From Hydrogenophaga aromaticivorans (GTDB lineage Bacteria > Pseudomonadota > Gammaproteobacteria > Burkholderiales > Burkholderiaceae_C), in the NCBI RefSeq assembly GCF_013387465.1, contig NZ_VYGV01000001.1, positions 242,501 through 306,500 of the forward strand: a DNA stretch of 64,000 bases, in the 5' to 3' direction. Each line of letters starts with the position of its first letter. The stretch's first letter is position 1. Shown in pieces: positions 1 through 64,000 of this stretch. The position numbers and the translations under genes are program-made. The notes under the pieces were generated by a model, which saw only the letters and a list, made by a program, of their open reading frames with translations, ran no database searches and was not told the origin of the DNA.

Positions 1-191
1 CCCTGCAGGAGCGCGGCAGCTGCTGTCTATATATCTGAGGGGAGGACTGTGGCCACAGCCCTTGACCTGGGGTCAACTGCGCACCTCCATACATATAGGG
101 CACGTGATCACTCCGTGCTCAAGACCCGGGTTTGCACGCACCACTTGGAGCGCACAGGGATAATCGCGTCTCCTTTGACTCTGGCTCCTCC

Positions 192-2093
192 ATGGCACTC
201 ATCACCCTGCAAGACGCTCAGCTGGCTTTTGGCCACGTGGCGCTGCTTGATCACACCGACTTTTCTCTTGAGGCCCAGGAACGGGTTGGCCTCATCGGGC
301 GCAATGGCACGGGCAAGTCCTCTCTACTGAAGATACTGGCGGCATTGGAAAAGCCCGACGACGGCACCCTGCAGACCCAGACCGGTTTGCGCGTCGCTTA
401 TGTGCCGCAAGAGCCGGTGCTGGACTTGAAGAGCACGGTGTTCGAGGCGGCCAGTGTGGGTCTGGCCGATGCTCGTGCCGCGCGCGACCTTTATTTGAGC
501 GGTGAAGACGGCCTCGATCTGGACGCCCTGCAGAACCGCATCGAGGCGCTGGACGCCTGGAACTGGGAACAACGGGTGGAGGAGACGCTTCACCGCCTGC
601 ATCTGGAGCCCGACGTGACCGTGGGCACCTTGTCAGGCGGCAACAAGAAACGTGTGGCCCTGGCACAGGCCCTGGTGAGCCGACCCGACGTGCTGCTGCT
701 GGACGAGCCCACCAACCACCTGGATCTGGACAGTATCACGTGGCTTGAAGATCTTCTGCTGGAATACAAAAGGAGCGTGGTCACCATCAGCCACGACCGG
801 GCGTTCCTGGACCGCGTCGCAACCCGCATGGTGGAACTGGACCGTGGGCGTCTGCTGAGCTACCCGGGCAACTTCGCCCAGTACCAGCTCCTGAAAGAAG
901 AGCAACTGGCCCAGGAGTCCGTGATCAACGCCCGCGCCGACAAGTTGCTCGCCCAGGAAGAGGTGTGGATCCGAAAGGGCGTGGAAGCCCGGCGCACCCG
1001 GGCGCAGGGGCGCATCACCCGGCTGGAAGGCCTGCGCGCCCAGCGCGAGCAGCGCCGCAATGCCCTGGGCAGCGTGAAGTTGGAAGTGGCCAGTGGCACG
1101 GCCAGCGGCAAGATCGTGGCGGAGCTGGAGAAGGTCTGCAAGTCCTTCCCCACCGCCGATGGCGGGCAACGCATGGTGGTCCGCGATTTCACCGGCACCA
1201 TCCTGCGGGGTGACAAGATTGGTCTGATCGGGCCCAACGGCGCGGGTAAAACGACACTGTTGAAGATCATCCTGGGTGAGCTGGCCCCCGACAGCGGCAC
1301 GATCCGCCAGGGCAGCAAACAAACCGTGGCGTACTTTGACCAGATGCGCGACCAGATCGACCTGGACGCCACGCTGGAAGATTTCATCAGCCCAGGTAGC
1401 GAGTGGATCGAGATCGGCAACAAGCGCACCCACGTCAAGAGCTACCTGAGCGACTTCCTGTTTTCGCCCGCGCGTGCCAACGCCCCCGTGCGCACGCTCT
1501 CGGGCGGCGAGCGCAACCGCCTGCTGCTGGCGCGCCTGTTTGCCCGCCCGGCCAACGTGCTGGTGCTGGACGAGCCCACCAACGATCTGGACATCGACAC
1601 GCTGGAGCTGCTGGAAGACCTGTTGCAGCAATACGAGGGCACCGTGTTCCTCGTCAGCCACGACCGGCGCTTCCTCGACAACGTGGTCACCAGCACGCTG
1701 GTCTCAGAGGGCGAAGGCCGCTGGCGTGAATACGTGGGTGATGTGCAGGACTGGCTCACGCAGTCGGCGCGTGCCGAAGCGCTGCAACGCGAGCGAGCGC
1801 CTGCCGCAACGCCAGCAGCGCCGGTTGCCCCGTCGGTCGCACCTGTTGCGGCCGCCAACTCCGCGTCCCCGAAACGCAAGCTCAGTTACAAGGAACAGCG
1901 CGAGTTCGAAGCCCTGCAAGGGAAAATCGCCGCACTGGAGGCCGAGCAGGCCGACATCGACCGCGTGCTGGCGGGTGGTCAACTCTTTGCCACCGATCCG
2001 GCCCGCGCCACTCAACTGGGCGCCCGACACGCCGAAATAGAGTCTGAATGGATGCAGGCCTTGGAGCGCTGGGAGCTGCTCGGAGGCAGTTAA
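192..2093 (+). CDS. uup: ABC-F family ATPase Uup
   Basis: A 633-residue soluble protein with two tandem ABC nucleotide-binding domains and no membrane segments. Each half carries a Walker A (GRNGTGKSS; GPNGAGKTT), a signature (LSGGNKKR; LSGGERNR) and a Walker B followed by the DEPTN motif. The C-terminal about 80 residues, after an Ala/Pro-rich linker, form the charged coiled coil typical of Uup. ABC-F proteins act on ribosomes or nucleic acid rather than in transport; Uup is linked to precise transposon excision and to ribosome or branched-DNA functions. I chose the ATG at 192 because the preceding 20 in-frame codons do not look like the family's N terminus, while MALITLQDAQ does. A hybrid kinase gene follows after 42 bp. 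Confidence 0.93.
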   Translation: MALITLQDAQLAFGHVALLDHTDFSLEAQERVGLIGRNGTGKSSLLKILAALEKPDDGTLQTQTGLRVAYVPQEPVLDLKSTVFEAASVGLADARAARDLYLSGEDGLDLDALQNRIEALDAWNWEQRVEETLHRLHLEPDVTVGTLSGGNKKRVALAQALVSRPDVLLLDEPTNHLDLDSITWLEDLLLEYKRSVVTISHDRAFLDRVATRMVELDRGRLLSYPGNFAQYQLLKEEQLAQESVINARADKLLAQEEVWIRKGVEARRTRAQGRITRLEGLRAQREQRRNALGSVKLEVASGTASGKIVAELEKVCKSFPTADGGQRMVVRDFTGTILRGDKIGLIGPNGAGKTTLLKIILGELAPDSGTIRQGSKQTVAYFDQMRDQIDLDATLEDFISPGSEWIEIGNKRTHVKSYLSDFLFSPARANAPVRTLSGGERNRLLLARLFARPANVLVLDEPTNDLDIDTLELLEDLLQQYEGTVFLVSHDRRFLDNVVTSTLVSEGEGRWREYVGDVQDWLTQSARAEALQRERAPAATPAAPVAPSVAPVAAANSASPKRKLSYKEQREFEALQGKIAALEAEQADIDRVLAGGQLFATDPARATQLGARHAEIESEWMQALERWELLGGS

Positions 2094-2135
2094 ACGCCCA
2101 AACCGGACGGGCTGCACCCCGCACACCACCCGCTC

Positions 2136-4301
2136 ATGCCCACGACACCCCAACGCCTCGCACACGATTTCCAGCGAGCGCTGCAAGACCTGCAGAAGGA
2201 ACGGGAACGCACCCGCCAGCTCATGGCCGAGCTGGACCGGCAGAACCACGAACTGGACCGGTTGCGCAGCTCGGTGCACCGCGAATCCAACAGCCGCCTG
2301 CTGGCCGAAGAGGCGCTGGACGAAACCAGCGACCGATTGCAACTCGCGGTTGAAGCCGCCGGCCTGGCGCTGTGGGACTGGCAGTTGCCGTCACAACAGG
2401 TTTTCCTGACGGCGCGCTGGGGCGAAATGCTGGGCGACATCGCTGTCGATGGCTACTGGGACACATCAGCCCTGATGGATCGGGTACACCCCGACGACCG
2501 CGCCCGTGCACAAGCGACCGCAGGCGAACTGCTGCAGGGCCGGCAGCAGCGCACGGTGGTTCAGTACCGCGTGCGCACCGCCGACGGATGGCTGTGGATC
2601 GAAAGCCATGGCATGGTCGCCGAGCACGACGCCAAGGGCCGCCCGCTGCGGCTGATGGGATCGCACGCCGACATCAGCGAACGCAAGCGCGTGGAAGCCG
2701 AAGGTGCACAAGCCCGCGCCCAGGCGGAGCAGGCGAGCCAGGCCAAAAGCGAGTTCCTGGCCAACATCAGTCATGAGGTACGCACACCGCTCAATGCCCT
2801 CATGGGGCTGACCCGCCTGCTGATGGATTCGCCGCTCAACACCGAGCAGAAAAGCTGGCTGGACCTGATGGACAGCTCGGCCCACGCCCTGCTCGACCTG
2901 CTCAACGACGTGCTGGACCTCTCGCGCATCGAGGCCGGCAAGCTCAGCATGGAGAACGTGCAGTTTCCGCTGCGCGAAACGCTGGCGGAAGTCAGTGCGC
3001 TCTATGCCGAGCAGGCGCGCGCCAAACCGCTGAGCTGGGAACTCCAGTTGTCGGCCCGGTTGCCCGACCACATGCAAGGCGATCCGGGGCGCCTGCGGCA
3101 GGTGCTGAACAACCTGCTCTCCAACGCGCTGAAGTTCACTCCCCGCGGCGGGCGCATCCGCCTGACCGCAGACTTGCTGACCGGCAGCGCTGGCGGCGCG
3201 CACCAGTTGCGCCTGCAGGTGCAGGACAGTGGTGTGGGCATCGCGAAAAAGCACCAGTCCACCATCTTTGATGCTTTCACCCAGGCCGATGCTTCCACCG
3301 CGCGCAAGTTCGGCGGCAGTGGCCTGGGTCTGGCGATCTGTTCGCGCCTGGTCCAGCTCATGGGCGGCCGCATCGACCTGGTGAGCGAACTCGGCCAGGG
3401 CAGCACCTTCACCGTCACACTGCCGCTGGGCGAAACCGCGGTGGCCGACACCGGCCCGCTGAGCGCCCCCATGGAGCTCAACGAGGTGGCGCAGGCCGGA
3501 CAACGCTTTGCCGGTCTGTGCGTGCTGGTGGCCGAAGACCACCCGGTCAACGAACTGCTGATGAAACAACTGTTGCAGCGTCTGGGCTGCAGCGTGCGGC
3601 TCGCTCGCGACGGCGAGCAGGCGGTCGCGCAGTGGGAACTGGGTGGCGTGGACCTCGTGCTGATGGACGTTCAGATGCCCGGCAGCAACGGCCTGGAGGC
3701 GACGCGGCGCATCCGTGAGCGAGAGATCCAGCTGGGCCGTCCGCACACACCGATCGTGGCGGTCACGGCCAACGCCATGAACGGCGACCGCGAAGCCTGC
3801 CTGCTGGCCGGGATGGACGGCTACTCGTCCAAGCCCGTCAGTCCACAAACGCTGATCCGCGCCATGGACGAAGCCCTGATGCGCAGCGCCCGCCGCGTCG
3901 TCCCGCGCGCCGCAACGCCGGAGCCTCCCCCTGCGCACCAGCCCGCTGTGGCGGGACCGCTGGACATCGACAAGCTGCGCCGGCGGCTGGATGGCGACGA
4001 AACCACCCTGCGCCAGCTCGCCCAGGCCATGCGAACCGATCTGCGCCAGCGCTTGCTGGCGCTGCAACAGGCGCTTCTGGCGCAAGACATCGACATGGCC
4101 GTGGCCCATGCGCACGGGCTCAAGGGTTCGCTGGGCAGCATGACAGCCGAGCGCGGCGCCCGCCTGGCCAAGGGACTGGAACTGGCCGCGCGTTCACGCG
4201 ACTGGCCACTCTTCGGCCGCGCCTTGCCGCTGATGCAGGCCGAGGCAAAGCAGATCGATGGCGCGTTGGCCGCGCTGCTCAGCGCGCCGCCAGTCGCTTG
4301 A
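2136..4301 (+). CDS. soluble hybrid sensor histidine kinase (PAS-HisKA-HATPase-REC-Hpt)
   Basis: A 721-residue multidomain phosphorelay kinase. In order: an N-terminal coiled coil (about 10-62), a PAS/PAC domain (about 65-185), a HisKA box with phospho-accepting H213 (ISHEVRTPLN), an HATPase domain with N box (NNLLSNALKF) and G boxes (DSGVGI, GGSGLGLAI), a receiver with D511 (LVLMDVQMPG), and an Hpt domain with candidate H660 (AHGLKGS). No transmembrane segment or signal peptide is visible, so it should sense a cytosolic cue through PAS. The output regulator is not adjacent. The 3' end overlaps the convergent MocR-type gene by 23 bp. Domain assignment is secure; the stimulus is unknown. Confidence 0.93.
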   Translation: MPTTPQRLAHDFQRALQDLQKERERTRQLMAELDRQNHELDRLRSSVHRESNSRLLAEEALDETSDRLQLAVEAAGLALWDWQLPSQQVFLTARWGEMLGDIAVDGYWDTSALMDRVHPDDRARAQATAGELLQGRQQRTVVQYRVRTADGWLWIESHGMVAEHDAKGRPLRLMGSHADISERKRVEAEGAQARAQAEQASQAKSEFLANISHEVRTPLNALMGLTRLLMDSPLNTEQKSWLDLMDSSAHALLDLLNDVLDLSRIEAGKLSMENVQFPLRETLAEVSALYAEQARAKPLSWELQLSARLPDHMQGDPGRLRQVLNNLLSNALKFTPRGGRIRLTADLLTGSAGGAHQLRLQVQDSGVGIAKKHQSTIFDAFTQADASTARKFGGSGLGLAICSRLVQLMGGRIDLVSELGQGSTFTVTLPLGETAVADTGPLSAPMELNEVAQAGQRFAGLCVLVAEDHPVNELLMKQLLQRLGCSVRLARDGEQAVAQWELGGVDLVLMDVQMPGSNGLEATRRIREREIQLGRPHTPIVAVTANAMNGDREACLLAGMDGYSSKPVSPQTLIRAMDEALMRSARRVVPRAATPEPPPAHQPAVAGPLDIDKLRRRLDGDETTLRQLAQAMRTDLRQRLLALQQALLAQDIDMAVAHAHGLKGSLGSMTAERGARLAKGLELAARSRDWPLFGRALPLMQAEAKQIDGALAALLSAPPVA

Positions 4302-5748
4302 AAACTTTCCAGAACGCCGCGTCCTGCGTGGTCGCGAAGTTGATGCGCATCAGCGTGCTGGGCGCACGCGCGGCATGGAACAGCGAGCCGGGCGCGATCA
4401 GGTAGCCCTCGTCGAGCATGCGCTGCGCCAGCGCCTCGGTGTCCACACCCGTGTCCACCCAGCCAAACAGGCCCGCGGGCTCCGAAACGAAATGGCAGCC
4501 CGCCGCCTGCGCGAGCTTCACGCTGCGGCCGCGCGCCTCGTCGAGCCGGCTGCGGATGCGTTCGGCGTGGCGACGCAGCTGGCCCTGCTCGATGCAATGC
4601 GCCAGCGCCCGCTCCAGCAGGCTGGGCGTGGTGAGCGTGGTGAGCAGCTTGGTGTCGAGCAGGCGCTCCACCCAGTCGGGCGGCGCCACCAGGTAGCCCA
4701 CGCGCCAGTTGGGCGCCAGGATCTTGGCAAAACCGCTGACGTAGATGGTGCGCTGCAGACCGTCGAGCACGCTCATGCGGGTGGCGTGCTCGGGTGCGAT
4801 GTGGCCGTAGGTGTCGTCCTCCACCACATAAAAGCCGTGCTGCTGCGCGAGTTGCAGCACACGGTGCGCGCTCGCCGGCGAGAGGCTGTAGCCGGTCGGG
4901 TTGTGCAGCACGCTCACGCTCACGAACAGCTTGGGTGCGTGTTCTTCGCAGTAGCGCGCCATCACCGCCAGATCGGGCCCCGCCGGTCCGCGCGGCACCG
5001 GCAGGATGCGCATGCCCATGGCGGCCAGTCGCGCGAACTCGACCGCCCAGCCCGGCTCTTCCACCATCACACAATCGCCCGGCTTGAGCAGGGTGCGGCT
5101 CACGATGTCGAGCGCGTGCGTGGCGCCCACCGTGGTGATGATCTGCTGCGGCCCGGCGGGCAGGCCTAGCACCTGCAGGCGGTCGGCCAGCACGCGGCGC
5201 AACTGCCCATCGCCCAGCGGTTCGCCGTAACGCAGCGAGTTGTCGGCCAGCGCCGGCCCCGTGGTGACGCGGCGCACCGCCGCCTGCATGAAAGTGGAGA
5301 CCATCCAGTCCGGCGGAAAGGCGCCCATGCCGGGCTGCGGCCGCGAGCCCGCCGGATGGAACATGCCGCGGATCAGCGCCGCTGCGTTCACCGGAGCGGC
5401 CATGCGGTCGGACGACTCGGCGCCCGGTGCCGGAGCCGCACGCCCGGCACCCGTGCCCCGCAGCGGCGTGCGTTCACGCACGAAAAAGCCGCGGTAACGC
5501 TGCGCCTGCACCAGGCCCTGCGCCAGCAACAGGTCGTACGCCGCCACCACCGTGGACGGGCTCAGACCCTGCTGGGCGGCGCACTGGCGCACGCTGGGCA
5601 GTCGCGCGCCGGGTGCGAGCAGGCGGTCGCGGATGCGGGCGGCAAAGCGCTCGGCCAGCTGCACGGCCAGCGTCTGCGCCGCCGTGCGGCTGAGGGCGGG
5701 CGCGCTGGCCAACGCATCGCCGGGACTGGCGTCGGGGGTGTTGAACAT
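4279..5748 (-). CDS. MocR/PdxR-type regulator (GntR-HTH fused to aminotransferase fold)
   Basis: A 489-residue chimeric regulator. The N-terminal GntR-type winged helix (about 20-90) includes the recognition segment around LPSVRQCAAQQGLSPSTVV. The rest is a fold-type I aminotransferase domain with the PLP lysine in SGFAKIL. MocR proteins use bound PLP or a PLP-amino acid adduct to control a divergent operon. The start ATG at 5748 (MFNTPDAS) fits family N termini; an upstream extension would run into the intergenic control region. It faces, across 171 bp, the seven-gene LysE-to-dehydratase run, which makes it the likely regulator of that operon. Its effector is unknown. Confidence 0.9.
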   Translation of the reverse strand: MFNTPDASPGDALASAPALSRTAAQTLAVQLAERFAARIRDRLLAPGARLPSVRQCAAQQGLSPSTVVAAYDLLLAQGLVQAQRYRGFFVRERTPLRGTGAGRAAPAPGAESSDRMAAPVNAAALIRGMFHPAGSRPQPGMGAFPPDWMVSTFMQAAVRRVTTGPALADNSLRYGEPLGDGQLRRVLADRLQVLGLPAGPQQIITTVGATHALDIVSRTLLKPGDCVMVEEPGWAVEFARLAAMGMRILPVPRGPAGPDLAVMARYCEEHAPKLFVSVSVLHNPTGYSLSPASAHRVLQLAQQHGFYVVEDDTYGHIAPEHATRMSVLDGLQRTIYVSGFAKILAPNWRVGYLVAPPDWVERLLDTKLLTTLTTPSLLERALAHCIEQGQLRRHAERIRSRLDEARGRSVKLAQAAGCHFVSEPAGLFGWVDTGVDTEALAQRMLDEGYLIAPGSLFHAARAPSTLMRINFATTQDAAFWKVFKRLAAR

Positions 5749-5919
5749 GGCAGTGTGTGGGCAGAAAGAACCACACAGTTGTTGAACTGAATGCCCAAAC
5801 TGTATGGCTTGTGTATTGGTGTGAAAGGATAAAGTGTCTGCCATGCGCCCGCAAGCCCTTTTCACTCACAACCGTCCGTTCAAGGCACTGGACCGGCGTG
5901 CACACGCGAAGGGCCGCCC
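5749..5919. promoter_or_regulatory. divergent control region between MocR regulator and lysE operon
   Basis: This is the only non-coding space between two divergent genes, so both promoters must lie here. AACTG occurs three times at close spacing: inverted at 5776-5780 (CAGTT), then direct at 5785-5789 and 5798-5802. The direct copies extend to AACTGAATG and AACTGTATG. The 5776/5785 pair forms the perfect inverted repeat CAGTT-GTTG-AACTG. MocR regulators usually bind direct repeats near the divergent promoters, so these are candidate operators. This is inference from position and repetition only. Confidence 0.4.
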
Positions 5920-6582
5920 ATGAACGCCACCGAGTTCAGCGCCCTGCTGGTGCTGGCCACGGCCACCAGCTTTACCCCGGGGCCCAACACCACGCTGTCC
6001 ACTGCGCTCGCGGCCAACTTCGGCCTGCGCCATTCGCTGCGCTTTGTCTGCGCGGTGCCGGTGGGCTGGGGTGTGCTGCTGGCGCTGTGCGCCGGTGGTC
6101 TGGGCACGCTGATCGTGGCGCAGCCGGCCTTGCGCTGGGCCATCCTCATCGGTGGCTGCGCCTACCTGCTGTGGATGGCATGGAAGCTCTGGGGCAGCCG
6201 CTCGCTCAGCCAGGTCAAGGCCGAGCGGCTGCAAGTCACCTTCCTGCAGGGTGTGATGCTGCAGTTCCTCAACATCAAAGCCTGGATGCTGGCGCTGTCC
6301 ATCGTGGCGGGCTGGATCGCCGGGCGGCCGGACGCGCTGGAGCGCTTCGTGCAGGTGCTGCCGCTGATGCTGGCCTATGCGTTTTTCAGCAACCTGCTCT
6401 ATGCGTCGGTCGGATCGCTGCTGCGGCACTGGCTGGTCGGGCCGGTGGTGGACGGCGTGCCCACAGGCGCGCGCCTGCTGGTGTTCAACCGCGTCATGGC
6501 CAGCGCGCTGGTGCTCACCGCCGCGTGGATGCTGGCGAGCAGCCTGGGCGCCCCCATCGCTGCCACGGTGTCCACGCCATGA
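5920..6582 (+). CDS. LysE/RhtB family amino-acid exporter
   Basis: A 220-residue inner-membrane protein with about six hydrophobic segments. It has the N-terminal LysE-family signature around residues 16-30 (SFTPGPNTTLSTALA). LysE/RhtB proteins export amino acids such as lysine, homoserine, threonine or cysteine derivatives using the proton gradient. It is the first gene downstream of the divergent MocR regulator. Its stop overlaps the start of the next gene in an ATGA arrangement (6579-6582), so translation is probably coupled. The substrate cannot be read from the sequence. Confidence 0.9.
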   Translation: MNATEFSALLVLATATSFTPGPNTTLSTALAANFGLRHSLRFVCAVPVGWGVLLALCAGGLGTLIVAQPALRWAILIGGCAYLLWMAWKLWGSRSLSQVKAERLQVTFLQGVMLQFLNIKAWMLALSIVAGWIAGRPDALERFVQVLPLMLAYAFFSNLLYASVGSLLRHWLVGPVVDGVPTGARLLVFNRVMASALVLTAAWMLASSLGAPIAATVSTP

Positions 6583-7544
6583 GCCACAGCACCGCGCTGC
6601 CCGCACTGTTGCCCAGCCACCGCGAACAGACGCTGGGCCTGTGGCTCGGCCTGATTGGCGTGGTGGTGTTCGCGCTCACCCTGCCCATGACGCGGCTGGC
6701 CACCGGCACGGCCGACGCGCCCCAGCTCTCGCCCTGGTTCGTCACCTGGGCGCGCGCCGCGCTGGCCGGTGGCCTGTCGGCCATCTACCTGCTGGCGACG
6801 CGTTCACCGCTGCCGGCGCCCGAGCACCGCCAGCCGCTCGCGCTCTCGCTGCTGGGCAACGCCATCGGCTACCCGCTGCTGCTGGGCTGGGCGCTGCGCC
6901 ACGTCACCGCCAGCCACGCCGCCGTGATCACCGCCCTGCTCCCGCTGGCCACCGCCGCAGCCGCGGCCTGGCTGCTGCACCAGCGCGCGCGCCTGGGCTT
7001 CTGGCTGTTCGCCGGGCTCGGCAGCCTGCTGGTGGCGGCGTACAGCGTGCTGCGCGCGCACCAGCTCGGCCACGGCTTCGGTCTGGCCTGGGCCGACCTC
7101 CTGCTGGTGGGTGCCGTCATCGCGGCCGCGCTCGGCTATGTGGCGGGCGCCAAGGTCACGCCGGTGCTGGGCGCCGAGCGCGTGATCAGCTGGGTCTGCG
7201 TGATGGCGCTGCCGCTCACCGTGCCCGGCGCGCTGCTGACCTGGCCCGATCAACCCATCAACACCTCGGCCTGGTGGGCGCTGCTCTACGTCGGCGTGTT
7301 CTCCATGTGGGCCGGCTTCTTTGCCTGGTTCCGCGGGCTGGCGCTGGGCGGCGCGCTGCGCGTGAGCCAGCTGCAGTTGCTGCAACCCTTCGTCAGCATC
7401 CTGGCCGCCGTGCCGCTGCTGGGAGAATCGCTGGATGCGATGACGCTGGGCTTTGCCGTCGCCGTCGTCGCCACCGTTTTCATGGGGCGCCGCATGGCCG
7501 CCCCGCCCATCGCATATCCGAAATCCAACAAGGAGACTTCATGA
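6579..7544 (+). CDS. EamA/DMT family transporter
   Basis: A 321-residue protein of the drug/metabolite transporter superfamily, with about ten hydrophobic helices arranged as two EamA repeats. A conserved-looking turn (GLALGGALRVSQLQLLQPF) lies near the C-terminal half. DMT proteins export amino acids, purines or other small metabolites. The ATG at 6579 overlaps the upstream stop, and the stop overlaps the next ATG (7541-7544), so the gene sits inside a tightly coupled operon. Finding two different exporter families side by side suggests the pathway makes or accumulates an amino acid that must be pumped out. The substrate is unknown. Confidence 0.9.
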   Translation: MSHSTALPALLPSHREQTLGLWLGLIGVVVFALTLPMTRLATGTADAPQLSPWFVTWARAALAGGLSAIYLLATRSPLPAPEHRQPLALSLLGNAIGYPLLLGWALRHVTASHAAVITALLPLATAAAAAWLLHQRARLGFWLFAGLGSLLVAAYSVLRAHQLGHGFGLAWADLLLVGAVIAAALGYVAGAKVTPVLGAERVISWVCVMALPLTVPGALLTWPDQPINTSAWWALLYVGVFSMWAGFFAWFRGLALGGALRVSQLQLLQPFVSILAAVPLLGESLDAMTLGFAVAVVATVFMGRRMAAPPIAYPKSNKETS

Positions 7545-8716
7545 GCAGCACCTGGACCCTCGCGAAACGCGCCCACAAGATGAACCCGTCGGTGATCCGC
7601 GAGATCCTGAAAGTGACCGAGAAGCCCGGCATCATCAGCTTCGCGGGCGGCCTGCCCTCGCCCAAGACCTTCCCGGTCGAGGCCTTCGCCGCCGCCTGCG
7701 AAACGGTGCTGCGCACCGACGGCCGCGCCGCGCTGCAGTATGCCGCCAGCGAGGGCTACCGCCCGCTGTGCGAATGGGTCGCGGCCAGCATGCCCTGGGA
7801 CGTCTCGGCCGATCAGGTGCTGATCACCACCGGCAGCCAGCAGGGCCTGGACCTGGTGGCCAAGGTGCTGATCGACGAAGGCAGCACCGTGCTGGTGGAA
7901 ACGCCCACCTACCTGGGCGCGCTGCAGGCCTTCACGCCGATGGAACCGAACATCGTGAGCGTGGACAGCGATGCGGAAGGCGTGGACGTGGACGACCTGG
8001 CCTCGAAGGCCAAGGGCGCACGTTTCCTCTACGTGCTGCCCAACTTCCAGAACCCCACCGGCCGCAGCATGAGCGAAGCACGCCGCCAGGCGCTGGTGGA
8101 ACGCGCCGCCGCCATCGGCCTGCCGCTGGTGGAAGACAACCCGTATGGCGACCTGTGGTTCGACCAGCCGCCTCCGAAGCCGCTGACCGCGCGCAACCCC
8201 GAAGGCTGCATCTACCTGGGCTCGTTCTCCAAGGTGCTCGCGCCCGGCCTGCGCCTGGGTTATGTGATCGCGCCCAAGGCCATCATGCCCAAGCTCTTGC
8301 AGGCCAAGCAGGCGGCCGACCTGCACAGCCCCAGCTTCAACCAGCGCATGGTGTCCGAGGTGCTGAAGGACGGCTTCATCGACCGCCATGTGCCCACCAT
8401 CCGCGCGCTCTACAAGAGCCAGTGCCATGCGATGCTGGAAGCGCTGCAGAAAGACATGGCCGGTCTGGACGTGGTGTGGAACACGCCCGACGGCGGCATG
8501 TTCCTCTGGGTGCGCCTGCCCGAGGGCATGAACGCCGTGGAGCTGCTGCCGAAGGCGGTGGACAAGGGCGTGGCCTTCGTGCCCGGTGCCGCGTTCTACG
8601 CGGACCATGCGGACCCGCGCACGCTGCGCCTGTCCTTCGTGACGGCGAGCGTCGAGCAGATCCACATCGGCATCGCGGCGCTGGCGCAGGCCATCCGCGA
8701 AGCGGTGAAGGGCTGA
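7541..8716 (+). CDS. PLP-dependent aminotransferase, class I (2-aminoadipate/LysN-like)
   Basis: A 391-residue cytosolic fold-type I aminotransferase. Visible landmarks are the N-terminal IISFAGGLPSP motif, the cofactor-ring region with a tyrosine in TPTYLGAL, NPTGRS, EDNPYGDLWF, and the PLP lysine in SFSKVLAPGLRLGY. This pattern matches the 2-aminoadipate/aromatic (LysN, KAT-like) branch, which has broad substrate range. It is coupled by ATGA to the transporter upstream and is 5 bp from the GST gene downstream. Its likely role is transamination of the amino acid that the divergent MocR protein senses, but that is inference from gene order. Confidence 0.9.
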   Translation: MSSTWTLAKRAHKMNPSVIREILKVTEKPGIISFAGGLPSPKTFPVEAFAAACETVLRTDGRAALQYAASEGYRPLCEWVAASMPWDVSADQVLITTGSQQGLDLVAKVLIDEGSTVLVETPTYLGALQAFTPMEPNIVSVDSDAEGVDVDDLASKAKGARFLYVLPNFQNPTGRSMSEARRQALVERAAAIGLPLVEDNPYGDLWFDQPPPKPLTARNPEGCIYLGSFSKVLAPGLRLGYVIAPKAIMPKLLQAKQAADLHSPSFNQRMVSEVLKDGFIDRHVPTIRALYKSQCHAMLEALQKDMAGLDVVWNTPDGGMFLWVRLPEGMNAVELLPKAVDKGVAFVPGAAFYADHADPRTLRLSFVTASVEQIHIGIAALAQAIREAVKG

Positions 8717-8721
8717 CCACC

Positions 8722-9339
8722 ATGCTGCGCCTCTGGGGCCGCATCAGCTCGATCAATGTGCGCAAGGTGGTGCTGTGCGCGCAGGTGCTCGGGCTGGAGG
8801 TGGAACGCATCGACGCGGGCCTGAGTTTCGGCATCGTGAACACGCCGGACTACCGGACCAGGAACCCCAACGGCCTGGTGCCGCTGCTGGAAGACGGCGA
8901 CTTCATCCTCTGGGAATCGAACGTGATCGTGCGTTACCTGTGTGCACGCGCGGGTTCACCGCTGTACCCTCAAGACCTGCAACAACGCTTCAACGCCGAA
9001 CGCTGGATGGACTGGCAGCAGACCGAGCTGAACCCGGCCGGCAGCCCCGCCTTCAAGCAGTGGATCCGCACGCCGGCCGAACAGCGTTGCCCGCAGGTCA
9101 TTGCCGCGTCGGTGGCCGCGACCGAGCCGCTGTTCGCGCAGCTCGATGAGCATCTGTCAAAACAAGCTTTCATGGCCGGCGACGCGCTGACCATGGCCGA
9201 CATCCCCATCGCCTGCGAGGTGCACCGCTGGTGGGGCCTGCCGCAGCCGCGCCCGGCCTGGCCAAACCTGGAACGCTGGTACGCGCAGTGGCTCAGTTTG
9301 CCCGCGAGCCGCGGCGTGCTCAATCTCCCCCTGTCCTGA
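8722..9339 (+). CDS. glutathione S-transferase family protein
   Basis: A 205-residue soluble protein with an N-terminal thioredoxin-like domain (about 1-80) and an all-helical C-terminal domain. The cis-proline and glutathione-binding features are visible in GLVPLLEDGDFILWESNVI. The C-terminal N-capping motif region is ALTMADIPIA. The early SSINVRKV segment suggests a serine-type catalytic residue, as in theta- or beta-like enzymes. In this operon it might act as a glutathione-dependent isomerase, transferase or reductive step, but the substrate cannot be deduced. The gene starts 5 bp after the aminotransferase stop. Confidence 0.9.
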   Translation: MLRLWGRISSINVRKVVLCAQVLGLEVERIDAGLSFGIVNTPDYRTRNPNGLVPLLEDGDFILWESNVIVRYLCARAGSPLYPQDLQQRFNAERWMDWQQTELNPAGSPAFKQWIRTPAEQRCPQVIAASVAATEPLFAQLDEHLSKQAFMAGDALTMADIPIACEVHRWWGLPQPRPAWPNLERWYAQWLSLPASRGVLNLPLS

Positions 9340-9354
9340 CACCGGAAGCCCACC

Positions 9355-10230
9355 ATGCAGCAACGCCCTTTCAAACAGGTCGATGTCTTCACCGCCACGC
9401 CCTACCGCGGCAACCCACTGGCCGTGGTGCTCGACGGCAGCGGCCTGTCGGCCGACGAGATGCAGCACTTCACCAACTGGACCAACCTGTCGGAGTGCAC
9501 CTTCCTGCTGCCGCCCACACCCGAGGGCGCTGCCGCCGGTGCCGACTACCGCGTGCGCATCTTCTGCCCCGGCCGCGAGCTGCCCTTCGCCGGCCACCCC
9601 ACGCTGGGCAGTTGCCACGCTTGGCTCGAAGCCGGCGGTGTGCCGCGCGGTGAACACGTGGTGCAGGAATGTGGTGTGGGCCTGGTGCGGCTGCGCCGCG
9701 ATGGTCAACGGCTGGCGTTTGCGGCGCCACCCCTGATCAAGAGCGGTCCGCTGCCCGAAGACGACGTGGCGCTGATCGCACGCGGCCTCGGTGTGGCTCG
9801 CAGCGAAATCACGGCGCACGCCTGGTGCGACAACGGACCCAACTGGCGCGGCGTGATGTTGCGCAGCGCCGAGCAGGTGCTGGCGCTCAGGCCGGACGGC
9901 GCGGTGCTGGCCGGGCTGGACATTGGCGTCGTGGGCCCGCGCGGCAAGGTCGGCGTGGTCGGTGCCCGCGAGGAACACGACACACTGTTCGAAGTGCGCG
10001 CCTTTTTCCCCGGCAACAACGGCCTGTGCGAAGACCCGGTGACGGGCAGCCTGAACGCCGCGCTCGCGCAATGGCTGATCGGCGCGGGCCTGGCGCCCGA
10101 GCGCTACGTGGCCGCGCAAGGCACGGCGCTGGCGCGCGAGGGCCGCGTGTTCATTGAGCGGGACGCCAGCGGCACGATCTGGGTCGGCGGCCAGTCCGTC
10201 ACCTGCATTCACGGCCACGTGACACTGTGA
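9355..10230 (+). CDS. PhzF family phenazine-biosynthesis-like isomerase
   Basis: A 291-residue protein with the two-lobed PhzF/diaminopimelate-epimerase-like fold. It shows the N-terminal [16 protein letters not shown] motif, the conserved glutamate in [24 protein letters not shown], and the C-terminal [16 protein letters not shown] motif. Family members catalyse cofactor-free isomerisations, but most are uncharacterised and no phenazine genes are present here. It follows the GST gene by 15 bp and overlaps the next gene by GTGA (10227-10230). The role in an amino-acid pathway is inferred from context. Confidence 0.92.
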
Positions 10231-10922
10231 CCACCCCGCACAGCGCGCAGATCGACCACCTCGTGGTGGCCGCGCGCACGCTGGACGAAGGTGTGGCCTG
10301 GTGCGCGGCCACGCTGGGTGTGGTGCCCGGACCGGGCGGCGAACATGCCCTGTTCGGCACCCACAACCGGCTGTTGCGGCTGCACTGCGAACACGCCCCG
10401 CGCGCCTACCTGGAAATCATCGCGGTGAACCCGCAGGCCACGCCCACGCGCCCCGCCCCGCTGAAGCGCTGGTTCGATCTGGACGATCCATCCTTGCGGG
10501 CGCGGCTGGCGCAGCGCGGGCCGCAGCTGGTGCACTGGGTGGCCAGCGTGCCCGATATCGACGTGGCTGCCGCGGAACTGCGGGTCCTTGGCATCCAGCG
10601 CGGCCCGGCCATCGCCGCGTCGCGCCCCACACCGTCGGGCCTGCTGCAATGGCGCATCAGCGTGCGCGATGACGGTCAGCGCCTGTTCGACGGCGCACTG
10701 CCCACACTGATCCAGTGGGGTGACGTGCATCCGGCCGACACCATGCCCGCGAGCGGGCTCGCGCTGGAGAGCCTCACGCTCAGCCACCCCGATGCGACTG
10801 GGCTGCAACAGGCGCTGGACGCGATCGGCCTGGACCCCAGGGCGGTGGCGCCAGGACCTGCCGCACTCACCGCCTTGTTCGACACACCCCTGGGCCCGCG
10901 CACGCTGAGCTCGGCCATCTGA
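10227..10922 (+). CDS. VOC-superfamily protein (glyoxalase-like domain)
   Basis: A 231-residue protein that opens with a VOC-type strand and metal-ligand region ([19 protein letters not shown]), followed by an [13 protein letters not shown] segment and a paired domain in the C-terminal half. This resembles the long Glyoxalase_3 group rather than classical lactoylglutathione lyase. The start is a GTG at 10227 overlapping the PhzF stop, so it is translationally coupled. VOC proteins perform metal-dependent isomerisation, lyase or dioxygenase steps; which one applies here is unknown. The dehydratase gene follows after 14 bp. Confidence 0.85.
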
Positions 10923-10936
10923 ACACGGAACTTTTC

Positions 10937-11908
10937 ATGCCCCTCCAGCTGCCCCACCTGCAAGACATCGAAGCCGCCGCCCAGGTGGTCTACCAATCCT
11001 TCCAGGCCACGCCGCAATACCGCTGGGGCACGCTGTCGCAGCGCCTGGGCGCGGACTGCTGGGTCAAGCACGAGAACCACACGCCGGTGGGTGCGTTCAA
11101 GATCCGCGGTGGCCTGACCTATTTCGATCAGCTCCAGCAGCGCGGCGAGCTGCCGCGCGAGGTGATCAGCGCCACGCGCGGCAACCACGGCCAGAGCATC
11201 GGCTGGGCGGCGCGCGCAAACGGCGTGGCCTGCAGCATCGTGGTGCCGCAGGGCAACTCGCTGGAGAAAAACGCCGCCATGCGTGCGCTCGGCGTGAACC
11301 TGATCGAACACGGCGACGACTTCCAAGCAGCGCGCGAACACGCGATGCGCTTGGCCGCCGAGCGCGGCGCGCACATGGTGCCGAGTTACCACAAGGACCT
11401 GCTGCGCGGGGTGAGCACCTACTGGTGGGAATTCTTCCGGGCCGTGCCGCAGCTCGATGTGGTCTACGTGCCCATCGGCCAGGGTTCGGGCGCCTGTTCG
11501 GCCATCGCGGCCAAGCTCGCTCTCGGGCACCAGGCCCGCATCGTCGGCGTGGTCAGCGCCCACGCCACCACCTACGCGGACTCGATCACCGCGGGCCGGG
11601 TGGTCGAAGCCCCCGTGAGCACCGAACTCGCCGACGGCATGGCCTGCCGCGTCGCCGACGCCGCCGCACTCGCCGTGTTGATGCCGCACCTGGAGCGCGT
11701 GGTGAAGGTCAGTGACGACGAAGTCGCCCAGGCCATGCGCACGCTGTTTGCCGACACGCACAACGTGGCCGAAGGCGCGGGCGCCGCGAGTTTTGCGGCC
11801 GCGTGGCAGGAGCGGGAAAGCCTGAAAGGAAAGATCGTCGGCACCACGCTGTGCGGCGGCAACGTCGACAGTGAAGTGTTCGCCAAGGTGTTGGCCAACA
11901 CCAACTGA
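10937..11908 (+). CDS. threonine/serine dehydratase-like PLP enzyme
   Basis: A 323-residue fold-type II PLP enzyme. The Schiff-base lysine lies in PVGAFKIRGG, the substrate loop in SATRGNHGQSIGWAA, and the phosphate cup in GQGSGACSA. The C-terminal CGGNVD serine/cysteine position is also present. It lacks the regulatory ACT-like domain of biosynthetic IlvA, so it resembles catabolic threonine, serine or 3-hydroxyaspartate dehydratases. It closes the MocR-associated run and lies 14 bp after the VOC gene. The product would be a 2-oxo acid plus ammonia, which fits amino-acid catabolism or detoxification. Confidence 0.9.
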   Translation: MPLQLPHLQDIEAAAQVVYQSFQATPQYRWGTLSQRLGADCWVKHENHTPVGAFKIRGGLTYFDQLQQRGELPREVISATRGNHGQSIGWAARANGVACSIVVPQGNSLEKNAAMRALGVNLIEHGDDFQAAREHAMRLAAERGAHMVPSYHKDLLRGVSTYWWEFFRAVPQLDVVYVPIGQGSGACSAIAAKLALGHQARIVGVVSAHATTYADSITAGRVVEAPVSTELADGMACRVADAAALAVLMPHLERVVKVSDDEVAQAMRTLFADTHNVAEGAGAASFAAAWQERESLKGKIVGTTLCGGNVDSEVFAKVLANTN

Positions 11909-11940
11909 AAACGAGGACCCTCCGGCGCGAGGGTTCGTAC

Positions 11941-12026
11941 CCAGGATGCCGCGGAACCGGCTTTGCCGGGCCGCCAGCATCGCCCCCCTGGGGGGGTGAC
12001 CCGCCCTTAGGCGGGGCGCGGGGGGG
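11941..12026 (-). repeat. dispersed GC-rich palindromic repeat, copy 1
   Basis: Read on the minus strand, this block matches copies at 16852-16936 and 20687-20769. The shared layout is a C-run with GCG, a short palindrome, then CACCC and a G-run, then GCGGCCCGGC and GCCGGTTCC with a GG-TCC tail. The repeat lies between two convergent genes and overlaps the last codons of the hybrid kinase (stop at 12007-12009), so the kinase C terminus SPPRPA is repeat-derived. Similar repeats are frequent in Comamonadaceae genomes as I recall them. It may act as a transcription terminator. Confidence 0.75.
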
Positions 12027-14346
12027 ACACCAATCTTGCCACCACCTCGCAAAACGCATCCACCGCGTCCGTCTTGAACACCACTTCGCGCACCCCGCAG
12101 GCCAGCGCTTCGGCCTGCAGTTCGTCGGTGATGTACCCCGAGGCCACGGCCACCGGCAGATCCGGGTTGATCGCCAGCACGGCCCTGGCGACTTCCAGAC
12201 CCGACATGCCGGGCATGTTGTAGTCGGTCATCAGCAGATCAAACCCGGTGGGCTGGCTGCGGACGGCCTCGATGGCCACACTCTGATCGGTCACGGCGGT
12301 GACCTTGTAGCCACGACGCTCCAGCAGGCGGCGCACCAGAAACACCAGGGTGTCATCGTCGTCGAGGTAGAGGATATGGCGCGGTTCGGTGATCGCATCA
12401 GGAGCCATGACGGGGTTCTCCACTGAAGAGGGGCCGGGCAACTCGGTGTTACCACTTGTGTTGGCCACCATTGTGCCCGCATCCGAGGCAAGTCCGGTAT
12501 CGGCTACAGCCGCGGGCAGCGCCCGAACTGCGGGGAAATACAGTGTGAAGGTGGTGCCCACGCCGGGCTCGCTGTCCACCTCGATGGCACCCCCGTGGGC
12601 CTGCACGATGCCCAGCACCACCGGCAGCCCCAGGCCGGTACCGGCACCCACCACGCGGGTGGTGAAAAACGGTTCGAACATGCGCACGCGCGTGGCCTCG
12701 TCCATGCCGCAGCCGTTGTCCTGCACCTGCACCCGGACCGCCCCGTTGCCGGCACACGCCTGCACCATCGCAGCGGGCAGGCGCGGATCCTCGGACGCCA
12801 AGGCGTCGATCCGGTATTCGATGCGCCCGGCCCGACCTTCCAGCGCGTGCGCGGCGTTGGTGCCCAGGTTGAGCAGCACCTGGCTCAGTTGCGTGGCGTC
12901 GGCGAGGATGGGCAACACGCCGTCCGCACAGGTCTGCACCAGCTCAAAAGGCGATGCTGTGGCCGCCCGCAGCAAACGGCCGGATTCGGCCACCACCTCG
13001 GCCACCTGCACCGGTCGGCGTTCCATGGGTTGCTGGCGGCTGAAGGCCTGGACCTGGCGCACCAGCTCGCGACCGCGCCGCGCCGCGGTGCTGATCTCGT
13101 GCAGGCTCTCGCGGGCCGGTGCCCCGGGCGGCAGGTCCTGGCGCGCGAGGTCGGCGTTGCCCAGGATGGCGGCCAGGATGTTGTTGAAGTCGTGCGCCAC
13201 GCCGCCCGCCAGCGTGCCGAGCGCTTCCATCTTGTGCGACTGCGCCAGCTGGTGTTCCAGCGCCTGCTGCTGTTGCTGGGCGAGTTTGAGCGAGGTGATG
13301 TCAACGAAGGTGAACACCACGTGGCGCAGGCCGCCGAGGGCGTCGTTCTCGGGGTAGGCATTGCAAAGCACCCAGCTCACCGCGTCGCCCGCCCCGGTCT
13401 GCACGCCGATCACGATGTTGCTCAGCGGCTGCCCGGTCGCCAGCACGCGCTCGAACGGTATCTCGTGGCGCGGCAGGGGCCGACCGTCTTCGCGCAGCAA
13501 GCGCCAGTCCGGTGCCTGCGGTTCGGGCATGGCGCTGTTGGCGCCGCTGGTGCTCCAGCCCAGCAGGCGGCGCGCCGCGGTGTTGATGGTCGCCAGCGTC
13601 TGGTCGGGCCGGAACACCATCACGCCAGCGCTCAGGTTGTCCACCAGCGCGCGCGACTCCGTCTCGCGTGTCAGCACCAGTTGGCGGGCCCGGTCACTCT
13701 CCTGCTGCAGCCGCGCCGTCACCAGCGCGAAGCTGACCACCATGCGCAGCAGCAGGTCGACCATGAAGAACACCAGCAGCGAGGGTACCAGGGCACCGAA
13801 GCGCGCCGGGGAGGTATCGGGGACGAACCAGACCGCCACCCCCACGAACCCGAGCAACACCAACTCGACCCAGGTCAACCAGCGCAGGAATTGCAGCACG
13901 GGCTGGCGGCGCTGCGGGTCGTGCGTCTGTATGTCGCGCAGCGTGCCGATGCGCACCACCACACCGGTCAGGGCAAACAGCGCCTGCCGCGCGGGCGCCG
14001 AGTCCCACACCACATAAAACAGCACCTGGCCCAACAGAATGACCAGCATGCCCGCCACCGTCCAGCGCAGCGAACGGTGCAAACCGAGATAGCTCCGCAA
14101 TCCCAGCCAGGCGAACAACGCCGCACCGCACAACAAAGTATTGGCGACACTGACCGTGAGCAGGTTCAGGCTGTGGATGCGCAGCCCGAAACCGAGCGAG
14201 CCCAGCGTGGAAAACACGACGGCCGCAGCCCACCAGCCCGGGCCACCCACCGTGGGATGACGACGCGCCTGGACCACGAAGGCGCCGGCCACGACCAGCT
14301 CAACGCACAGCCGCAGCACCAGAATCGTCTGCAGATCAAATGGCAT
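12007..14346 (-). CDS. membrane-anchored hybrid sensor histidine kinase with C-terminal receiver
   Basis: A 779-residue kinase. An N-terminal region of about 200 residues with several hydrophobic helices is followed by a PAS-like segment, a HisKA box (GGVAHDFNNILAAI), an HATPase domain (NLGTNAAHAL, DNGCGMDEAT, GTGLGLPVV) and a C-terminal receiver (YLDDDDTLVF, acceptor Asp in LLMTDYNMPGMSG). The HDFNN form of the H box is typical of the NtrB/HATPase hybrid class. I chose the ATG at 14346 (MPFDLQTILV), which starts directly with the first membrane helix; the 64 codons upstream lack hydrophobic character. No cognate regulator is adjacent. The final residues come from a dispersed repeat. Confidence 0.88.
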   Translation of the reverse strand: MPFDLQTILVLRLCVELVVAGAFVVQARRHPTVGGPGWWAAAVVFSTLGSLGFGLRIHSLNLLTVSVANTLLCGAALFAWLGLRSYLGLHRSLRWTVAGMLVILLGQVLFYVVWDSAPARQALFALTGVVVRIGTLRDIQTHDPQRRQPVLQFLRWLTWVELVLLGFVGVAVWFVPDTSPARFGALVPSLLVFFMVDLLLRMVVSFALVTARLQQESDRARQLVLTRETESRALVDNLSAGVMVFRPDQTLATINTAARRLLGWSTSGANSAMPEPQAPDWRLLREDGRPLPRHEIPFERVLATGQPLSNIVIGVQTGAGDAVSWVLCNAYPENDALGGLRHVVFTFVDITSLKLAQQQQQALEHQLAQSHKMEALGTLAGGVAHDFNNILAAILGNADLARQDLPPGAPARESLHEISTAARRGRELVRQVQAFSRQQPMERRPVQVAEVVAESGRLLRAATASPFELVQTCADGVLPILADATQLSQVLLNLGTNAAHALEGRAGRIEYRIDALASEDPRLPAAMVQACAGNGAVRVQVQDNGCGMDEATRVRMFEPFFTTRVVGAGTGLGLPVVLGIVQAHGGAIEVDSEPGVGTTFTLYFPAVRALPAAVADTGLASDAGTMVANTSGNTELPGPSSVENPVMAPDAITEPRHILYLDDDDTLVFLVRRLLERRGYKVTAVTDQSVAIEAVRSQPTGFDLLMTDYNMPGMSGLEVARAVLAINPDLPVAVASGYITDELQAEALACGVREVVFKTDAVDAFCEVVARLVSPPRPA

Positions 14347-14550
14347 GTGATGTTCTAAAAGAGAGACCCCAACCGGTCGATTGAAGCACAGGGGGAGCAC
14401 CCGCCATCGCCGGAAATGCACCGCCAATCCGGCGTTGTCCCTGCGGGTCACACATCCGGTGACTGCCACAGACACGCCTGCGACAGCAGCGCAACGGGCA
14501 GTCGCTGTCGGGACAAAGCCACACGGCCCTGCGCCCACAGAATCCGGCCC

Positions 14551-15222
14551 ATGGGAACCCTCTACCTAGTGCGCCATGGCCAGGCCTCGTTTGGCGCCGA
14601 CTACTACGACCAGCTCAGCGCGCTCGGCCAGCGCCAGAGCGAACGCCTGGGCCGCTACTGGGCCGAGCGCGGCCTGCGCTTCGACGCCGTGCTCACCGGC
14701 ACCCTCAAGCGCCACGCCCAGACCTGGGCCGGCATCGCCAGCGGAGCGGGCCTGGACGCCCAGCCCCTGGTCTGGCCGGGCCTGAACGAATACGACAGCG
14801 AGGCGGTGATCCGCAGCATCCACCCGCACCCGCTGCAAAAGCCCGACAGCCCGGAGGCCTACCGCGCCCATTTCCGACTGCTGCGCGACGGCCTGGCCCA
14901 GTGGATGGCGGGCACCGTGAGCCCGCAGGGCATGCCGGAGTACACCGATTTTGTGCACGGCATCACCAGCGCCCTGGACCATGTGCGCTCGCACCACCAC
15001 GGCCAGAACGTGCTGCTGGTCTCCAGCGGCGGGCCGATCGCCACCGCGGTGGGCCATGTGCTGGGCCTGAGCCCGGACGCCACCATCGAGCTCAACATGC
15101 GCATCCGCAACAGCGCGGTGACCGAGTTCCAGTTCAGTGCCCGGCGCCACACCCTGCTGACCTACAACACGCTGCCGCACCTCGACGGCCCGGACTACCA
15201 AGAATGGATCACGTACGCCTGA
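14551..15222 (+). CDS. histidine phosphatase family protein
   Basis: A 223-residue cytosolic protein of the phosphoglycerate mutase-like branch. The catalytic RHG motif is at residues 8-10 (LYLVRHGQASFG), with a second-arm region at LTGTLKRHAQTW and a distal segment at LLVSSGGPIATA where a histidine is usual. The SSGG sequence in place of a plain SHG is common in several unassigned members. The substrate is unknown. Its TGA stop is directly adjacent to the stop of the convergent creatininase gene, forming the palindrome TGATCA with no spacer. Confidence 0.85.
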   Translation: MGTLYLVRHGQASFGADYYDQLSALGQRQSERLGRYWAERGLRFDAVLTGTLKRHAQTWAGIASGAGLDAQPLVWPGLNEYDSEAVIRSIHPHPLQKPDSPEAYRAHFRLLRDGLAQWMAGTVSPQGMPEYTDFVHGITSALDHVRSHHHGQNVLLVSSGGPIATAVGHVLGLSPDATIELNMRIRNSAVTEFQFSARRHTLLTYNTLPHLDGPDYQEWITYA

Positions 15223-16056
15223 TCAGTCGAACGCGGTGCGTTCGGTGAGCGTGTCGGGCGGCAGGCGGTCGATCTCACCCAGCAGCTGCGCCAGCGCGCG
15301 GCCCGCGGCGTCGAGCACGGCGTGGCCGTTCGCGGCGGTGGCGGCGCCCGCATTGCCCACCGCGCCGTTGGCGTTGTAGTCCTGCATCATCCAGCCGAGC
15401 TTGGCGCTCCGGCCGTTGCCGAGGATGGGAAAGTGCATCGCGCGGTCCTGCGAGGTGGAGCGGAAATACTCCGCCTGATCCATGTGCACCCGCTCAGGGC
15501 GCAGCGCCAGCATCATGGCCGTTTCGATCTCGCCGGCGTGGATGCCGAAGCGGTGCTCTTCGGCGCTGAAGCGCGCGTTCACGTCCTGCCCCTGCGCATC
15601 GGTCAGCGGCAGGTTGAACCAGTTCACGCTGTAGACCAGCATGCCCAGCCGCGCGCGCAGGTCGCGCGCCACCAGGTCCATCAGGCCCACCTGCCCGCCA
15701 TGGGCGTTGAGCAGCACCAGCTTCTTCACGCCGCTGGCGGCCACGCATTCGCCGATCTCGGTCCACAGGCGCAACACGGTGTCGGCCTTGAGCGTGAGCG
15801 TGCCGGCGAAGCGGGTGTGCTCCGGGCTGAAGCCCACCGCCTGCGTCGGCAAAAACAGCGCCGGCAGGTCGTGCGGAATGTGCGACAGCGCGGCGGCGAT
15901 CACGCCGTTGACCAGATCGGTGTCCACCGACAGCGGCAGGTGCGGCCCGTGCTGCTCGGTGGCGGCCACCGGCAGCACCGCGATGGCGCGCGCGCGGTCG
16001 AGCGCGGCGAAGTCGGCGGTGCTGAGGTCGGACCAGTGGCGGGTGGGCGCTTTCAT
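15223..16056 (-). CDS. creatininase family amidohydrolase
   Basis: A 277-residue protein of the creatininase/creatinine amidohydrolase fold. The metal-binding signatures are clear: the Glu and His in ATEQHGPHLPLSVDTDL, the LLNAHGGQ motif, and a late glutamate in HAGEIETAMMLALRP. Members hydrolyse cyclic amides such as creatinine, or act in riboflavin/F420 and mycofactocin pathways, so the substrate cannot be assigned here. It is transcribed away from the alaX gene, with only 53 bp between their starts, so both promoters must fit there. Family call is secure; function is not. Confidence 0.88.
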   Translation of the reverse strand: MKAPTRHWSDLSTADFAALDRARAIAVLPVAATEQHGPHLPLSVDTDLVNGVIAAALSHIPHDLPALFLPTQAVGFSPEHTRFAGTLTLKADTVLRLWTEIGECVAASGVKKLVLLNAHGGQVGLMDLVARDLRARLGMLVYSVNWFNLPLTDAQGQDVNARFSAEEHRFGIHAGEIETAMMLALRPERVHMDQAEYFRSTSQDRAMHFPILGNGRSAKLGWMMQDYNANGAVGNAGAATAANGHAVLDAAGRALAQLLGEIDRLPPDTLTERTAFD

Positions 16057-16109
16057 GGCTGGCAGTTTACGGCTTGTGGCGGCCCCGCACGGCCCCGTAA
16101 GATGCCGCC

Positions 16110-16886
16110 ATGACCCAGGACCTCTTCCGCCAGGACGCCTACCTCACCGAGTGCAGCGCCACCGTCACCGGCATCCACGAGCACGGCATCGTGCTCGACC
16201 GCAGCGTGTTCTACCCGCTCGGCGGCGGACAGGCGGGCGACGCGGGCGAACTGCGGCTGGCCGACGGCACCGTGATCACCATCGCCGACACCCGCAAGGG
16301 CAAGGACGCCGAAGGCCGGCCCACGGCCGACATCGTGCATGTGCCCGCCCCGGGCCAGGACGCGCTGCTCGCCACCCTGCAGCTGGGCACGGCCCTGACC
16401 GCGCGCATCGACTGGGCGCGGCGCCACCGGCTGATGCGCTTTCACACCACCACCCACCTGCTGTGCCACCTGGTGCCGGTGCCTGTCAACGGCTGCTCGA
16501 TCACGCCCGACTACGCGCGGCTTGATCTGGCCCTCACCGATCCGCTGGACAAGGATGCGCTCAACGCCGGCATCGCCGCCCTCGTGGCCGCGGCCCACCC
16601 GGTGACCATCGGCGCCATCACCGACGCCGAGCTGGACGCCAACCCCTCGCTGGTGAAAAGCATGAGCGTCTCGCCGCCGCGCGGCAGCGGCACGGTGCGC
16701 ACCGTGCGCATCGGCGAGACGACGCTGGTCGATCTGCAGCCCTGCGGCGGCACGCACGTGGCCAACACCGCCGAGATCGGCCGCATCGTGGTCACCAAGA
16801 TCGAGAAGAAGAGCGCCACCACGCGCCGCGTGATATTGGGATTTCAGGAAGCACCCCCCGCGTCGCCTTCGGCGCCACCCCCCTGA
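16110..16886 (+). CDS. alanyl-tRNA editing protein (AlaX-like)
   Basis: A 258-residue trans-editing protein that hydrolyses Ser- or Gly-mischarged tRNA-Ala. The four zinc ligands characteristic of the AlaRS editing/SAD domain are visible: HTTTH in FHTTTHLLCHL and the Cys/His pair in CGGTHVANT. An N-terminal beta-barrel with YPLGGGQAGD matches the longer AlaX-M type. The protein's last residues (APPASPSAPPP) are encoded by a dispersed GC-rich repeat, so the true ancestral C terminus was probably shorter or different. The gene stands alone between divergent and convergent neighbours. Confidence 0.9.
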   Translation: MTQDLFRQDAYLTECSATVTGIHEHGIVLDRSVFYPLGGGQAGDAGELRLADGTVITIADTRKGKDAEGRPTADIVHVPAPGQDALLATLQLGTALTARIDWARRHRLMRFHTTTHLLCHLVPVPVNGCSITPDYARLDLALTDPLDKDALNAGIAALVAAAHPVTIGAITDAELDANPSLVKSMSVSPPRGSGTVRTVRIGETTLVDLQPCGGTHVANTAEIGRIVVTKIEKKSATTRRVILGFQEAPPASPSAPPP

Positions 16887-16936
16887 AGGGGAGCGACACC
16901 TGCGGCCCGGCCAAGCCGGTTCCTCGGTGTCCCCGG
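16852..16936 (+). repeat. dispersed GC-rich palindromic repeat, copy 2
   Basis: This block matches the copies at 11941-12026 (inverted) and 20687-20769. It overlaps the last 35 bp of the alanyl-tRNA editing gene and encodes its Pro/Ala-rich tail. The core contains CACCCCCCTGAAGGGGAG, able to form a hairpin, then CGGCCCGGCCAAGCCGGTTC. It lies between two convergent genes. Confidence 0.75.
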
Positions 16937-16982
16937 GATGGGCCACCTCACACAGTGCGTGTCAGCCGTAGCGCTGGGCTAG

Positions 16983-18203
16983 CTAGCCATACATCCAGTT
17001 CCGCGACCACGGCAGCCCCGTCGCCGCCTGCCCGGACGGCCGGCACAGCACCTGGTACAGCGCCACCTCGTCGTTTTCAAACGCCCAGGCGCAACCCGCA
17101 AGGTAGATGCGCCAGATGCGCCAGCGCTTCTCGTCCACCAGCGGCCGGATGCCCGCGCTGTGGGCTTCAAAAGCGGCGCTCCAGAGCTGGGTGGTGCGCT
17201 GGTAGTGGCGGCGCAGGTTCTCCACATCGAAAGCTTCGAGCCCCCCTTCCTGCAGGGTGCGCAACACGGTGCTGATGTGCGGCAGCTCACCGCGCGGGAA
17301 CACATAGCGGTCGATGAAATGCCCCCCGCCCAGGCTCGTCTCGCCGTCGAAGGCGTCGGTGCTGGTGATGCCGTGGTTCATCACCCAGCCATCGGGCTTG
17401 AGCAGGCGCCGGATGTGGCCGAAGTAGCCCACCAGGTGCTCCAGCCCCACGTGCTCGAACATGCCCACGCTGGTGATGCGGTCGAACGGCGCGTCTTGCA
17501 CGTCGCGGTAGTCCTGCAGGCGGATGTCGACGCGGTCCTGCAGCCCGGCGGCTTTCACGCGCTCGCGCGCCAGGTCAAACTGGTTCTGCGACAGCGTCAC
17601 GCCCACACACTGTGCACCAAACCGCTGCGCCGCGCGCAGCACCAGTGCGCCCCAGCCGCAGCCGATGTCGAGCAGGCGCTGGCCCGGCTGCAGGCGGATC
17701 TTGCGCAGGATGTGGTCGATCTTTTTCAGCTGCGCTTCGTCCAGCGTCTCGTCGCCATTTTCGAAATAGGCGCACGAATACACCATGCCCTCACCGAGCC
17801 ACTGGGCGTAGAACGCGTTGGACACGTCGTAGTGGTACTGGATCGCCTCGCTGTCGCTCGCGCGCGTGTGGGCGAAGTGGCGGCGAATGCGCCCCAGCAC
17901 ACCCGCTTCGGGCTGGGCTGTCTCGGCCAGCCGGTGCGCCACGGCGAGGATGTCGGACACCGAGCCGTCCACGTCCACCAGGCCCTCCACATAGGCCTGG
18001 CCCAGCGTGTCCAGCCCCGGGTCGATCAGCAGCGGCAGCGCCGACGCATCGCGCACGCGGATTTCCACCATCGGCTGCTCGAAGTCGCCCAGCGCCAGCG
18101 ACGAACCGCCACCCGCGCCCCAACTCAGGCGCACCGGCAGGTTCACCTGGGTCTTCATCCGCTGCGCCCACGGCAGCAGCGCGCGTTCGACGATCGATCC
18201 CAT
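16983..18203 (-). CDS. cfa: cyclopropane-fatty-acyl-phospholipid synthase
   Basis: A 406-residue SAM-dependent enzyme that adds a methylene bridge to unsaturated acyl chains of membrane phospholipids. The signature YHYDVSNAFYAQWLG is present, followed by MVYSCAYF. SAM motif I is RLLDIGCGWGALVL and a later motif is HGITSTDAF. I set the start at the ATG at 18203 (MGSIVERALL) because it has a strong ribosome binding site, GGAGGAA, six bases upstream; 46 further in-frame upstream codons are unlikely to be translated. The gene is divergent from the DsbD-type gene and convergent with the AlaX gene. Confidence 0.93.
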   Translation of the reverse strand: MGSIVERALLPWAQRMKTQVNLPVRLSWGAGGGSSLALGDFEQPMVEIRVRDASALPLLIDPGLDTLGQAYVEGLVDVDGSVSDILAVAHRLAETAQPEAGVLGRIRRHFAHTRASDSEAIQYHYDVSNAFYAQWLGEGMVYSCAYFENGDETLDEAQLKKIDHILRKIRLQPGQRLLDIGCGWGALVLRAAQRFGAQCVGVTLSQNQFDLARERVKAAGLQDRVDIRLQDYRDVQDAPFDRITSVGMFEHVGLEHLVGYFGHIRRLLKPDGWVMNHGITSTDAFDGETSLGGGHFIDRYVFPRGELPHISTVLRTLQEGGLEAFDVENLRRHYQRTTQLWSAAFEAHSAGIRPLVDEKRWRIWRIYLAGCAWAFENDEVALYQVLCRPSGQAATGLPWSRNWMYG

Positions 18204-18474
18204 GCACGTTCCTCCATGCAGATCCGTCCAGGATTCGGTTTTTACATAAAGCTTCTGCTTCTGTGAACCCTTTGACCACCCCAAACGTTCCATGATTCCG
18301 ATAGACGGCCTGCATGACGCCGCCCGGCACCCCCGAGACAAGCCAACAGCCCTGACTTATATTCAGCCGATGCCCGGACACACCGGGTCCCAGGAACTTG
18401 GAGCCGGCGGCGCCCTCATACTTCACCGGCACCGCCCGCACACCGCTGCGACGCCCCCACTCACCCCGCTCCCG

Positions 18475-20685
18475 ATGCTCCAGAAGCTGCTTTCCTGCGC
18501 CACCCGCTCTGCCCGGCGACTGCTCCCGGCCTTGTCGCTGAGCCTGCTGCTGCCACTCGCCGTGCAGGCGCAGGGCATCCTCGGTGGCGCCACCAGCCAG
18601 ACCCCGCCCCAGATGGTGCAGGCCGAGCTGCTGGCCCACGCGCCCGACGGCGCCGCGCCCGGCGCCAAGCTCTGGGTCGGCCTGCAGCTCACCCACACCC
18701 CCGAGTGGCACACCTACTGGAAGAATTCCGGCGACTCCGGCCTGCCCACCGAACTGCAGTGGACCCTGCCCGAGGGTGTGACGGCCGGTGACATCGCCTG
18801 GCCCACGCCGCGCAAGTTCCCACTCGGCACGCTGGCCAACTACGGCTACGACGGCACCGTGCTGCTGCCGGTGCCGCTGACCGTCGCGCCCGACTTCAAA
18901 GGCAGCCACGTGGACGTGCAGCTTTACGCCGCCTGGCTCGCCTGCCGCAAGGAGTGCATTCCCGAAGAAGGCCGCTTCACGCTGCGCGTCCCCGTGCAAG
19001 GATCCACCGCGCTGAACGGCCTGGCGTTCGAAGCCGCGCTGGCCGCCGGCCCGAAAGACCAGCCCGCCGCCGACAGCACGCTGACGCCCGAACCCGGTTT
19101 CCTGAACGCCTCGCTCGCCGGCCTGCCCGCGGCCTGGCAGGGGCAAAAACTGGAGTTTTTCCCTGAAACCACCGGCCTGATCGAACCCGGTGCCGCCTGG
19201 ACCCAGGCCTGGGACGGCGCTCGCTGGACCGCGCGCGTGCCGCTCTCGCCGCAGCGCAGCGACAGCCCGGCCCAGTTGGCGCTGGTAGTTGCCCAGGCCA
19301 ACCCGCCCGGTGAAGGCGCGGGCCGTACCGGTGCGCGGATGACCGTGCCGGTGCAGGGCAACTGGCCCGCCGCCGCGGCCCTGCCGGTGGCCGTGCCCGA
19401 CGCGCTGCAGGCCGCGCTCGACGCCAACGCCGCCCGCGCCACGGCCCCGGCGGGCCCGACGGGCGCCCCGATCACGCTCTGGGCCGCGCTGATCGGCGCC
19501 CTTTTGGGCGGTGTGATCCTCAACCTCATGCCCTGCGTGTTCCCGGTGCTCGCGATCAAGGTGCTGGCGTTCGCCAAACACGCCGGCGACCGCAGCGCCC
19601 ACCGCGCCAACGGCCTGGCCTACACCGCCGGTGTGGTGCTCTCCTTCCTGGCGCTCGGCGGCCTGTTGCTGGGCCTGCGCGCCGCGGGCGAACAGCTCGG
19701 CTGGGGCTTCCAGCTGCAAAGCCCGGGCGTGGTGGCCGCGCTGGCCGTGCTGTTCACCCTGATCGGCCTCAACCTCGCCGGCCTGTTCGAATTCGGCAGT
19801 GTGCTGCCCAGCGGCCTGGCCAGCCTGCAGGCCAAAAACCCCACAGCCGATGCCTTCCTGACCGGCGTGCTCGCCACGGCCATCGCCTCGCCCTGCACCG
19901 CACCGTTCATGGGCGCTTCGCTCGGCCTGGCCATCGGTCTGCCCACGGTGCAGGCGCTGGCCGTGTTCGGCGCGCTCGGTCTGGGCATGGCGCTGCCCTA
20001 TCTGGTCGCCAGCTGGTGGCCCGCCGTGGCACGCGCGTTGCCGCGTCCCGGCGCTTGGATGGACACCTTCCGCCGGGGCATGGCCTTCCCCATGTTCGCC
20101 ACCGTGGTCTGGCTGCTCTGGGTGCTGGGCCAGCAGAGCGGCATCGACGGCGCCGCGGCGCTGCTCATGCTGCTGGTGGTGTTGGCGCTGCTGGTGTGGG
20201 CGCTCGGCCTGCGCGGCAAGAGCCGCACCGTGCTGGCCAGCCTCTCGCTCGCCGGCCTGCTGTGGCTGGGCTGGAGCGTGGGGCCGAACGTCACGCGCCT
20301 GCAGGACGCGAGCCCCGGCGCCGAGGTCGCCACCGCCGTGCAGGGCGTGAGCTGGCAAGCCTGGAGCCCCGAGCGCCAGGCCGCGCTGCTGGCCGAAGGC
20401 CGCCCCGTGTTTGTGGACTTCACCGCCGCCTGGTGCGTGACCTGCCAGTACAACAAGCGCACCACGCTCGCCAACGCCGATGTGCTGGGCGAAATCGCCG
20501 CCAAAAACGTGGCTCTGCTGCGCGCCGACTGGACCCGCCGCGACCCGGCCGTGACCGCCGAACTCGCCCGCCTGGGCCGCAACGGCGTGCCGGTGTATGC
20601 CATCCACCAGAACGGGCAGGCGCCGCAGGTGCTGTCCGAGGTGCTGGGCGTGGACGAGGTTCGCGCCGTGATCGCTGGGCTGTAG
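18475..20685 (+). CDS. DsbD/ScsB-type protein-disulfide reductase
   Basis: A 736-residue inner-membrane electron conduit. It has a signal peptide (residues 1-28, ending VQAQG) and a periplasmic N-terminal domain of about 300 residues with a Cys pair in AWLACRKECIPEEG. A membrane core of about eight helices follows, with NLMPCVFPVLAIK and ASPCTAPFMGASLG (the two redox Cys). The C-terminal thioredoxin-like domain has the WCVTC active site (TAAWCVTCQYNK). It passes reducing power from cytoplasmic thioredoxin to periplasmic partners. I used the ATG at 18475 because the upstream in-frame stretch lacks a signal sequence. A thioredoxin-fold protein lies downstream and may be a partner. Confidence 0.92.
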   Translation: MLQKLLSCATRSARRLLPALSLSLLLPLAVQAQGILGGATSQTPPQMVQAELLAHAPDGAAPGAKLWVGLQLTHTPEWHTYWKNSGDSGLPTELQWTLPEGVTAGDIAWPTPRKFPLGTLANYGYDGTVLLPVPLTVAPDFKGSHVDVQLYAAWLACRKECIPEEGRFTLRVPVQGSTALNGLAFEAALAAGPKDQPAADSTLTPEPGFLNASLAGLPAAWQGQKLEFFPETTGLIEPGAAWTQAWDGARWTARVPLSPQRSDSPAQLALVVAQANPPGEGAGRTGARMTVPVQGNWPAAAALPVAVPDALQAALDANAARATAPAGPTGAPITLWAALIGALLGGVILNLMPCVFPVLAIKVLAFAKHAGDRSAHRANGLAYTAGVVLSFLALGGLLLGLRAAGEQLGWGFQLQSPGVVAALAVLFTLIGLNLAGLFEFGSVLPSGLASLQAKNPTADAFLTGVLATAIASPCTAPFMGASLGLAIGLPTVQALAVFGALGLGMALPYLVASWWPAVARALPRPGAWMDTFRRGMAFPMFATVVWLLWVLGQQSGIDGAAALLMLLVVLALLVWALGLRGKSRTVLASLSLAGLLWLGWSVGPNVTRLQDASPGAEVATAVQGVSWQAWSPERQAALLAEGRPVFVDFTAAWCVTCQYNKRTTLANADVLGEIAAKNVALLRADWTRRDPAVTAELARLGRNGVPVYAIHQNGQAPQVLSEVLGVDEVRAVIAGL

Positions 20686-20686
20686 G

Positions 20687-20769
20687 CGCCCCCCCGCGCC
20701 GCCTGCGGTGTCACCCTCCCCAAGGGGGCGCACCTGGCGGCCTGGCGAGACCGGTTCCGCGGGTGCCTT
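20687..20769 (+). repeat. dispersed GC-rich palindromic repeat, copy 3
   Basis: The third copy of the repeat seen at 11941-12026 and 16852-16936, starting just after the DsbD stop. It contains the hairpin-forming CACCCTCCCCAAGGGGGCG and the tail GGCGGCCTGGCGAGACCGG. It fills most of the 142-bp gap before the redoxin gene. Confidence 0.75.
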
Positions 20770-20827
20770 GAACCAAAACGTCTCCGCGCTTGTCATAGGT
20801 TCTCTGTCATCCCACGGAGCCAAGACC

Positions 20828-21454
20828 ATGCTGCAACGCCGCCAACTCGTCACCCTGGGCACCGGTGCCCTGGTTCTGCCCCACCTGCTGGCCCTGCGCT
20901 TGGCCCACGCCGCCGCCAGCGTCGGCCAGCCCGCGCCCGACTTCACGCTGAGCGACACCGCGGGCAAACCCGTCAAGCTCTCGCAATTCAAGGGCAAACC
21001 GGTGGTGCTGGAGTGGAACAACCCTGGCTGCCCCTTCGTGCGCAAGCATTACCAGGGCAACATGCAGACGCTGCAGAAAGACTTCACCCGCCAGGGTGTG
21101 GTCTGGCTGGCCATCAACTCCACCGAAGACGCCAGCGCCGACTACCTCAGCCCGCCCCAGCTCGCGCGCTGGATGCAGGACAAAGGCGCCAGCCCCAGCG
21201 CCACGCTGATGGACGAAGACGGCCAGGTCGGCATGGCCTACGGCGCGCGCGTCACGCCCCACATGTACATCGTCAACGCCCAGGGCCTGCTGGCCTACGC
21301 CGGCGCCATCGACAGCATCCCGACCGCGCGCGTGGCCGACATTCAAAAAGCCACCAACCACGTGCGCCAGGGCCTGGGCGAACTGCTGGCGGGCAAACCC
21401 CTGAGCACCACCACCAGCCAGGCCTACGGCTGCAGCATCAAGTACAAGAGCTGA
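20828..21454 (+). CDS. exported thioredoxin-fold redoxin (AhpC/TSA-like)
   Basis: A 208-residue protein with an N-terminal export signal that resembles a Tat signal (MLQRRQLVTLGTG, hydrophobic core, AHA cleavage region near residue 27). The mature part begins VGQPAPDFTLSDTAGKPVKL and carries a single cysteine in WNNPGCPFVRKHY, where thioredoxins have CxxC. This matches a group of periplasmic peroxiredoxin-like proteins of unknown partner. A second Cys lies near the C terminus (YGCSIKYKS). The start at 20828 gives the complete signal peptide. Its place after the DsbD-type gene suggests DsbD may reduce it, but a repeat separates the two genes. Confidence 0.85.
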   Translation: MLQRRQLVTLGTGALVLPHLLALRLAHAAASVGQPAPDFTLSDTAGKPVKLSQFKGKPVVLEWNNPGCPFVRKHYQGNMQTLQKDFTRQGVVWLAINSTEDASADYLSPPQLARWMQDKGASPSATLMDEDGQVGMAYGARVTPHMYIVNAQGLLAYAGAIDSIPTARVADIQKATNHVRQGLGELLAGKPLSTTTSQAYGCSIKYKS

Positions 21455-21487
21455 GCCCCGGGCGCAGCCTCGGCGGCAGCGCTTTCT

Positions 21488-21762
21488 TCATGCCGCTGGG
21501 CCACCATCCGCTTCAACGGAGATGCCTTGGGTCTCGGCCCAAGCCAGCAGCGCCTCGTTCACGGCCGCTTCCTCGAACGCATACCCGGCCCGCAGCTTTC
21601 CTCCAGCGCAGCCAGGACCGGACTGTCGGGATCCACGGGAACACCGGCCTCAAAGCAATGGATCGCCCTGGACGCGGGGCAGACGCAGGCTTCGTTGTCG
21701 CCACCTGCGCCGGCGGAGACCCCTTCGTACGCCAGCACCAAGTCGTCGAGTTTCACGCTCAT
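21488..21762 (-). pseudogene. decayed UPF0158-like gene (frameshift and internal deletion)
   Basis: The minus strand starts with ATG at 21762 encoding MSVKLDDLVLAYEGVSAG, which looks like the N terminus of UPF0158 proteins as I remember them. The frame then runs into unrelated sequence. A second frame, entered near 21590, encodes RAGYAFEEAAVNEALLAWAE and ends at 21488, matching the acidic C-terminal part of that family. The span is 275 nt, not a multiple of three, and only about half the usual family length, so the middle is missing. I read this as a broken remnant. An alternative is a short, frameshifted, non-functional ORF of unrelated origin. Confidence 0.5.
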
Positions 21763-21830
21763 GTCTGCCTGTGTCGAGTGGGTTGCCTCACCCCGTTCGT
21801 CCGCCGAACCGGGGAAGCAAGTGGTGTTCT

Positions 21831-22562
21831 TCATTCATGGGGCGCCGCGGTGGTGACCAGAAGGTAACCCCTGGTTCTCCCGGAATCGGCGTCAACCGTG
21901 TTCATCGCGTCCCAGAGTCTGGACACCGGAACCCAAGCGTAAGGGTACTTGTGAGCCGCGACATCGAGGACCAGCAGGCGGTCGGTTGCCGGACTGAAGG
22001 CGCCGATGGGCGAAATGTGTCCGGCACCGGACTGGCCAAGCCCCCGGCGGTCGTAGTTGGCCACCAGGAAGGTGTGCGGTTCGGAGAGGGTCGCTTGTGC
22101 GGCCGTTCGAAACGAAGCAAGGTCGGTGTTTTCGGCGTGGACGATGCGGACCTGCAGGCCGTGTGCGCGCAGGACCCGGGCGAGTTCCTCGAGGGTGAGC
22201 CCGGCAAACGACACCGCCAGTTCGCTCTTGATCGCACGGACCGCGGGGCTGAAGAGCGTCGATTGATTGACCCGGGGTTGGGGACCGAGCGCAGCGTTGA
22301 TGACCGCCGCACCTGTGGCAGGGCCGCAAAAGGCACGGCGCTTCTGGGGTAGCAGGAAGGGTTCGAGTTGTCCATGGTCGGTCTTGCTCGGAGACGCCAA
22401 CAGCAGCGCCCGACCGTCCCGCGAAGAGGCGGCGATCAGCTCGGCCCCGAGAGGCAGGTTCTCGACCGGGGGTGCGGAGAACGCGTACCAGGCCACGCCC
22501 GCGGCCATCAACAGGGCTGTCGCCAACACCCCAAAAGCCCCCCACCGGAGCACCCGTCTCAT
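21831..22562 (-). CDS. phytochelatin-synthase-like papain-fold peptidase
   Basis: A 243-residue protein with an N-terminal membrane anchor or signal (about 8-30) followed by a single phytochelatin synthase catalytic domain. The papain-like triad is readable: C79 in AFCGPATGA, H182 in GAGHISPIGAFS, and D200 in LLVLDVAAHKYPYAWVP. The late WDAMNTVD motif is also typical. Short prokaryotic members mostly cleave glutathione to gamma-glutamylcysteine, and some make phytochelatins that bind cadmium or other metals. The N-terminal segment suggests it acts in the periplasm. It lies in a small accessory patch next to a decayed gene. Confidence 0.85.
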   Translation of the reverse strand: MRRVLRWGAFGVLATALLMAAGVAWYAFSAPPVENLPLGAELIAASSRDGRALLLASPSKTDHGQLEPFLLPQKRRAFCGPATGAAVINAALGPQPRVNQSTLFSPAVRAIKSELAVSFAGLTLEELARVLRAHGLQVRIVHAENTDLASFRTAAQATLSEPHTFLVANYDRRGLGQSGAGHISPIGAFSPATDRLLVLDVAAHKYPYAWVPVSRLWDAMNTVDADSGRTRGYLLVTTAAPHE

Positions 22563-23288
22563 GGGTACGCGGCGTCCGTTGTGACGCGTGGTGAGGTGAC
22601 CGGCTTTGGCATGGCATCGAATTCATTCCGCCGGAGAGCGACACGCCCCACAGCGCTGGTTTCCATCGGGGTCCCGAAAGCAGGCGCTGGCACGATGCCC
22701 GCGGTGCTCAGGCCTCGACCCGGCTGACCTTCGGGAGGCTGCCCTTGGGCGGGAGCGCCGCTGAACCGCTCTCGGCAGAAAACGCGAACATGTTGCCAAC
22801 GCGGGTGGAGGGCGTCAATCTGCGACCCAACGTGGCAAGGGGTCGTCCGCCAGAGAAAACCCTGCAAAAAGGGCATTTGGCAGCGCTCACTTATGCACAA
22901 ATTCTGTGCCACGGACCCGCAGCGAACGCCAGGAGGAAAAACCACCCTCCCAGGGTGGCGCATCGGGTGCACATCCGCGAAGACCGTTGATTTCATTGGC
23001 TTCTGGAGCCTGCTTTTTTTCCGTGCAATTCAAGCAAGCCCTTGATTTAAAAGGCCTCCCGGCCTGTGCCCAGACACTATCAACAAAGTTATCCACAGAA
23101 ACTCTGGACAGCGGCAAAAGCCAAAGCAAATCAAAGACTTACACCGCATTCCCACAGTTCAACCGAAGAAAGAGACCGCGCGGGGTCTGCTGGCACCCGG
23201 GCAGCGAAGCGCGACCGGGCCTTGGCGCGCGGTGGCCCTGCCGGAAGGGACTCTGGATGGAACGCAGGTGCCGGTCTGTGCGCAGCGC
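22563..23288. other. 726-bp intergenic region containing repeat element copy A
   Basis: No convincing gene is visible between the phytochelatin-synthase-like gene and the DUF4396 gene. The first about 320 bp show nothing recognisable. The stretch 22886-23175 is a diverged copy of the sequence upstream of priA and carries two perfect DnaA boxes (described separately). The remainder to 23288 shows nothing notable. Confidence 0.6.
22886..23175 (+). repeat. duplicated intergenic element with DnaA boxes, copy A
   Basis: This block aligns with 26259-26537. Shared strings include CTCACTTATGCACAAAT, CTGCTTTTTTTCCG, CCCTTGATTTA, TATCAACAAAGTTATCCACA and AAATCAAAGACTTACA. Perfect DnaA boxes (TTATNCACA) lie at 22891-22899 and 23089-23097. 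Long blocks are identical and substitutions show no coding pattern. No gene is attached downstream in this copy. Confidence 0.8.
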
Positions 23289-23792
23289 TCAATGGTGAGC
23301 ATGAGCCACTGCGTGGCCCCGACCTCGGGCAATGAGCCAACGGTTGACCGGGTACGCGGCCAGGCCTGCGACGGCGAGTGAAACCGCCATGCTGACCCAG
23401 AAGAACAGGGAGTCGATGGAAGCGTCCATGGCGCCGGGAATGGCCAACATGAGGGCGTTGTCAACGATCTCCATGAGGGTGATGGAGGCCGCGTCGGCGG
23501 CGAGCGCGATCTTGAGTGCGGCCTTGAGCGGGTATCCCCGGCGGAGGAAGGGGAGCGCGGTGAGCGCAAAGCCGGCAAAAAATGCAAGACCGACCGCCAG
23601 GGCGATGGTGGCGCTGTTGCTCCACCCCCAGGCGGTTCCGATGAGCAGGCCCGCCACTTCGCCGATGGCGCAGCCCAGAAGGCAGTGCAGTGTGGCCACC
23701 AGCGCCGTGCGGTTCAGTGAGTCGCCACCCTGGCTGGCTGGGCGCTGCCCGCCATGGCCGGCGGGATGAGGAACGGGGTGCGCGTGATCCAT
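23289..23792 (-). CDS. DUF4396-type small membrane protein
   Basis: A 167-residue inner-membrane protein with four or five hydrophobic helices after a 30-residue polar N terminus. Both ends are rich in histidine (MDHAHPVPHPAGHGG at the start, HAVAHAHH at the end), which may bind metal. The core (LHCLLGCAIGEVAGLLIG and TLMEIVDNALML) resembles DUF4396 proteins, whose function is unknown. The ATG at 23792 has an AAGGAG ribosome binding site six bases upstream, which decides the start. It is downstream of, and may share a promoter with, the methyltransferase gene. Confidence 0.75.
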   Translation of the reverse strand: MDHAHPVPHPAGHGGQRPASQGGDSLNRTALVATLHCLLGCAIGEVAGLLIGTAWGWSNSATIALAVGLAFFAGFALTALPFLRRGYPLKAALKIALAADAASITLMEIVDNALMLAIPGAMDASIDSLFFWVSMAVSLAVAGLAAYPVNRWLIARGRGHAVAHAHH

Positions 23793-24000
23793 GTTGAAGC
23801 TCCTTGGTCGAGTCGGGGACCACAGCCTGGACGTTCCCATCATGGGAAGGTCAAGCGGCACGTTCAAAGCAGGGTTATCCGACGCGCGACCTTGGGTCCC
23901 ACCACACCGTTGCGGCCACGGGTTCAGAGCCCAGGATGAAACGGCGGGCACACAGGACGCAGGCCGCAGCGGGTCCGGGTCCGGGTCCGGTTGGACAAAA

Positions 24001-24810
24001 TCAGGTGTCGCGGCGCACCCTGCCGCGGACGGCCCAGGCCCGCGAACTGAGCGAGATGGCACCGTCCGCTGCCTGCGGCAACGCCGACTTCAGCTGGTCT
24101 CTCAGACTGGCGCGTTGTGCTTCGGGCAGTGACATCGCATAGGCTGGCGCGGGCCCCTGTCCGCCGAGAAAGGGACGCCAGTAGTCGTCGAAGTCGGCGA
24201 ACGCCGCTGTCACTTGGAGAGGGCCCGTTTCCACCTCGGTGAGTCCGGCGAACTCGAAGGCCGCGTTCAGGGCGGATGGCTCGCACAGTGGGAAGCGCGA
24301 ACCTTCGTGGAGGGGTGCGGCCGCTGGATCCAGAGACACCGCAACGTCCCAGAAGACCCTGATGATCTCCATGCCATCGGCGTAGTCCCAGACATAGGCG
24401 GCGATGGTGCCACCGCTGGCAGCGACCCGTTGCATCTCCGCGAGGGCGGCCGGCAACGCAGGAACAAAGTTCAGCACCAGCCCCGAGACGACGACGTCAC
24501 ATGCGGCGTCATCCAGCGGGAGCGCTGCCGCATCGCCAGCCAGGAAGCGGGCTCGGCCGGCGAGGTTCTGGGCCGCCAGCTGGAGGAATCCCTCAGAAGG
24601 TTCGACGCCCACCAGACTGCTGGGGCGGCAGTGATCCAGGATGGCGGCGGACAGCGCGCCCGTGCCGCAGCCGACATCCAGCCACCGCTGGCCGGCGGGC
24701 TGGTCCAGCCAGGCCAGGAAGAGCGGGGCCATCCTGCGGCTCCAGCGGCCGATGTACTGTTCATACGGGTTGCCGCGTGCCCAGGTATCGGAAACAGGGG
24801 GGGTGTTCAT
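24001..24810 (-). CDS. class I SAM-dependent methyltransferase
   Basis: A 269-residue soluble Rossmann-fold methyltransferase. Motif I is WLDVGCGTGALSAAIL, the acidic residue ending motif II is in VGVEPSEG, motif III is in FLAGDAAALPL, and motif IV is in CDVVVSGLVLNF. This is the UbiE/Methyltransf_11/25 type. The substrate is unknown and the C-terminal domain gives no clear hint. It precedes the DUF4396 gene on the same strand, with 208 bp between, and is divergent from hemE with 242 bp between their starts. Confidence 0.85.
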   Translation of the reverse strand: MNTPPVSDTWARGNPYEQYIGRWSRRMAPLFLAWLDQPAGQRWLDVGCGTGALSAAILDHCRPSSLVGVEPSEGFLQLAAQNLAGRARFLAGDAAALPLDDAACDVVVSGLVLNFVPALPAALAEMQRVAASGGTIAAYVWDYADGMEIIRVFWDVAVSLDPAAAPLHEGSRFPLCEPSALNAAFEFAGLTEVETGPLQVTAAFADFDDYWRPFLGGQGPAPAYAMSLPEAQRASLRDQLKSALPQAADGAISLSSRAWAVRGRVRRDT

Positions 24811-25052
24811 CGCTTGCGACCTCCGCGGATTCGATTTGCGAGGGCTGGCGAGCTGATTGGCGAGCAGCGGGCATCAGCCGCGAAACGGGCGGTTTGTTTT
24901 CTTCTTCTGAACAGGCAGTGTAAGTTTCAACCACCGATCCGGGCAATGGCCGATACCGCCTGACCCGCCTGCCTGCGCTGGCTCAAAGTGCGGACAAAGC
25001 CCAGGCGGGATAATCGCGGCTTCCCTTTGACGCCACCGCACCGGACACCCCC

Positions 25053-26147
25053 ATGAGCTTTGCCCCCCTGCAGAACGACACCTTCCTGCGCGCCTGCCTG
25101 CGCCAATCGACCGACCACACGCCGGTGTGGCTGATGCGCCAGGCCGGCCGCTACCTGCCGGAGTACTGCGCCACGCGCGCCCGGGCGGGTTCGTTCATGG
25201 GGCTGGCGACGAATGTGGACTACGCGACCGAGGTGACGCTGCAGCCTCTGGAGCGTTATGCGCTGGACGCGGCGATCCTGTTCTCGGACATCCTGACCGT
25301 GCCGGACGCGATGGGCCTGGGCCTGTCGTTCGCGCAGGGTGAGGGCCCGAAGTTTGCCAAGACGGTGCGCACCGAGGCCGACGTGGCCACGCTGGCCGTG
25401 CCGGACATGGCCAAGCTGCGCTACGTGTTTGACGCCGTGACCAGCATCCGCAAGGCGCTGAACGGCCGGGTGCCGCTGATCGGTTTTTCGGGCAGCCCCT
25501 GGACGCTGGCCTGCTACATGGTGGAGGGCGGCGGCTCGGACGACTACCGCGCCGTGAAGAGCCTGATGTACAGCCGTCCGGACCTGATGCACCGCATCCT
25601 GGCCATCAACGCCGACTCGGTGGCGACGTATCTGAACGCGCAGATCGAAGCGGGTGCGCAGGCCGTCATGATTTTCGACAGCTGGGGTGGCGTGCTGGCC
25701 GACGGCAAGTTCCAGGACTTTTCGCTGGCCTACACAAAGCGCGTGCTGGCGCAGCTGAAGACCGAGAAGGACGGCGTGAAGATCCCGCGCATCGTGTTCA
25801 CCAAGGGCGGCGGCCTGTGGCTGGACGACATGAAAGACCTGGACTGCGAAGCCCTGGGCCTGGACTGGACGGTGAATCTGGCCAAGGCGCGCGCGGCGGT
25901 GGGCGACTCGAAAGCCCTGCAGGGCAACATCGACCCCAATGTGCTGTTCGCCCCGCCGGAGGCGATCGACCGCGAAGTGGCGGCCGTGCTGGAAAGTTTC
26001 GGCCCGCCGCACCAGGGCGCCGGCACCGGCCCCACGCACATCTTCAACCTGGGCCACGGCATCAGCCAGTACACCCCGCCAGAGAACGTGAAGGTGCTGG
26101 TGGACGCGGTGCACACGCACTCGAAACGCCTGCGCACGCAAGGCTGA
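25053..26147 (+). CDS. hemE: uroporphyrinogen decarboxylase
   Basis: A 364-residue cytosolic enzyme that converts uroporphyrinogen III to coproporphyrinogen III in heme synthesis. Family signatures are [13 protein letters not shown] near the N terminus, the [10 protein letters not shown] segment with the essential aspartate, [17 protein letters not shown], and [13 protein letters not shown] near the C terminus. The length is normal. It lies 398 bp upstream of priA; a hemE-priA arrangement is, as I recall, common in Burkholderiales. The spacing contains a DnaA-box element, so the two genes need not be cotranscribed. Confidence 0.97.
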
Positions 26148-26545
26148 ACACGGTCCTGGCCAGACCGGCCGGGCGGTCCCGGACCGTCACAGGTGGGTCC
26201 AAAAACCGGCCGGCGACAAGCCCTTAGCACAAAAGCCGGAAAAAAACCGCTTGACACATCTCACTTATGCACAAATCTTGTGCTGCGGCGCCGCAACAAT
26301 TTTTCAGCGCTGGCGAATCGGTTCGGCGCCAGTCAACTCCCGCAAGTTGTTGATTTGATTGACTTTTGATTTCTGCTTTTTTTCCGGGCAGTCTAAGCAA
26401 ACCCTTGATTTACAAGGCTTCCCGGCCCGCAAAACGCACCTATCAACAAAGTTATCCACAGAAAGTCTGGATAGCCCCGGAAGCCATGACAAATCAAAGA
26501 CTTACATCGCTTTCCGACAGTTGAACTGAGGAAATCCCGCTAACC
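26148..26545. other. 398-bp hemE-priA intergenic region
   Basis: No gene is visible. The first about 110 bp are unremarkable, and from about 26259 the region is occupied by the duplicated element with DnaA boxes that runs up to the priA start. Confidence 0.7.
26259..26537 (+). repeat. duplicated intergenic element with DnaA boxes, copy B (upstream of priA)
   Basis: Homologous to 22886-23175. Perfect DnaA boxes lie at 26265-26273 (TTATGCACA) and 26452-26460 (TTATCCACA), 187 bp apart against 198 bp in copy A. Between them is an AT-rich stretch around 26345-26392 (TTGTTGATTTGATTGACTTT). It ends 8 bp before the priA start codon, so it includes the priA leader and probably its promoter. Confidence 0.8.
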
Positions 26546-28747
26546 ATGGTTTTTTGGCCCAGCATCGTCGTCGCCACCCCGGCCCACAGCGGCGTGGGTG
26601 CGACGCTCACCTACCGAAGTGAGTTGTCGCTCGCACCGGGCGCGCTGGTGCGCGTGCCGCTGGGCTCCCGCGAGGTGCTGGGCGTGGTCTGGGACTGCCC
26701 GGATACCCCGCCAGAAGGGCTCACCGAAGCCCGGACCAAGGTGGTCGCGGGCGTGCTGGAGGGCCTGCCGGCATTGAACGGGTGCTGGCGCCAGCTGGTG
26801 AAATTCAGCGCCCAGTATTACCAGCGCAGCCTGGGCGAGGTGGCGCTGGCCGCCCTGCCGCCCCAGTTGCGCGAGCTCGACAGCACCCAGCTGGCGCGTC
26901 GGCTCAAGCGCCGCGCCAAGGCGGCGGCAGGGGTGCCGCCCACAGCGCCCGAGGCGCTGCAGGGCCACGACCTGAGCGCCGAGCAGGCCGAAGCGCTGCA
27001 GGCGCTGGCCGCGGCCACCGCGCCGGTGCTGCTGTATGGCGCCACCGGCAGCGGCAAGACCGAGGTGTATTTGCGCGCCACGCAGGCGGTGCTGGAAACC
27101 GCCGCGCCCGAAAACGAGGCACCCACCCAGGTGCTGGTGATGGTGCCCGAGATCAACCTCACGCCGCAGCTGGAGGCGCGTTTTCGCGAGCGCTTCGAAC
27201 CCGCATTTGGCGCCGGCTCGGTGGTCTGCCTGCACAGCGGCATGACACCGGCGCAGCGCCTGACCAGTTGGCTGGCCGCGCACACCGGCAGCGCGCGCAT
27301 CGTGCTGGGCACGCGCATGGCCGTGTTCGCCAGCCTGCCGGGGCTGCGGCTGATCGTGGTGGATGAGGAGCACGACCCGAGCTACAAGAGCCAGGAGGGG
27401 GCGCGCTATTCGGCGCGGGATCTGGCGGTGTACCGGGCGAAGGTGGAGAGCGAGGCGCTGGCGGCTGGCGGGGCACTACTTCAAGCGGGCCCTCACCCCC
27501 GCCCTCTCCCAGAGGGAGAGGGGGCAAGAGGGGGAGGCGTCGTCAACCCGCGTTGCCAGGTGCTGCTGGGCTCGGCCACGCCTTCGCTGGAGAGCTGGCA
27601 CGCGGCGGACCAGGGGCGCTACCTGCGACTGGAAATGCCGGGTCGCATTGGCGGCGGGGCGCTGCCGCGCCTGCGCCTGGTGGACATGAACCACCAGCCC
27701 AAGGGCGCGGTGCTGGCGCCCCCGCTGGTGGCGGCCATGGGCGAGCGCATCGCGCGTGGCGAGCAGTGCCTGGTGCTGCTCAACCGCCGCGGCTACGCAC
27801 CGGTGCTGGCCTGCCACGACTGCGGCTGGAAGAGCGGTTGCCCGCACTGCAGCGCCTACCGCGTGTTCCACAAGCTCGACCGCACCCTGCGCTGCCACCA
27901 CTGTGGCTTCACCGAACGCGTGCCGCGCGCCTGCCCGGACTGCGGCAACCTCGACATCGCACCCGTGGGCCGCGGCACCGAGCAGATCGAAGAACAGCTC
28001 GCCGGCCTGCTGGTCGACGTGAAACGGCCCGACGGCCAGCCCGCGCGCGTGGCCCGCATGGACGCCGACTCGACCCGCCTCAAGGGCAGCCTGGAAGTGC
28101 AGCTCGCGGCGCTGCACAGCGGCGAGGTCGACGTGCTGGTGGGCACGCAGATGATCGCCAAGGGCCACGACTTCCGCCGCATCACGCTGGTGGCCGGCAT
28201 CAATGCCGACTCGGCCCTGTTCGCCAGCGACTACCGCGCACCCGAGCGCCTGTTTGCCCTGCTCATGCAGGCGGCGGGCCGCGCCGGGCGCGACGCCGCG
28301 CAGAGCGGCGCGAGCGAGATGTGGATCCAGACCTGGTACCCGCAGCACCCGCTGTTTGTCACGCTGAAAAAACACGACTACCCGGCCTTCGCCGCCGAGC
28401 AGCTGACCGAACGCGAGCAGGCCGGCATGCCGCCCTACGGCTTCCAGGCGCTGCTGCGCGCCGATGCACGCACCCAGCAGGCGGCGCAGGCGTTTCTGAA
28501 CATCGCCGCCGAGCAGGCCGCCGGCCTGCCGCACCGCGACCAGATCACGCTCTACCCCGCGGTTCCGCTGACGATCCAGCGCGTGGCCAATGTGGAGCGC
28601 GCGCAGATGCTGGTGGAGACCGATTCGCGCGGTGCGCTGCAGCGCTTTCTGTCGGCCTGGCAGCCGGTGCTGCACGCCTGCCGCAGCGCGCCGGAGGCCA
28701 AGGGCCTGGTGCGCTGGGCGGTGGATGTGGACCCGCTGTCGATTTAG
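26546..28747 (+). CDS. priA: primosomal protein N' (PriA helicase)
   Basis: A 733-residue replication-restart helicase that reloads the replisome at stalled forks. Walker A is GATGSGKTEVY, the DEEH box lies in VVDEEHDPSYKSQEG, and the zinc-binding region has CHDCGWKSGCPHC and CHHCGF with CPDCG. Motif GSATPSLESW and the late QAAGRAGR motif are also present. Between the conserved RDLAVYRAK and QVLLGSATPS segments there is an extra stretch of about 28 residues containing PHPRPLPEGEGARGGG, encoded by an inserted palindromic repeat (27490-27537). The frame is maintained, so the protein is probably functional. Confidence 0.96.
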   Translation: MVFWPSIVVATPAHSGVGATLTYRSELSLAPGALVRVPLGSREVLGVVWDCPDTPPEGLTEARTKVVAGVLEGLPALNGCWRQLVKFSAQYYQRSLGEVALAALPPQLRELDSTQLARRLKRRAKAAAGVPPTAPEALQGHDLSAEQAEALQALAAATAPVLLYGATGSGKTEVYLRATQAVLETAAPENEAPTQVLVMVPEINLTPQLEARFRERFEPAFGAGSVVCLHSGMTPAQRLTSWLAAHTGSARIVLGTRMAVFASLPGLRLIVVDEEHDPSYKSQEGARYSARDLAVYRAKVESEALAAGGALLQAGPHPRPLPEGEGARGGGVVNPRCQVLLGSATPSLESWHAADQGRYLRLEMPGRIGGGALPRLRLVDMNHQPKGAVLAPPLVAAMGERIARGEQCLVLLNRRGYAPVLACHDCGWKSGCPHCSAYRVFHKLDRTLRCHHCGFTERVPRACPDCGNLDIAPVGRGTEQIEEQLAGLLVDVKRPDGQPARVARMDADSTRLKGSLEVQLAALHSGEVDVLVGTQMIAKGHDFRRITLVAGINADSALFASDYRAPERLFALLMQAAGRAGRDAAQSGASEMWIQTWYPQHPLFVTLKKHDYPAFAAEQLTEREQAGMPPYGFQALLRADARTQQAAQAFLNIAAEQAAGLPHRDQITLYPAVPLTIQRVANVERAQMLVETDSRGALQRFLSAWQPVLHACRSAPEAKGLVRWAVDVDPLSI
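27490..27537. repeat. palindromic REP-like element inserted in frame within priA
   Basis: The block starts CCCTCACCCCCG, then has a perfect 9-bp inverted repeat (CCCTCTCCC at 27502-27510, AGA loop, GGGAGAGGG at 27514-27522) and a G-rich tail. Short repeats of this type are widespread in proteobacterial genomes, mostly intergenic, and their translated form PHPRPLPEGEG is familiar as an insertion peptide. Here it lies inside the helicase gene without breaking the frame. Confidence 0.75.
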
Positions 28748-28822
28748 GGCGACGCCGCAGACCGCCCGAGAGCGGGATGCCCGCGCCACGAGGGACTTTT
28801 TCAGCGTTGCCTTAGGGGCTGT

Positions 28823-29236
28823 TCACGCCGGGAGCGCTTCCCGCGCAGGCCAGAGCTGCTCCAGCGTGTGGATCACGTCGTGCAACCTGAACGGCTGCAG
28901 CAGCAATCGGCGCACATCGAGCTCCTTGAGCCGGGCCACCAGCGCCGCGTCAACCACACGCGTCATCGCCACCACCGGCATGTCCGCCTCGCAGCGGAAC
29001 GCGCCGGCCCGCAGCCGGGACAGGAAATCCAGCGCGGCGTCGCCTTCGACCAGCGAAATCAACACGGCCTGCGGCGCTCCGGTCTTGAGCCATTGTTCGG
29101 CCGACGCGACGCTGATCGTCTGGCGCACGCGCGCAATCTGCATCTCGCGGCACACCGAAGCCACTGTGCCGCGCACCAGGCCGTCGGGTTCGATCAGCAG
29201 CACCTTGCGAGCGAGGGCGCCTCCCGGGGTGGTCAT
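28823..29236 (-). CDS. degenerate receiver-domain protein
   Basis: A 137-residue single-domain protein with the layout of a response-regulator receiver. It starts KVLLIEPDGLVRGTVASV, has a central hydrophobic strand PQAVLISLVEG, a threonine strand MPVVAMTRV, and ends LLLQPFRLHD. The usual phospho-accepting Asp after the third strand is Ser61, and the conserved Lys of the KPF motif is Gln114. It is therefore unlikely to be phosphorylated in the standard way and may work as a pseudo-receiver. Its start overlaps the stop of the GAF-domain gene by ATGA (29233-29236), so the two are coupled. Confidence 0.75.
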   Translation of the reverse strand: MTTPGGALARKVLLIEPDGLVRGTVASVCREMQIARVRQTISVASAEQWLKTGAPQAVLISLVEGDAALDFLSRLRAGAFRCEADMPVVAMTRVVDAALVARLKELDVRRLLLQPFRLHDVIHTLEQLWPAREALPA

Positions 29237-29733
29237 GCTGCAGCCTCCTCACGACGGAACAGTTCCTCCACCACCATGTCGCGCAAGCCGCCCAGGATGG
29301 CCACATCGAGCCGGTCGAACTCACGTGGTCGCCGGTCCATGATGCACAGTGTGCCGACCACCTGGCCGTAGGGCAGGCGCAATCCTGCGCCGGCGTAGAA
29401 GCGGACGAAAGGGTGGCCGGTCACCAGCGGGTTGTCGACAAAGCGCGGGTCCTTCAACGCGTCGGGTACCACCAGCGTTTCCGACTTGGCGATGGCATGG
29501 CCGCAGAAGGAGACGTCTCGCGGCGTCTCGCACACCTCCAGGCCGAAGTGGGACTTGGACCACTGCCGGTCCCGATCGACCAGAGACACGAGCGCGATCG
29601 GCACGTCGAATTCCTTCGCGGCGAAGGCCGAGATGCGGTCGAAGCGCTCTTCGGGCGCGGTGTCCAGAATCAACAGGGAGCGAAGCGCCACCAGGCGCTT
29701 GGCCTCGTTTCGGGGCAAGGGAGCAAAGAGCAT
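29233..29733 (-). CDS. GAF-domain sensory protein
   Basis: A 166-residue soluble protein that is essentially one GAF domain. Typical features are RLVALRSLLILDTAPEERFD at the start, VPIALVSLVDRDRQWSKS, the SFCGHAI segment, and a conserved VGTLCIMDRRPREF near the end. Similar GAF modules usually sit at the N terminus of diguanylate cyclases or kinases; here the module stands alone. The ATG at 29733 is preceded by GGAG nine bases upstream. The stop overlaps the start of the pseudo-receiver gene, suggesting the two proteins form one signalling unit. Confidence 0.82.
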   Translation of the reverse strand: MLFAPLPRNEAKRLVALRSLLILDTAPEERFDRISAFAAKEFDVPIALVSLVDRDRQWSKSHFGLEVCETPRDVSFCGHAIAKSETLVVPDALKDPRFVDNPLVTGHPFVRFYAGAGLRLPYGQVVGTLCIMDRRPREFDRLDVAILGGLRDMVVEELFRREEAAA

Positions 29734-29878
29734 GGGATCTCCGGGGTCTGTACACACCCCTCATCGGCACGCCAACGCCAAACGTGAGCCTGAACCCGCA
29801 CAAAACACAAGCCAGCGGCGATGCCCGCGGAAAACAGCACAATGCCCCCGATGGAAACACCCCCTGCGAGGGAACACC

Positions 29879-30271
29879 ATGGCACGCAAATCCAAAACAC
29901 AAGCCCTGACACCAGCGCCCGACGACGAAGCCGAAGAGCCGGGCTCGGCCGCGCCGCGCATGAAGATGAACACGCCCTGTGCGTGGGATGGCGACACGCT
30001 GGTGGTCAACATCCTGGGCACGCCGGCGGCCAAGCGCGACGCGATCGGCAAGACCAAGGGCCACCAGCTCAAGGTGAGCGTGACGGCCACGCCGGTGGCG
30101 GGCAAGGCCACGGATCACATGGTGAAGTTCCTGGCGGAAGAATTCGACGTGCCGGCCAAGGCCATCACCGTGGTGTTCGGCCGTTTCAACGTCAACAAGC
30201 AGCTGCGCATCCTGGCGCCGAAAAAGATCCCGGCGGTGCTGGCCAAGCTGCTGGAAGACACGGGCCCGTAG
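29879..30271 (+). CDS. DUF167 (YggU-like) domain protein
   Basis: A 130-residue protein. Residues 1-30 are a polar, probably disordered tail, and the rest is a DUF167 domain with TPCAWDGDTLVVNILGTPAAKRDAI, VSVTATPVAGKATDHMVKFL and the PVAGKA loop typical of the family. Most DUF167 proteins are about 100 residues with no assigned function. The ATG at 29879 fits the family, and GAGGGAA lies four bases upstream. It is convergent with the following phosphatase gene, with a gap of 3 bp. Confidence 0.82.
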   Translation: MARKSKTQALTPAPDDEAEEPGSAAPRMKMNTPCAWDGDTLVVNILGTPAAKRDAIGKTKGHQLKVSVTATPVAGKATDHMVKFLAEEFDVPAKAITVVFGRFNVNKQLRILAPKKIPAVLAKLLEDTGP

Positions 30272-30274
30272 GGC

Positions 30275-30835
30275 TCAGGGCAGCTGTCGCGTCAGGAAGG
30301 CGCCGTTCGGGATGCGCTCGGCTTCAAAAAAGGCCGCATCGCTCAGACCGTCGATCAGGTAACGCAGACAGCGCACCACGAAGCCGTGCGACACCAGCAA
30401 CACGGTCTGGCCGTCGTGCATCGCGCGCAGCAGTTGCAGCCCGCGCTCGACCCGGTCCACCACCGCGCGGGTGGCTTCGGCACCGGGGGGTTCTGCGTCC
30501 CAACGATAGGCCACATTGCGCACGGCGAGTTCGGGGAACTGCTGCGCGACTTCGTCGGCGGTGAGGCCTTCGAAGAGGCCGAAATCGCGCTCGCGGAAAT
30601 CGGCGTCCATACGCGGCACCATCCCGCGCGCGAGCGCCACCGGTTCGGCCGTCTGGCGCGCCCGCAACATGGGCGAGACCACCAGTGCGTCGATGCCACC
30701 GGGCAGAGACAGCGCAAGCTGCTCGGCCTGGGCCAGGCCGGTGGCGTTGAGCGGCAGGTCGAGCCGACCCTGCCAGCGCTCGTCGGTGTTGAGGTCGGTC
30801 TGGCCGTGGCGGGCCAGCAGAAGGGTCAGGGCCAT
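30275..30835 (-). CDS. histidine phosphatase family protein (phosphoglycerate mutase-like)
   Basis: A 186-residue protein with a classic RHG active site at the N terminus (LLARHGQTDLNTDERWQG), VSPMLRARQTAEPVAL, and a late VLLVSHGFVVRCL motif carrying the second catalytic His. This resembles GpmB, CobC and related small phosphatases. No cobalamin genes are nearby, so CobC is not supported. I chose the ATG at 30835 because it places the RHG at residues 9-11. A terminator (30879-30911) separates it from katG upstream, so it needs its own promoter in the short gap. Confidence 0.88.
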   Translation of the reverse strand: MALTLLLARHGQTDLNTDERWQGRLDLPLNATGLAQAEQLALSLPGGIDALVVSPMLRARQTAEPVALARGMVPRMDADFRERDFGLFEGLTADEVAQQFPELAVRNVAYRWDAEPPGAEATRAVVDRVERGLQLLRAMHDGQTVLLVSHGFVVRCLRYLIDGLSDAAFFEAERIPNGAFLTRQLP

Positions 30836-30878
30836 TCGGAGGGGGTCGGGTGGAAAGCCCTGATCTTCGCACCGGCAC

Positions 30879-30911
30879 AAAAAAGCCCCCGGAGCCAAAG
30901 CTGCGGGGGCC
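30879..30911 (-). terminator. rho-independent terminator after katG
   Basis: On the minus strand, GCCCCCG and CCGGGGGC form a stem around an AGCTTTGG loop, followed by a run of six or more T (A-run at 30879-30884 on the plus strand). It lies 30 bp past the katG stop. Confidence 0.85.
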
Positions 30912-30940
30912 GGGGCAAGACAACCTGCCGGATCAATGCA

Positions 30941-33262
<2,322 letters not shown>

Positions 33263-33328
33263 TCATGGCAGGGCTCCAGCGGGTGATCGAAGCCTCACTG
33301 TAGATCTCGACCACCCATTTGACCACTT

Positions 33329-33362
33329 GATTGTCACTAGACAATCGATAGTCAATCTCTAT
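33329..33362 (-). promoter_or_regulatory. candidate redox-regulator site upstream of katG
   Basis: Two adjoining dyads lie here: the perfect palindrome GATTGTC-ACTA-GACAATC (33329-33346) and ATAG-N7-CTAT (33348-33362). OxyR sites are built from ATAG-N7-CTAT units, and OxyR commonly controls katG. The internal bases of the second dyad do not match the full OxyR consensus, and the site ends just after the upstream permease gene's stop. This is therefore a candidate only. Confidence 0.35.
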
Positions 33363-33366
33363 ATCG

Positions 33367-34329
33367 TCAAGTCATCAGCGCAACGGCGCCCGAGAACGTG
33401 AGGAAGGCCGCCGCGGTGGTCACCAGGATGATGCGGGCGATGCGCCCGTTGTCGGCGCCGAAGCGCTCGGCCAGCAGCGACACGTTGCTGGCGCTGGGCA
33501 GTGCCGACACCAGCACCATCACCGTGAGCGCGAACGGCGTCAGTGGCACGCCGAGCTGGATCGCCGCCGTGCCCACCGCGAGCACCAGCAGCGGGTGCAG
33601 CAGCAGCTTCATGATCGCCACCGGCAGGTAGTCGCTGGTGGGCATGGGGTGGCTGGACTGGATCTGCGAGCGCGCCAGCACCGCGCCGATGGTGAACAGC
33701 GCCACCGGCGAGGCCGCATCGGCCAGTAGCCAGACGGTTTTTTCCACCGGCCCGGGCAAGGTGAACTGCAGCGCCGAGGCCACGCCACCCAGCATGATGG
33801 CCCAGGGCATGGGATTCACCACCACGCCGCGCAGCGCCTTGCGCCCCGCCACCAGCATGGCCTGGCCGCCATGGCCCTCACCCTCGTCCAGCCGCGAGAG
33901 CGCGATGCACAGCGAACTGGTGATGACCATGTCCACGACGATCAGCACGATCACCGGACCCGCGCTCTGCGGCCCCAGCAGCGCCGCCAGCAGCGGCACG
34001 CCCATGAAACCGGTGTTGGGAAAGGCCGCCACCAGCGCGCCCATGGCCGCGTCGTTCCAGCGGATGCGGCTGTTCATCGTCATGACGATGGCAAACGCCA
34101 CCATCACCAGCGCACACAGCAGATAGACACCGGCCACCGAAGCGTCGAGCAGCTGCGCGATCGGCGTGGTCGAGCCGAAGCGGTACAGCATGCAGGGCAG
34201 CGCGAAGAACAGCACAAAACCGTTCAGGCCCGGGATCGCCTCCAGCGGCAGCATGCGTCGGTGGGCGGCCAGAAAACCGGCCAGCACGAGCGCGAAGAAG
34301 GGGAAGGTGACGAGCAGGATGTTGAGCAC
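33367..34329 (-). CDS. AEC family transporter (auxin efflux carrier-like permease)
   Basis: A 320-residue inner-membrane protein with about ten hydrophobic helices. It has the AEC layout: an N-terminal helix block, FPNTGFMGVPLLAALLG with the conserved crossover Asn and Pro, and a C-terminal half ending in LPSASNVSLLAERFGAD. Members export or import small organic acids such as malonate or malate. The start is a GTG at 34329, read as MLNILLVTFPFF, because further upstream the in-frame sequence lacks membrane character. It lies upstream of katG on the same strand with 209 bp between, and is divergent from rep. Confidence 0.87.
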   Translation of the reverse strand: MLNILLVTFPFFALVLAGFLAAHRRMLPLEAIPGLNGFVLFFALPCMLYRFGSTTPIAQLLDASVAGVYLLCALVMVAFAIVMTMNSRIRWNDAAMGALVAAFPNTGFMGVPLLAALLGPQSAGPVIVLIVVDMVITSSLCIALSRLDEGEGHGGQAMLVAGRKALRGVVVNPMPWAIMLGGVASALQFTLPGPVEKTVWLLADAASPVALFTIGAVLARSQIQSSHPMPTSDYLPVAIMKLLLHPLLVLAVGTAAIQLGVPLTPFALTVMVLVSALPSASNVSLLAERFGADNGRIARIILVTTAAAFLTFSGAVALMT

Positions 34330-34453
34330 GGTGGGCGATTGTCTCAGGATCACATCGGGCCCCCGGCATGCCGGCGACATGGCCGGCCCCCGCGCCCGGC
34401 CGGTGCCGCCGGTATCATCAGACGCTTTGCCGAATGCCTGCGATGAAGTTCCC

Positions 34454-36526
34454 ATGTCCCACGGCCTGAACCTTGCCCAACTCGAAGCCGTGAACCACCT
34501 GGGCGGCCCCTGCCTGGTGCTGGCCGGCGCGGGTTCGGGCAAGACGCGGGTGATCACACACAAGATCGGCCGCCTCATCAACGCCGGACTCGCGGCAGAC
34601 CGCATCGCCGCCATCACCTTCACCAACAAGGCCGCCGCCGAAATGCGCGAACGCGCCAAGCAGCTGGTGGGCCGCGACGCCAAGAAGGTGCTGATCTGCA
34701 CCTTCCACGCGCTGGGCGTGCGCCTGCTGCGCGAGGACGGCGCGGCGCTGGGACTGAAAAAGAACTTCAGCATCCTCGACACCGACGACATCACCAGCAT
34801 GCTCAAGGACTGCGGCGGCACCACCGACGCCAACACCGCGCGCGGCTGGCAATGGGGCATCAGCGCCTTGAAGAGCGCGGGCCTGAATGCGGCCCAGGCA
34901 CTGGCGCAGGCGAAGGACGAGAACGAGCGGGTCACCGCAACCATCATGGCGCGCTACGAAGAGCGCCTCACGGCCTACCAGAGCGTGGACTTCGACGACC
35001 TGATCAGTCTGCCGCTCAAGCTGCTCACCGAGCACCTCGATGTGCGCGAGCGCTGGCAGAAGAAGATGGGCCATGTGCTGGTGGACGAGTACCAGGACAC
35101 CAACGCCACGCAGTACGAGCTCTTGAAACTGCTGGTGGGTGAACGCGCGCGCTTCACCGCCGTGGGCGACGACGACCAGTCGATCTACGGCTGGCGCGGC
35201 GCCACGCTGGACAACCTGAAACGCCTGCCGCAGGACTTTCCCGAGCTCAAGGTCATCAAGCTGGAGCAGAACTACCGCTCCACCAGCGCCATCCTGCGCG
35301 CGGCCAACAACGTGATCGGGCCCAACCCCAAGCTGTTTCCCAAGACGCTGTGGAGCGACCTCGGCGAGGGCGAGCCGGTGCGCGTGGTCGACGCCGACAA
35401 CGAGGAGCACGAAGCCGAGCGCGCGGTGGCGCGCATCCAGAGCCTGCGCACGATCTCGCCGCACAAGGAGTGGCGCGACTTCGCCATCCTCTACCGCGCC
35501 AACCACATGGCGCGCTCGTTCGAGCAGTCGCTGCGTCGCGCGCAGATTCCGTACAAGGTCTCGGGTGGCCAGAGCTTTTTTGACAAGGCCGAGATCCGCG
35601 ACCTCTGTGCCTGGCTGCGCCTGCTGGTGAACAACGACGACGACCCGGCCTTCCTGCGTTCGGCCACCACGCCCAAACGCGGCATCGGCCACACCACGCT
35701 GCAGCAGCTCGGCAACTTCGCCACGCAATACAAGCTCAGCCTGTTCGAGGCCCTGTTCTCCAACTCGCTGGGCGCCACGCTGCCCGCGCGCGCCGTGGCG
35801 ACGCTGCACGAGTTCGGCCGCGCGGTGAACGATTTGGAGTACCGCGCCAAACACACGGTGGGCCACGAGGCCGCGCGTGCCTTCCTCACCGAGTGGCTCA
35901 AAGACATCGCCTACGAAAAGCACCTGGTCGACAGCGAAGACAACGAGAAGGTGGCGGCGGCGCGCTGGACCAACGTGGTGGAGTTCTGCGACTGGGTGGC
36001 CGGGCGCTGCGGCGGCCAGATAGAAGACGAAGCCGGTGTGCAGACCGAAACCGAGCGCAAGACCCTGCTCGAAGTTGTGCAGACCATCGCACTGCTCTCC
36101 ACCTTGAGCGAACGAGAGAAAGACCAGAACGTGGTGACGCTCTCCACCCTGCACGCATCGAAAGGCCTGGAGTGGCCGCACGTGATGCTGGTGGGTGTGA
36201 ACGAAGGCCTGCTGCCGTTCAAGATGGACGAAGAGAGCAACCGCGACGCCAGCGCCGAAAGCCTGGCGCAGCGCCTGCAGGAAGAGCGCCGCCTGATGTA
36301 CGTGGGCATCACGCGCGCGCAGCGCACGCTGGCCGTGAGCTGGCTCAAGCGCCGCAAGAAGGGCCGGGAAAGTGTGCCCGGCATGGCCAGCCGCTTCATC
36401 AAGGAGATGGCGCTCGACCAGAACACGGTCAAGGAAGACCCGCGCGAAAAACTGCGTGCGCTGCGCGCCGAGTTCGCCCAGCGCGCCACCGACCAGGCCG
36501 CGCAGAAAGCCGCGGAAACACCATGA
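34454..36526 (+). CDS. rep: ATP-dependent DNA helicase Rep (UvrD/Rep superfamily 1)
   Basis: A 690-residue 3'-5' helicase that helps replication forks pass DNA-bound proteins. Walker A is LAGAGSGKTRVITHKIG. Other motifs are FTNKAAAEMRERA (Ia), DEYQDTN (II), GDDDQSIYGWRGA (III), KLEQNYRS (IV), TLHASKGLEW (V) and VGITRAQRTLAVSW (VI). The sequence and length are closer to E. coli Rep than to UvrD, for example SGGQSFFDKAEIRDL. The start at 34454 fits the family's short N terminus. The stop overlaps the start of the next small gene by ATGA. Confidence 0.93.
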   Translation: MSHGLNLAQLEAVNHLGGPCLVLAGAGSGKTRVITHKIGRLINAGLAADRIAAITFTNKAAAEMRERAKQLVGRDAKKVLICTFHALGVRLLREDGAALGLKKNFSILDTDDITSMLKDCGGTTDANTARGWQWGISALKSAGLNAAQALAQAKDENERVTATIMARYEERLTAYQSVDFDDLISLPLKLLTEHLDVRERWQKKMGHVLVDEYQDTNATQYELLKLLVGERARFTAVGDDDQSIYGWRGATLDNLKRLPQDFPELKVIKLEQNYRSTSAILRAANNVIGPNPKLFPKTLWSDLGEGEPVRVVDADNEEHEAERAVARIQSLRTISPHKEWRDFAILYRANHMARSFEQSLRRAQIPYKVSGGQSFFDKAEIRDLCAWLRLLVNNDDDPAFLRSATTPKRGIGHTTLQQLGNFATQYKLSLFEALFSNSLGATLPARAVATLHEFGRAVNDLEYRAKHTVGHEAARAFLTEWLKDIAYEKHLVDSEDNEKVAAARWTNVVEFCDWVAGRCGGQIEDEAGVQTETERKTLLEVVQTIALLSTLSEREKDQNVVTLSTLHASKGLEWPHVMLVGVNEGLLPFKMDEESNRDASAESLAQRLQEERRLMYVGITRAQRTLAVSWLKRRKKGRESVPGMASRFIKEMALDQNTVKEDPREKLRALRAEFAQRATDQAAQKAAETP

Positions 36527-37041
36527 GCCTGTACCGCTCGCCCAGGGATCGCGCCAAGGCCGCGTGTATCGGCACCACGCTGCTGGCCTTGTTGGCGGCA
36601 ACACCCTCACCCGATGCCACCGCCCAGAGCCGGCCCACCCCGCCGGCAGCCGCCTGCGCCGAACCGGCTGACATGACGCCGGCCCATCTCTATGGCCTGT
36701 GGCAACTCACGTTGTGGCCACTGGACGGACGGGAGTCCGAGCCGCAATCCCGCGGCGCCGTGCTGTTCGAGCGCCACCCCGACTATCCCGGCAGCGTGCG
36801 AGGTCACATCCGGCGATCCACCATCGGTAACGATGTGCAGGCCCAGGTGTCAGGCGATGTGGTGGACGGTGAGTTCAACCTCGACGAATCCGCCGACGGC
36901 GTGACCATGCAGGCGGTCTGGACGGGCGCGCCTCTGGCGTGCGGACAGGTCCTTCGTGGCATTCGCCGTCCGGCAGAGGGCAGCGCCACGGCCCAGCCCA
37001 GCCTGTATTTCCGACTGGACAAGACGCCCGGCTGGCGCTGA
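36523..37041 (+). CDS. exported hypothetical protein coupled to rep
   Basis: A 172-residue protein with an N-terminal signal peptide (positive RDRAK, hydrophobic TTLLALLAATP, cleavage near residue 35). The mature part starts with a Cys-containing AAACAEPADMTPAHLYG, then LWQLTLWPLDG and beta-rich sequence with a second Cys in PLACGQVLRG. I do not recognise the family. The ATG overlaps the rep stop, so translation is probably coupled, but a helicase and an exported protein have no obvious shared role. Confidence 0.7.
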   Translation: MSLYRSPRDRAKAACIGTTLLALLAATPSPDATAQSRPTPPAAACAEPADMTPAHLYGLWQLTLWPLDGRESEPQSRGAVLFERHPDYPGSVRGHIRRSTIGNDVQAQVSGDVVDGEFNLDESADGVTMQAVWTGAPLACGQVLRGIRRPAEGSATAQPSLYFRLDKTPGWR

Positions 37042-37135
37042 TCCCACCGCGCGCGCCACCCGGTGGACGCGGAAAAAAGCGATAGTCCACGGCTAAAACA
37101 CACATAGCCAAGACCTATTGATACCGCCGATCACG

Positions 37136-37149
37136 TTGATCGAGGTCAA
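37136..37149 (+). promoter_or_regulatory. candidate FNR/ANR box upstream of cytochrome c peroxidase
   Basis: TTGAT-CGAG-GTCAA matches the FNR/ANR/CRP-type consensus TTGAT-N4-ATCAA at nine of ten positions. It lies about 110-124 bp upstream of the peroxidase start. Oxygen-responsive control of di-heme cytochrome c peroxidase by ANR/FNR is known in other proteobacteria. Binding here is inferred. Confidence 0.55.
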
Positions 37150-37259
37150 ACGTTCTAGGTGAATACCCCATACATTGAAGCCGTCACAAGCCAGCGTCTG
37201 CGGACGGTCATCCCGCCACCCTGCCGTGATTCTTCTGACACTTTGAAAGTATGGACATC

Positions 37260-38270
37260 ATGAAAACCACGAAATCTCTCGCATGGGCTCTGCGCGCCGT
37301 CGCTGTTGCGGCCCTCATGACCACCGGTTCCGCCATGGCTCAAAACCAGGAGCCCGTTTCCCCGGTGCCCGCACCCAAAGCGGTCAATCCCGCGGCGGTT
37401 GAGCTGGGCAAAAAACTGTTCTTTGATCCCCGCCTGTCCAAGTCCGGCTTCATCTCCTGCAACAGCTGCCACAACCTGAGCATGGGCGGCACCGACAACC
37501 TCAAGACCTCCATCGGCCACAACTGGCAACAAGGCCCGATCAACTCACCCACCGTGCTGAACTCGCGCCTGAACCTGGCCCAGTTCTGGGACGGCCGCGC
37601 AGCCGACTTGAAAGCCCAGGCCGGCGGCCCGATCGCCAACCCCGGTGAGATGGCCTTCACGCACGAACTCGCCCTCGAAACCCTGAAGTCCATCCCCGGC
37701 TACGTCGAAGAATTCAAGCAGGTCTTCAAGACCGACCAGCTCACCATCGACGAAGTGACCACCGCCATCGCCGCCTTCGAGGAAACCCTGGTGACGCCGA
37801 ACGCGCGCTTCGACCAGTGGCTCGACGGCGACAAGAAGGCCCTGACCAAGGACGAACTCGCCGGCTACCAGCTGTTCAAGGACAGCGGTTGTGTCGCTTG
37901 CCACAACGGCCCCAACCTCGGCGGCAATTCGTTCCAGAAAATGGGCGTGGTGCAGGCCTACAAAACCGCCAGCACGGCCGAAGGCCGCAAAGGTGTGACC
38001 GGCAAGGACGCCGACCGCCTGAACTTCAAGGTGCCGACGCTGCGCAACATCGAACTCACCTACCCCTACTTCCACGACGGCGCCGCGGAAACCATGACCC
38101 AGGCCGTGGACCTGATGGGCCGTCTGCAACTGGGCCGCGAGTTCAGCAAGAACGAAAACGCCAAGATCGTGGCCTTCCTCAAGACCCTGACCGGCCAACA
38201 ACCGCAGATCGCGCTGCCGATCATGCCGCCCTCGACCGACAAGACGCCGAAGCCCCGTCCGTTCAACTGA
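37260..38270 (+). CDS. di-heme cytochrome c peroxidase
   Basis: A 336-residue periplasmic enzyme that reduces hydrogen peroxide with electrons from cytochrome c. A signal peptide (residues 1-27, ending AMAQ) is followed by two heme c sites, CNSCH at about 67-71 and CVACH at about 211-215. RLSKSGFISCNSCHNLSMGG and NSPTVLNSRLNLAQFWDGRA are typical CcpA/MauG features. Two ATGs are possible: 37251 and 37260. I chose 37260 because a GAAAG lies at workable distance from it but only one base from 37251. A terminator follows the stop. Control by an FNR-like box is likely. Confidence 0.93.
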   Translation: MKTTKSLAWALRAVAVAALMTTGSAMAQNQEPVSPVPAPKAVNPAAVELGKKLFFDPRLSKSGFISCNSCHNLSMGGTDNLKTSIGHNWQQGPINSPTVLNSRLNLAQFWDGRAADLKAQAGGPIANPGEMAFTHELALETLKSIPGYVEEFKQVFKTDQLTIDEVTTAIAAFEETLVTPNARFDQWLDGDKKALTKDELAGYQLFKDSGCVACHNGPNLGGNSFQKMGVVQAYKTASTAEGRKGVTGKDADRLNFKVPTLRNIELTYPYFHDGAAETMTQAVDLMGRLQLGREFSKNENAKIVAFLKTLTGQQPQIALPIMPPSTDKTPKPRPFN

Positions 38271-38287
38271 GCATCGGCGGATGCCCC

Positions 38288-38320
38288 ATGAAAAAACCGG
38301 CCTCGCGCCGGTTTTTTTCA
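38288..38320. terminator. bidirectional rho-independent terminator
   Basis: AAAAAACCGGC and GCCGGTTTTTTT form a perfect stem around CTCGC, with A- and T-runs on both sides. It lies between the peroxidase gene and the convergent small gene at 38343-38741, so it can serve both. Confidence 0.93.
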
Positions 38321-38342
38321 TGTCAACGGTCGGAACCGCCTG

Positions 38343-38741
38343 TCAGGATGCGATCCCGGCCGCCAGAGCGGGCTTGTCGACGAACCAGGCCTGCAACAGA
38401 CCGCCCAACTGCTCGGGCACATCGTTGTCAAAACTCATCAACACATCGGGCGCCAGCTTCTCGGCGGCCGAGGACAGAACCGCCGCGACGCAGTCCCGGT
38501 GCTCGCCCGTGGCCTCCCGCTGGAGCCCGGCCTCCAGCACCGCCACGGTGGCGTCGCGCATCCGGTCCGAGCCCAGGACATGCCAGGCGTAGTCGATCTC
38601 ATAGCGGTCGAGCGCGTCTTTCAGGCTTTCCCCATCCAGGCGGGATTCTTCGGCAAAGCGGTTCAGGGTGCGGGTGCTGAGCTGGCTCACAAACTGGGTG
38701 ACCAGTTCGGTGTGCGCATGCACAAAAGTTTCAATGGCCAC
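38343..38741 (-). CDS. hypothetical protein, acidic, 132 residues
   Basis: A soluble, mostly helical 132-residue protein with no signal or membrane segment. Readable stretches are FVHAHTELVTQFVSQLSTRT, RYEIDYAWHVLGSDRMRD and AWFVDKPALAAGI. I do not recognise the family. The start is a GTG at 38741, chosen because AAGGA lies eight bases upstream and the sequence before it has no coding character. It is convergent with the cytochrome c peroxidase gene across a shared terminator. Confidence 0.6.
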   Translation of the reverse strand: MAIETFVHAHTELVTQFVSQLSTRTLNRFAEESRLDGESLKDALDRYEIDYAWHVLGSDRMRDATVAVLEAGLQREATGEHRDCVAAVLSSAAEKLAPDVLMSFDNDVPEQLGGLLQAWFVDKPALAAGIAS

Positions 38742-38877
38742 AGGGAGTCCTTGAATGATGGTGAGCCGGAGCCCGGCGGGTTCGGTCGTCCCTAACGTGA
38801 ATCCTGAGCGGCCATGGACCGGTTGAAAACCGAACCGGTCCGGGGCACACCGCCCCGAAAGGACGACCCAGAAAGTC
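38742..38877. other. intergenic dyads between two unknown genes
   Basis: The region carries two adjoining hairpins: GGACCGGTT-N8-AACCGGTCC (38816-38841) and GGGG-CACACCG-CCCC just after it. They precede the terminator at 38878. Read on the plus strand, this could be a short structured RNA. No promoter is obvious. Confidence 0.35.
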
Positions 38878-38905
38878 AAAAGCCCATCTCGAAGGATGGG
38901 CTTTT
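38878..38905. terminator. rho-independent terminator (both strands)
   Basis: AAAAGCCCATC and GATGGGCTTTT form an 11-bp perfect stem with loop TCGAAG. It lies 51 bp downstream of the minus-strand gene 38957-39919 and would terminate it; it could also end a plus-strand transcript. Confidence 0.85.
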
Positions 38906-38916
38906 GCGAGGTGTTG

Positions 38917-38940
38917 GTTGGCCTGGGACGAAAACGAGGG
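38917..38940 (-). repeat. partial duplicate of tRNA-Phe 3' end (att-like)
   Basis: On the plus strand, TGGCCTGGGACG here is identical to bases 40096-40107 at the 3' end of tRNA-Phe, and the following bases AAAACGA remain similar to GAATCGA. Both copies are in the same orientation, about 1.18 kb apart, and enclose one unknown gene. This is the pattern left when an element integrates at a tRNA 3' end. Confidence 0.5.
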
Positions 38941-38956
38941 AGAAGCGGAAGGCCAT

Positions 38957-39919
38957 TCAAGCCGCAAAGTCCTGAAAGCACATTTTAGCAGTTTCCGCAT
39001 GCGTGCTGCCTTGTGTGAACCAAGGGAGGTGGGGGCGGGGATTGCCGTGGTCAAAGCCGATTCGGTGCAGGGCTCCGTACAGCAACCACCCGTGGTTGGC
39101 ATGCCGGCAGGCGCGATCAAAATAGGCCCGCGCCGCGGGCTCATAGTGCGCCGCCGCGTCCCACGCGTCGACCTGATCGCCGAAAAGAGTGATCAGGTCC
39201 CGTTCAAACGGGTAGAGACAACAATCGAGCACCTGCTGCCGTGTTCTTGGGTAAAACGCCGATGACTGCGGAAACGCGCTGGTGATGTAGAGACTGGTGG
39301 CCCGTTCCAGCAAGAAAGGCAGTGCGCCGGGCCTGTGCCTGGCGTCACCGTAGTACTGCATCGGACGGTACAGGAAATCGTGAAGCTCACTGCCGAGTTC
39401 ATTTCGGCTCAGGTGAATGACCGGCTCGACAAGCTCGGAGAGAAAGCGCTCCCAGAACATGGGCGTACCGAACCAGTAGCTGCAAAGCCCGTAGTTGCCG
39501 TTGTGCTGCCGTGCCGACGTCAGAAAATCCAGTGCAACGCCTGCCTTGTCCAGAACCGCTTGGAACCGGTGCAGCACCTCAGGATCCCCATGAATGATCG
39601 GCGAACGGTCATTGCTGCTGAAATTGCAGTAACTCATCTGCGGCAACGGATTGGTGACATACACCTCATACCCTGGATTTGCCTCGATCCACTGGCGCAC
39701 ATCGTTGCCGTCGAGCAGGCCTTTGGCGTGAAAGCGGCTGGAAACAGCACCCAGCACATCGGCGGTGCGATGCACACCGCTCGCAACAATGTGCTCAAAA
39801 ATCTGGAACTCACGCCATTCGGGATGGGGGTTGTGGCTGAAGTCAAAGGCATCGAAGCCCGCGATCAGCGGATTCTCATGGCTGGGATCGATACGGTTCT
39901 GAAGCAGGCGAATTTTCAT
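38957..39919 (-). CDS. hypothetical protein between att-like repeats
   Basis: A 320-residue soluble protein rich in aromatic residues, His and Asn, for example PHPEWREFQIFEHIVAS, QMSYCNFSSNDRSPIIHGDP and YCFG-like NYGLCSYWFGTPMFWERFL. The pattern loosely resembles proteins encoded near glycosyltransferases, but I cannot place it in a family. Base composition is lower in G+C than neighbours: the 60 bases from 39361 hold 31 G+C. It stands between tRNA-Phe and a partial copy of that tRNA's 3' end, which suggests acquisition by transfer. The ATG at 39919 starts MKIRLLQNR; the extension upstream of it looks non-coding. Confidence 0.7.
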   Translation of the reverse strand: MKIRLLQNRIDPSHENPLIAGFDAFDFSHNPHPEWREFQIFEHIVASGVHRTADVLGAVSSRFHAKGLLDGNDVRQWIEANPGYEVYVTNPLPQMSYCNFSSNDRSPIIHGDPEVLHRFQAVLDKAGVALDFLTSARQHNGNYGLCSYWFGTPMFWERFLSELVEPVIHLSRNELGSELHDFLYRPMQYYGDARHRPGALPFLLERATSLYITSAFPQSSAFYPRTRQQVLDCCLYPFERDLITLFGDQVDAWDAAAHYEPAARAYFDRACRHANHGWLLYGALHRIGFDHGNPRPHLPWFTQGSTHAETAKMCFQDFAA

Positions 39920-40092
39920 GATCTGCCGGTACGCATCCTCGGGCACGCCATGTGGCGATGACTGGGCACTGTGTCCAAATATCGCCAGACCCGCTGCAAG
40001 AGGCCAGGCGCCCGAATCCATTGGCACGGTGGACCACACAAAGAAAAACGGGCCACGCCGCTAAGCATGACCCGTTGATTTTTCCAAAATTT

Positions 40093-40168
40093 TGGTGGCC
40101 TGGGACGGAATCGAACCATCGACACGCGGATTTTCAATCCGCTGCTCTACCAACTGAGCTACCGGGCC
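40093..40168 (-). tRNA. tRNA-Phe (GAA)
   Basis: A 76-nt cloverleaf with encoded CCA. The anticodon loop reads ATTGAAAAT with GAA. D-loop AGCTCAGTTGGTAGAGC and T-loop GGTTCGATTCC are normal. The acceptor stem GGCCCGG against CCAGGCC has a C-A mismatch at the fifth pair. The 3' end is partly duplicated at 38917-38940. Confidence 0.96.
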
Positions 40169-40225
40169 AAACAGAAGCGGAATTATAGCAGGGAATCTGG
40201 CGCTGTTCTTTTCGGGCCAGCGCCC

Positions 40226-40918
40226 TCAGAGCGCGTTGCGCTTGCTGCGGGCGAGGTCGACGCCGAGCTGCTTGAGTTTGCGGTACAGGTGCGTGCGCTC
40301 CAGACCCGTCTTTTCAGCCACGCGCGTCATGGAGCCGGACTCCTTGGCCAGGTGGTATTCGAAATAGGCCTTCTCGAACTCGTCGCGCGCTTCACGCAAC
40401 GGCCCTTCCAGATTGAAGGCCTGCGAAGACTGGGGACCGATGTCAAACACGACTTCGGGCTGGCTGCCACCGGTCATGGCCACTTCCACGGTCAGTTCCA
40501 TCACGGGCGCAAGCGCACCATTTTTCAGGGGCAACGCCGCGCCGACCTTGGCCACGGGTTTGTTCAGCCCCATGTCCACGGCTTTGAGCAGCTTCTGCAG
40601 GGTGATGGGTTTTTCGAGGAAAGCGGTGGCGCCGATGCGCGTGGCTTCCACGGCGGTGTCGATGGTGGCGTGTCCGCTCATCATGATCACTGGCATGTTG
40701 AGCAAGCCACCACTGGCCCATTCCTTGAGCAGGGTCACGCCGTCGGTGTCGGGCATCCAGATGTCCAGCAACACCAGATCCGGACGCATCTGGGCGCGCA
40801 GAACACGGGCCTGGGCGGCGTTTTCTGCCAGTTCGACCGTGTGGCCTTCATCGTTGAGAATTTCGGAGAGCAGGTCCCGAATGCCCAATTCGTCGTCTAC
40901 GACCAGAATAGTTGCCAT
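40226..40918 (-). CDS. NtrX-like response regulator lacking the AAA+ domain
   Basis: A 230-residue regulator. The receiver (1-120) has the acidic pair D8/D9, acceptor D52 in LVLLDIWMPDTDG and the Lys in FLEKPIT. After a linker, the C-terminal 55 residues match the NtrX tail: LREARDEFEKAYFEYHL and a Fis-type helix-turn-helix (MTRVAEKTGLERTHLYRKL). NtrX normally has a central sigma-54-activating AAA+ ATPase, and here nothing of it remains. It likely binds DNA without activating sigma-54 RNA polymerase. It is 30 bp downstream of the NtrY-like kinase gene. Confidence 0.88.
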   Translation of the reverse strand: MATILVVDDELGIRDLLSEILNDEGHTVELAENAAQARVLRAQMRPDLVLLDIWMPDTDGVTLLKEWASGGLLNMPVIMMSGHATIDTAVEATRIGATAFLEKPITLQKLLKAVDMGLNKPVAKVGAALPLKNGALAPVMELTVEVAMTGGSQPEVVFDIGPQSSQAFNLEGPLREARDEFEKAYFEYHLAKESGSMTRVAEKTGLERTHLYRKLKQLGVDLARSKRNAL

Positions 40919-40948
40919 GGCGTGAAATGTTTCCCTCTGTCCGTGTTG

Positions 40949-43198
40949 TCAATTTGCAACTGCGAATGATAACGACACTTGGGCGCCCACCACTTTGCCG
41001 TCGATCAACCGGTTGCTGATATCGACGCGTCCACCGTGCTCTTCCATGATTTTTTTGACCACCGCAAGGCCCAGGCCGGTGCCTTTGGTCTTGGTCGTGA
41101 CATACGGTTCAAACGCCCGCTTCAGGATGTTCTCGGCGAATCCGGGGCCCTGATCGATCACCGACAGGCGCACCCACTGGCCCGAGCCTGAGCGCCGGGT
41201 GTGGAGCAGCACCTCGGCACCGGCCTGCCCGGCCATGGCGTCCTGCGCGTTCTGCACCAGGTTGTGCAGGATCTGCCGCAGTTGCTGCGGATCGGCCATC
41301 ACGCTGGGGCAGTCGTTTTCCAGATCGGTCTTCACGGGCACGGCCGAGCTGTCGTACAGGACAAGGATGTCACGCACCAGGGCATTGAGGTCGATGGGGG
41401 TGAGCTGCGCCGCAGGCAGCCGCGCGTAGTCGCGGAATTCGTTGACCAGGTGCTTCATGGCGTCGACCTGATCGACGATGGTGCGGACCGATTTGTCCAG
41501 CAGGGCCTGCTCGGTCGGCTGGATCTTGCCCTGCAGTTTCATGGCCAGGCGCTCTGCCGACAGCTGGATCGGCGTGAGCGGGTTCTTGATCTCGTGCGCC
41601 AGGCGCCGGGCCACCTCCCCCCAGGCCCGGGCGCGCTGGGCGGACACCATTTCCGACACGTCGTCGAACACCAGCAAGCGCTCGTTGTTGGGCAGCAGCG
41701 CGCCGCGCGCGATCAAGGTGATGCCCTGGTTGTTGCCGGTGTCGCCGTGGGCGCCGAGTTCGAACGATTGTTGCCAGTGGCCGCCTTCGTGGGGGGTGTC
41801 GTCGGACAGGAAGCGGTCGAATTGCTGCAGCACCTGCGCCGCAAAATTCTCCAGACCGACCACGGCCGCCAGCGGTTGACCCAGGTGCAGCCCCAGCGGG
41901 GTGCGCAGAATGCGGGCCGCTCCGGGATTGACACTGAGCACGCCCCCGCGTTCGTCGAGCACGACCACCCCGGCCGTGAGGTTGTCCAGGATGGTCTGCA
42001 GGTTTTCCCGGGCAGCGTCCACCTGCTCCATGCTGTGCTGAACCGCCGAGCGCGCATCGGCCAGGTCTTGTGTCATGTGGGCGAAGGTGCGGGTCAGACC
42101 CGCAAGCTCGTCGCGCGAGGCCAGCTCCACCTTGGGCGCGAGGTTGCCTTGGGCGACCTCGCGCATGCCTTCGGCCAGGACGAGCAGAGGACGCACCAGA
42201 TGGTTGCCCAGCAGCACGGCCAGCAACACGGCGCCGAAGATGGCCAGAAAGAGGGCCAGCGTGAGCGTGCCGATGTACATGCGTTGCAGCCCCTGGCGTC
42301 CGAGCGCGCGCTCCTGGTATTCGCGGTTGGCCACCTGAACGGCCAGGGCATCAGCGACCAGCGCCCGCGGCAGGGGCACCACGACCTGGAGGTAGCGAGG
42401 GCTGTCACTGAATCCGAATCCGGTCGCCTCCACAAGGGCCAGCACCTTGATGTGCGCCTGTGCCACCGCCAAGCCAGCCTGCACCGGTTCTTCCCCCACC
42501 TCCTCAAGCCCCTCGACCAGCACCATCACCCGGTTCGCGCGCACGCTGCGCAGCTGGGCCATGGCAGGGCGGTTGGGTGAAAAGTCGAAGCGCGAAGCAC
42601 CGGCGCTGGCGATGGCCTGGCCGGAAGCATTCCAGAGCACCAGATCGCTCGCCGACAGGTTTTCGCGCAGTCGCTCCAGCGCCAGCACCGCCGAGGCGTC
42701 GGGTACCCGCGCCAGCTGTTCGGCAGCCAGGCGGGTCTTCGCGCCGAGATCGGCACTCAGGGTGTCCAGCGTGGTGCGCCCCAGGTTCAGCCCCGCCGTC
42801 AATGCGGATTCGACCCGCACGTCAAACCAGCTCTCGATGGAACGCGAAACAAACTGGTAGGACACTGTGTAGATCAACAGCCCGGGCAACACCCCGACCA
42901 GCCCGATGATGGCGGCCAGCTTGAGCAGCAACTGGCTACCGAACTTGCCCCGCCGCAGTCGCTTGACCAGCCGCACCGCCAGCCAGACGATGGCCAGGAA
43001 CAGCAGCGAGGCCACCGCCACGTTGACACCGACCAGCCAGGTGAAGTTCTCTTCGTAAAGCACCCGGTTGCGCGTCGCCAGCGTGAGCAGGAACAGCAAC
43101 ACCATGCCCAGACCGGTCATGAAAACCAGCGCAACGACCACCGCCCAGCGCCGCGAAGTGCGTTGCTTTTCCGGGGATCGGAGGTGGGGGTCGCTCAC
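40949..43198 (-). CDS. NtrY-like membrane sensor histidine kinase
   Basis: A 749-residue kinase. Several N-terminal helices (about 15-110) are followed by a periplasmic segment, another helix near 300, a HAMP domain, a PAS domain (ENLQTILDNLTAGVVVLDER), HisKA (ARRLAHEIKNPLTPIQLSAE) and HATPase (ILHNLVQNAQDAM, VIDQGPGF, GTGLGLAVVKKIM). This is the NtrY architecture, linked elsewhere to nitrogen or redox sensing. It is upstream of the NtrX-like regulator gene, which is its probable partner, and downstream of the DUF4390 and rsmB genes on the same strand. Confidence 0.92.
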   Translation of the reverse strand: MSDPHLRSPEKQRTSRRWAVVVALVFMTGLGMVLLFLLTLATRNRVLYEENFTWLVGVNVAVASLLFLAIVWLAVRLVKRLRRGKFGSQLLLKLAAIIGLVGVLPGLLIYTVSYQFVSRSIESWFDVRVESALTAGLNLGRTTLDTLSADLGAKTRLAAEQLARVPDASAVLALERLRENLSASDLVLWNASGQAIASAGASRFDFSPNRPAMAQLRSVRANRVMVLVEGLEEVGEEPVQAGLAVAQAHIKVLALVEATGFGFSDSPRYLQVVVPLPRALVADALAVQVANREYQERALGRQGLQRMYIGTLTLALFLAIFGAVLLAVLLGNHLVRPLLVLAEGMREVAQGNLAPKVELASRDELAGLTRTFAHMTQDLADARSAVQHSMEQVDAARENLQTILDNLTAGVVVLDERGGVLSVNPGAARILRTPLGLHLGQPLAAVVGLENFAAQVLQQFDRFLSDDTPHEGGHWQQSFELGAHGDTGNNQGITLIARGALLPNNERLLVFDDVSEMVSAQRARAWGEVARRLAHEIKNPLTPIQLSAERLAMKLQGKIQPTEQALLDKSVRTIVDQVDAMKHLVNEFRDYARLPAAQLTPIDLNALVRDILVLYDSSAVPVKTDLENDCPSVMADPQQLRQILHNLVQNAQDAMAGQAGAEVLLHTRRSGSGQWVRLSVIDQGPGFAENILKRAFEPYVTTKTKGTGLGLAVVKKIMEEHGGRVDISNRLIDGKVVGAQVSLSFAVAN

Positions 43199-43239
43199 GG
43201 TTCAACAGCAGTGGGAGAGGCGCAGCAGGCGATCGCGCA

Positions 43240-43917
43240 TCAACGCGCCGGCTCGCCGGGTTTGACCTCAACAGCGATTTCCGGGGGTGGCTCGACCGGT
43301 GCGCGCGCGGGCACGTCGAGGCGGCCATCCACCTCGATGTTCCAGTCAGACTGGGTCGCCATGCCGATCTGGAACGGGCGGGGCAGCAGGGAAAGATCCA
43401 GACTGAACCGCCATTCGACCCGGTGTTCGACGTCGTTGTCCAGCCGGGCGGTATCGGCAATCGCCCAGTTGGAAACGCGGCCCACCACCGCCAGCACCTC
43501 ATCAAGGCTCTCGAAGTTCTGGTGCAGCGCATATTGCAGTGCCGCCGCGCCAGCGCCTGTCACACCATCGTGGGCCTGACTCAGTCGCCAGCGCCGGGTC
43601 AACGGCTGGTAGGCGAGCCGGAAAGTGCGCACCACCGAACTCACGCGCTTGTCGGTCCAGTACCAGCGGTCGCGGTACACGTCGGCTTGCCAGACGAAGT
43701 ACATCGGCACGCCCTTGAACAAGGCGTCTTCAACCGCCGACGTGGCCACCGATCCCAGTCGCACGGTGAGGGTCAGTGCGTCCGTGTTCCGTTGCAGGCT
43801 GACAAACTGAATCTCGGGCTCGCGCGCCATGGCCGGCCCTGCCAGGCAGGCGAGCGCAAACACCCAGACCAGCGCACAAACACACCGCAGCGACAGGCGC
43901 CCTACCACCCGGCGCAC
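43240..43917 (-). CDS. DUF4390 domain protein
   Basis: A protein of about 225 residues with an N-terminal signal or anchor (ALVWVFALACLAGPAMA) followed by a beta-rich domain that matches DUF4390 proteins: VSLQRNTDALTLTVRLG, VPMYFVWQADVYRDRWYW and TFRLAYQPLTRRWRL. Function is unknown; the family is usually found next to NtrY-type kinases, as here. The start is uncertain. I propose GTG at 43917, which lies seven bases after the rsmB stop; an ATG at 43983 would overlap rsmB. Confidence 0.78.
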   Translation of the reverse strand: MRRVVGRLSLRCVCALVWVFALACLAGPAMAREPEIQFVSLQRNTDALTLTVRLGSVATSAVEDALFKGVPMYFVWQADVYRDRWYWTDKRVSSVVRTFRLAYQPLTRRWRLSQAHDGVTGAGAAALQYALHQNFESLDEVLAVVGRVSNWAIADTARLDNDVEHRVEWRFSLDLSLLPRPFQIGMATQSDWNIEVDGRLDVPARAPVEPPPEIAVEVKPGEPAR

Positions 43918-43924
43918 CGCCCCA

Positions 43925-45274
43925 TCAAGGACCGGCCTTGTCGATGCGTGCGTAATAAAAACCGTCGTATCCACCGGGCACATTGTCGTTGAACTCCCCA
44001 TTGGCAACGACAGTTCCCGGGAGCAAATGGCCCGGGGAGGGCTGCAGAACGGCGTCGGTGTGGCGCTGCAGAAACGCATTGACCTGTTCCGATCCTTCGG
44101 CATGAAACACCGAGCAGGTGCAATACAGCAGGCGACCGCCCGGTTTGAGCAGCGGCCACAGCCGCTCCAGCAACTGCCGCTGCACGGCCACGAGCTGGGC
44201 CACGTCGCTGGCGCGGCGCAGCCAGCGCACGTCGGGGTGCCGGCGCACGATGCCCGAAGCCGTGCAGGGCGCGTCGAGCAGGATGGCGTCAAAGGGGCGC
44301 CCATCCCACCAGCCCGCGGTGTTGGCTGCATCGGCGCACTGCACCTCGGCGCTCAGGCCCAGGCGCTGCAGGTTGTCGTGGATGCGGGTGCAGCGCCGGG
44401 CGTCGACGTCCAGCGCGAGCAGGTCGAGATCGGCGCGTTCGAGCAGGTGCGCGGTCTTGCCGCCGGGCGCGGCACAGGCGTCGAGCACGCGGTCAGCGGT
44501 GCTCCAGGCGCGGCCGTCGAGCAGCAGGCTGGCGGCCATCTGGGCCGCTGCGTCCTGCACGGAGACATGCCCTCGGGCAAAGCCGGGCAGGCGCTCCACC
44601 GGCTGCGCGGCCGACAACACCAGACCGTCATCGCCCACCGGGCTGGCCGACAGCCCGGTGGCCTCCAGCTGGGCGCGGTAGTCGTCCCGCGCGGCGCGGC
44701 GCCGGTTGACCCGCAGCGCCATCGGGCCGGGCACGTTGTTGGCCTCGAGGATCGCGGCCCAGTGCTCGGGATGGTCGTGCTGCAGCCGCTCCACCCACCA
44801 CAGCGGGTGGTTCCAGCGCGCGACCGGATCGTCCACCAGCTGCGCACTCAAGGCCTCTCGCTCGCGCAGAAACCGGCGCAGGCAGGCGTTGAGAAAGCCG
44901 GCCTGCATGCTGGTGCTGCGCTGCTGCTTGGCCGCCTCCACCGCCTGATCCACCACGGTGTGGGGCTGGTAGTGCTGCCCGTTTTCATCTCCCAGCAGCA
45001 CGGCCAGCGCACTGTGCAGCAGGGCCAGCACCGGCGCGGCGGGCGCACGCTGGGCCAGCAGCCGACCGAGCGCGCGCGCAGCGCCGAGCTGACGCAGGGT
45101 CTGGAAGGTGAGCGCCTGCACGCCCGGCCGCAGCGCCGATGCGATTTGCGGCAGCACCTCGCTGAGCGAGTGGCCCTGCTCGACCGCGAGCACGCAATGG
45201 GCGGTCCAACGCAGCTGGGTGGCCAGCGTGGGCGCGTTGGGCACCGGGCGGTCTGCGGAGCGGGTAGAAGTCAA
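43925..45274 (-). CDS. rsmB: 16S rRNA (cytosine-967-C5)-methyltransferase RsmB
   Basis: A 449-residue enzyme with an N-terminal NusB-like RNA-binding domain (about 1-140) and a C-terminal SAM-dependent methyltransferase. Motif I is in DRVLDACAAPGGKTAHLLE, motif IV is LLDAPCTASGIVRRHPDVRW, and the catalytic Cys is in LLYCTCSVFHAEGS. I chose a TTG start at 45274 because AGGAA lies a few bases upstream and the length then fits the family; no ATG gives a proper N terminus. It precedes the DUF4390 and NtrY-like genes. Confidence 0.93.
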   Translation of the reverse strand: MTSTRSADRPVPNAPTLATQLRWTAHCVLAVEQGHSLSEVLPQIASALRPGVQALTFQTLRQLGAARALGRLLAQRAPAAPVLALLHSALAVLLGDENGQHYQPHTVVDQAVEAAKQQRSTSMQAGFLNACLRRFLREREALSAQLVDDPVARWNHPLWWVERLQHDHPEHWAAILEANNVPGPMALRVNRRRAARDDYRAQLEATGLSASPVGDDGLVLSAAQPVERLPGFARGHVSVQDAAAQMAASLLLDGRAWSTADRVLDACAAPGGKTAHLLERADLDLLALDVDARRCTRIHDNLQRLGLSAEVQCADAANTAGWWDGRPFDAILLDAPCTASGIVRRHPDVRWLRRASDVAQLVAVQRQLLERLWPLLKPGGRLLYCTCSVFHAEGSEQVNAFLQRHTDAVLQPSPGHLLPGTVVANGEFNDNVPGGYDGFYYARIDKAGP

Positions 45275-45299
45275 TGAGGTTCCTGCTTGAAGTTCACGG

Positions 45300-46382
45300 T
45301 CAGATGAGTGTCCAGCCCGGAGCCTGAGGTCCTGAAGACCCGGTCGTCGGGTTCTGGGCGGGGGTGGTGGCATCCAGTGTGCGGTCGCGCTCCAGAAGCA
45401 GCGCGCCCATGGGGCGTCCATAGATCCGGCGAATGCGCTGCTCCAGTGTGGGGTGCGAATCGAGCCAGTGGGCCACCTGACCGACCTCGTTCCCCACCAG
45501 CAGCATGTGCTGCACCGTGGAGCCAACCTGGCGGGGCTCAAAGTCCGCCTGGCGCTCGCTCATGGCCTTGCGCAGCACGCCGCCGAGGCCATCGCGGCTG
45601 CGCGTCCACTGCACAGCACGTGCGTCGGCCAGGTATTCGCGCTGGCGCGACACCGCCGCCTGCAAAGCGTGCCCGGCCACCCAGCCCAGCCAGCCCGCGG
45701 CCATGATGGCCAGACCCAGCAAGGCCGCGGCCATGCGCCGACCCCGCTCATCGGGCTCAAACAGGTGCTGGCCCATGCGGTAGAGCATCTCCAGACCAAA
45801 CACCATGCCAATCAACCGCATGTTGAGTCGCGTATCGCCCTCCCGGATATGGCTGAACTCGTGGGCCACGAGCCCCTGCAACTCTTCGCGTGTCAGGAAC
45901 TCCAGCGCACCCCGGGTGACAGCGACGACCGCATCGTCCTCGTCCCATCCGGTCGCAAAGGCGTTGATGCCCTGGTCGCGCGCGACCACCATGGCGGTCG
46001 GTCGCTTCAGCCCGGACGAGATGGCCATCTCGTCAACGATGTTGCAGAAGCGTCGCTCGTCGAAATCGCCCGATGGCTGCACGGGCCGTGCGCCCATCTG
46101 CTCGGCCAGGCGCTGACCGCCACCACTGGCCAGGCGCGAGGTTTCCACCCACCAGCCCCCCAGCACGAACAGCAACACCACAGCGGTGTTGACGGCGAAA
46201 AAGTGCCGAGGGAATCCGGCACCCGGGAACCAGAAGCTCCACGTCAACCCCCAGGCCAGAGCCAGAGCGGCATTGACCGCCAGCACCAGCAGCAACACGG
46301 TGAGCGCGAACACCAGCAGCAGTTGGCGCGTCTGGCCCCGCGCCTCGCGTTGCGATTCGAAAATCAGCACGTCAGAACGCAA
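45300..46382 (-). CDS. M48 family membrane metalloprotease (HtpX-like)
   Basis: A 360-residue inner-membrane zinc protease. Two N-terminal helices (about 20-48 and 60-80) are followed by the catalytic HEFSH at residues 174-178, then two more helices and a conserved SRQREYLADARAVQWT motif with the third metal ligand. HtpX-type enzymes degrade damaged membrane proteins. The start is uncertain: TTG at 46382 overlaps the LemA stop, and GTG at 46370 is an alternative. It is coupled to the LemA gene, and LemA-M48 pairs are common. Confidence 0.9.
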   Translation of the reverse strand: MRSDVLIFESQREARGQTRQLLLVFALTVLLLVLAVNAALALAWGLTWSFWFPGAGFPRHFFAVNTAVVLLFVLGGWWVETSRLASGGGQRLAEQMGARPVQPSGDFDERRFCNIVDEMAISSGLKRPTAMVVARDQGINAFATGWDEDDAVVAVTRGALEFLTREELQGLVAHEFSHIREGDTRLNMRLIGMVFGLEMLYRMGQHLFEPDERGRRMAAALLGLAIMAAGWLGWVAGHALQAAVSRQREYLADARAVQWTRSRDGLGGVLRKAMSERQADFEPRQVGSTVQHMLLVGNEVGQVAHWLDSHPTLEQRIRRIYGRPMGALLLERDRTLDATTPAQNPTTGSSGPQAPGWTLI

Positions 46383-46965
46383 CTTTCACGGGCTGGCGTT
46401 CAACTTCGCTGCTGGTGGATTCCAGCATCGACTGGGTGGAGAAATTGAACAGGCGCGCCACGATCAGCGTCGGAAACTGGGCCGCCGCATCGTTGAATTC
46501 GAGCACGTGGTCGTTGTAAGCCTGGCGTGCGAAACCAATGCGGTTTTCGGTGCTGGAGAGCTCTTCACTGAGCTCCCGCATGGTCTGGTCGGCCTTCAGG
46601 TCGGGGTAGGCCTCGGCCACCGCAAACAGGCGGCCGAGCGCGCCACCGAGCACCTGCTCGGCACCGGCCAGCGCACCCAGCGCGCCCGCGTTCAGGGGGC
46701 TGGCGGCAGCGCCTTGTTCGGCGCTGCGGGCCTGGTTGCGCGCGGCGATCACGGCTTCCAGGGTCTGCGCTTCGTGCGCCAGGTACTTGCGCGCGACCTC
46801 AACCAGGTTGGGGATCAGGTCGTAGCGCCGTTTCAGCTGCACATCGATCTGGCCAAAAGCGTTGGCGATGGCATTTTTCAACCGCACCAGGCGGTTGTAG
46901 GCGCCCACGGCCCAGAACACCAAAGTCAGCCCAACGGCCAGCAAAACCCACAAAGTAGCCGACAT
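46372..46965 (-). CDS. LemA family protein
   Basis: A 197-residue protein with one N-terminal membrane helix (about 5-22) and a long helical body. Signature segments are YNRLVRLKNAIANAFGQID, RRYDLIPNLVEVARKY, and TENRIGFARQAYNDHVLEFN. LemA proteins are membrane-anchored with unknown biochemical role. The gene overlaps the M48 protease gene downstream by 11 bp, so the two are cotranslated and may act in one membrane quality-control unit. Confidence 0.93.
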   Translation of the reverse strand: MSATLWVLLAVGLTLVFWAVGAYNRLVRLKNAIANAFGQIDVQLKRRYDLIPNLVEVARKYLAHEAQTLEAVIAARNQARSAEQGAAASPLNAGALGALAGAEQVLGGALGRLFAVAEAYPDLKADQTMRELSEELSSTENRIGFARQAYNDHVLEFNDAAAQFPTLIVARLFNFSTQSMLESTSSEVERQPVKVAF

Positions 46966-47072
46966 GTGTGTGAACTCCGGTTGTTGAACAAGCGCGCCCG
47001 ATCCGGTGCCAGGGCGCAGGCAATATACCCCAGTGCCTGTCGGCGCTGTCAGGGGCGTTGGCCATCACACAA

Positions 47073-47108
47073 GAAAAAACGCCTCCGGCCAGATGGCCGG
47101 AGGCGTTC
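47073..47108 (-). terminator. rho-independent terminator after rpoC
   Basis: AACGCCTCCGGCC and GGCCGGAGGCGTT form a 13-bp perfect stem with a three-base loop. On the minus strand it is followed by a run of six T. It ends the rplKAJL-rpoBC operon. Confidence 0.95.
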
Positions 47109-47146
47109 AGGAACCCAGCGGTGACGCAGGGTTCAAGTGAGTTGGC

Positions 47147-50100
47147 TTATTCAGCCGCTTCGTTGGTGCTCGAAGCGTCGGCCTGATCGGCCGCCAGCGA
47201 CACGGCGTCGGCTTCGGCGATGGCACGGCGCTCTTCGTCGTCCATCTTCTCCTTGACCTTGCGCGCTTCGTGGTACGCCATGCCGGTACCGGCCGGGATC
47301 AGACGACCGACGATCACGTTTTCCTTCAGACCACGCAGCTCGTCGCGCTTGCCCATGATGGCCGCCTCGGTGAGCACGCGGGTGGTTTCCTGGAAGGAAG
47401 CCGCCGAGATGAAGGAGTCGGTGGACAGCGAGGCCTTGGTGATACCCAGCAGCACGTTGCTGTAGACCGCGGGCAGCTTGCCCTCGGCGCGCAGCGCGTC
47501 GTTGGTGTTGAGGATCTCCGAACGCTCGACCTGCTCGCCAGCGATATACGACGAATCGCCCACGCTGTCGACGATCACGCGGCGCAGCATCTGGCGAACG
47601 ATCACCTCAATGTGCTTGTCGTTGATCTTCACGCCCTGCAGACGGTACACGTCCTGCACTTCGTCAACGATGTAGCGCGACAGCTCTTCGATGCCCAGCA
47701 GGCGCAGGATGTCCTGCGGATCGGCCGGGCCGTCGACCACGCTCTCGCCCTTGTTGACCACCTGGCCTTCGTGCACCAGGATGTTCTTTTCCTTGGGGAT
47801 GAGTTCGTCCCAGATCTTGCCTTCCGGATCGGTGATCTGCAGGCGGACCTTGCCTTTGGTTTCCTTGCCGAACGACACGGTACCGGTCATCTCGGCCAGC
47901 ATGCCCTTGTCCTTCGGGCTGCGGGCTTCGAACAGCTCGGCCACTCGCGGCAGACCGCCGGTGATGTCGCGCGTCTTCTGGCCTTCGACCGGGATGCGGG
48001 CGAGCACGTGGCCGGGGCCGACGTCCTGACCGTCGCGCACTTCCAGCAGCGCGCCGATCTGGAAGCCCACCGTCACCGAGTGGTCGGTGCCGGGGATCTT
48101 CACTTCGTTGCCCTGGGCGTCGAGCAGCTTGACCAGCGGACGAACCACCTTGGTCGAACCGCGGTGCTTGGGATCGATCACCACCAGCGAGGACAGACCG
48201 GTCACGTCGTTGACCTGCTTGGCCACCGTCAGACCTTCTTCCACGTTCTCGAACTTCACCTGACCGGCGAATTCCGTGATGATGGGTCGAGTCAGCGGGT
48301 CCCAATTGGCCAGAATCGCGCCGGCCTTGATCTGCTGGTCGGCCTTGACCGCCAGGATCGCGCCGTAGGGCACCTTGTGGCGTTCGCGCTCACGACCGAT
48401 TTCGTCGTGGATGATGATTTCGCCAGAACGCGCGATCACCACCAGCTCGCCCTTGGTGTTGGTCACATAACGCATGGTGGCGTTGAAACCGATCGAACCG
48501 CTGGACTTGGCTTCCACGCTGGAGGCCACGGCCGCACGCGACGCCGCACCACCGATGTGGAAGGTGCGCATGGTCAGCTGCGTTCCGGGTTCACCAATGG
48601 ACTGGGCGGCGATCACACCGACGGCTTCGCCGATGTTCACCAGGCCACCGCGGCCCAGGTCGCGGCCATAGCACTTGGCGCAGATGCCGAAGCGGGTTTC
48701 GCAGGTCAGTGCGGTGCGCACCTTGACCTCGTCCACGCCAGCGGCTTCCAGCTCGTCGAGCATGTCTTCGTCCAGCAGGGTGCCGGCCGGCAACAGGACC
48801 GCGCGGGTCTCCGGGTGGATCACCTCATCGCAGGTGGTGCGGCCCAGGATGCGGTCGCGCAGCGACTCGATCACTTCACCACCTTCGACGATGGCGCGCA
48901 TCACCGTGCCGTTGCTCGTGCCGCAGTCCTGGCTGTTGACCACCAGATCCTGCGTCACGTCCACCAGACGTCGGGTCAGGTAACCCGAGTTGGCGGTCTT
49001 CAGCGCCGTGTCGGCCAGACCCTTTCGGGCGCCGTGGGTGGAGATGAAGTACTGCAACACGTTCAGACCTTCACGGAAGTTCGCCGTGATGGGGGTCTCA
49101 ATGATGGAGCCGTCGGGCTTGGCCATCAGGCCACGCATGCCGGCCAGCTGGCGAATCTGGGCCGCGGAACCGCGGGCACCCGAGTCGGCCATCATGTAGA
49201 TGGAGTTGAAGGACTCCTGGTCCACTTCCTTGCCGTGGCGGTCGGTGGTCTTCTGCTTGGCCAGCTGGGCCATCATGACCTTGGAGATCTCGTCACCGGC
49301 CTTGCCCCAGATGTCCACCACCTTGTTGTAGCGCTCGCCCGCGGTCACCAGACCCGAAGCGTATTGCTGGGCGATTTCCTTCACCTCTTTTTCCGAACGC
49401 TCGATGATGGCCGGTTTTTCCTTCGGCACCAGCATGTCGTCCACCGCGATCGAGATGCCGGCACGGGTCGCCAGGCGGAAACCGTTCTGCAGCAGCTTGT
49501 CGGCGAAGACCACCGTTTCCTTCAGGCCGCACTTGCGGAAGGACACGTTGATCAGCTTGGAGATTTCCTTCTTCTTCAGCGGCTTGTTCAGCACTTCGAA
49601 AGGCAGGCCCTTGGGCAGGATCTCGGACAGCAGCGCACGGCCAACCGTCGTGTCCACCAGGGACACGAAGGGCGTGAATTCGCCCGTCGCCTTGTCCAGC
49701 GTGTACTGCTGCAGACGCACGCTGATCTTGGCGGTGATCTCGACTGCGCCATTGTCCAGCGCGCGCTGCAGCTCCAGCAGGTCGGCGAAGATCATGCCTT
49801 CGCCCTTGCCGTTGATGCGCTCGCGGGTCGCGTAGTACAGACCCAGCACCACGTCCTGCGACGGCACGATGGAGGGCTCGCCGTTGGCCGGGAACAGGAT
49901 GTTGTTCGAGGCCAGCATCAGGGTGCGGGCTTCGATCTGCGCTTCCACCGACAGCGGCACGTGAACGGCCATCTGGTCACCGTCGAAGTCGGCGTTGAAG
50001 GCCGCGCAAACGAGGGGGTGCAGTTGGATCGCCTTGCCTTCGATCAGGATGGGTTCGAAGGCCTGGATGCCCAGGCGGTGCAGCGTGGGTGCGCGGTTCA

Positions 50101-51361
50101 GCATCACCGGGTGCTCTTTGATCACCTCTTCCAGGATGTCCCACACCACCGGCGTGCCGGCTTCCACTTCCTTCTTCGCGGCCTTGATGGTGGTCGCGAT
50201 GCCCATGGCTTCCAGGCGCGAGAAGATGAAAGGCTTGAACAACTCCAGGGCCATCAGCTTGGGCAGGCCACACTGGTGCAGCTTGAGCGTGGGGCCGACC
50301 ACGATGACCGAACGGCCCGAGTAGTCGACGCGCTTGCCCAGCAAGTTCTGGCGGAAACGACCGCTCTTGCCCTTGATCATGTCGGCCAGCGACTTGAGCG
50401 CGCGCTTGTTGGCGCCCGTCATCGCCTTGCCACGGCGGCCGTTGTCCAGCAGCGAGTCCACGGCTTCCTGCAGCATGCGCTTCTCGTTGCGCGCGATGAT
50501 CTCGGGCGCTTTGAGTTCGAGCAGGCGGCGCAGACGGCTGTTGCGGTTGATGACGCGGCGGTACAGGTCGTTCAGATCGGAGGTCGCGAAGCGGCCACCG
50601 TCCAGCGGCACCAGCGGACGCAGGTCCGGCGGCAGCACGGGCAGCACGTCGAGCACCATCCACTCGGGCTTGATGCCCGACTTCTTGAAGGCTTCCAGCA
50701 CCTTCAGGCGCTTGGCGTTCTTCTTGATCTTGAGCTCGGAGCCGGTCAGGTCGTTGCGCAGCTTCTCGATCTCGATGTCGAGGTCGATCGCCTGCAGCAG
50801 CTCCTTGATGCCTTCGGCGCCCATCTTGGCGATGAATTCGTCGCCGAATTCCTTGCGCTTGGCGTCAAAGTCATCCTCCGACATGATCGCGAATTTCTTC
50901 AGCGGCGTCATGCCCGGATCAACGATCACATAGGCTTCAAAGTACAGCACGCGTTCGATGTCGCGCAGCGTCATGTCGAGGATCAGGCCCAGACGCGACG
51001 GCAGCGACTTCAGGAACCAGATGTGGGCGCAGGGCGCGGCCAGGTCGATGTGACCCATGCGTTCGCGGCGCACTTTGGTCTGCGTGACTTCAACGCCGCA
51101 CTTCTCGCAGATCACACCGCGGTGCTTGAGGCGCTTGTACTTGCCGCACAGGCATTCGTAGTCCTTGATGGGACCAAAAATCTTGGCGCAGAACAGACCG
51201 TCGCGTTCGGGCTTGAACGTGCGGTAGTTGATGGTCTCGGGCTTCTTGACTTCGCCGAAAGACCACGAGCGGATTTTTTCCGGCGAAGCCAGGCCGATGC
51301 GGATGGCATCGAAATGCTCGTCGGGCGTGAACTGCTTGAACAGGTCGAGTAATGATTTCAT
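47147..51361 (-). CDS. rpoC: DNA-directed RNA polymerase subunit beta'
   Basis: The 1404-residue catalytic subunit of RNA polymerase. The N-terminal zinc-binding site is [19 protein letters not shown] (about 70-88), the active-site magnesium motif is [14 protein letters not shown] (about 460), and the second zinc region contains [13 protein letters not shown]. The N terminus [10 protein letters not shown] is typical. The protein is full length. It follows rpoB by 27 bp and ends in a strong terminator. Confidence 0.99.
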
Positions 51362-51388
51362 GGGTTCAATCCTTGTCTTGCCGGCGAA

Positions 51389-55513
<4,125 letters not shown>

Positions 55514-55662
55514 GAGATCTCCGGGCTTGAGGTCTGCGGCGACTGTCTGCCTACCAGGGATGGACTCCTGGTGACTTGCTTGGTGGCTGGCCTCTACCAA
55601 CCATTGGCGGACGGCCTGTGCGTTGCACACAGGCCCGAACCAAGTCGTTTTCTGCAGTCGGG

Positions 55663-55726
55663 GTCAGAAAACACTGCTAAGCAGACTGTGAAAATCTGCT
55701 TAGCGGTGTTTCGCTAAAACACTGAC
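55663..55726 (-). other. long stem-loop between rplL and rpoB
   Basis: Plus-strand AACACTGCTAAGCAGA (55670-55685) pairs with TCTGCTTAGCGGTGTT (55695-55710) at 15 of 16 positions, with one G-U wobble and a nine-base loop. The block is bounded by GTCAG (55663-55667) and CTGAC (55722-55726), which can form an outer helix. Confidence 0.75.
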
Positions 55727-55812
55727 AAGGGGACTCGTCAGAGTCGACATATCAGCGCTTATTCAAAACACTGCACCAGTGCATCGGCACTGGCGGCTCA
55801 GAAAGCACCAAA

Positions 55813-55841
55813 GGCTGGAGGCTCTTTCGAGCACTCCAGCC
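55813..55841 (-). terminator. candidate attenuator hairpin downstream of rplL
   Basis: On the minus strand, GGCTGGAG and CTCCAGCC form an 8-bp stem followed by only three T. It lies 18 bp after the rplL stop, so it could be a weak terminator that lets part of transcription continue into rpoBC. Confidence 0.5.
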
Positions 55842-55858
55842 CTGGCCTGGCGAGTGAA

Positions 55859-56233
55859 TTACTTCAGCTCGGCCTTGGCGCCGGCATCCACCAGCTTCTT
55901 CACTGCGGCTTCGGCGTCGGCCTTGGCAACAGCTTCTTTCACGTTCTTCGGAGCGCCGTCGACCAGGTCCTTGGCTTCTTTCAGGCCCAGACCGGTGATT
56001 TCGCGCACGGCCTTGATGACGGAGACCTTGTTGGCGCCGGCTTCGAGCAGCACGACGTTGAATTCGGTCTTCTCTTCAGCAGCAGCAGCGGCACCGCCAC
56101 CACCAGCGGCAGGAGCGGCCATGGCGGCAGCGCTCACACCAAACTTCTCTTCGATGGCTTTCACCAGGTCGTTGAGTTCCATGACCGTCATGCTGTCCAG
56201 CGCGGTCAAAAATGCGTCTTTATCGAATGCCAT
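55859..56233 (-). CDS. rplL: 50S ribosomal protein L7/L12
   Basis: A 124-residue stalk protein. The N-terminal dimerisation domain ([20 protein letters not shown]) is linked by an Ala/Gly-rich hinge (about 38-55) to the C-terminal factor-binding domain ([35 protein letters not shown]). It is cotranscribed with rplJ, with 41 bp between. Confidence 0.98.
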
Positions 56234-56274
56234 TTTGATTTCCTAACAATTGGTTAAACGAATCTGCCGCGCGC

Positions 56275-56841
56275 TCAGGCGGCGGCAGCGTCTTCTGCCG
56301 GTGCGGCGGGTTCAGCTGCGGGTTCTGCAGCTGCTTCTGCCGGAGCGGCAGCGCCTTCGCCTTTTTTCGCCGCCAACGCGCCCAGCACAACGGCCGTACG
56401 CGAAATAGGCGACATCAGCAAGCCACACAGCTGAGCCAACAACACTTCCTTGGAAGGGATGCTGGCGAGCTGCTTGACGCCCTCGATGTCCAGGACTTTG
56501 CCACCGTAGACGCCAGCGCGAATCACCAACTTGTCGTTGGTTTTCGCGAATTCGGCCACCACTTTCGCGGCGGCCACGGCGTCTTCGGAGAAGCCATAGA
56601 TCAGCGGACCGGTCATCTGGTCGGCGACCACTTCAAAACTGCTGCCAGCCACCGCACGGCGGGCCAGGGTGTTTTTCAACACGCTCAGGCTCACACCGCT
56701 GTTGCGGGCTGTGACACGCAATTTGTCCATGTTCGCGACCGTGATGCCACGGTATTCCGCCATCACGAGCGTTTGAGCTTTAGCGGCGAGGCTGGTCACT
56801 TCGGAAATGACCGCTTCTTTCTCACTGCGATTCAGACTCAA
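56275..56841 (-). CDS. rplJ: 50S ribosomal protein L10
   Basis: A 188-residue ribosomal stalk base protein that binds 23S rRNA and the L7/L12 dimers. The N terminus [26 protein letters not shown] and the segment [20 protein letters not shown] are typical. The C-terminal about 30 residues are Ala/Pro/Glu-rich, longer than in E. coli but seen in relatives. L10 also regulates its own mRNA leader in E. coli; a 254-nt leader is present here. Confidence 0.98.
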
Positions 56842-57095
56842 GGTCTACTCCTTAAATGTGCCCTCGGCCCCAAAGCCTCCGGCACGCCTCATTGCAGCGA
56901 CCAACTGTTTCAGGAACTCATTCCATCTGCAGCGGGATCGCCATCTGCGTTGGCTTGTCACAATTAAGTCGGTCGGCGTTCTTTCGAACACTCCCCGACA
57001 CCAACGGTCTTGGATGGCCCCGTGGACTGACGGTGTTGTCAAACCACGGACCCACCACACCCGGGCCACCGGAGTGGCCCGAATTCTTTTCGCGA
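56842..57095 (-). promoter_or_regulatory. rplJ leader (candidate L10 autoregulatory region)
   Basis: A 254-bp gap between rplA and rplJ in an otherwise compact operon. In E. coli the equivalent gap holds a promoter and the leader to which L10 with L7/L12 binds. I did not derive a reliable secondary structure, so this rests on position. Confidence 0.4.
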
Positions 57096-57791
57096 TCAGG
57101 CCGCGATGGACTGCATGTCGACGCGAACGCCCACACCCATGGTCGAAGACACGGCCACTTTGCGCAGGTAAACACCCTTGCTGGTAGCAGGCTTGGCCTT
57201 GGTCAGGGCGTCGAGCAGGGCCACCAGGTTGCCCTGGAGCTTGTCGGCTTCGAACGAACGGCGACCGATCGTGCCGTGCACGATGCCGGCCTTGTCGACA
57301 CGGAACTGCACCTGACCAGCCTTGGCGTTGCGCACCGCCTGCGCCACGTCGGGCGTCACGGTACCCACCTTGGGGTTGGGCATCAGGCCGCGCGGGCCCA
57401 GGATCTGACCCAGGGTACCGACCACACGCATGGCATCGGGCGAAGCGATGACGACGTCAAAGTCCATCTTGCCGGCCTTGACTTCAGCAGCCAGGTCGTC
57501 CATGCCGACAATGTCGGCACCAGCGGCCTTGGCTTCTTCGGCCTTGGCGCCCTGGGCGAACACGGCCACGCGCTTGGTCTTGCCGGTGCCGTTGGGCATC
57601 ACGACGGCGCCACGCACCACCTGGTCGGATTTCTTGGCGTCCACGCCGAGCTGGATCGCCACGTCGATGGATTCGTCAAACTTGGCGTTGGCACATTCTT
57701 TGATGATGGCCAGGGCGTCGGTCAGCGCGTAGAGCTTGTTAGCATCCACTTTGCCGGCGAAAGCTTTTTGCTTTTTGGTCAGCTTGGACAT
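57096..57791 (-). CDS. rplA: 50S ribosomal protein L1
   Basis: A 231-residue protein of the L1 stalk. Family features are [16 protein letters not shown] at the start, [20 protein letters not shown], and [20 protein letters not shown]1 binds 23S rRNA and represses the rplKA mRNA. It begins immediately after the rplK stop (the start codon is at 57791 and the stop at 57792-57794). Confidence 0.98.
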
Positions 57792-58223
57792 TTACACGCC
57801 CTCCACAATCACGCCCATCGAGCGGGCCGAACCGGCGATGGTGCGCACAGCGGCGTCCACATCAGCGGCGGTCATGTCTTTCATCTTGGTCTTCACGATC
57901 TCTTCGAGCTGAGCGCGCGTGATCTTGCCGACCTTTTGCTTGTTGGGCACCGGAGAACCCTTGTCGAGCTTGATGGCCTTCTTGATCATGTAGGTCGCCG
58001 GGGGCGTACCCATCTTGAAGGTGAAGCTCTTGTCCGCAAACGCGGTGATGGTCACCGGGATCGGCATGCCGGGCTCAAGACCCTGGGTCTGGGCGTTGAA
58101 CGCCTTGCAGAACTCCATGATGTTGAGGCCGCGCTGGCCCAAGGCCGGGCCGATCGGTGGGGAGGGGTTGGCTTTACCAGCTGGCACTTGCAGCTTGATG
58201 AAGCCGACGATTTTTTTCGCCAT
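57792..58223 (-). CDS. rplK: 50S ribosomal protein L11
   Basis: A 143-residue protein of the GTPase-associated centre. The sequence [20 protein letters not shown] and [20 protein letters not shown] are diagnostic, and the C-terminal domain has [17 protein letters not shown]. It lies between nusG and rplA in the standard order. Confidence 0.98.
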
Positions 58224-58338
58224 TTTTTAGCTCCTGCGAGTGCAGACGGCTGCCATCAAGACAACCTCCTCGCGGTGGGGGACCCGGAAAAGACAAATGG
58301 CGCTGGCGTCGGGCCGACCCACCAGCGTCACGGAAACT

Positions 58339-58914
58339 TCAGGTCTTTTCGACCTGGCTGAATTCGAGTTCGACCGGCGTGGCGCGACCGAAAATGGTCA
58401 CCGACACGCGCATCTTGTTCTTCTCGTAGTTGACTTCTTCGACCGTGCCGTTGAAGTCCGTGAACGGGCCCTCCTTGACGCGCACGTATTCGCCCACGAC
58501 AAATTCCACCTTGTGGCGCGGCTTGTCGGTGCCTTCCTGCATCTGGTTGACGATCTTCTGGACGTCTTCCTCGGAAATCGGTGCCGGGCGGTTTTTGGCA
58601 CCACCCACGAAACCCGTGACCTTGTTGGTGTGCTTCACCAGGTGCCAGGTTTCGTCGTCCATCACCATTTCCACCAGCACGTAGCCGGGGAAAAACTTGC
58701 GCTCGGTGGTGCGCTTCTGACCGTTCTTGACCTCCACCACTTCTTCGGTGGGCACCAGGATCCGGCCGAACTTGTCCTGCATGCCTTCGCGGTTGATGCG
58801 CTCGATGATGTTGCGCTCGGCCGCCTTTTCCATGCCGGAATAGGCGTGCACCACATACCAGCGCATGCCCTCAGCGGCCACGCCATCCGTCACAGGACTG
58901 TGTTGATCGGTCAT
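58339..58914 (-). CDS. nusG: transcription termination/antitermination protein NusG
   Basis: A 191-residue RNA polymerase-associated factor with an N-terminal NGN domain ([20 protein letters not shown]) and a C-terminal KOW domain ([20 protein letters not shown]). The ATG at 58914 overlaps the secE stop by one base (TAATG), and in-frame sequence upstream of it lies inside secE, so I chose this start. Confidence 0.97.
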
Positions 58915-59297
58915 TATTTTCTCCAGCCCAGGATCAGGTCGTAGAACAACCATTCCAGGGTCTTGTCGGTCAGCCACAGAAAGAGCGCCATCACAAACAC
59001 GAAGGCAAACACATAAGCCGTCATCTGGATCGCTTCCTTGCGCGCCGGCCAGACCACCTTTTTGGCTTCTCGCCACGAATCACGCCCAAAGGCCACGAGC
59101 CGCTTGCCGGACTCGGACACACCAAACACCACCACGGCAGCCACCAGGCACGCGATCAACGCACCCCATTGCGCGAGTGCGCCCCGGCCCGACAGCAGAT
59201 AAAACGCAACGAACGCCCCCAGCAGCAGCACAACAGCGACCGCCAGCTTGGCCTTGTCGGCGCTGGTGTTGACGGTTTGAACTTCGGAAGAGGCCAT
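58914..59297 (-). CDS. secE: preprotein translocase subunit SecE
   Basis: A 127-residue inner-membrane protein with three hydrophobic helices, the three-helix form found in many proteobacteria. The conserved cytoplasmic [20 protein letters not shown] region precedes the last, essential helix. It is cotranscribed with nusG through a one-base overlap. The ATG at 59297 gives [10 protein letters not shown]. Confidence 0.95.
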
Positions 59298-59444
59298 GGG
59301 GTTCCAGACGATTCGTAACAAAAACGCGCGACTTCGAAGCCCGAGGCTTGAGACACGCAAGCCCACCAGAGGTCTTGACGACTTCGGCGGGCTTGTAAAC
59401 CACGAAAACAGAGCGGATTCAGGTTCCGATGCTTGCCTGTTTTG

Positions 59445-59520
59445 TGGCAGGGGCAGTAGGAATCGAACCTACAACCTTCGGTTTTGGAGACCGACGCTCT
59501 GCCAATTGAGCTATACCCCT
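59445..59520 (-). tRNA. tRNA-Trp (CCA)
   Basis: A 76-nt cloverleaf with encoded CCA. The anticodon loop CTCCAAA carries CCA. The acceptor AGGGGTA pairs with TGCCCCT, followed by discriminator G. It lies between tuf and secE, as usual in proteobacteria. Confidence 0.97.
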
Positions 59521-59548
59521 ACTGGCTGTGCCCTAGCGGGCGTTGAAC

Positions 59549-60739
<1,191 letters not shown>

Positions 60740-60783
60740 TTTTCAGCTCCAAAATCAAAATTGCCGAAACACCAGAACAAATA

Positions 60784-60858
<75 letters not shown>

Positions 60859-60920
60859 CAAGACACCCGGACAACCCGGACATCTCAGAAAACTTCAAAC
60901 ACCCAGCCATCAAAAGGACA

Positions 60921-60994
60921 TGGAGCGGGAGACGGGAATCGAACCCGCGTGATCAGCTTGGAAGGCTGGAGTTCTACCATTGAACTACTCCCGC
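60921..60994 (-). tRNA. tRNA-Gly (TCC)
   Basis: A 74-nt cloverleaf with encoded CCA. The anticodon region GCCTTCCAAGC contains TCC. The acceptor GCGGGAG pairs with CTCCCGC. It is part of the Tyr-Gly-Thr-tuf transcript. Confidence 0.97.
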
Positions 60995-61076
60995 CCGAAC
61001 CGTTTTCACACCCACAAGGGCTTCCAACATTCAGAGCGCTTCGATCCCAATCGCTCGCACATCGCCTATCAATCAC

Positions 61077-61162
61077 TGGTGGAGGGGGCTGGATTCGAAC
61101 CAGCGTACGCGTAAGCGGGCAGATTTACAGTCTGCTGCCTTTAACCACTCGGCCACCCCTCC
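61077..61162 (-). tRNA. tRNA-Tyr (GTA)
   Basis: An 86-nt class II tRNA with a long variable arm and encoded CCA. The anticodon region GACTGTAAATC contains GTA. The D loop CCGAGTGGTTAAAGG is typical of class II. It is the first gene of the tRNA-tuf transcript. Confidence 0.97.
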
Positions 61163-61170
61163 ATAGCGCA

Positions 61171-61215
61171 GCCCAGCATTATGCCATGGTTTTTGACCGT
61201 GTTGCATCCCACCCC
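61171..61215 (-). promoter_or_regulatory. candidate promoter of the tRNA-Tyr/Gly/Thr-tuf operon
   Basis: On the minus strand, CATAAT at 61178-61183 is a good -10 box, ending 15 bp before the tRNA-Tyr 5' end. A -35 box about 17 bp further upstream is weak (TGCAAC). The site lies between ung and the tRNA. Confidence 0.4.
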
Positions 61216-61220
61216 CGTGA

Positions 61221-61964
61221 TCACCATGCCACAGGTGATTGTCCGGACGCTTTCAGCCAGCGGTTGACGGCGCCGAAATGGCCGCAACCGAGGAACGGCG
61301 CTGGACCCCGGCTCGCCGACAGGGGCGATGGGTGGTTGGCACACAGCACCTGATGGCGGGCACCATCGATCAGCGCGGCCTTTTTCTGGGCGTGGGCGCC
61401 CCACAGCAGAAACAGTTTGGGGCCGCCTGTTTCGCTGCAACGCCGGATCAGGGCGTCGGTCAGCACTTCCCAGCCACGACCGGCATGGCTGGCGGGCAGG
61501 CCGTCTTCCACGGTCAGGCAGGTGTTGAGCAGGAGCACGCCCTGCCCGGCCCAACGCACCAGCGAGCCGCTGGACGGCGGCGCCATACCCAGATCGCGCT
61601 GCAGCTCCTTGAACATGTTGCGCAGGCTGGGCGGAATCCTGACACCGGGTACAACAGAAAATGCCAGCCCCTCGGCCTGGCCAGGTCCGTGGTACGGGTC
61701 CTGGCCCAGGATCACCACCCGCACATCGGCCAGCGGCGTCAGCGTCAGGGCCCGCAGCGGCTGCGGCGGATAGATGACGGCACCGCTGTCCAGCCGCTGC
61801 TGCAAGAAGGCTTTCAGTGACTGCCCGGCGGAAGACGCCCAAAAGCCGTTGACCAGCGCCGCCCAGTCGGCCTGGACCGGCCACTGTGCGGGATCGGCCG
61901 CCTGCAGCCGCGGGGTCAGAACCTCTGGACCTGCCACACCACCCCAATCCAATGCGCCTTGCAT
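61221..61964 (-). CDS. ung: uracil-DNA glycosylase (family 1)
   Basis: A 247-residue base-excision repair enzyme that removes uracil from DNA. The catalytic water-activating loop is ILGQDPYHGPGQAEGLAFSV, and the leucine-loop region is NHPSPLSASRG with the second catalytic His. It ends close to the tRNA-Tyr promoter and starts 10 bp downstream of the trpC stop on the same strand, so it may be read from the trp operon. The ATG at 61964 (MQGALDWGG) avoids running into trpC. Confidence 0.95.
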   Translation of the reverse strand: MQGALDWGGVAGPEVLTPRLQAADPAQWPVQADWAALVNGFWASSAGQSLKAFLQQRLDSGAVIYPPQPLRALTLTPLADVRVVILGQDPYHGPGQAEGLAFSVVPGVRIPPSLRNMFKELQRDLGMAPPSSGSLVRWAGQGVLLLNTCLTVEDGLPASHAGRGWEVLTDALIRRCSETGGPKLFLLWGAHAQKKAALIDGARHQVLCANHPSPLSASRGPAPFLGCGHFGAVNRWLKASGQSPVAW

Positions 61965-61974
61965 CGATCCGTGC

Positions 61975-62775
61975 TCAGGCAAACAGCTCGGCCAGTGCCA
62001 GACCCGGCTCGGGCGCGCGCATGAAGGCTTCGCCCACCAGGAAGGCGTGCACACCCGCAGCGCGCATCTTGGTGACGTCGTCGCGGCCGAGAATGCCGGA
62101 CTCGGTGACCAGCAGGCGGTCGGCCGGCACATCGGGCAGCATGTCCAGCGTGGTCTGCAGCGTGACGTCGAAGGTGCGCAGGTTGCGGTTGTTGATGCCC
62201 ACCAGCGGTGTTTTGAGCTTGAGCGCACGCTGCAGTTCGGCGCGGTCGTGCACCTCCACCAGCACCGCCATGTTCATGCTGAGGGCAATCGCTTCCAGAT
62301 CGGCCATCTGCGCGTCGTCCAGACAGGCGGCGATCAGCAGGATGGCGTCGGCCCCCATGGCGCGGGCCTCGTAGACCTGGTACGGGTCCACCATGAAGTC
62401 CTTGCGCAGCACCGGGAGGTCGCAGCTGGCACGGGCCTGTTTCAGGTAGTCGGAACTGCCCTGGAAAAACTGTTTGTCGGTCAACACCGACAGGCAGGCG
62501 GCGCTGACCTGGCCATTGCCTTCGGCGTAGCTCTGGGCGATGTCGGCCGGAATGAAGTCTTCGCGCAGCACGCCCTTGCTCGGGCTGGCCTTCTTGATCT
62601 CGGCGATCACCGCGGCCTGGCCGGCGGCGATCTTGGCCCTCAAGGCACCCTCGAAGTCGCGCGTGAGCAAACGGCTTTCGGCGTCGAAGCGCACCACGTC
62701 CAGCGGTTTCTTCTTGCGCGCGGCGGCGATTTCTTCGTGCTTGACGGCCACGATCTTGTTGAGGATGTCACTCAT
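61975..62775 (-). CDS. trpC: indole-3-glycerol phosphate synthase
   Basis: A 266-residue TIM-barrel enzyme of tryptophan synthesis. Signature segments are [19 protein letters not shown] with the catalytic Lys, [20 protein letters not shown], and [20 protein letters not shown]. It is monofunctional, as is usual outside enterobacteria. Its start overlaps the stop of a tiny upstream gene by 8 bp, and trpD precedes that gene. Confidence 0.97.
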
Positions 62776-62917
62776 GGGTATTGTTTTCCTGAGGTGGAGG
62801 CGACTGGAGCACCTTCTTGATAACCCGGTGCATCACCACACCGGCCACGATGAACAGCAACGAAATGCCGATGGCGATCCATGCGCCTTCGTTTTGCAGC
62901 CAGACAGGCAGATTCAT
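62768..62917 (-). CDS. small single-pass membrane protein between trpD and trpC
   Basis: A 49-residue ORF starting ATG at 62917: [13 protein letters not shown], then one hydrophobic helix ([17 protein letters not shown]), then a basic and polar tail ending ENNTHE. It begins 8 bp after the trpD stop and overlaps the trpC start by 8 bp, which is the spacing expected of a translated gene in an operon. No strong ribosome binding site is visible. I do not recognise a family. The alternative is chance open sequence in a 150-bp gap, but the tight fit favours a real gene. Confidence 0.6.
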
Positions 62918-62925
62918 GGCATCGA

Positions 62926-63993
62926 TCAGGGGCCGACCGGCGCCGTGGCGGCTTGGGTGAAATCGGTCAGATCACGCAGCTTCTGCGCAGCCGCACCGGA
63001 CTCGATGGCGCGCCGCGCCAGCGCGATGCCCTGCGGCATGCCGTCACACACATTGGCGGCATAGAGCGCCACCCCGGCATTGAGCGACACGATGTCTTTG
63101 GCGGCCTTGATGGTCGGTTCGTCGCTGTTGTTCAACACGCCCATCAGCATGGCCTTGGAATCTTCGGGCGTTTCCACGCGCAGCGTGCGGTTGCTCGCCA
63201 TCGTGAGGCCGAAATCTTCGGGGTGGATCTCGTATTCGGTGATCTCGCCGTTTTTCAGTTCACCCACCATGGTGGCCGCGCCGAGCGAGACCTCGTCCAT
63301 GCCGTCGCGGCCGTAGACCACCACCGCGTGCTCTGCGCCCAGGCGCTGCAGGGCGCGCACCTGGATGCCGACCAGATCGGGGTGGAACACGCCCATCAGG
63401 ATGTTGGGCGCCGAGGCCGGGTTGGTCAGCGGGCCGAGGATGTTGAAGATGGTCTTCATGCCCAGCTCGCGGCGCACCGGCGCCACGTTTTTCATGGCCG
63501 GGTGGTGGTTCGGCGCGAACATGAAGCCCACGCCCACTTTTTCAATGCAACGCGCGATGGCATCGGGAGCGAGGTTGATGTTGATGCCCAGGCTCTCAAG
63601 CACGTCGGCGCTGCCGCTCTTGCTGGAAACGCTGCGCCCACCGTGCTTGCTGACCTTGGCGCCCGCGGCCGCGGCCACGAACATGGAGCAGGTGGAGATG
63701 TTGAAGGTGTGCGAACCGTCACCGCCGGTGCCCACGATGTCCACCAAGTGCGTCTTGTCGGCCACGTGCACCTTGGTGGAGAACTCGCGCATCACCTGCG
63801 CGGCGGCGGTGATCTCGCCGATGGTCTCCTTCTTCACGCGCAGGCCGGTGATGAAGGCCGCCATCATGACCGGTGACATCTCGCCACTCATGATCAGACG
63901 CATGAGATGCAGCATCTCGTCGTGGAAGATCTCGCGGTGTTCGATGGTGCGCTGCAGGGCTTCCTGCGGGGTGATCTTGTGGCTGTGGGGCAT
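62926..63993 (-). CDS. trpD: anthranilate phosphoribosyltransferase
   Basis: A 355-residue enzyme that joins anthranilate to PRPP in tryptophan synthesis. The PRPP-binding [14 protein letters not shown] motif, [20 protein letters not shown] and the late [15 protein letters not shown] segment are diagnostic. It is monofunctional, without a TrpG domain. It lies upstream of the small membrane-protein gene and trpC; the upstream trpE/trpG genes would be outside the window. Confidence 0.97.
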
Positions 63994-64000
63994 GTGTGTC

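Follow-up and report, generated by a model that had tools for sequence, protein, structure and literature searches.

Two copies of a DnaA-box element around hemE

The window (the whole 64,000-nucleotide stretch of Hydrogenophaga aromaticivorans DNA that was analysed) carries hemE and priA in succession on the plus strand, and the gap between them is occupied by copy B of an element built of DnaA boxes and IHF-like sites. The other copy, A, lies 5' of hemE past two minus-strand open reading frames, outside the hemE-priA gap and with no attached gene (Table 1). The sequence-only reading likewise had copy A without a gene and copy B ending at the start of priA; NCBIfam confirms both hemE and priA. 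The two copies can be aligned end to end, blastn matching them in a 189-bp segment at 79% identity and a 36-bp segment at 83%, and the DnaA-box pattern TTATNCACA occurs four times in the window, always on the plus strand (22891, 23089, 26265 and 26452), against a mean of 0.18 and a maximum of 2 in 100 shuffled windows. These values bear out the earlier claim of two aligned copies with paired DnaA boxes. The spacing of about 190 bp claimed along with it needs correction: the distal box of copy B stands 187 bp from core box II, whereas in copy A the distance is 198 bp, longer by 11 bp or about one helical turn.

The genome-wide copy search proposed in the same reading, carried out with copy B, gave no good match besides A and B; the next in rank (E = 0.065 over 36 bp) is the core between xseA and exbB. 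The pattern TTATNCACA itself is barely enriched in the genome (28 sites versus 23 for the reversed pattern, with 24 sites falling outside copies A and B), so that the signal lies in clustering and architecture rather than in number. In copy B the upstream IHF-like site CAAGTTGTTGATT fits YAANNNNTTGATW and has one mismatch to the published TAANNNNTTGATW, and the second IHF-like match, CAAACCCTTGATT, overlaps the inverted repeat CCTTGATTTACAAGG. Copy A, although it lacks priA, still has boxes III and II, the distal box and the geometry of box I. Hda, IHF-alpha and IHF-beta are all encoded in the genome, and its dnaA is found on a different contig from the window. A structured RNA was rejected, since no Rfam family matches within the element and the single sub-threshold match falls inside hemE.

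Table 1. Features of the two copies and their neighbouring genes (window coordinates)
Feature	Position	Strand	Sequence	Remarks
Copy A, whole element	22886..23175	+		no gene attached
Copy A distal DnaA box	22891..22899	+	TTATGCACA	198 bp 5' of box II
Copy A counterpart of upstream IHF-like site	22980..22992	-	AAGACCGTTGATT	2 mismatches, weakened
Copy A second IHF-like match	23035..23047	-	CAAGCCCTTGATT	54 bp 5' of box II
Copy A core box III	23077..23085	+	CTATCAACA	
Copy A core box II	23089..23097	+	TTATCCACA	
Copy A core box I, inverted, degenerate	23103..23111	-	TCTGGACAG	3 mismatches
Copy A downstream IHF-like site	23129..23141	+	AATCAAAGACTTA	
hemE, uroporphyrinogen decarboxylase	25053..26147	+		5' neighbour of B; NCBIfam TIGR01464, 410 bits
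Copy B, whole element	26259..26537	+		between hemE and priA
Copy B distal DnaA box	26265..26273	+	TTATGCACA	187 bp 5' of core box II
Copy B IHF-like site	26343..26355	-	CAAGTTGTTGATT	109 bp 5' of box II
Copy B second IHF-like match	26398..26410	-	CAAACCCTTGATT	54 bp 5' of box II
Copy B core box III	26440..26448	+	CTATCAACA	2 mismatches vs TTWTNCACA
Copy B core box II	26452..26460	+	TTATCCACA	
Copy B core box I, inverted, degenerate	26466..26474	-	TCTGGATAG	2 mismatches
Copy B downstream IHF-like site	26492..26504	+	AATCAAAGACTTA	40 bp past box II start
priA, replication restart helicase	26546..28747	+		3' neighbour of B; NCBIfam TIGR00595 478 bits, NF004067 793 bits

The three-box core and its upstream arm in relatives

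The core of both copies follows a 9-3-9-5-9 geometry (direct, direct, inverted) identical to that of E. coli DARS1 and DARS2, which share their box spacing and have box I opposed to boxes II and III in the passages of PMC5742627 that describe them. The three boxes at fixed spacing that characterise a DARS, with I opposed to II and III, are therefore present here, box I being degenerate (2-3 mismatches); across the priA-linked elements this box has a mean of 3.1 mismatches, with 44% at two or fewer. When the gaps were scanned in 86 priA-linked elements (4 of these linked via hemE only) and 36 others, sharp minima appeared at exactly 5 bp for the inverted box and at 3 bp for the direct box, the latter gap being favoured by the CAAAG of the search pattern, which fixes two letters of box III. 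Of the 9 exact TTATCCACA sites in the genome, 3 (A, B and xseA-exbB) pass a strict test for the core; it found no match in the E. coli oriC or datA stretches, nor any in samples from two family genomes that together make up 800 kb. A relaxed version also picks E. coli datA, with four mismatches in box I.

Searched for on its own across the class, the core was found in 133 of 370 genomes, and the reversed-pattern control gave none among the matches listed. From this search 90 cores, representing 51 families, were fetched in order down the matches listed and are thus a non-random sample; an exact same-orientation box at positions -205 to -165 accompanies 67 of them, in 43 of the 51 families, and is absent from the other 23. 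Eleven other 41-bp windows hold just 0 to 4 same-orientation boxes among 89 cores. Likewise, an IHF-like site (at most one mismatch) at -118 to -94 is present in 54 of the 67 cores with a distal box versus 6 of the 23 without, its place in relatives being about 110 bp 5' of the middle core box, box II. The upstream IHF site at fixed distance which is expected of a DARS2-type locus is thus found as a sequence match, weakened in copy A.

The distance from the distal box to the IHF-like site is 69, 76-81 or 88-90 bp in these 54 cores; for 101 elements from a pattern scan the values are 67-70, 75-82 or 88-89 bp, and the classes are separated by steps of about one DNA turn. From the IHF-like site to box III the distance is mostly 97-100 bp (50 of 54 cores and 91 of 101 elements). 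The pattern admitted distal distances of 174-200 only, and because 58 of 66 distal boxes in the core-only set stand at 186-193 (the other 8 over 176-183 and 197-201), the evidence for three classes comes mainly from the pattern scan. The sequence-only reading was to fall if flanking bases were conserved and the boxes were not; the family alignment instead gives conservation values of 0.74-1.0 for the boxes and further motifs versus 0.60 for the remainder of the element, with a mean of 0.99 for the columns of the distal box (30 family sequences) and 0.87 for those of the inverted repeat.

Resemblance to the DnaA control sites of E. coli

Among the E. coli sites DARS2, between rppH and mutH, has the same three-box order, orientation and 3/5 bp spacing as the element, and upstream of these an IHF-like site with one mismatch; it is oriented alike but stands at -99 as against about -110, approximately one turn closer. 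There is also a DnaA box some 189 bp upstream, identified by its position as the probable box V of published descriptions, and it is oriented opposite to the distal box of the element. Fis sites are also part of DARS2. The two loci differ, and box I is the more degenerate in the window copies; the core test gives a second match in the DARS2 region (L208, 3974), with 2/0/3 mismatches. DARS1, between bioD and uvrB, again has the core geometry, together with a one-mismatch same-orientation box, TTTTTAACA, at -189; it differs in locus and in having no IHF-like site with at most one mismatch in the range scanned. The xseA-exbB core of H. aromaticivorans, having no distal box, resembles DARS1.

Given these likenesses the element, of which the genome has two copies, is probably a site of DARS type that controls DnaA from the chromosome, and the datA/DARS alternative among the three offered by the sequence-only reading is well supported on architecture, namely by the DARS core geometry and the IHF-like site at fixed distance. 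Our best reading is that of a putative DnaA-reactivating site of DARS type combined with an IHF loop resembling those of datA and DARS2, the whole being duplicated. Bending of the DNA by IHF would bring DnaA on the distal box to meet DnaA on the core, ADP would be released from ADP-DnaA bound head-to-head on boxes I and II, and the freed DnaA would reload with ATP, making more initiation-competent ATP-DnaA available ahead of the next round. Such reactivation would offset the Hda-dependent inactivation, with copy A increasing the dose of sites, and transcription of priA would be affected, if at all, only secondarily. Some observations weigh against the DARS reading. Box I is degenerate in the family, yet in the literature passages concerned ADP release is attributed to boxes I and II; the upstream IHF-like site of copy A is weakened; the exact distal box is wanting in 23 of the 90 class-wide cores, and in 9 of 20 family genomes without a blastn match no core stands at priA. 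The loop geometry, moreover, resembles that of datA as well.

This last resemblance is close for the shortest distance class. In datA TTATCCACA is followed 65 bp on by an IHF consensus, whose strand agrees with that of the IHF-like site in the element, and after 97 bp more by the same-orientation TTATTCACA; in the pattern-scan set the modes of the shortest class are 68 and 97-98 bp, so that datA is 3 bp and 0-1 bp away, copies A and B themselves belonging to the longer classes. The distance between element and dnaA, for which 23 relatives give a median of 11.1% of the chromosome, is nearer to the distance from oriC of datA (10.1%) than to those of DARS2 (20.6%) and DARS1 (32.9%). On both counts the element could be a site of DnaA inactivation, at which DnaA oligomers on distal box and core, joined across the bend made by IHF, stimulate the hydrolysis of ATP bound to DnaA (DDAH). 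We regard this as unlikely, since elements across the class favour an inverted box I after a gap of 5 bp, a trait of DARS that datA lacks at the strict setting. Without the strict three-box core, datA instead has an inverted box 3 bp after its last box, and it adjoins tRNA genes rather than priA.

Linkage to priA and the remaining explanations

The element adjoins priA in 74 of 119 pattern-scan loci, precedes it directly in the 30 best family loci and lies within 0.9 kb of it in 23 of the 23 family genomes compared. Absence at priA in relatives, which the sequence-only reading would have counted against itself, is thus not the general picture, though it does describe the 9 exceptional genomes above; the other 11 of the 20 carry a core, accompanied by a distal box in 10, and in L219, one of the 11, the cores are 1.0-1.4 kb 5' of the priA match. 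Neither priA nor hemE is found at 41 of the 119 loci, 35 of these being outside six Firmicutes-type records, and the neighbours elsewhere include yifB, purL, proA, rapA, murJ and mtnA. The six Firmicutes/origin-type loci (L117, L163 and L165 adjoin dnaA; L133, L137 and L156 were grouped by title only) were excluded from the group counts, including the gap scan, and are still contained in the 119-locus count, the distance histogram and the 101-element set. Orthology of locus with E. coli DARS1 or DARS2 was rejected, the element being at hemE-priA. There is no match to mutH among the 119 + 90 loci, 60 of which are only about 1.2 kb long, and rppH occurs in one; weak matches to uvrB (E about 1e-4 to 1e-6) in 14 loci, each with priA, we read as helicase cross-hits. 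We have not taken the E. coli loci as required for membership of the DARS class.

The linkage would also be expected of a promoter or operator of priA under the control of DnaA and IHF. Such a role is quite improbable: copy A has no gene, many elements are away from priA, and no sigma-70-like promoter was found in 22600-26700 by a scan that covered the sigma-70 type only. Of the DnaA-controlled promoter envisaged in the sequence-only reading there may survive an added effect on priA. Passive titration of DnaA by several good box matches, clustered and present in two copies, is very improbable, as it would require neither an IHF site nor boxes of set order, orientation and spacing, and the genome has its 24 further TTATNCACA sites beyond A and B. 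Finally, an oriC-derived or mobile non-coding repeat, to which the two copies, the DnaA boxes (several of which occur in oriC also) and the tandem copies seen in some relatives might point, is scarcely tenable, and the oriC claim finds no support, since the E. coli oriC is devoid of the core geometry, the element has just two copies in the genome and the same place at priA in 23 of the 23 family genomes compared, it lies 0.25-0.8 Mb from dnaA in 23 genomes, and the GC-skew switch sought in relatives is at dnaA, away from the element, in the one with clear skew (G182; the skew is noisy in G013).

Extending the DARS-type reading, we raise as a tentative possibility that the element is a clade-wide and probably ancestral module, in which a DARS core (III, II and I) is combined with an IHF loop like that of datA, made up of distal box, IHF site and box III; E. 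coli datA and DARS2 would then have specialised from a common design. With its distal box kept in helical phase relative to the IHF site, the module could switch between hydrolysis and reactivation according to IHF occupancy and the nucleotide state of DnaA. In the passages on its conservation DARS2 is described as conserved in gamma-proteobacteria related to E. coli, and those passages do not describe a same-orientation distal box at a preferred distance. Here the fetched cores show the core geometry in 51 families of the class, mostly with such a box, and this kind of replication timer may therefore extend well past E. coli and its close kin. The preferred distance makes the loop model directly testable and, together with the core, could provide a sequence rule for locating DnaA control sites in organisms for which none is annotated. 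In Betaproteobacteria one such site would stand next to priA, the gene for replication restart. The xseA-exbB locus has another DARS-like core, in most cases with no distal box.

Architecture of the two copies

The sequence-only reading had proposed that two blocks of the window align along most of their length, and copies A and B of the DARS-like (DnaA-reactivating sequence) element do align along their length (blastn: 79% identity across 189 bp, 83% across 36 bp). Its spacing of about 190 bp between paired DnaA boxes is accurate for B (187 bp), the distance in A being 198 bp instead. All four sites of TTATNCACA in the window fall within the two blocks (shuffle mean 0.18), and the only good matches in the own genome (5.63 Mb, 28 contigs) are A and B. 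The core, comprising boxes III, II and I, is laid out in both as 9-3-9-5-9 (direct, direct, inverted), the inverted box being degenerate, with two mismatches in B and three in A.

Features of copies A and B (window coordinates)
Feature	Copy	Coordinates	Strand	Sequence	Place
Element	A	22886-23175			
Element	B	26259-26537			
Distal box	A, B		+ (reading)	TTATGCACA	first part of element
IHF-like site	A, B		minus	B matches YAANNNNTTGATW; A, 2 mismatches	after distal box
Second IHF-like match	A, B				between upstream IHF-like site and core
Inverted repeat, kept in family alignment	B	26403-26417		CCTTGATTTACAAGG	between upstream IHF-like site and core
Core string	A, B		+ (reading)	CTATCAACA-AAG-TTATCCACA-GAAAS-TCTGGAYAG	
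Downstream IHF-like site	A, B				40 bp past start of TTATCCACA

Copy B is flanked by hemE and priA, both confirmed with NCBIfam, and copy A lies upstream of hemE, past two minus-strand ORFs. No copy A was seen in three genus members in which the fetched stretch reaches 5.7-7.3 kb upstream of hemE, that of a fourth reaching just 0.7 kb. The divergence of A from B is about that of the genus members' copies from B; the distal box and core are nonetheless kept in A.

Conservation, genomic setting and geometry

This architecture is conserved. By blastn, copy B has a match in 157 of the 300 genomes compared from the family, counting the own, and at the 30 best loci, again counting the own copy, hemE precedes and priA follows the element, with box distances of 186-188 bp. 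Over these sequences conservation is 0.74-1.0 in the motif columns, 0.60 in the rest of the element and 0.46 in the upstream flank, figures which are overstated because the 30 are best matches. Among 20 listed of the 143 unmatched genomes, a relaxed test found the core in 11, ten of which have a distal box (at most one mismatch) at 187-190 bp, and no core in nine.

Absence of the element upstream of priA in relatives, which the sequence-only reading gave as a refuting condition, was not seen in the 23 placed genomes, in all of which the match lies upstream of the gene at a distance of at most 0.9 kb. These 23 come from 27 family genomes in which dnaA could be located, and in them the element and dnaA are separated by 7.7-18.4% of the chromosome (median 11.1%; 18 genome lengths rounded); of the other four, G007 gave no match and G096, G194 and G219 had no position listed. 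The E. coli distances from oriC are 10.1% for datA, 20.6% for DARS2 and 32.9% for DARS1. In the relative G182 the skew switches between 583 and 777 kb, an interval that includes dnaA (653 kb) and excludes the element (125 kb), and in G013, with a noisy skew, the cumulative minimum, at 3.9 Mb, falls some 0.4 Mb away from dnaA and some 1.1 Mb away from the element. The own genome has dnaA and the element on different contigs.

Of 399 genomes of the order, 109 contain the exact pattern (distal box plus CAAAGTTATCCACA), the reversed control giving none among the matches listed, and a scan of named genomes gave at least 119 stretches. The 119 loci listed include priA in 74 cases, hemE without priA in four and neither in 41, six of the last being Firmicutes-type records; judged by the 80 record titles among the matches listed, the loci span Betaproteobacteria and other Gammaproteobacteria. 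Two copies per stretch were found, among the matches listed, in Acidovorax, Paracidovorax, Collimonas, Noviherbaspirillum, Hydrogenophaga and a Burkholderiaceae record. Neighbours other than priA include yifB, purL, proA, rapA, murJ and mtnA (20 flanking proteins examined). At three Burkholderia and Paraburkholderia loci (L098, L144, L153) the element of the 176-bp class adjoins a yifB-type gene, and the fetched stretch contains no priA; other Paraburkholderia records (L097, L140) have the element at priA.

In gap scans of priA-linked elements (86, including four loci assigned by hemE only) and of 36 others, the preferred gap is 5 bp for an inverted box (at most two mismatches in 44% and 72%, respectively) and 3 bp for a direct box (90% and 92%), a box of which the search pattern fixes two letters. 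Within the range permitted by the pattern (174-200 bp), distances from distal box to box II cluster at 175-180, 186-192 and 197-200 bp. The IHF-like site keeps a distance of about 110 bp from box II, the distal box preceding it by 67-70, 75-82 or 88-89 bp in 34, 59 and 8 of 101 elements. None of 2000 uniform draws reaches the observed periodicity statistic; the best period is nevertheless a broad one, about 10.5 to 12, and the genomes, being related, are not independent.

The core alone, with upstream sequence inspected afterwards, was matched in 133 of 370 class genomes (the reversed control giving none among the matches listed); the window copies miss this strict pattern because their boxes are degenerate. 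Ninety loci, picked non-randomly among the matches listed, gave 90 usable cores from 76 genomes and 51 families. An exact box in the same orientation lies at -205 to -165 from box II in 67 of these cores, which represent 43 families. An IHF-like site (at most one mismatch) near -110 accompanies 54 of the 67 cores with a distal box versus 6 of the 23 without; in the 54, distal box and IHF-like site lie 69 (2), 76-81 (47) or 88-90 bp (5) apart. Upstream sequence was long enough in 89 cores. Of their 66 distal boxes, 58 are at 186-193 and the remaining eight at 176-183 and 197-201; each of eleven other 41-bp windows holds 0 to 4 boxes, and opposite-strand boxes are scattered.

Comparison with E. 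coli sites and putative role

The script used on A and B finds an array of the same layout in the DARS1 region, TAATACACA-3-TTATCCACA-5-AGTGGATAA, and in the DARS2 region, TTCTTCACA-3-CTATCCACA-5-GGTGAATAA, the latter with a weaker second array; PMC5742627 likewise gives DARS1 and DARS2 identical spacing, with box I opposed to II and III. In DARS2 an IHF-like site with one mismatch lies at -99, oriented as in the element. A further box, at -189, is oriented oppositely, and from its place we identify it with DnaA box V of PMC8682772. In DARS1 (L209) a same-orientation box, TTTTTAACA, lies 189 bp upstream of box II with one mismatch; it occupies the distal-box place of other lineages and is possibly a relic or due to chance.

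E. coli datA, a site for hydrolysis of DnaA-bound ATP, also comprises a box, an IHF site and a box, at 65 and 97 bp, near the element's shortest class (67-70 and mostly 97-100 bp). Inactivation of DnaA as at datA is a less likely role; because of the core we prefer DnaA reactivation as the predicted one. The strict core test found nothing in the datA and oriC stretches or in an 800-kb sample of two family genomes; the relaxed test again found none in oriC and the family sample and one match in datA, with four mismatches in the inverted box. For reactivation, an IHF bend would bring the distal box to the core, and head-to-head DnaA on boxes I and II may release ADP, by analogy with the proposal for E. 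coli DARS in PMC5742627. The own genome encodes Hda and both IHF subunits, the latter scoring above the NF001222 and NF001401 cut-offs and just below TIGR00988 and TIGR00987 (fragments as queries).

In the portions available, the literature links the DARS2 core to those gamma-proteobacteria that are relatives of E. coli (PMC4245941), places DARS in beta or gamma groups (PMC5742627), reports DARS-like sequences in Vibrio cholerae (PMC6090056) and, in PMC12371093, concerns E. coli and Salmonella. In the literature searched, mostly passages of non-subscription papers, no DARS is placed at priA and no paper describing such a site was found; an earlier report is possible.

Other DnaA-box sites and base composition

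A third DARS-like core in the own genome (C11:397117; L004, L041) is situated between xseA and exbB; it has an IHF-like site at -108 and lacks a distal box. The exbB ORF called from TTG overruns this core, the first in-frame ATG coming after it. It was matched in 43 of 120 family genomes, the own included (blastn), some matches being other loci such as the priA element. At all 12 fetched loci (own included) the core adjoins xseA and exbB, with the IHF-like site at -108 in five and a distal box (one mismatch) in one.

Three further sites lack a DARS core: C25:137784-138174 (L043), with two TTATCCACA separated by 382 bp and similar in their surroundings, on the contig that carries dnaA and about 97 kb from that gene; C26:64539-64882 (L042), with three TTATGCACA clustered in GTTATGCACAG units on both strands; and C23:15699-15842 (L044), with two TTATGCACA 135 bp apart. 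The part of the window from about 36000 to 64000, possibly in some measure acquired DNA, has a G+C content of mostly 0.58-0.67, peaking at 0.70 near 44-46 kb, and leftward of it the content is about 0.64-0.73.
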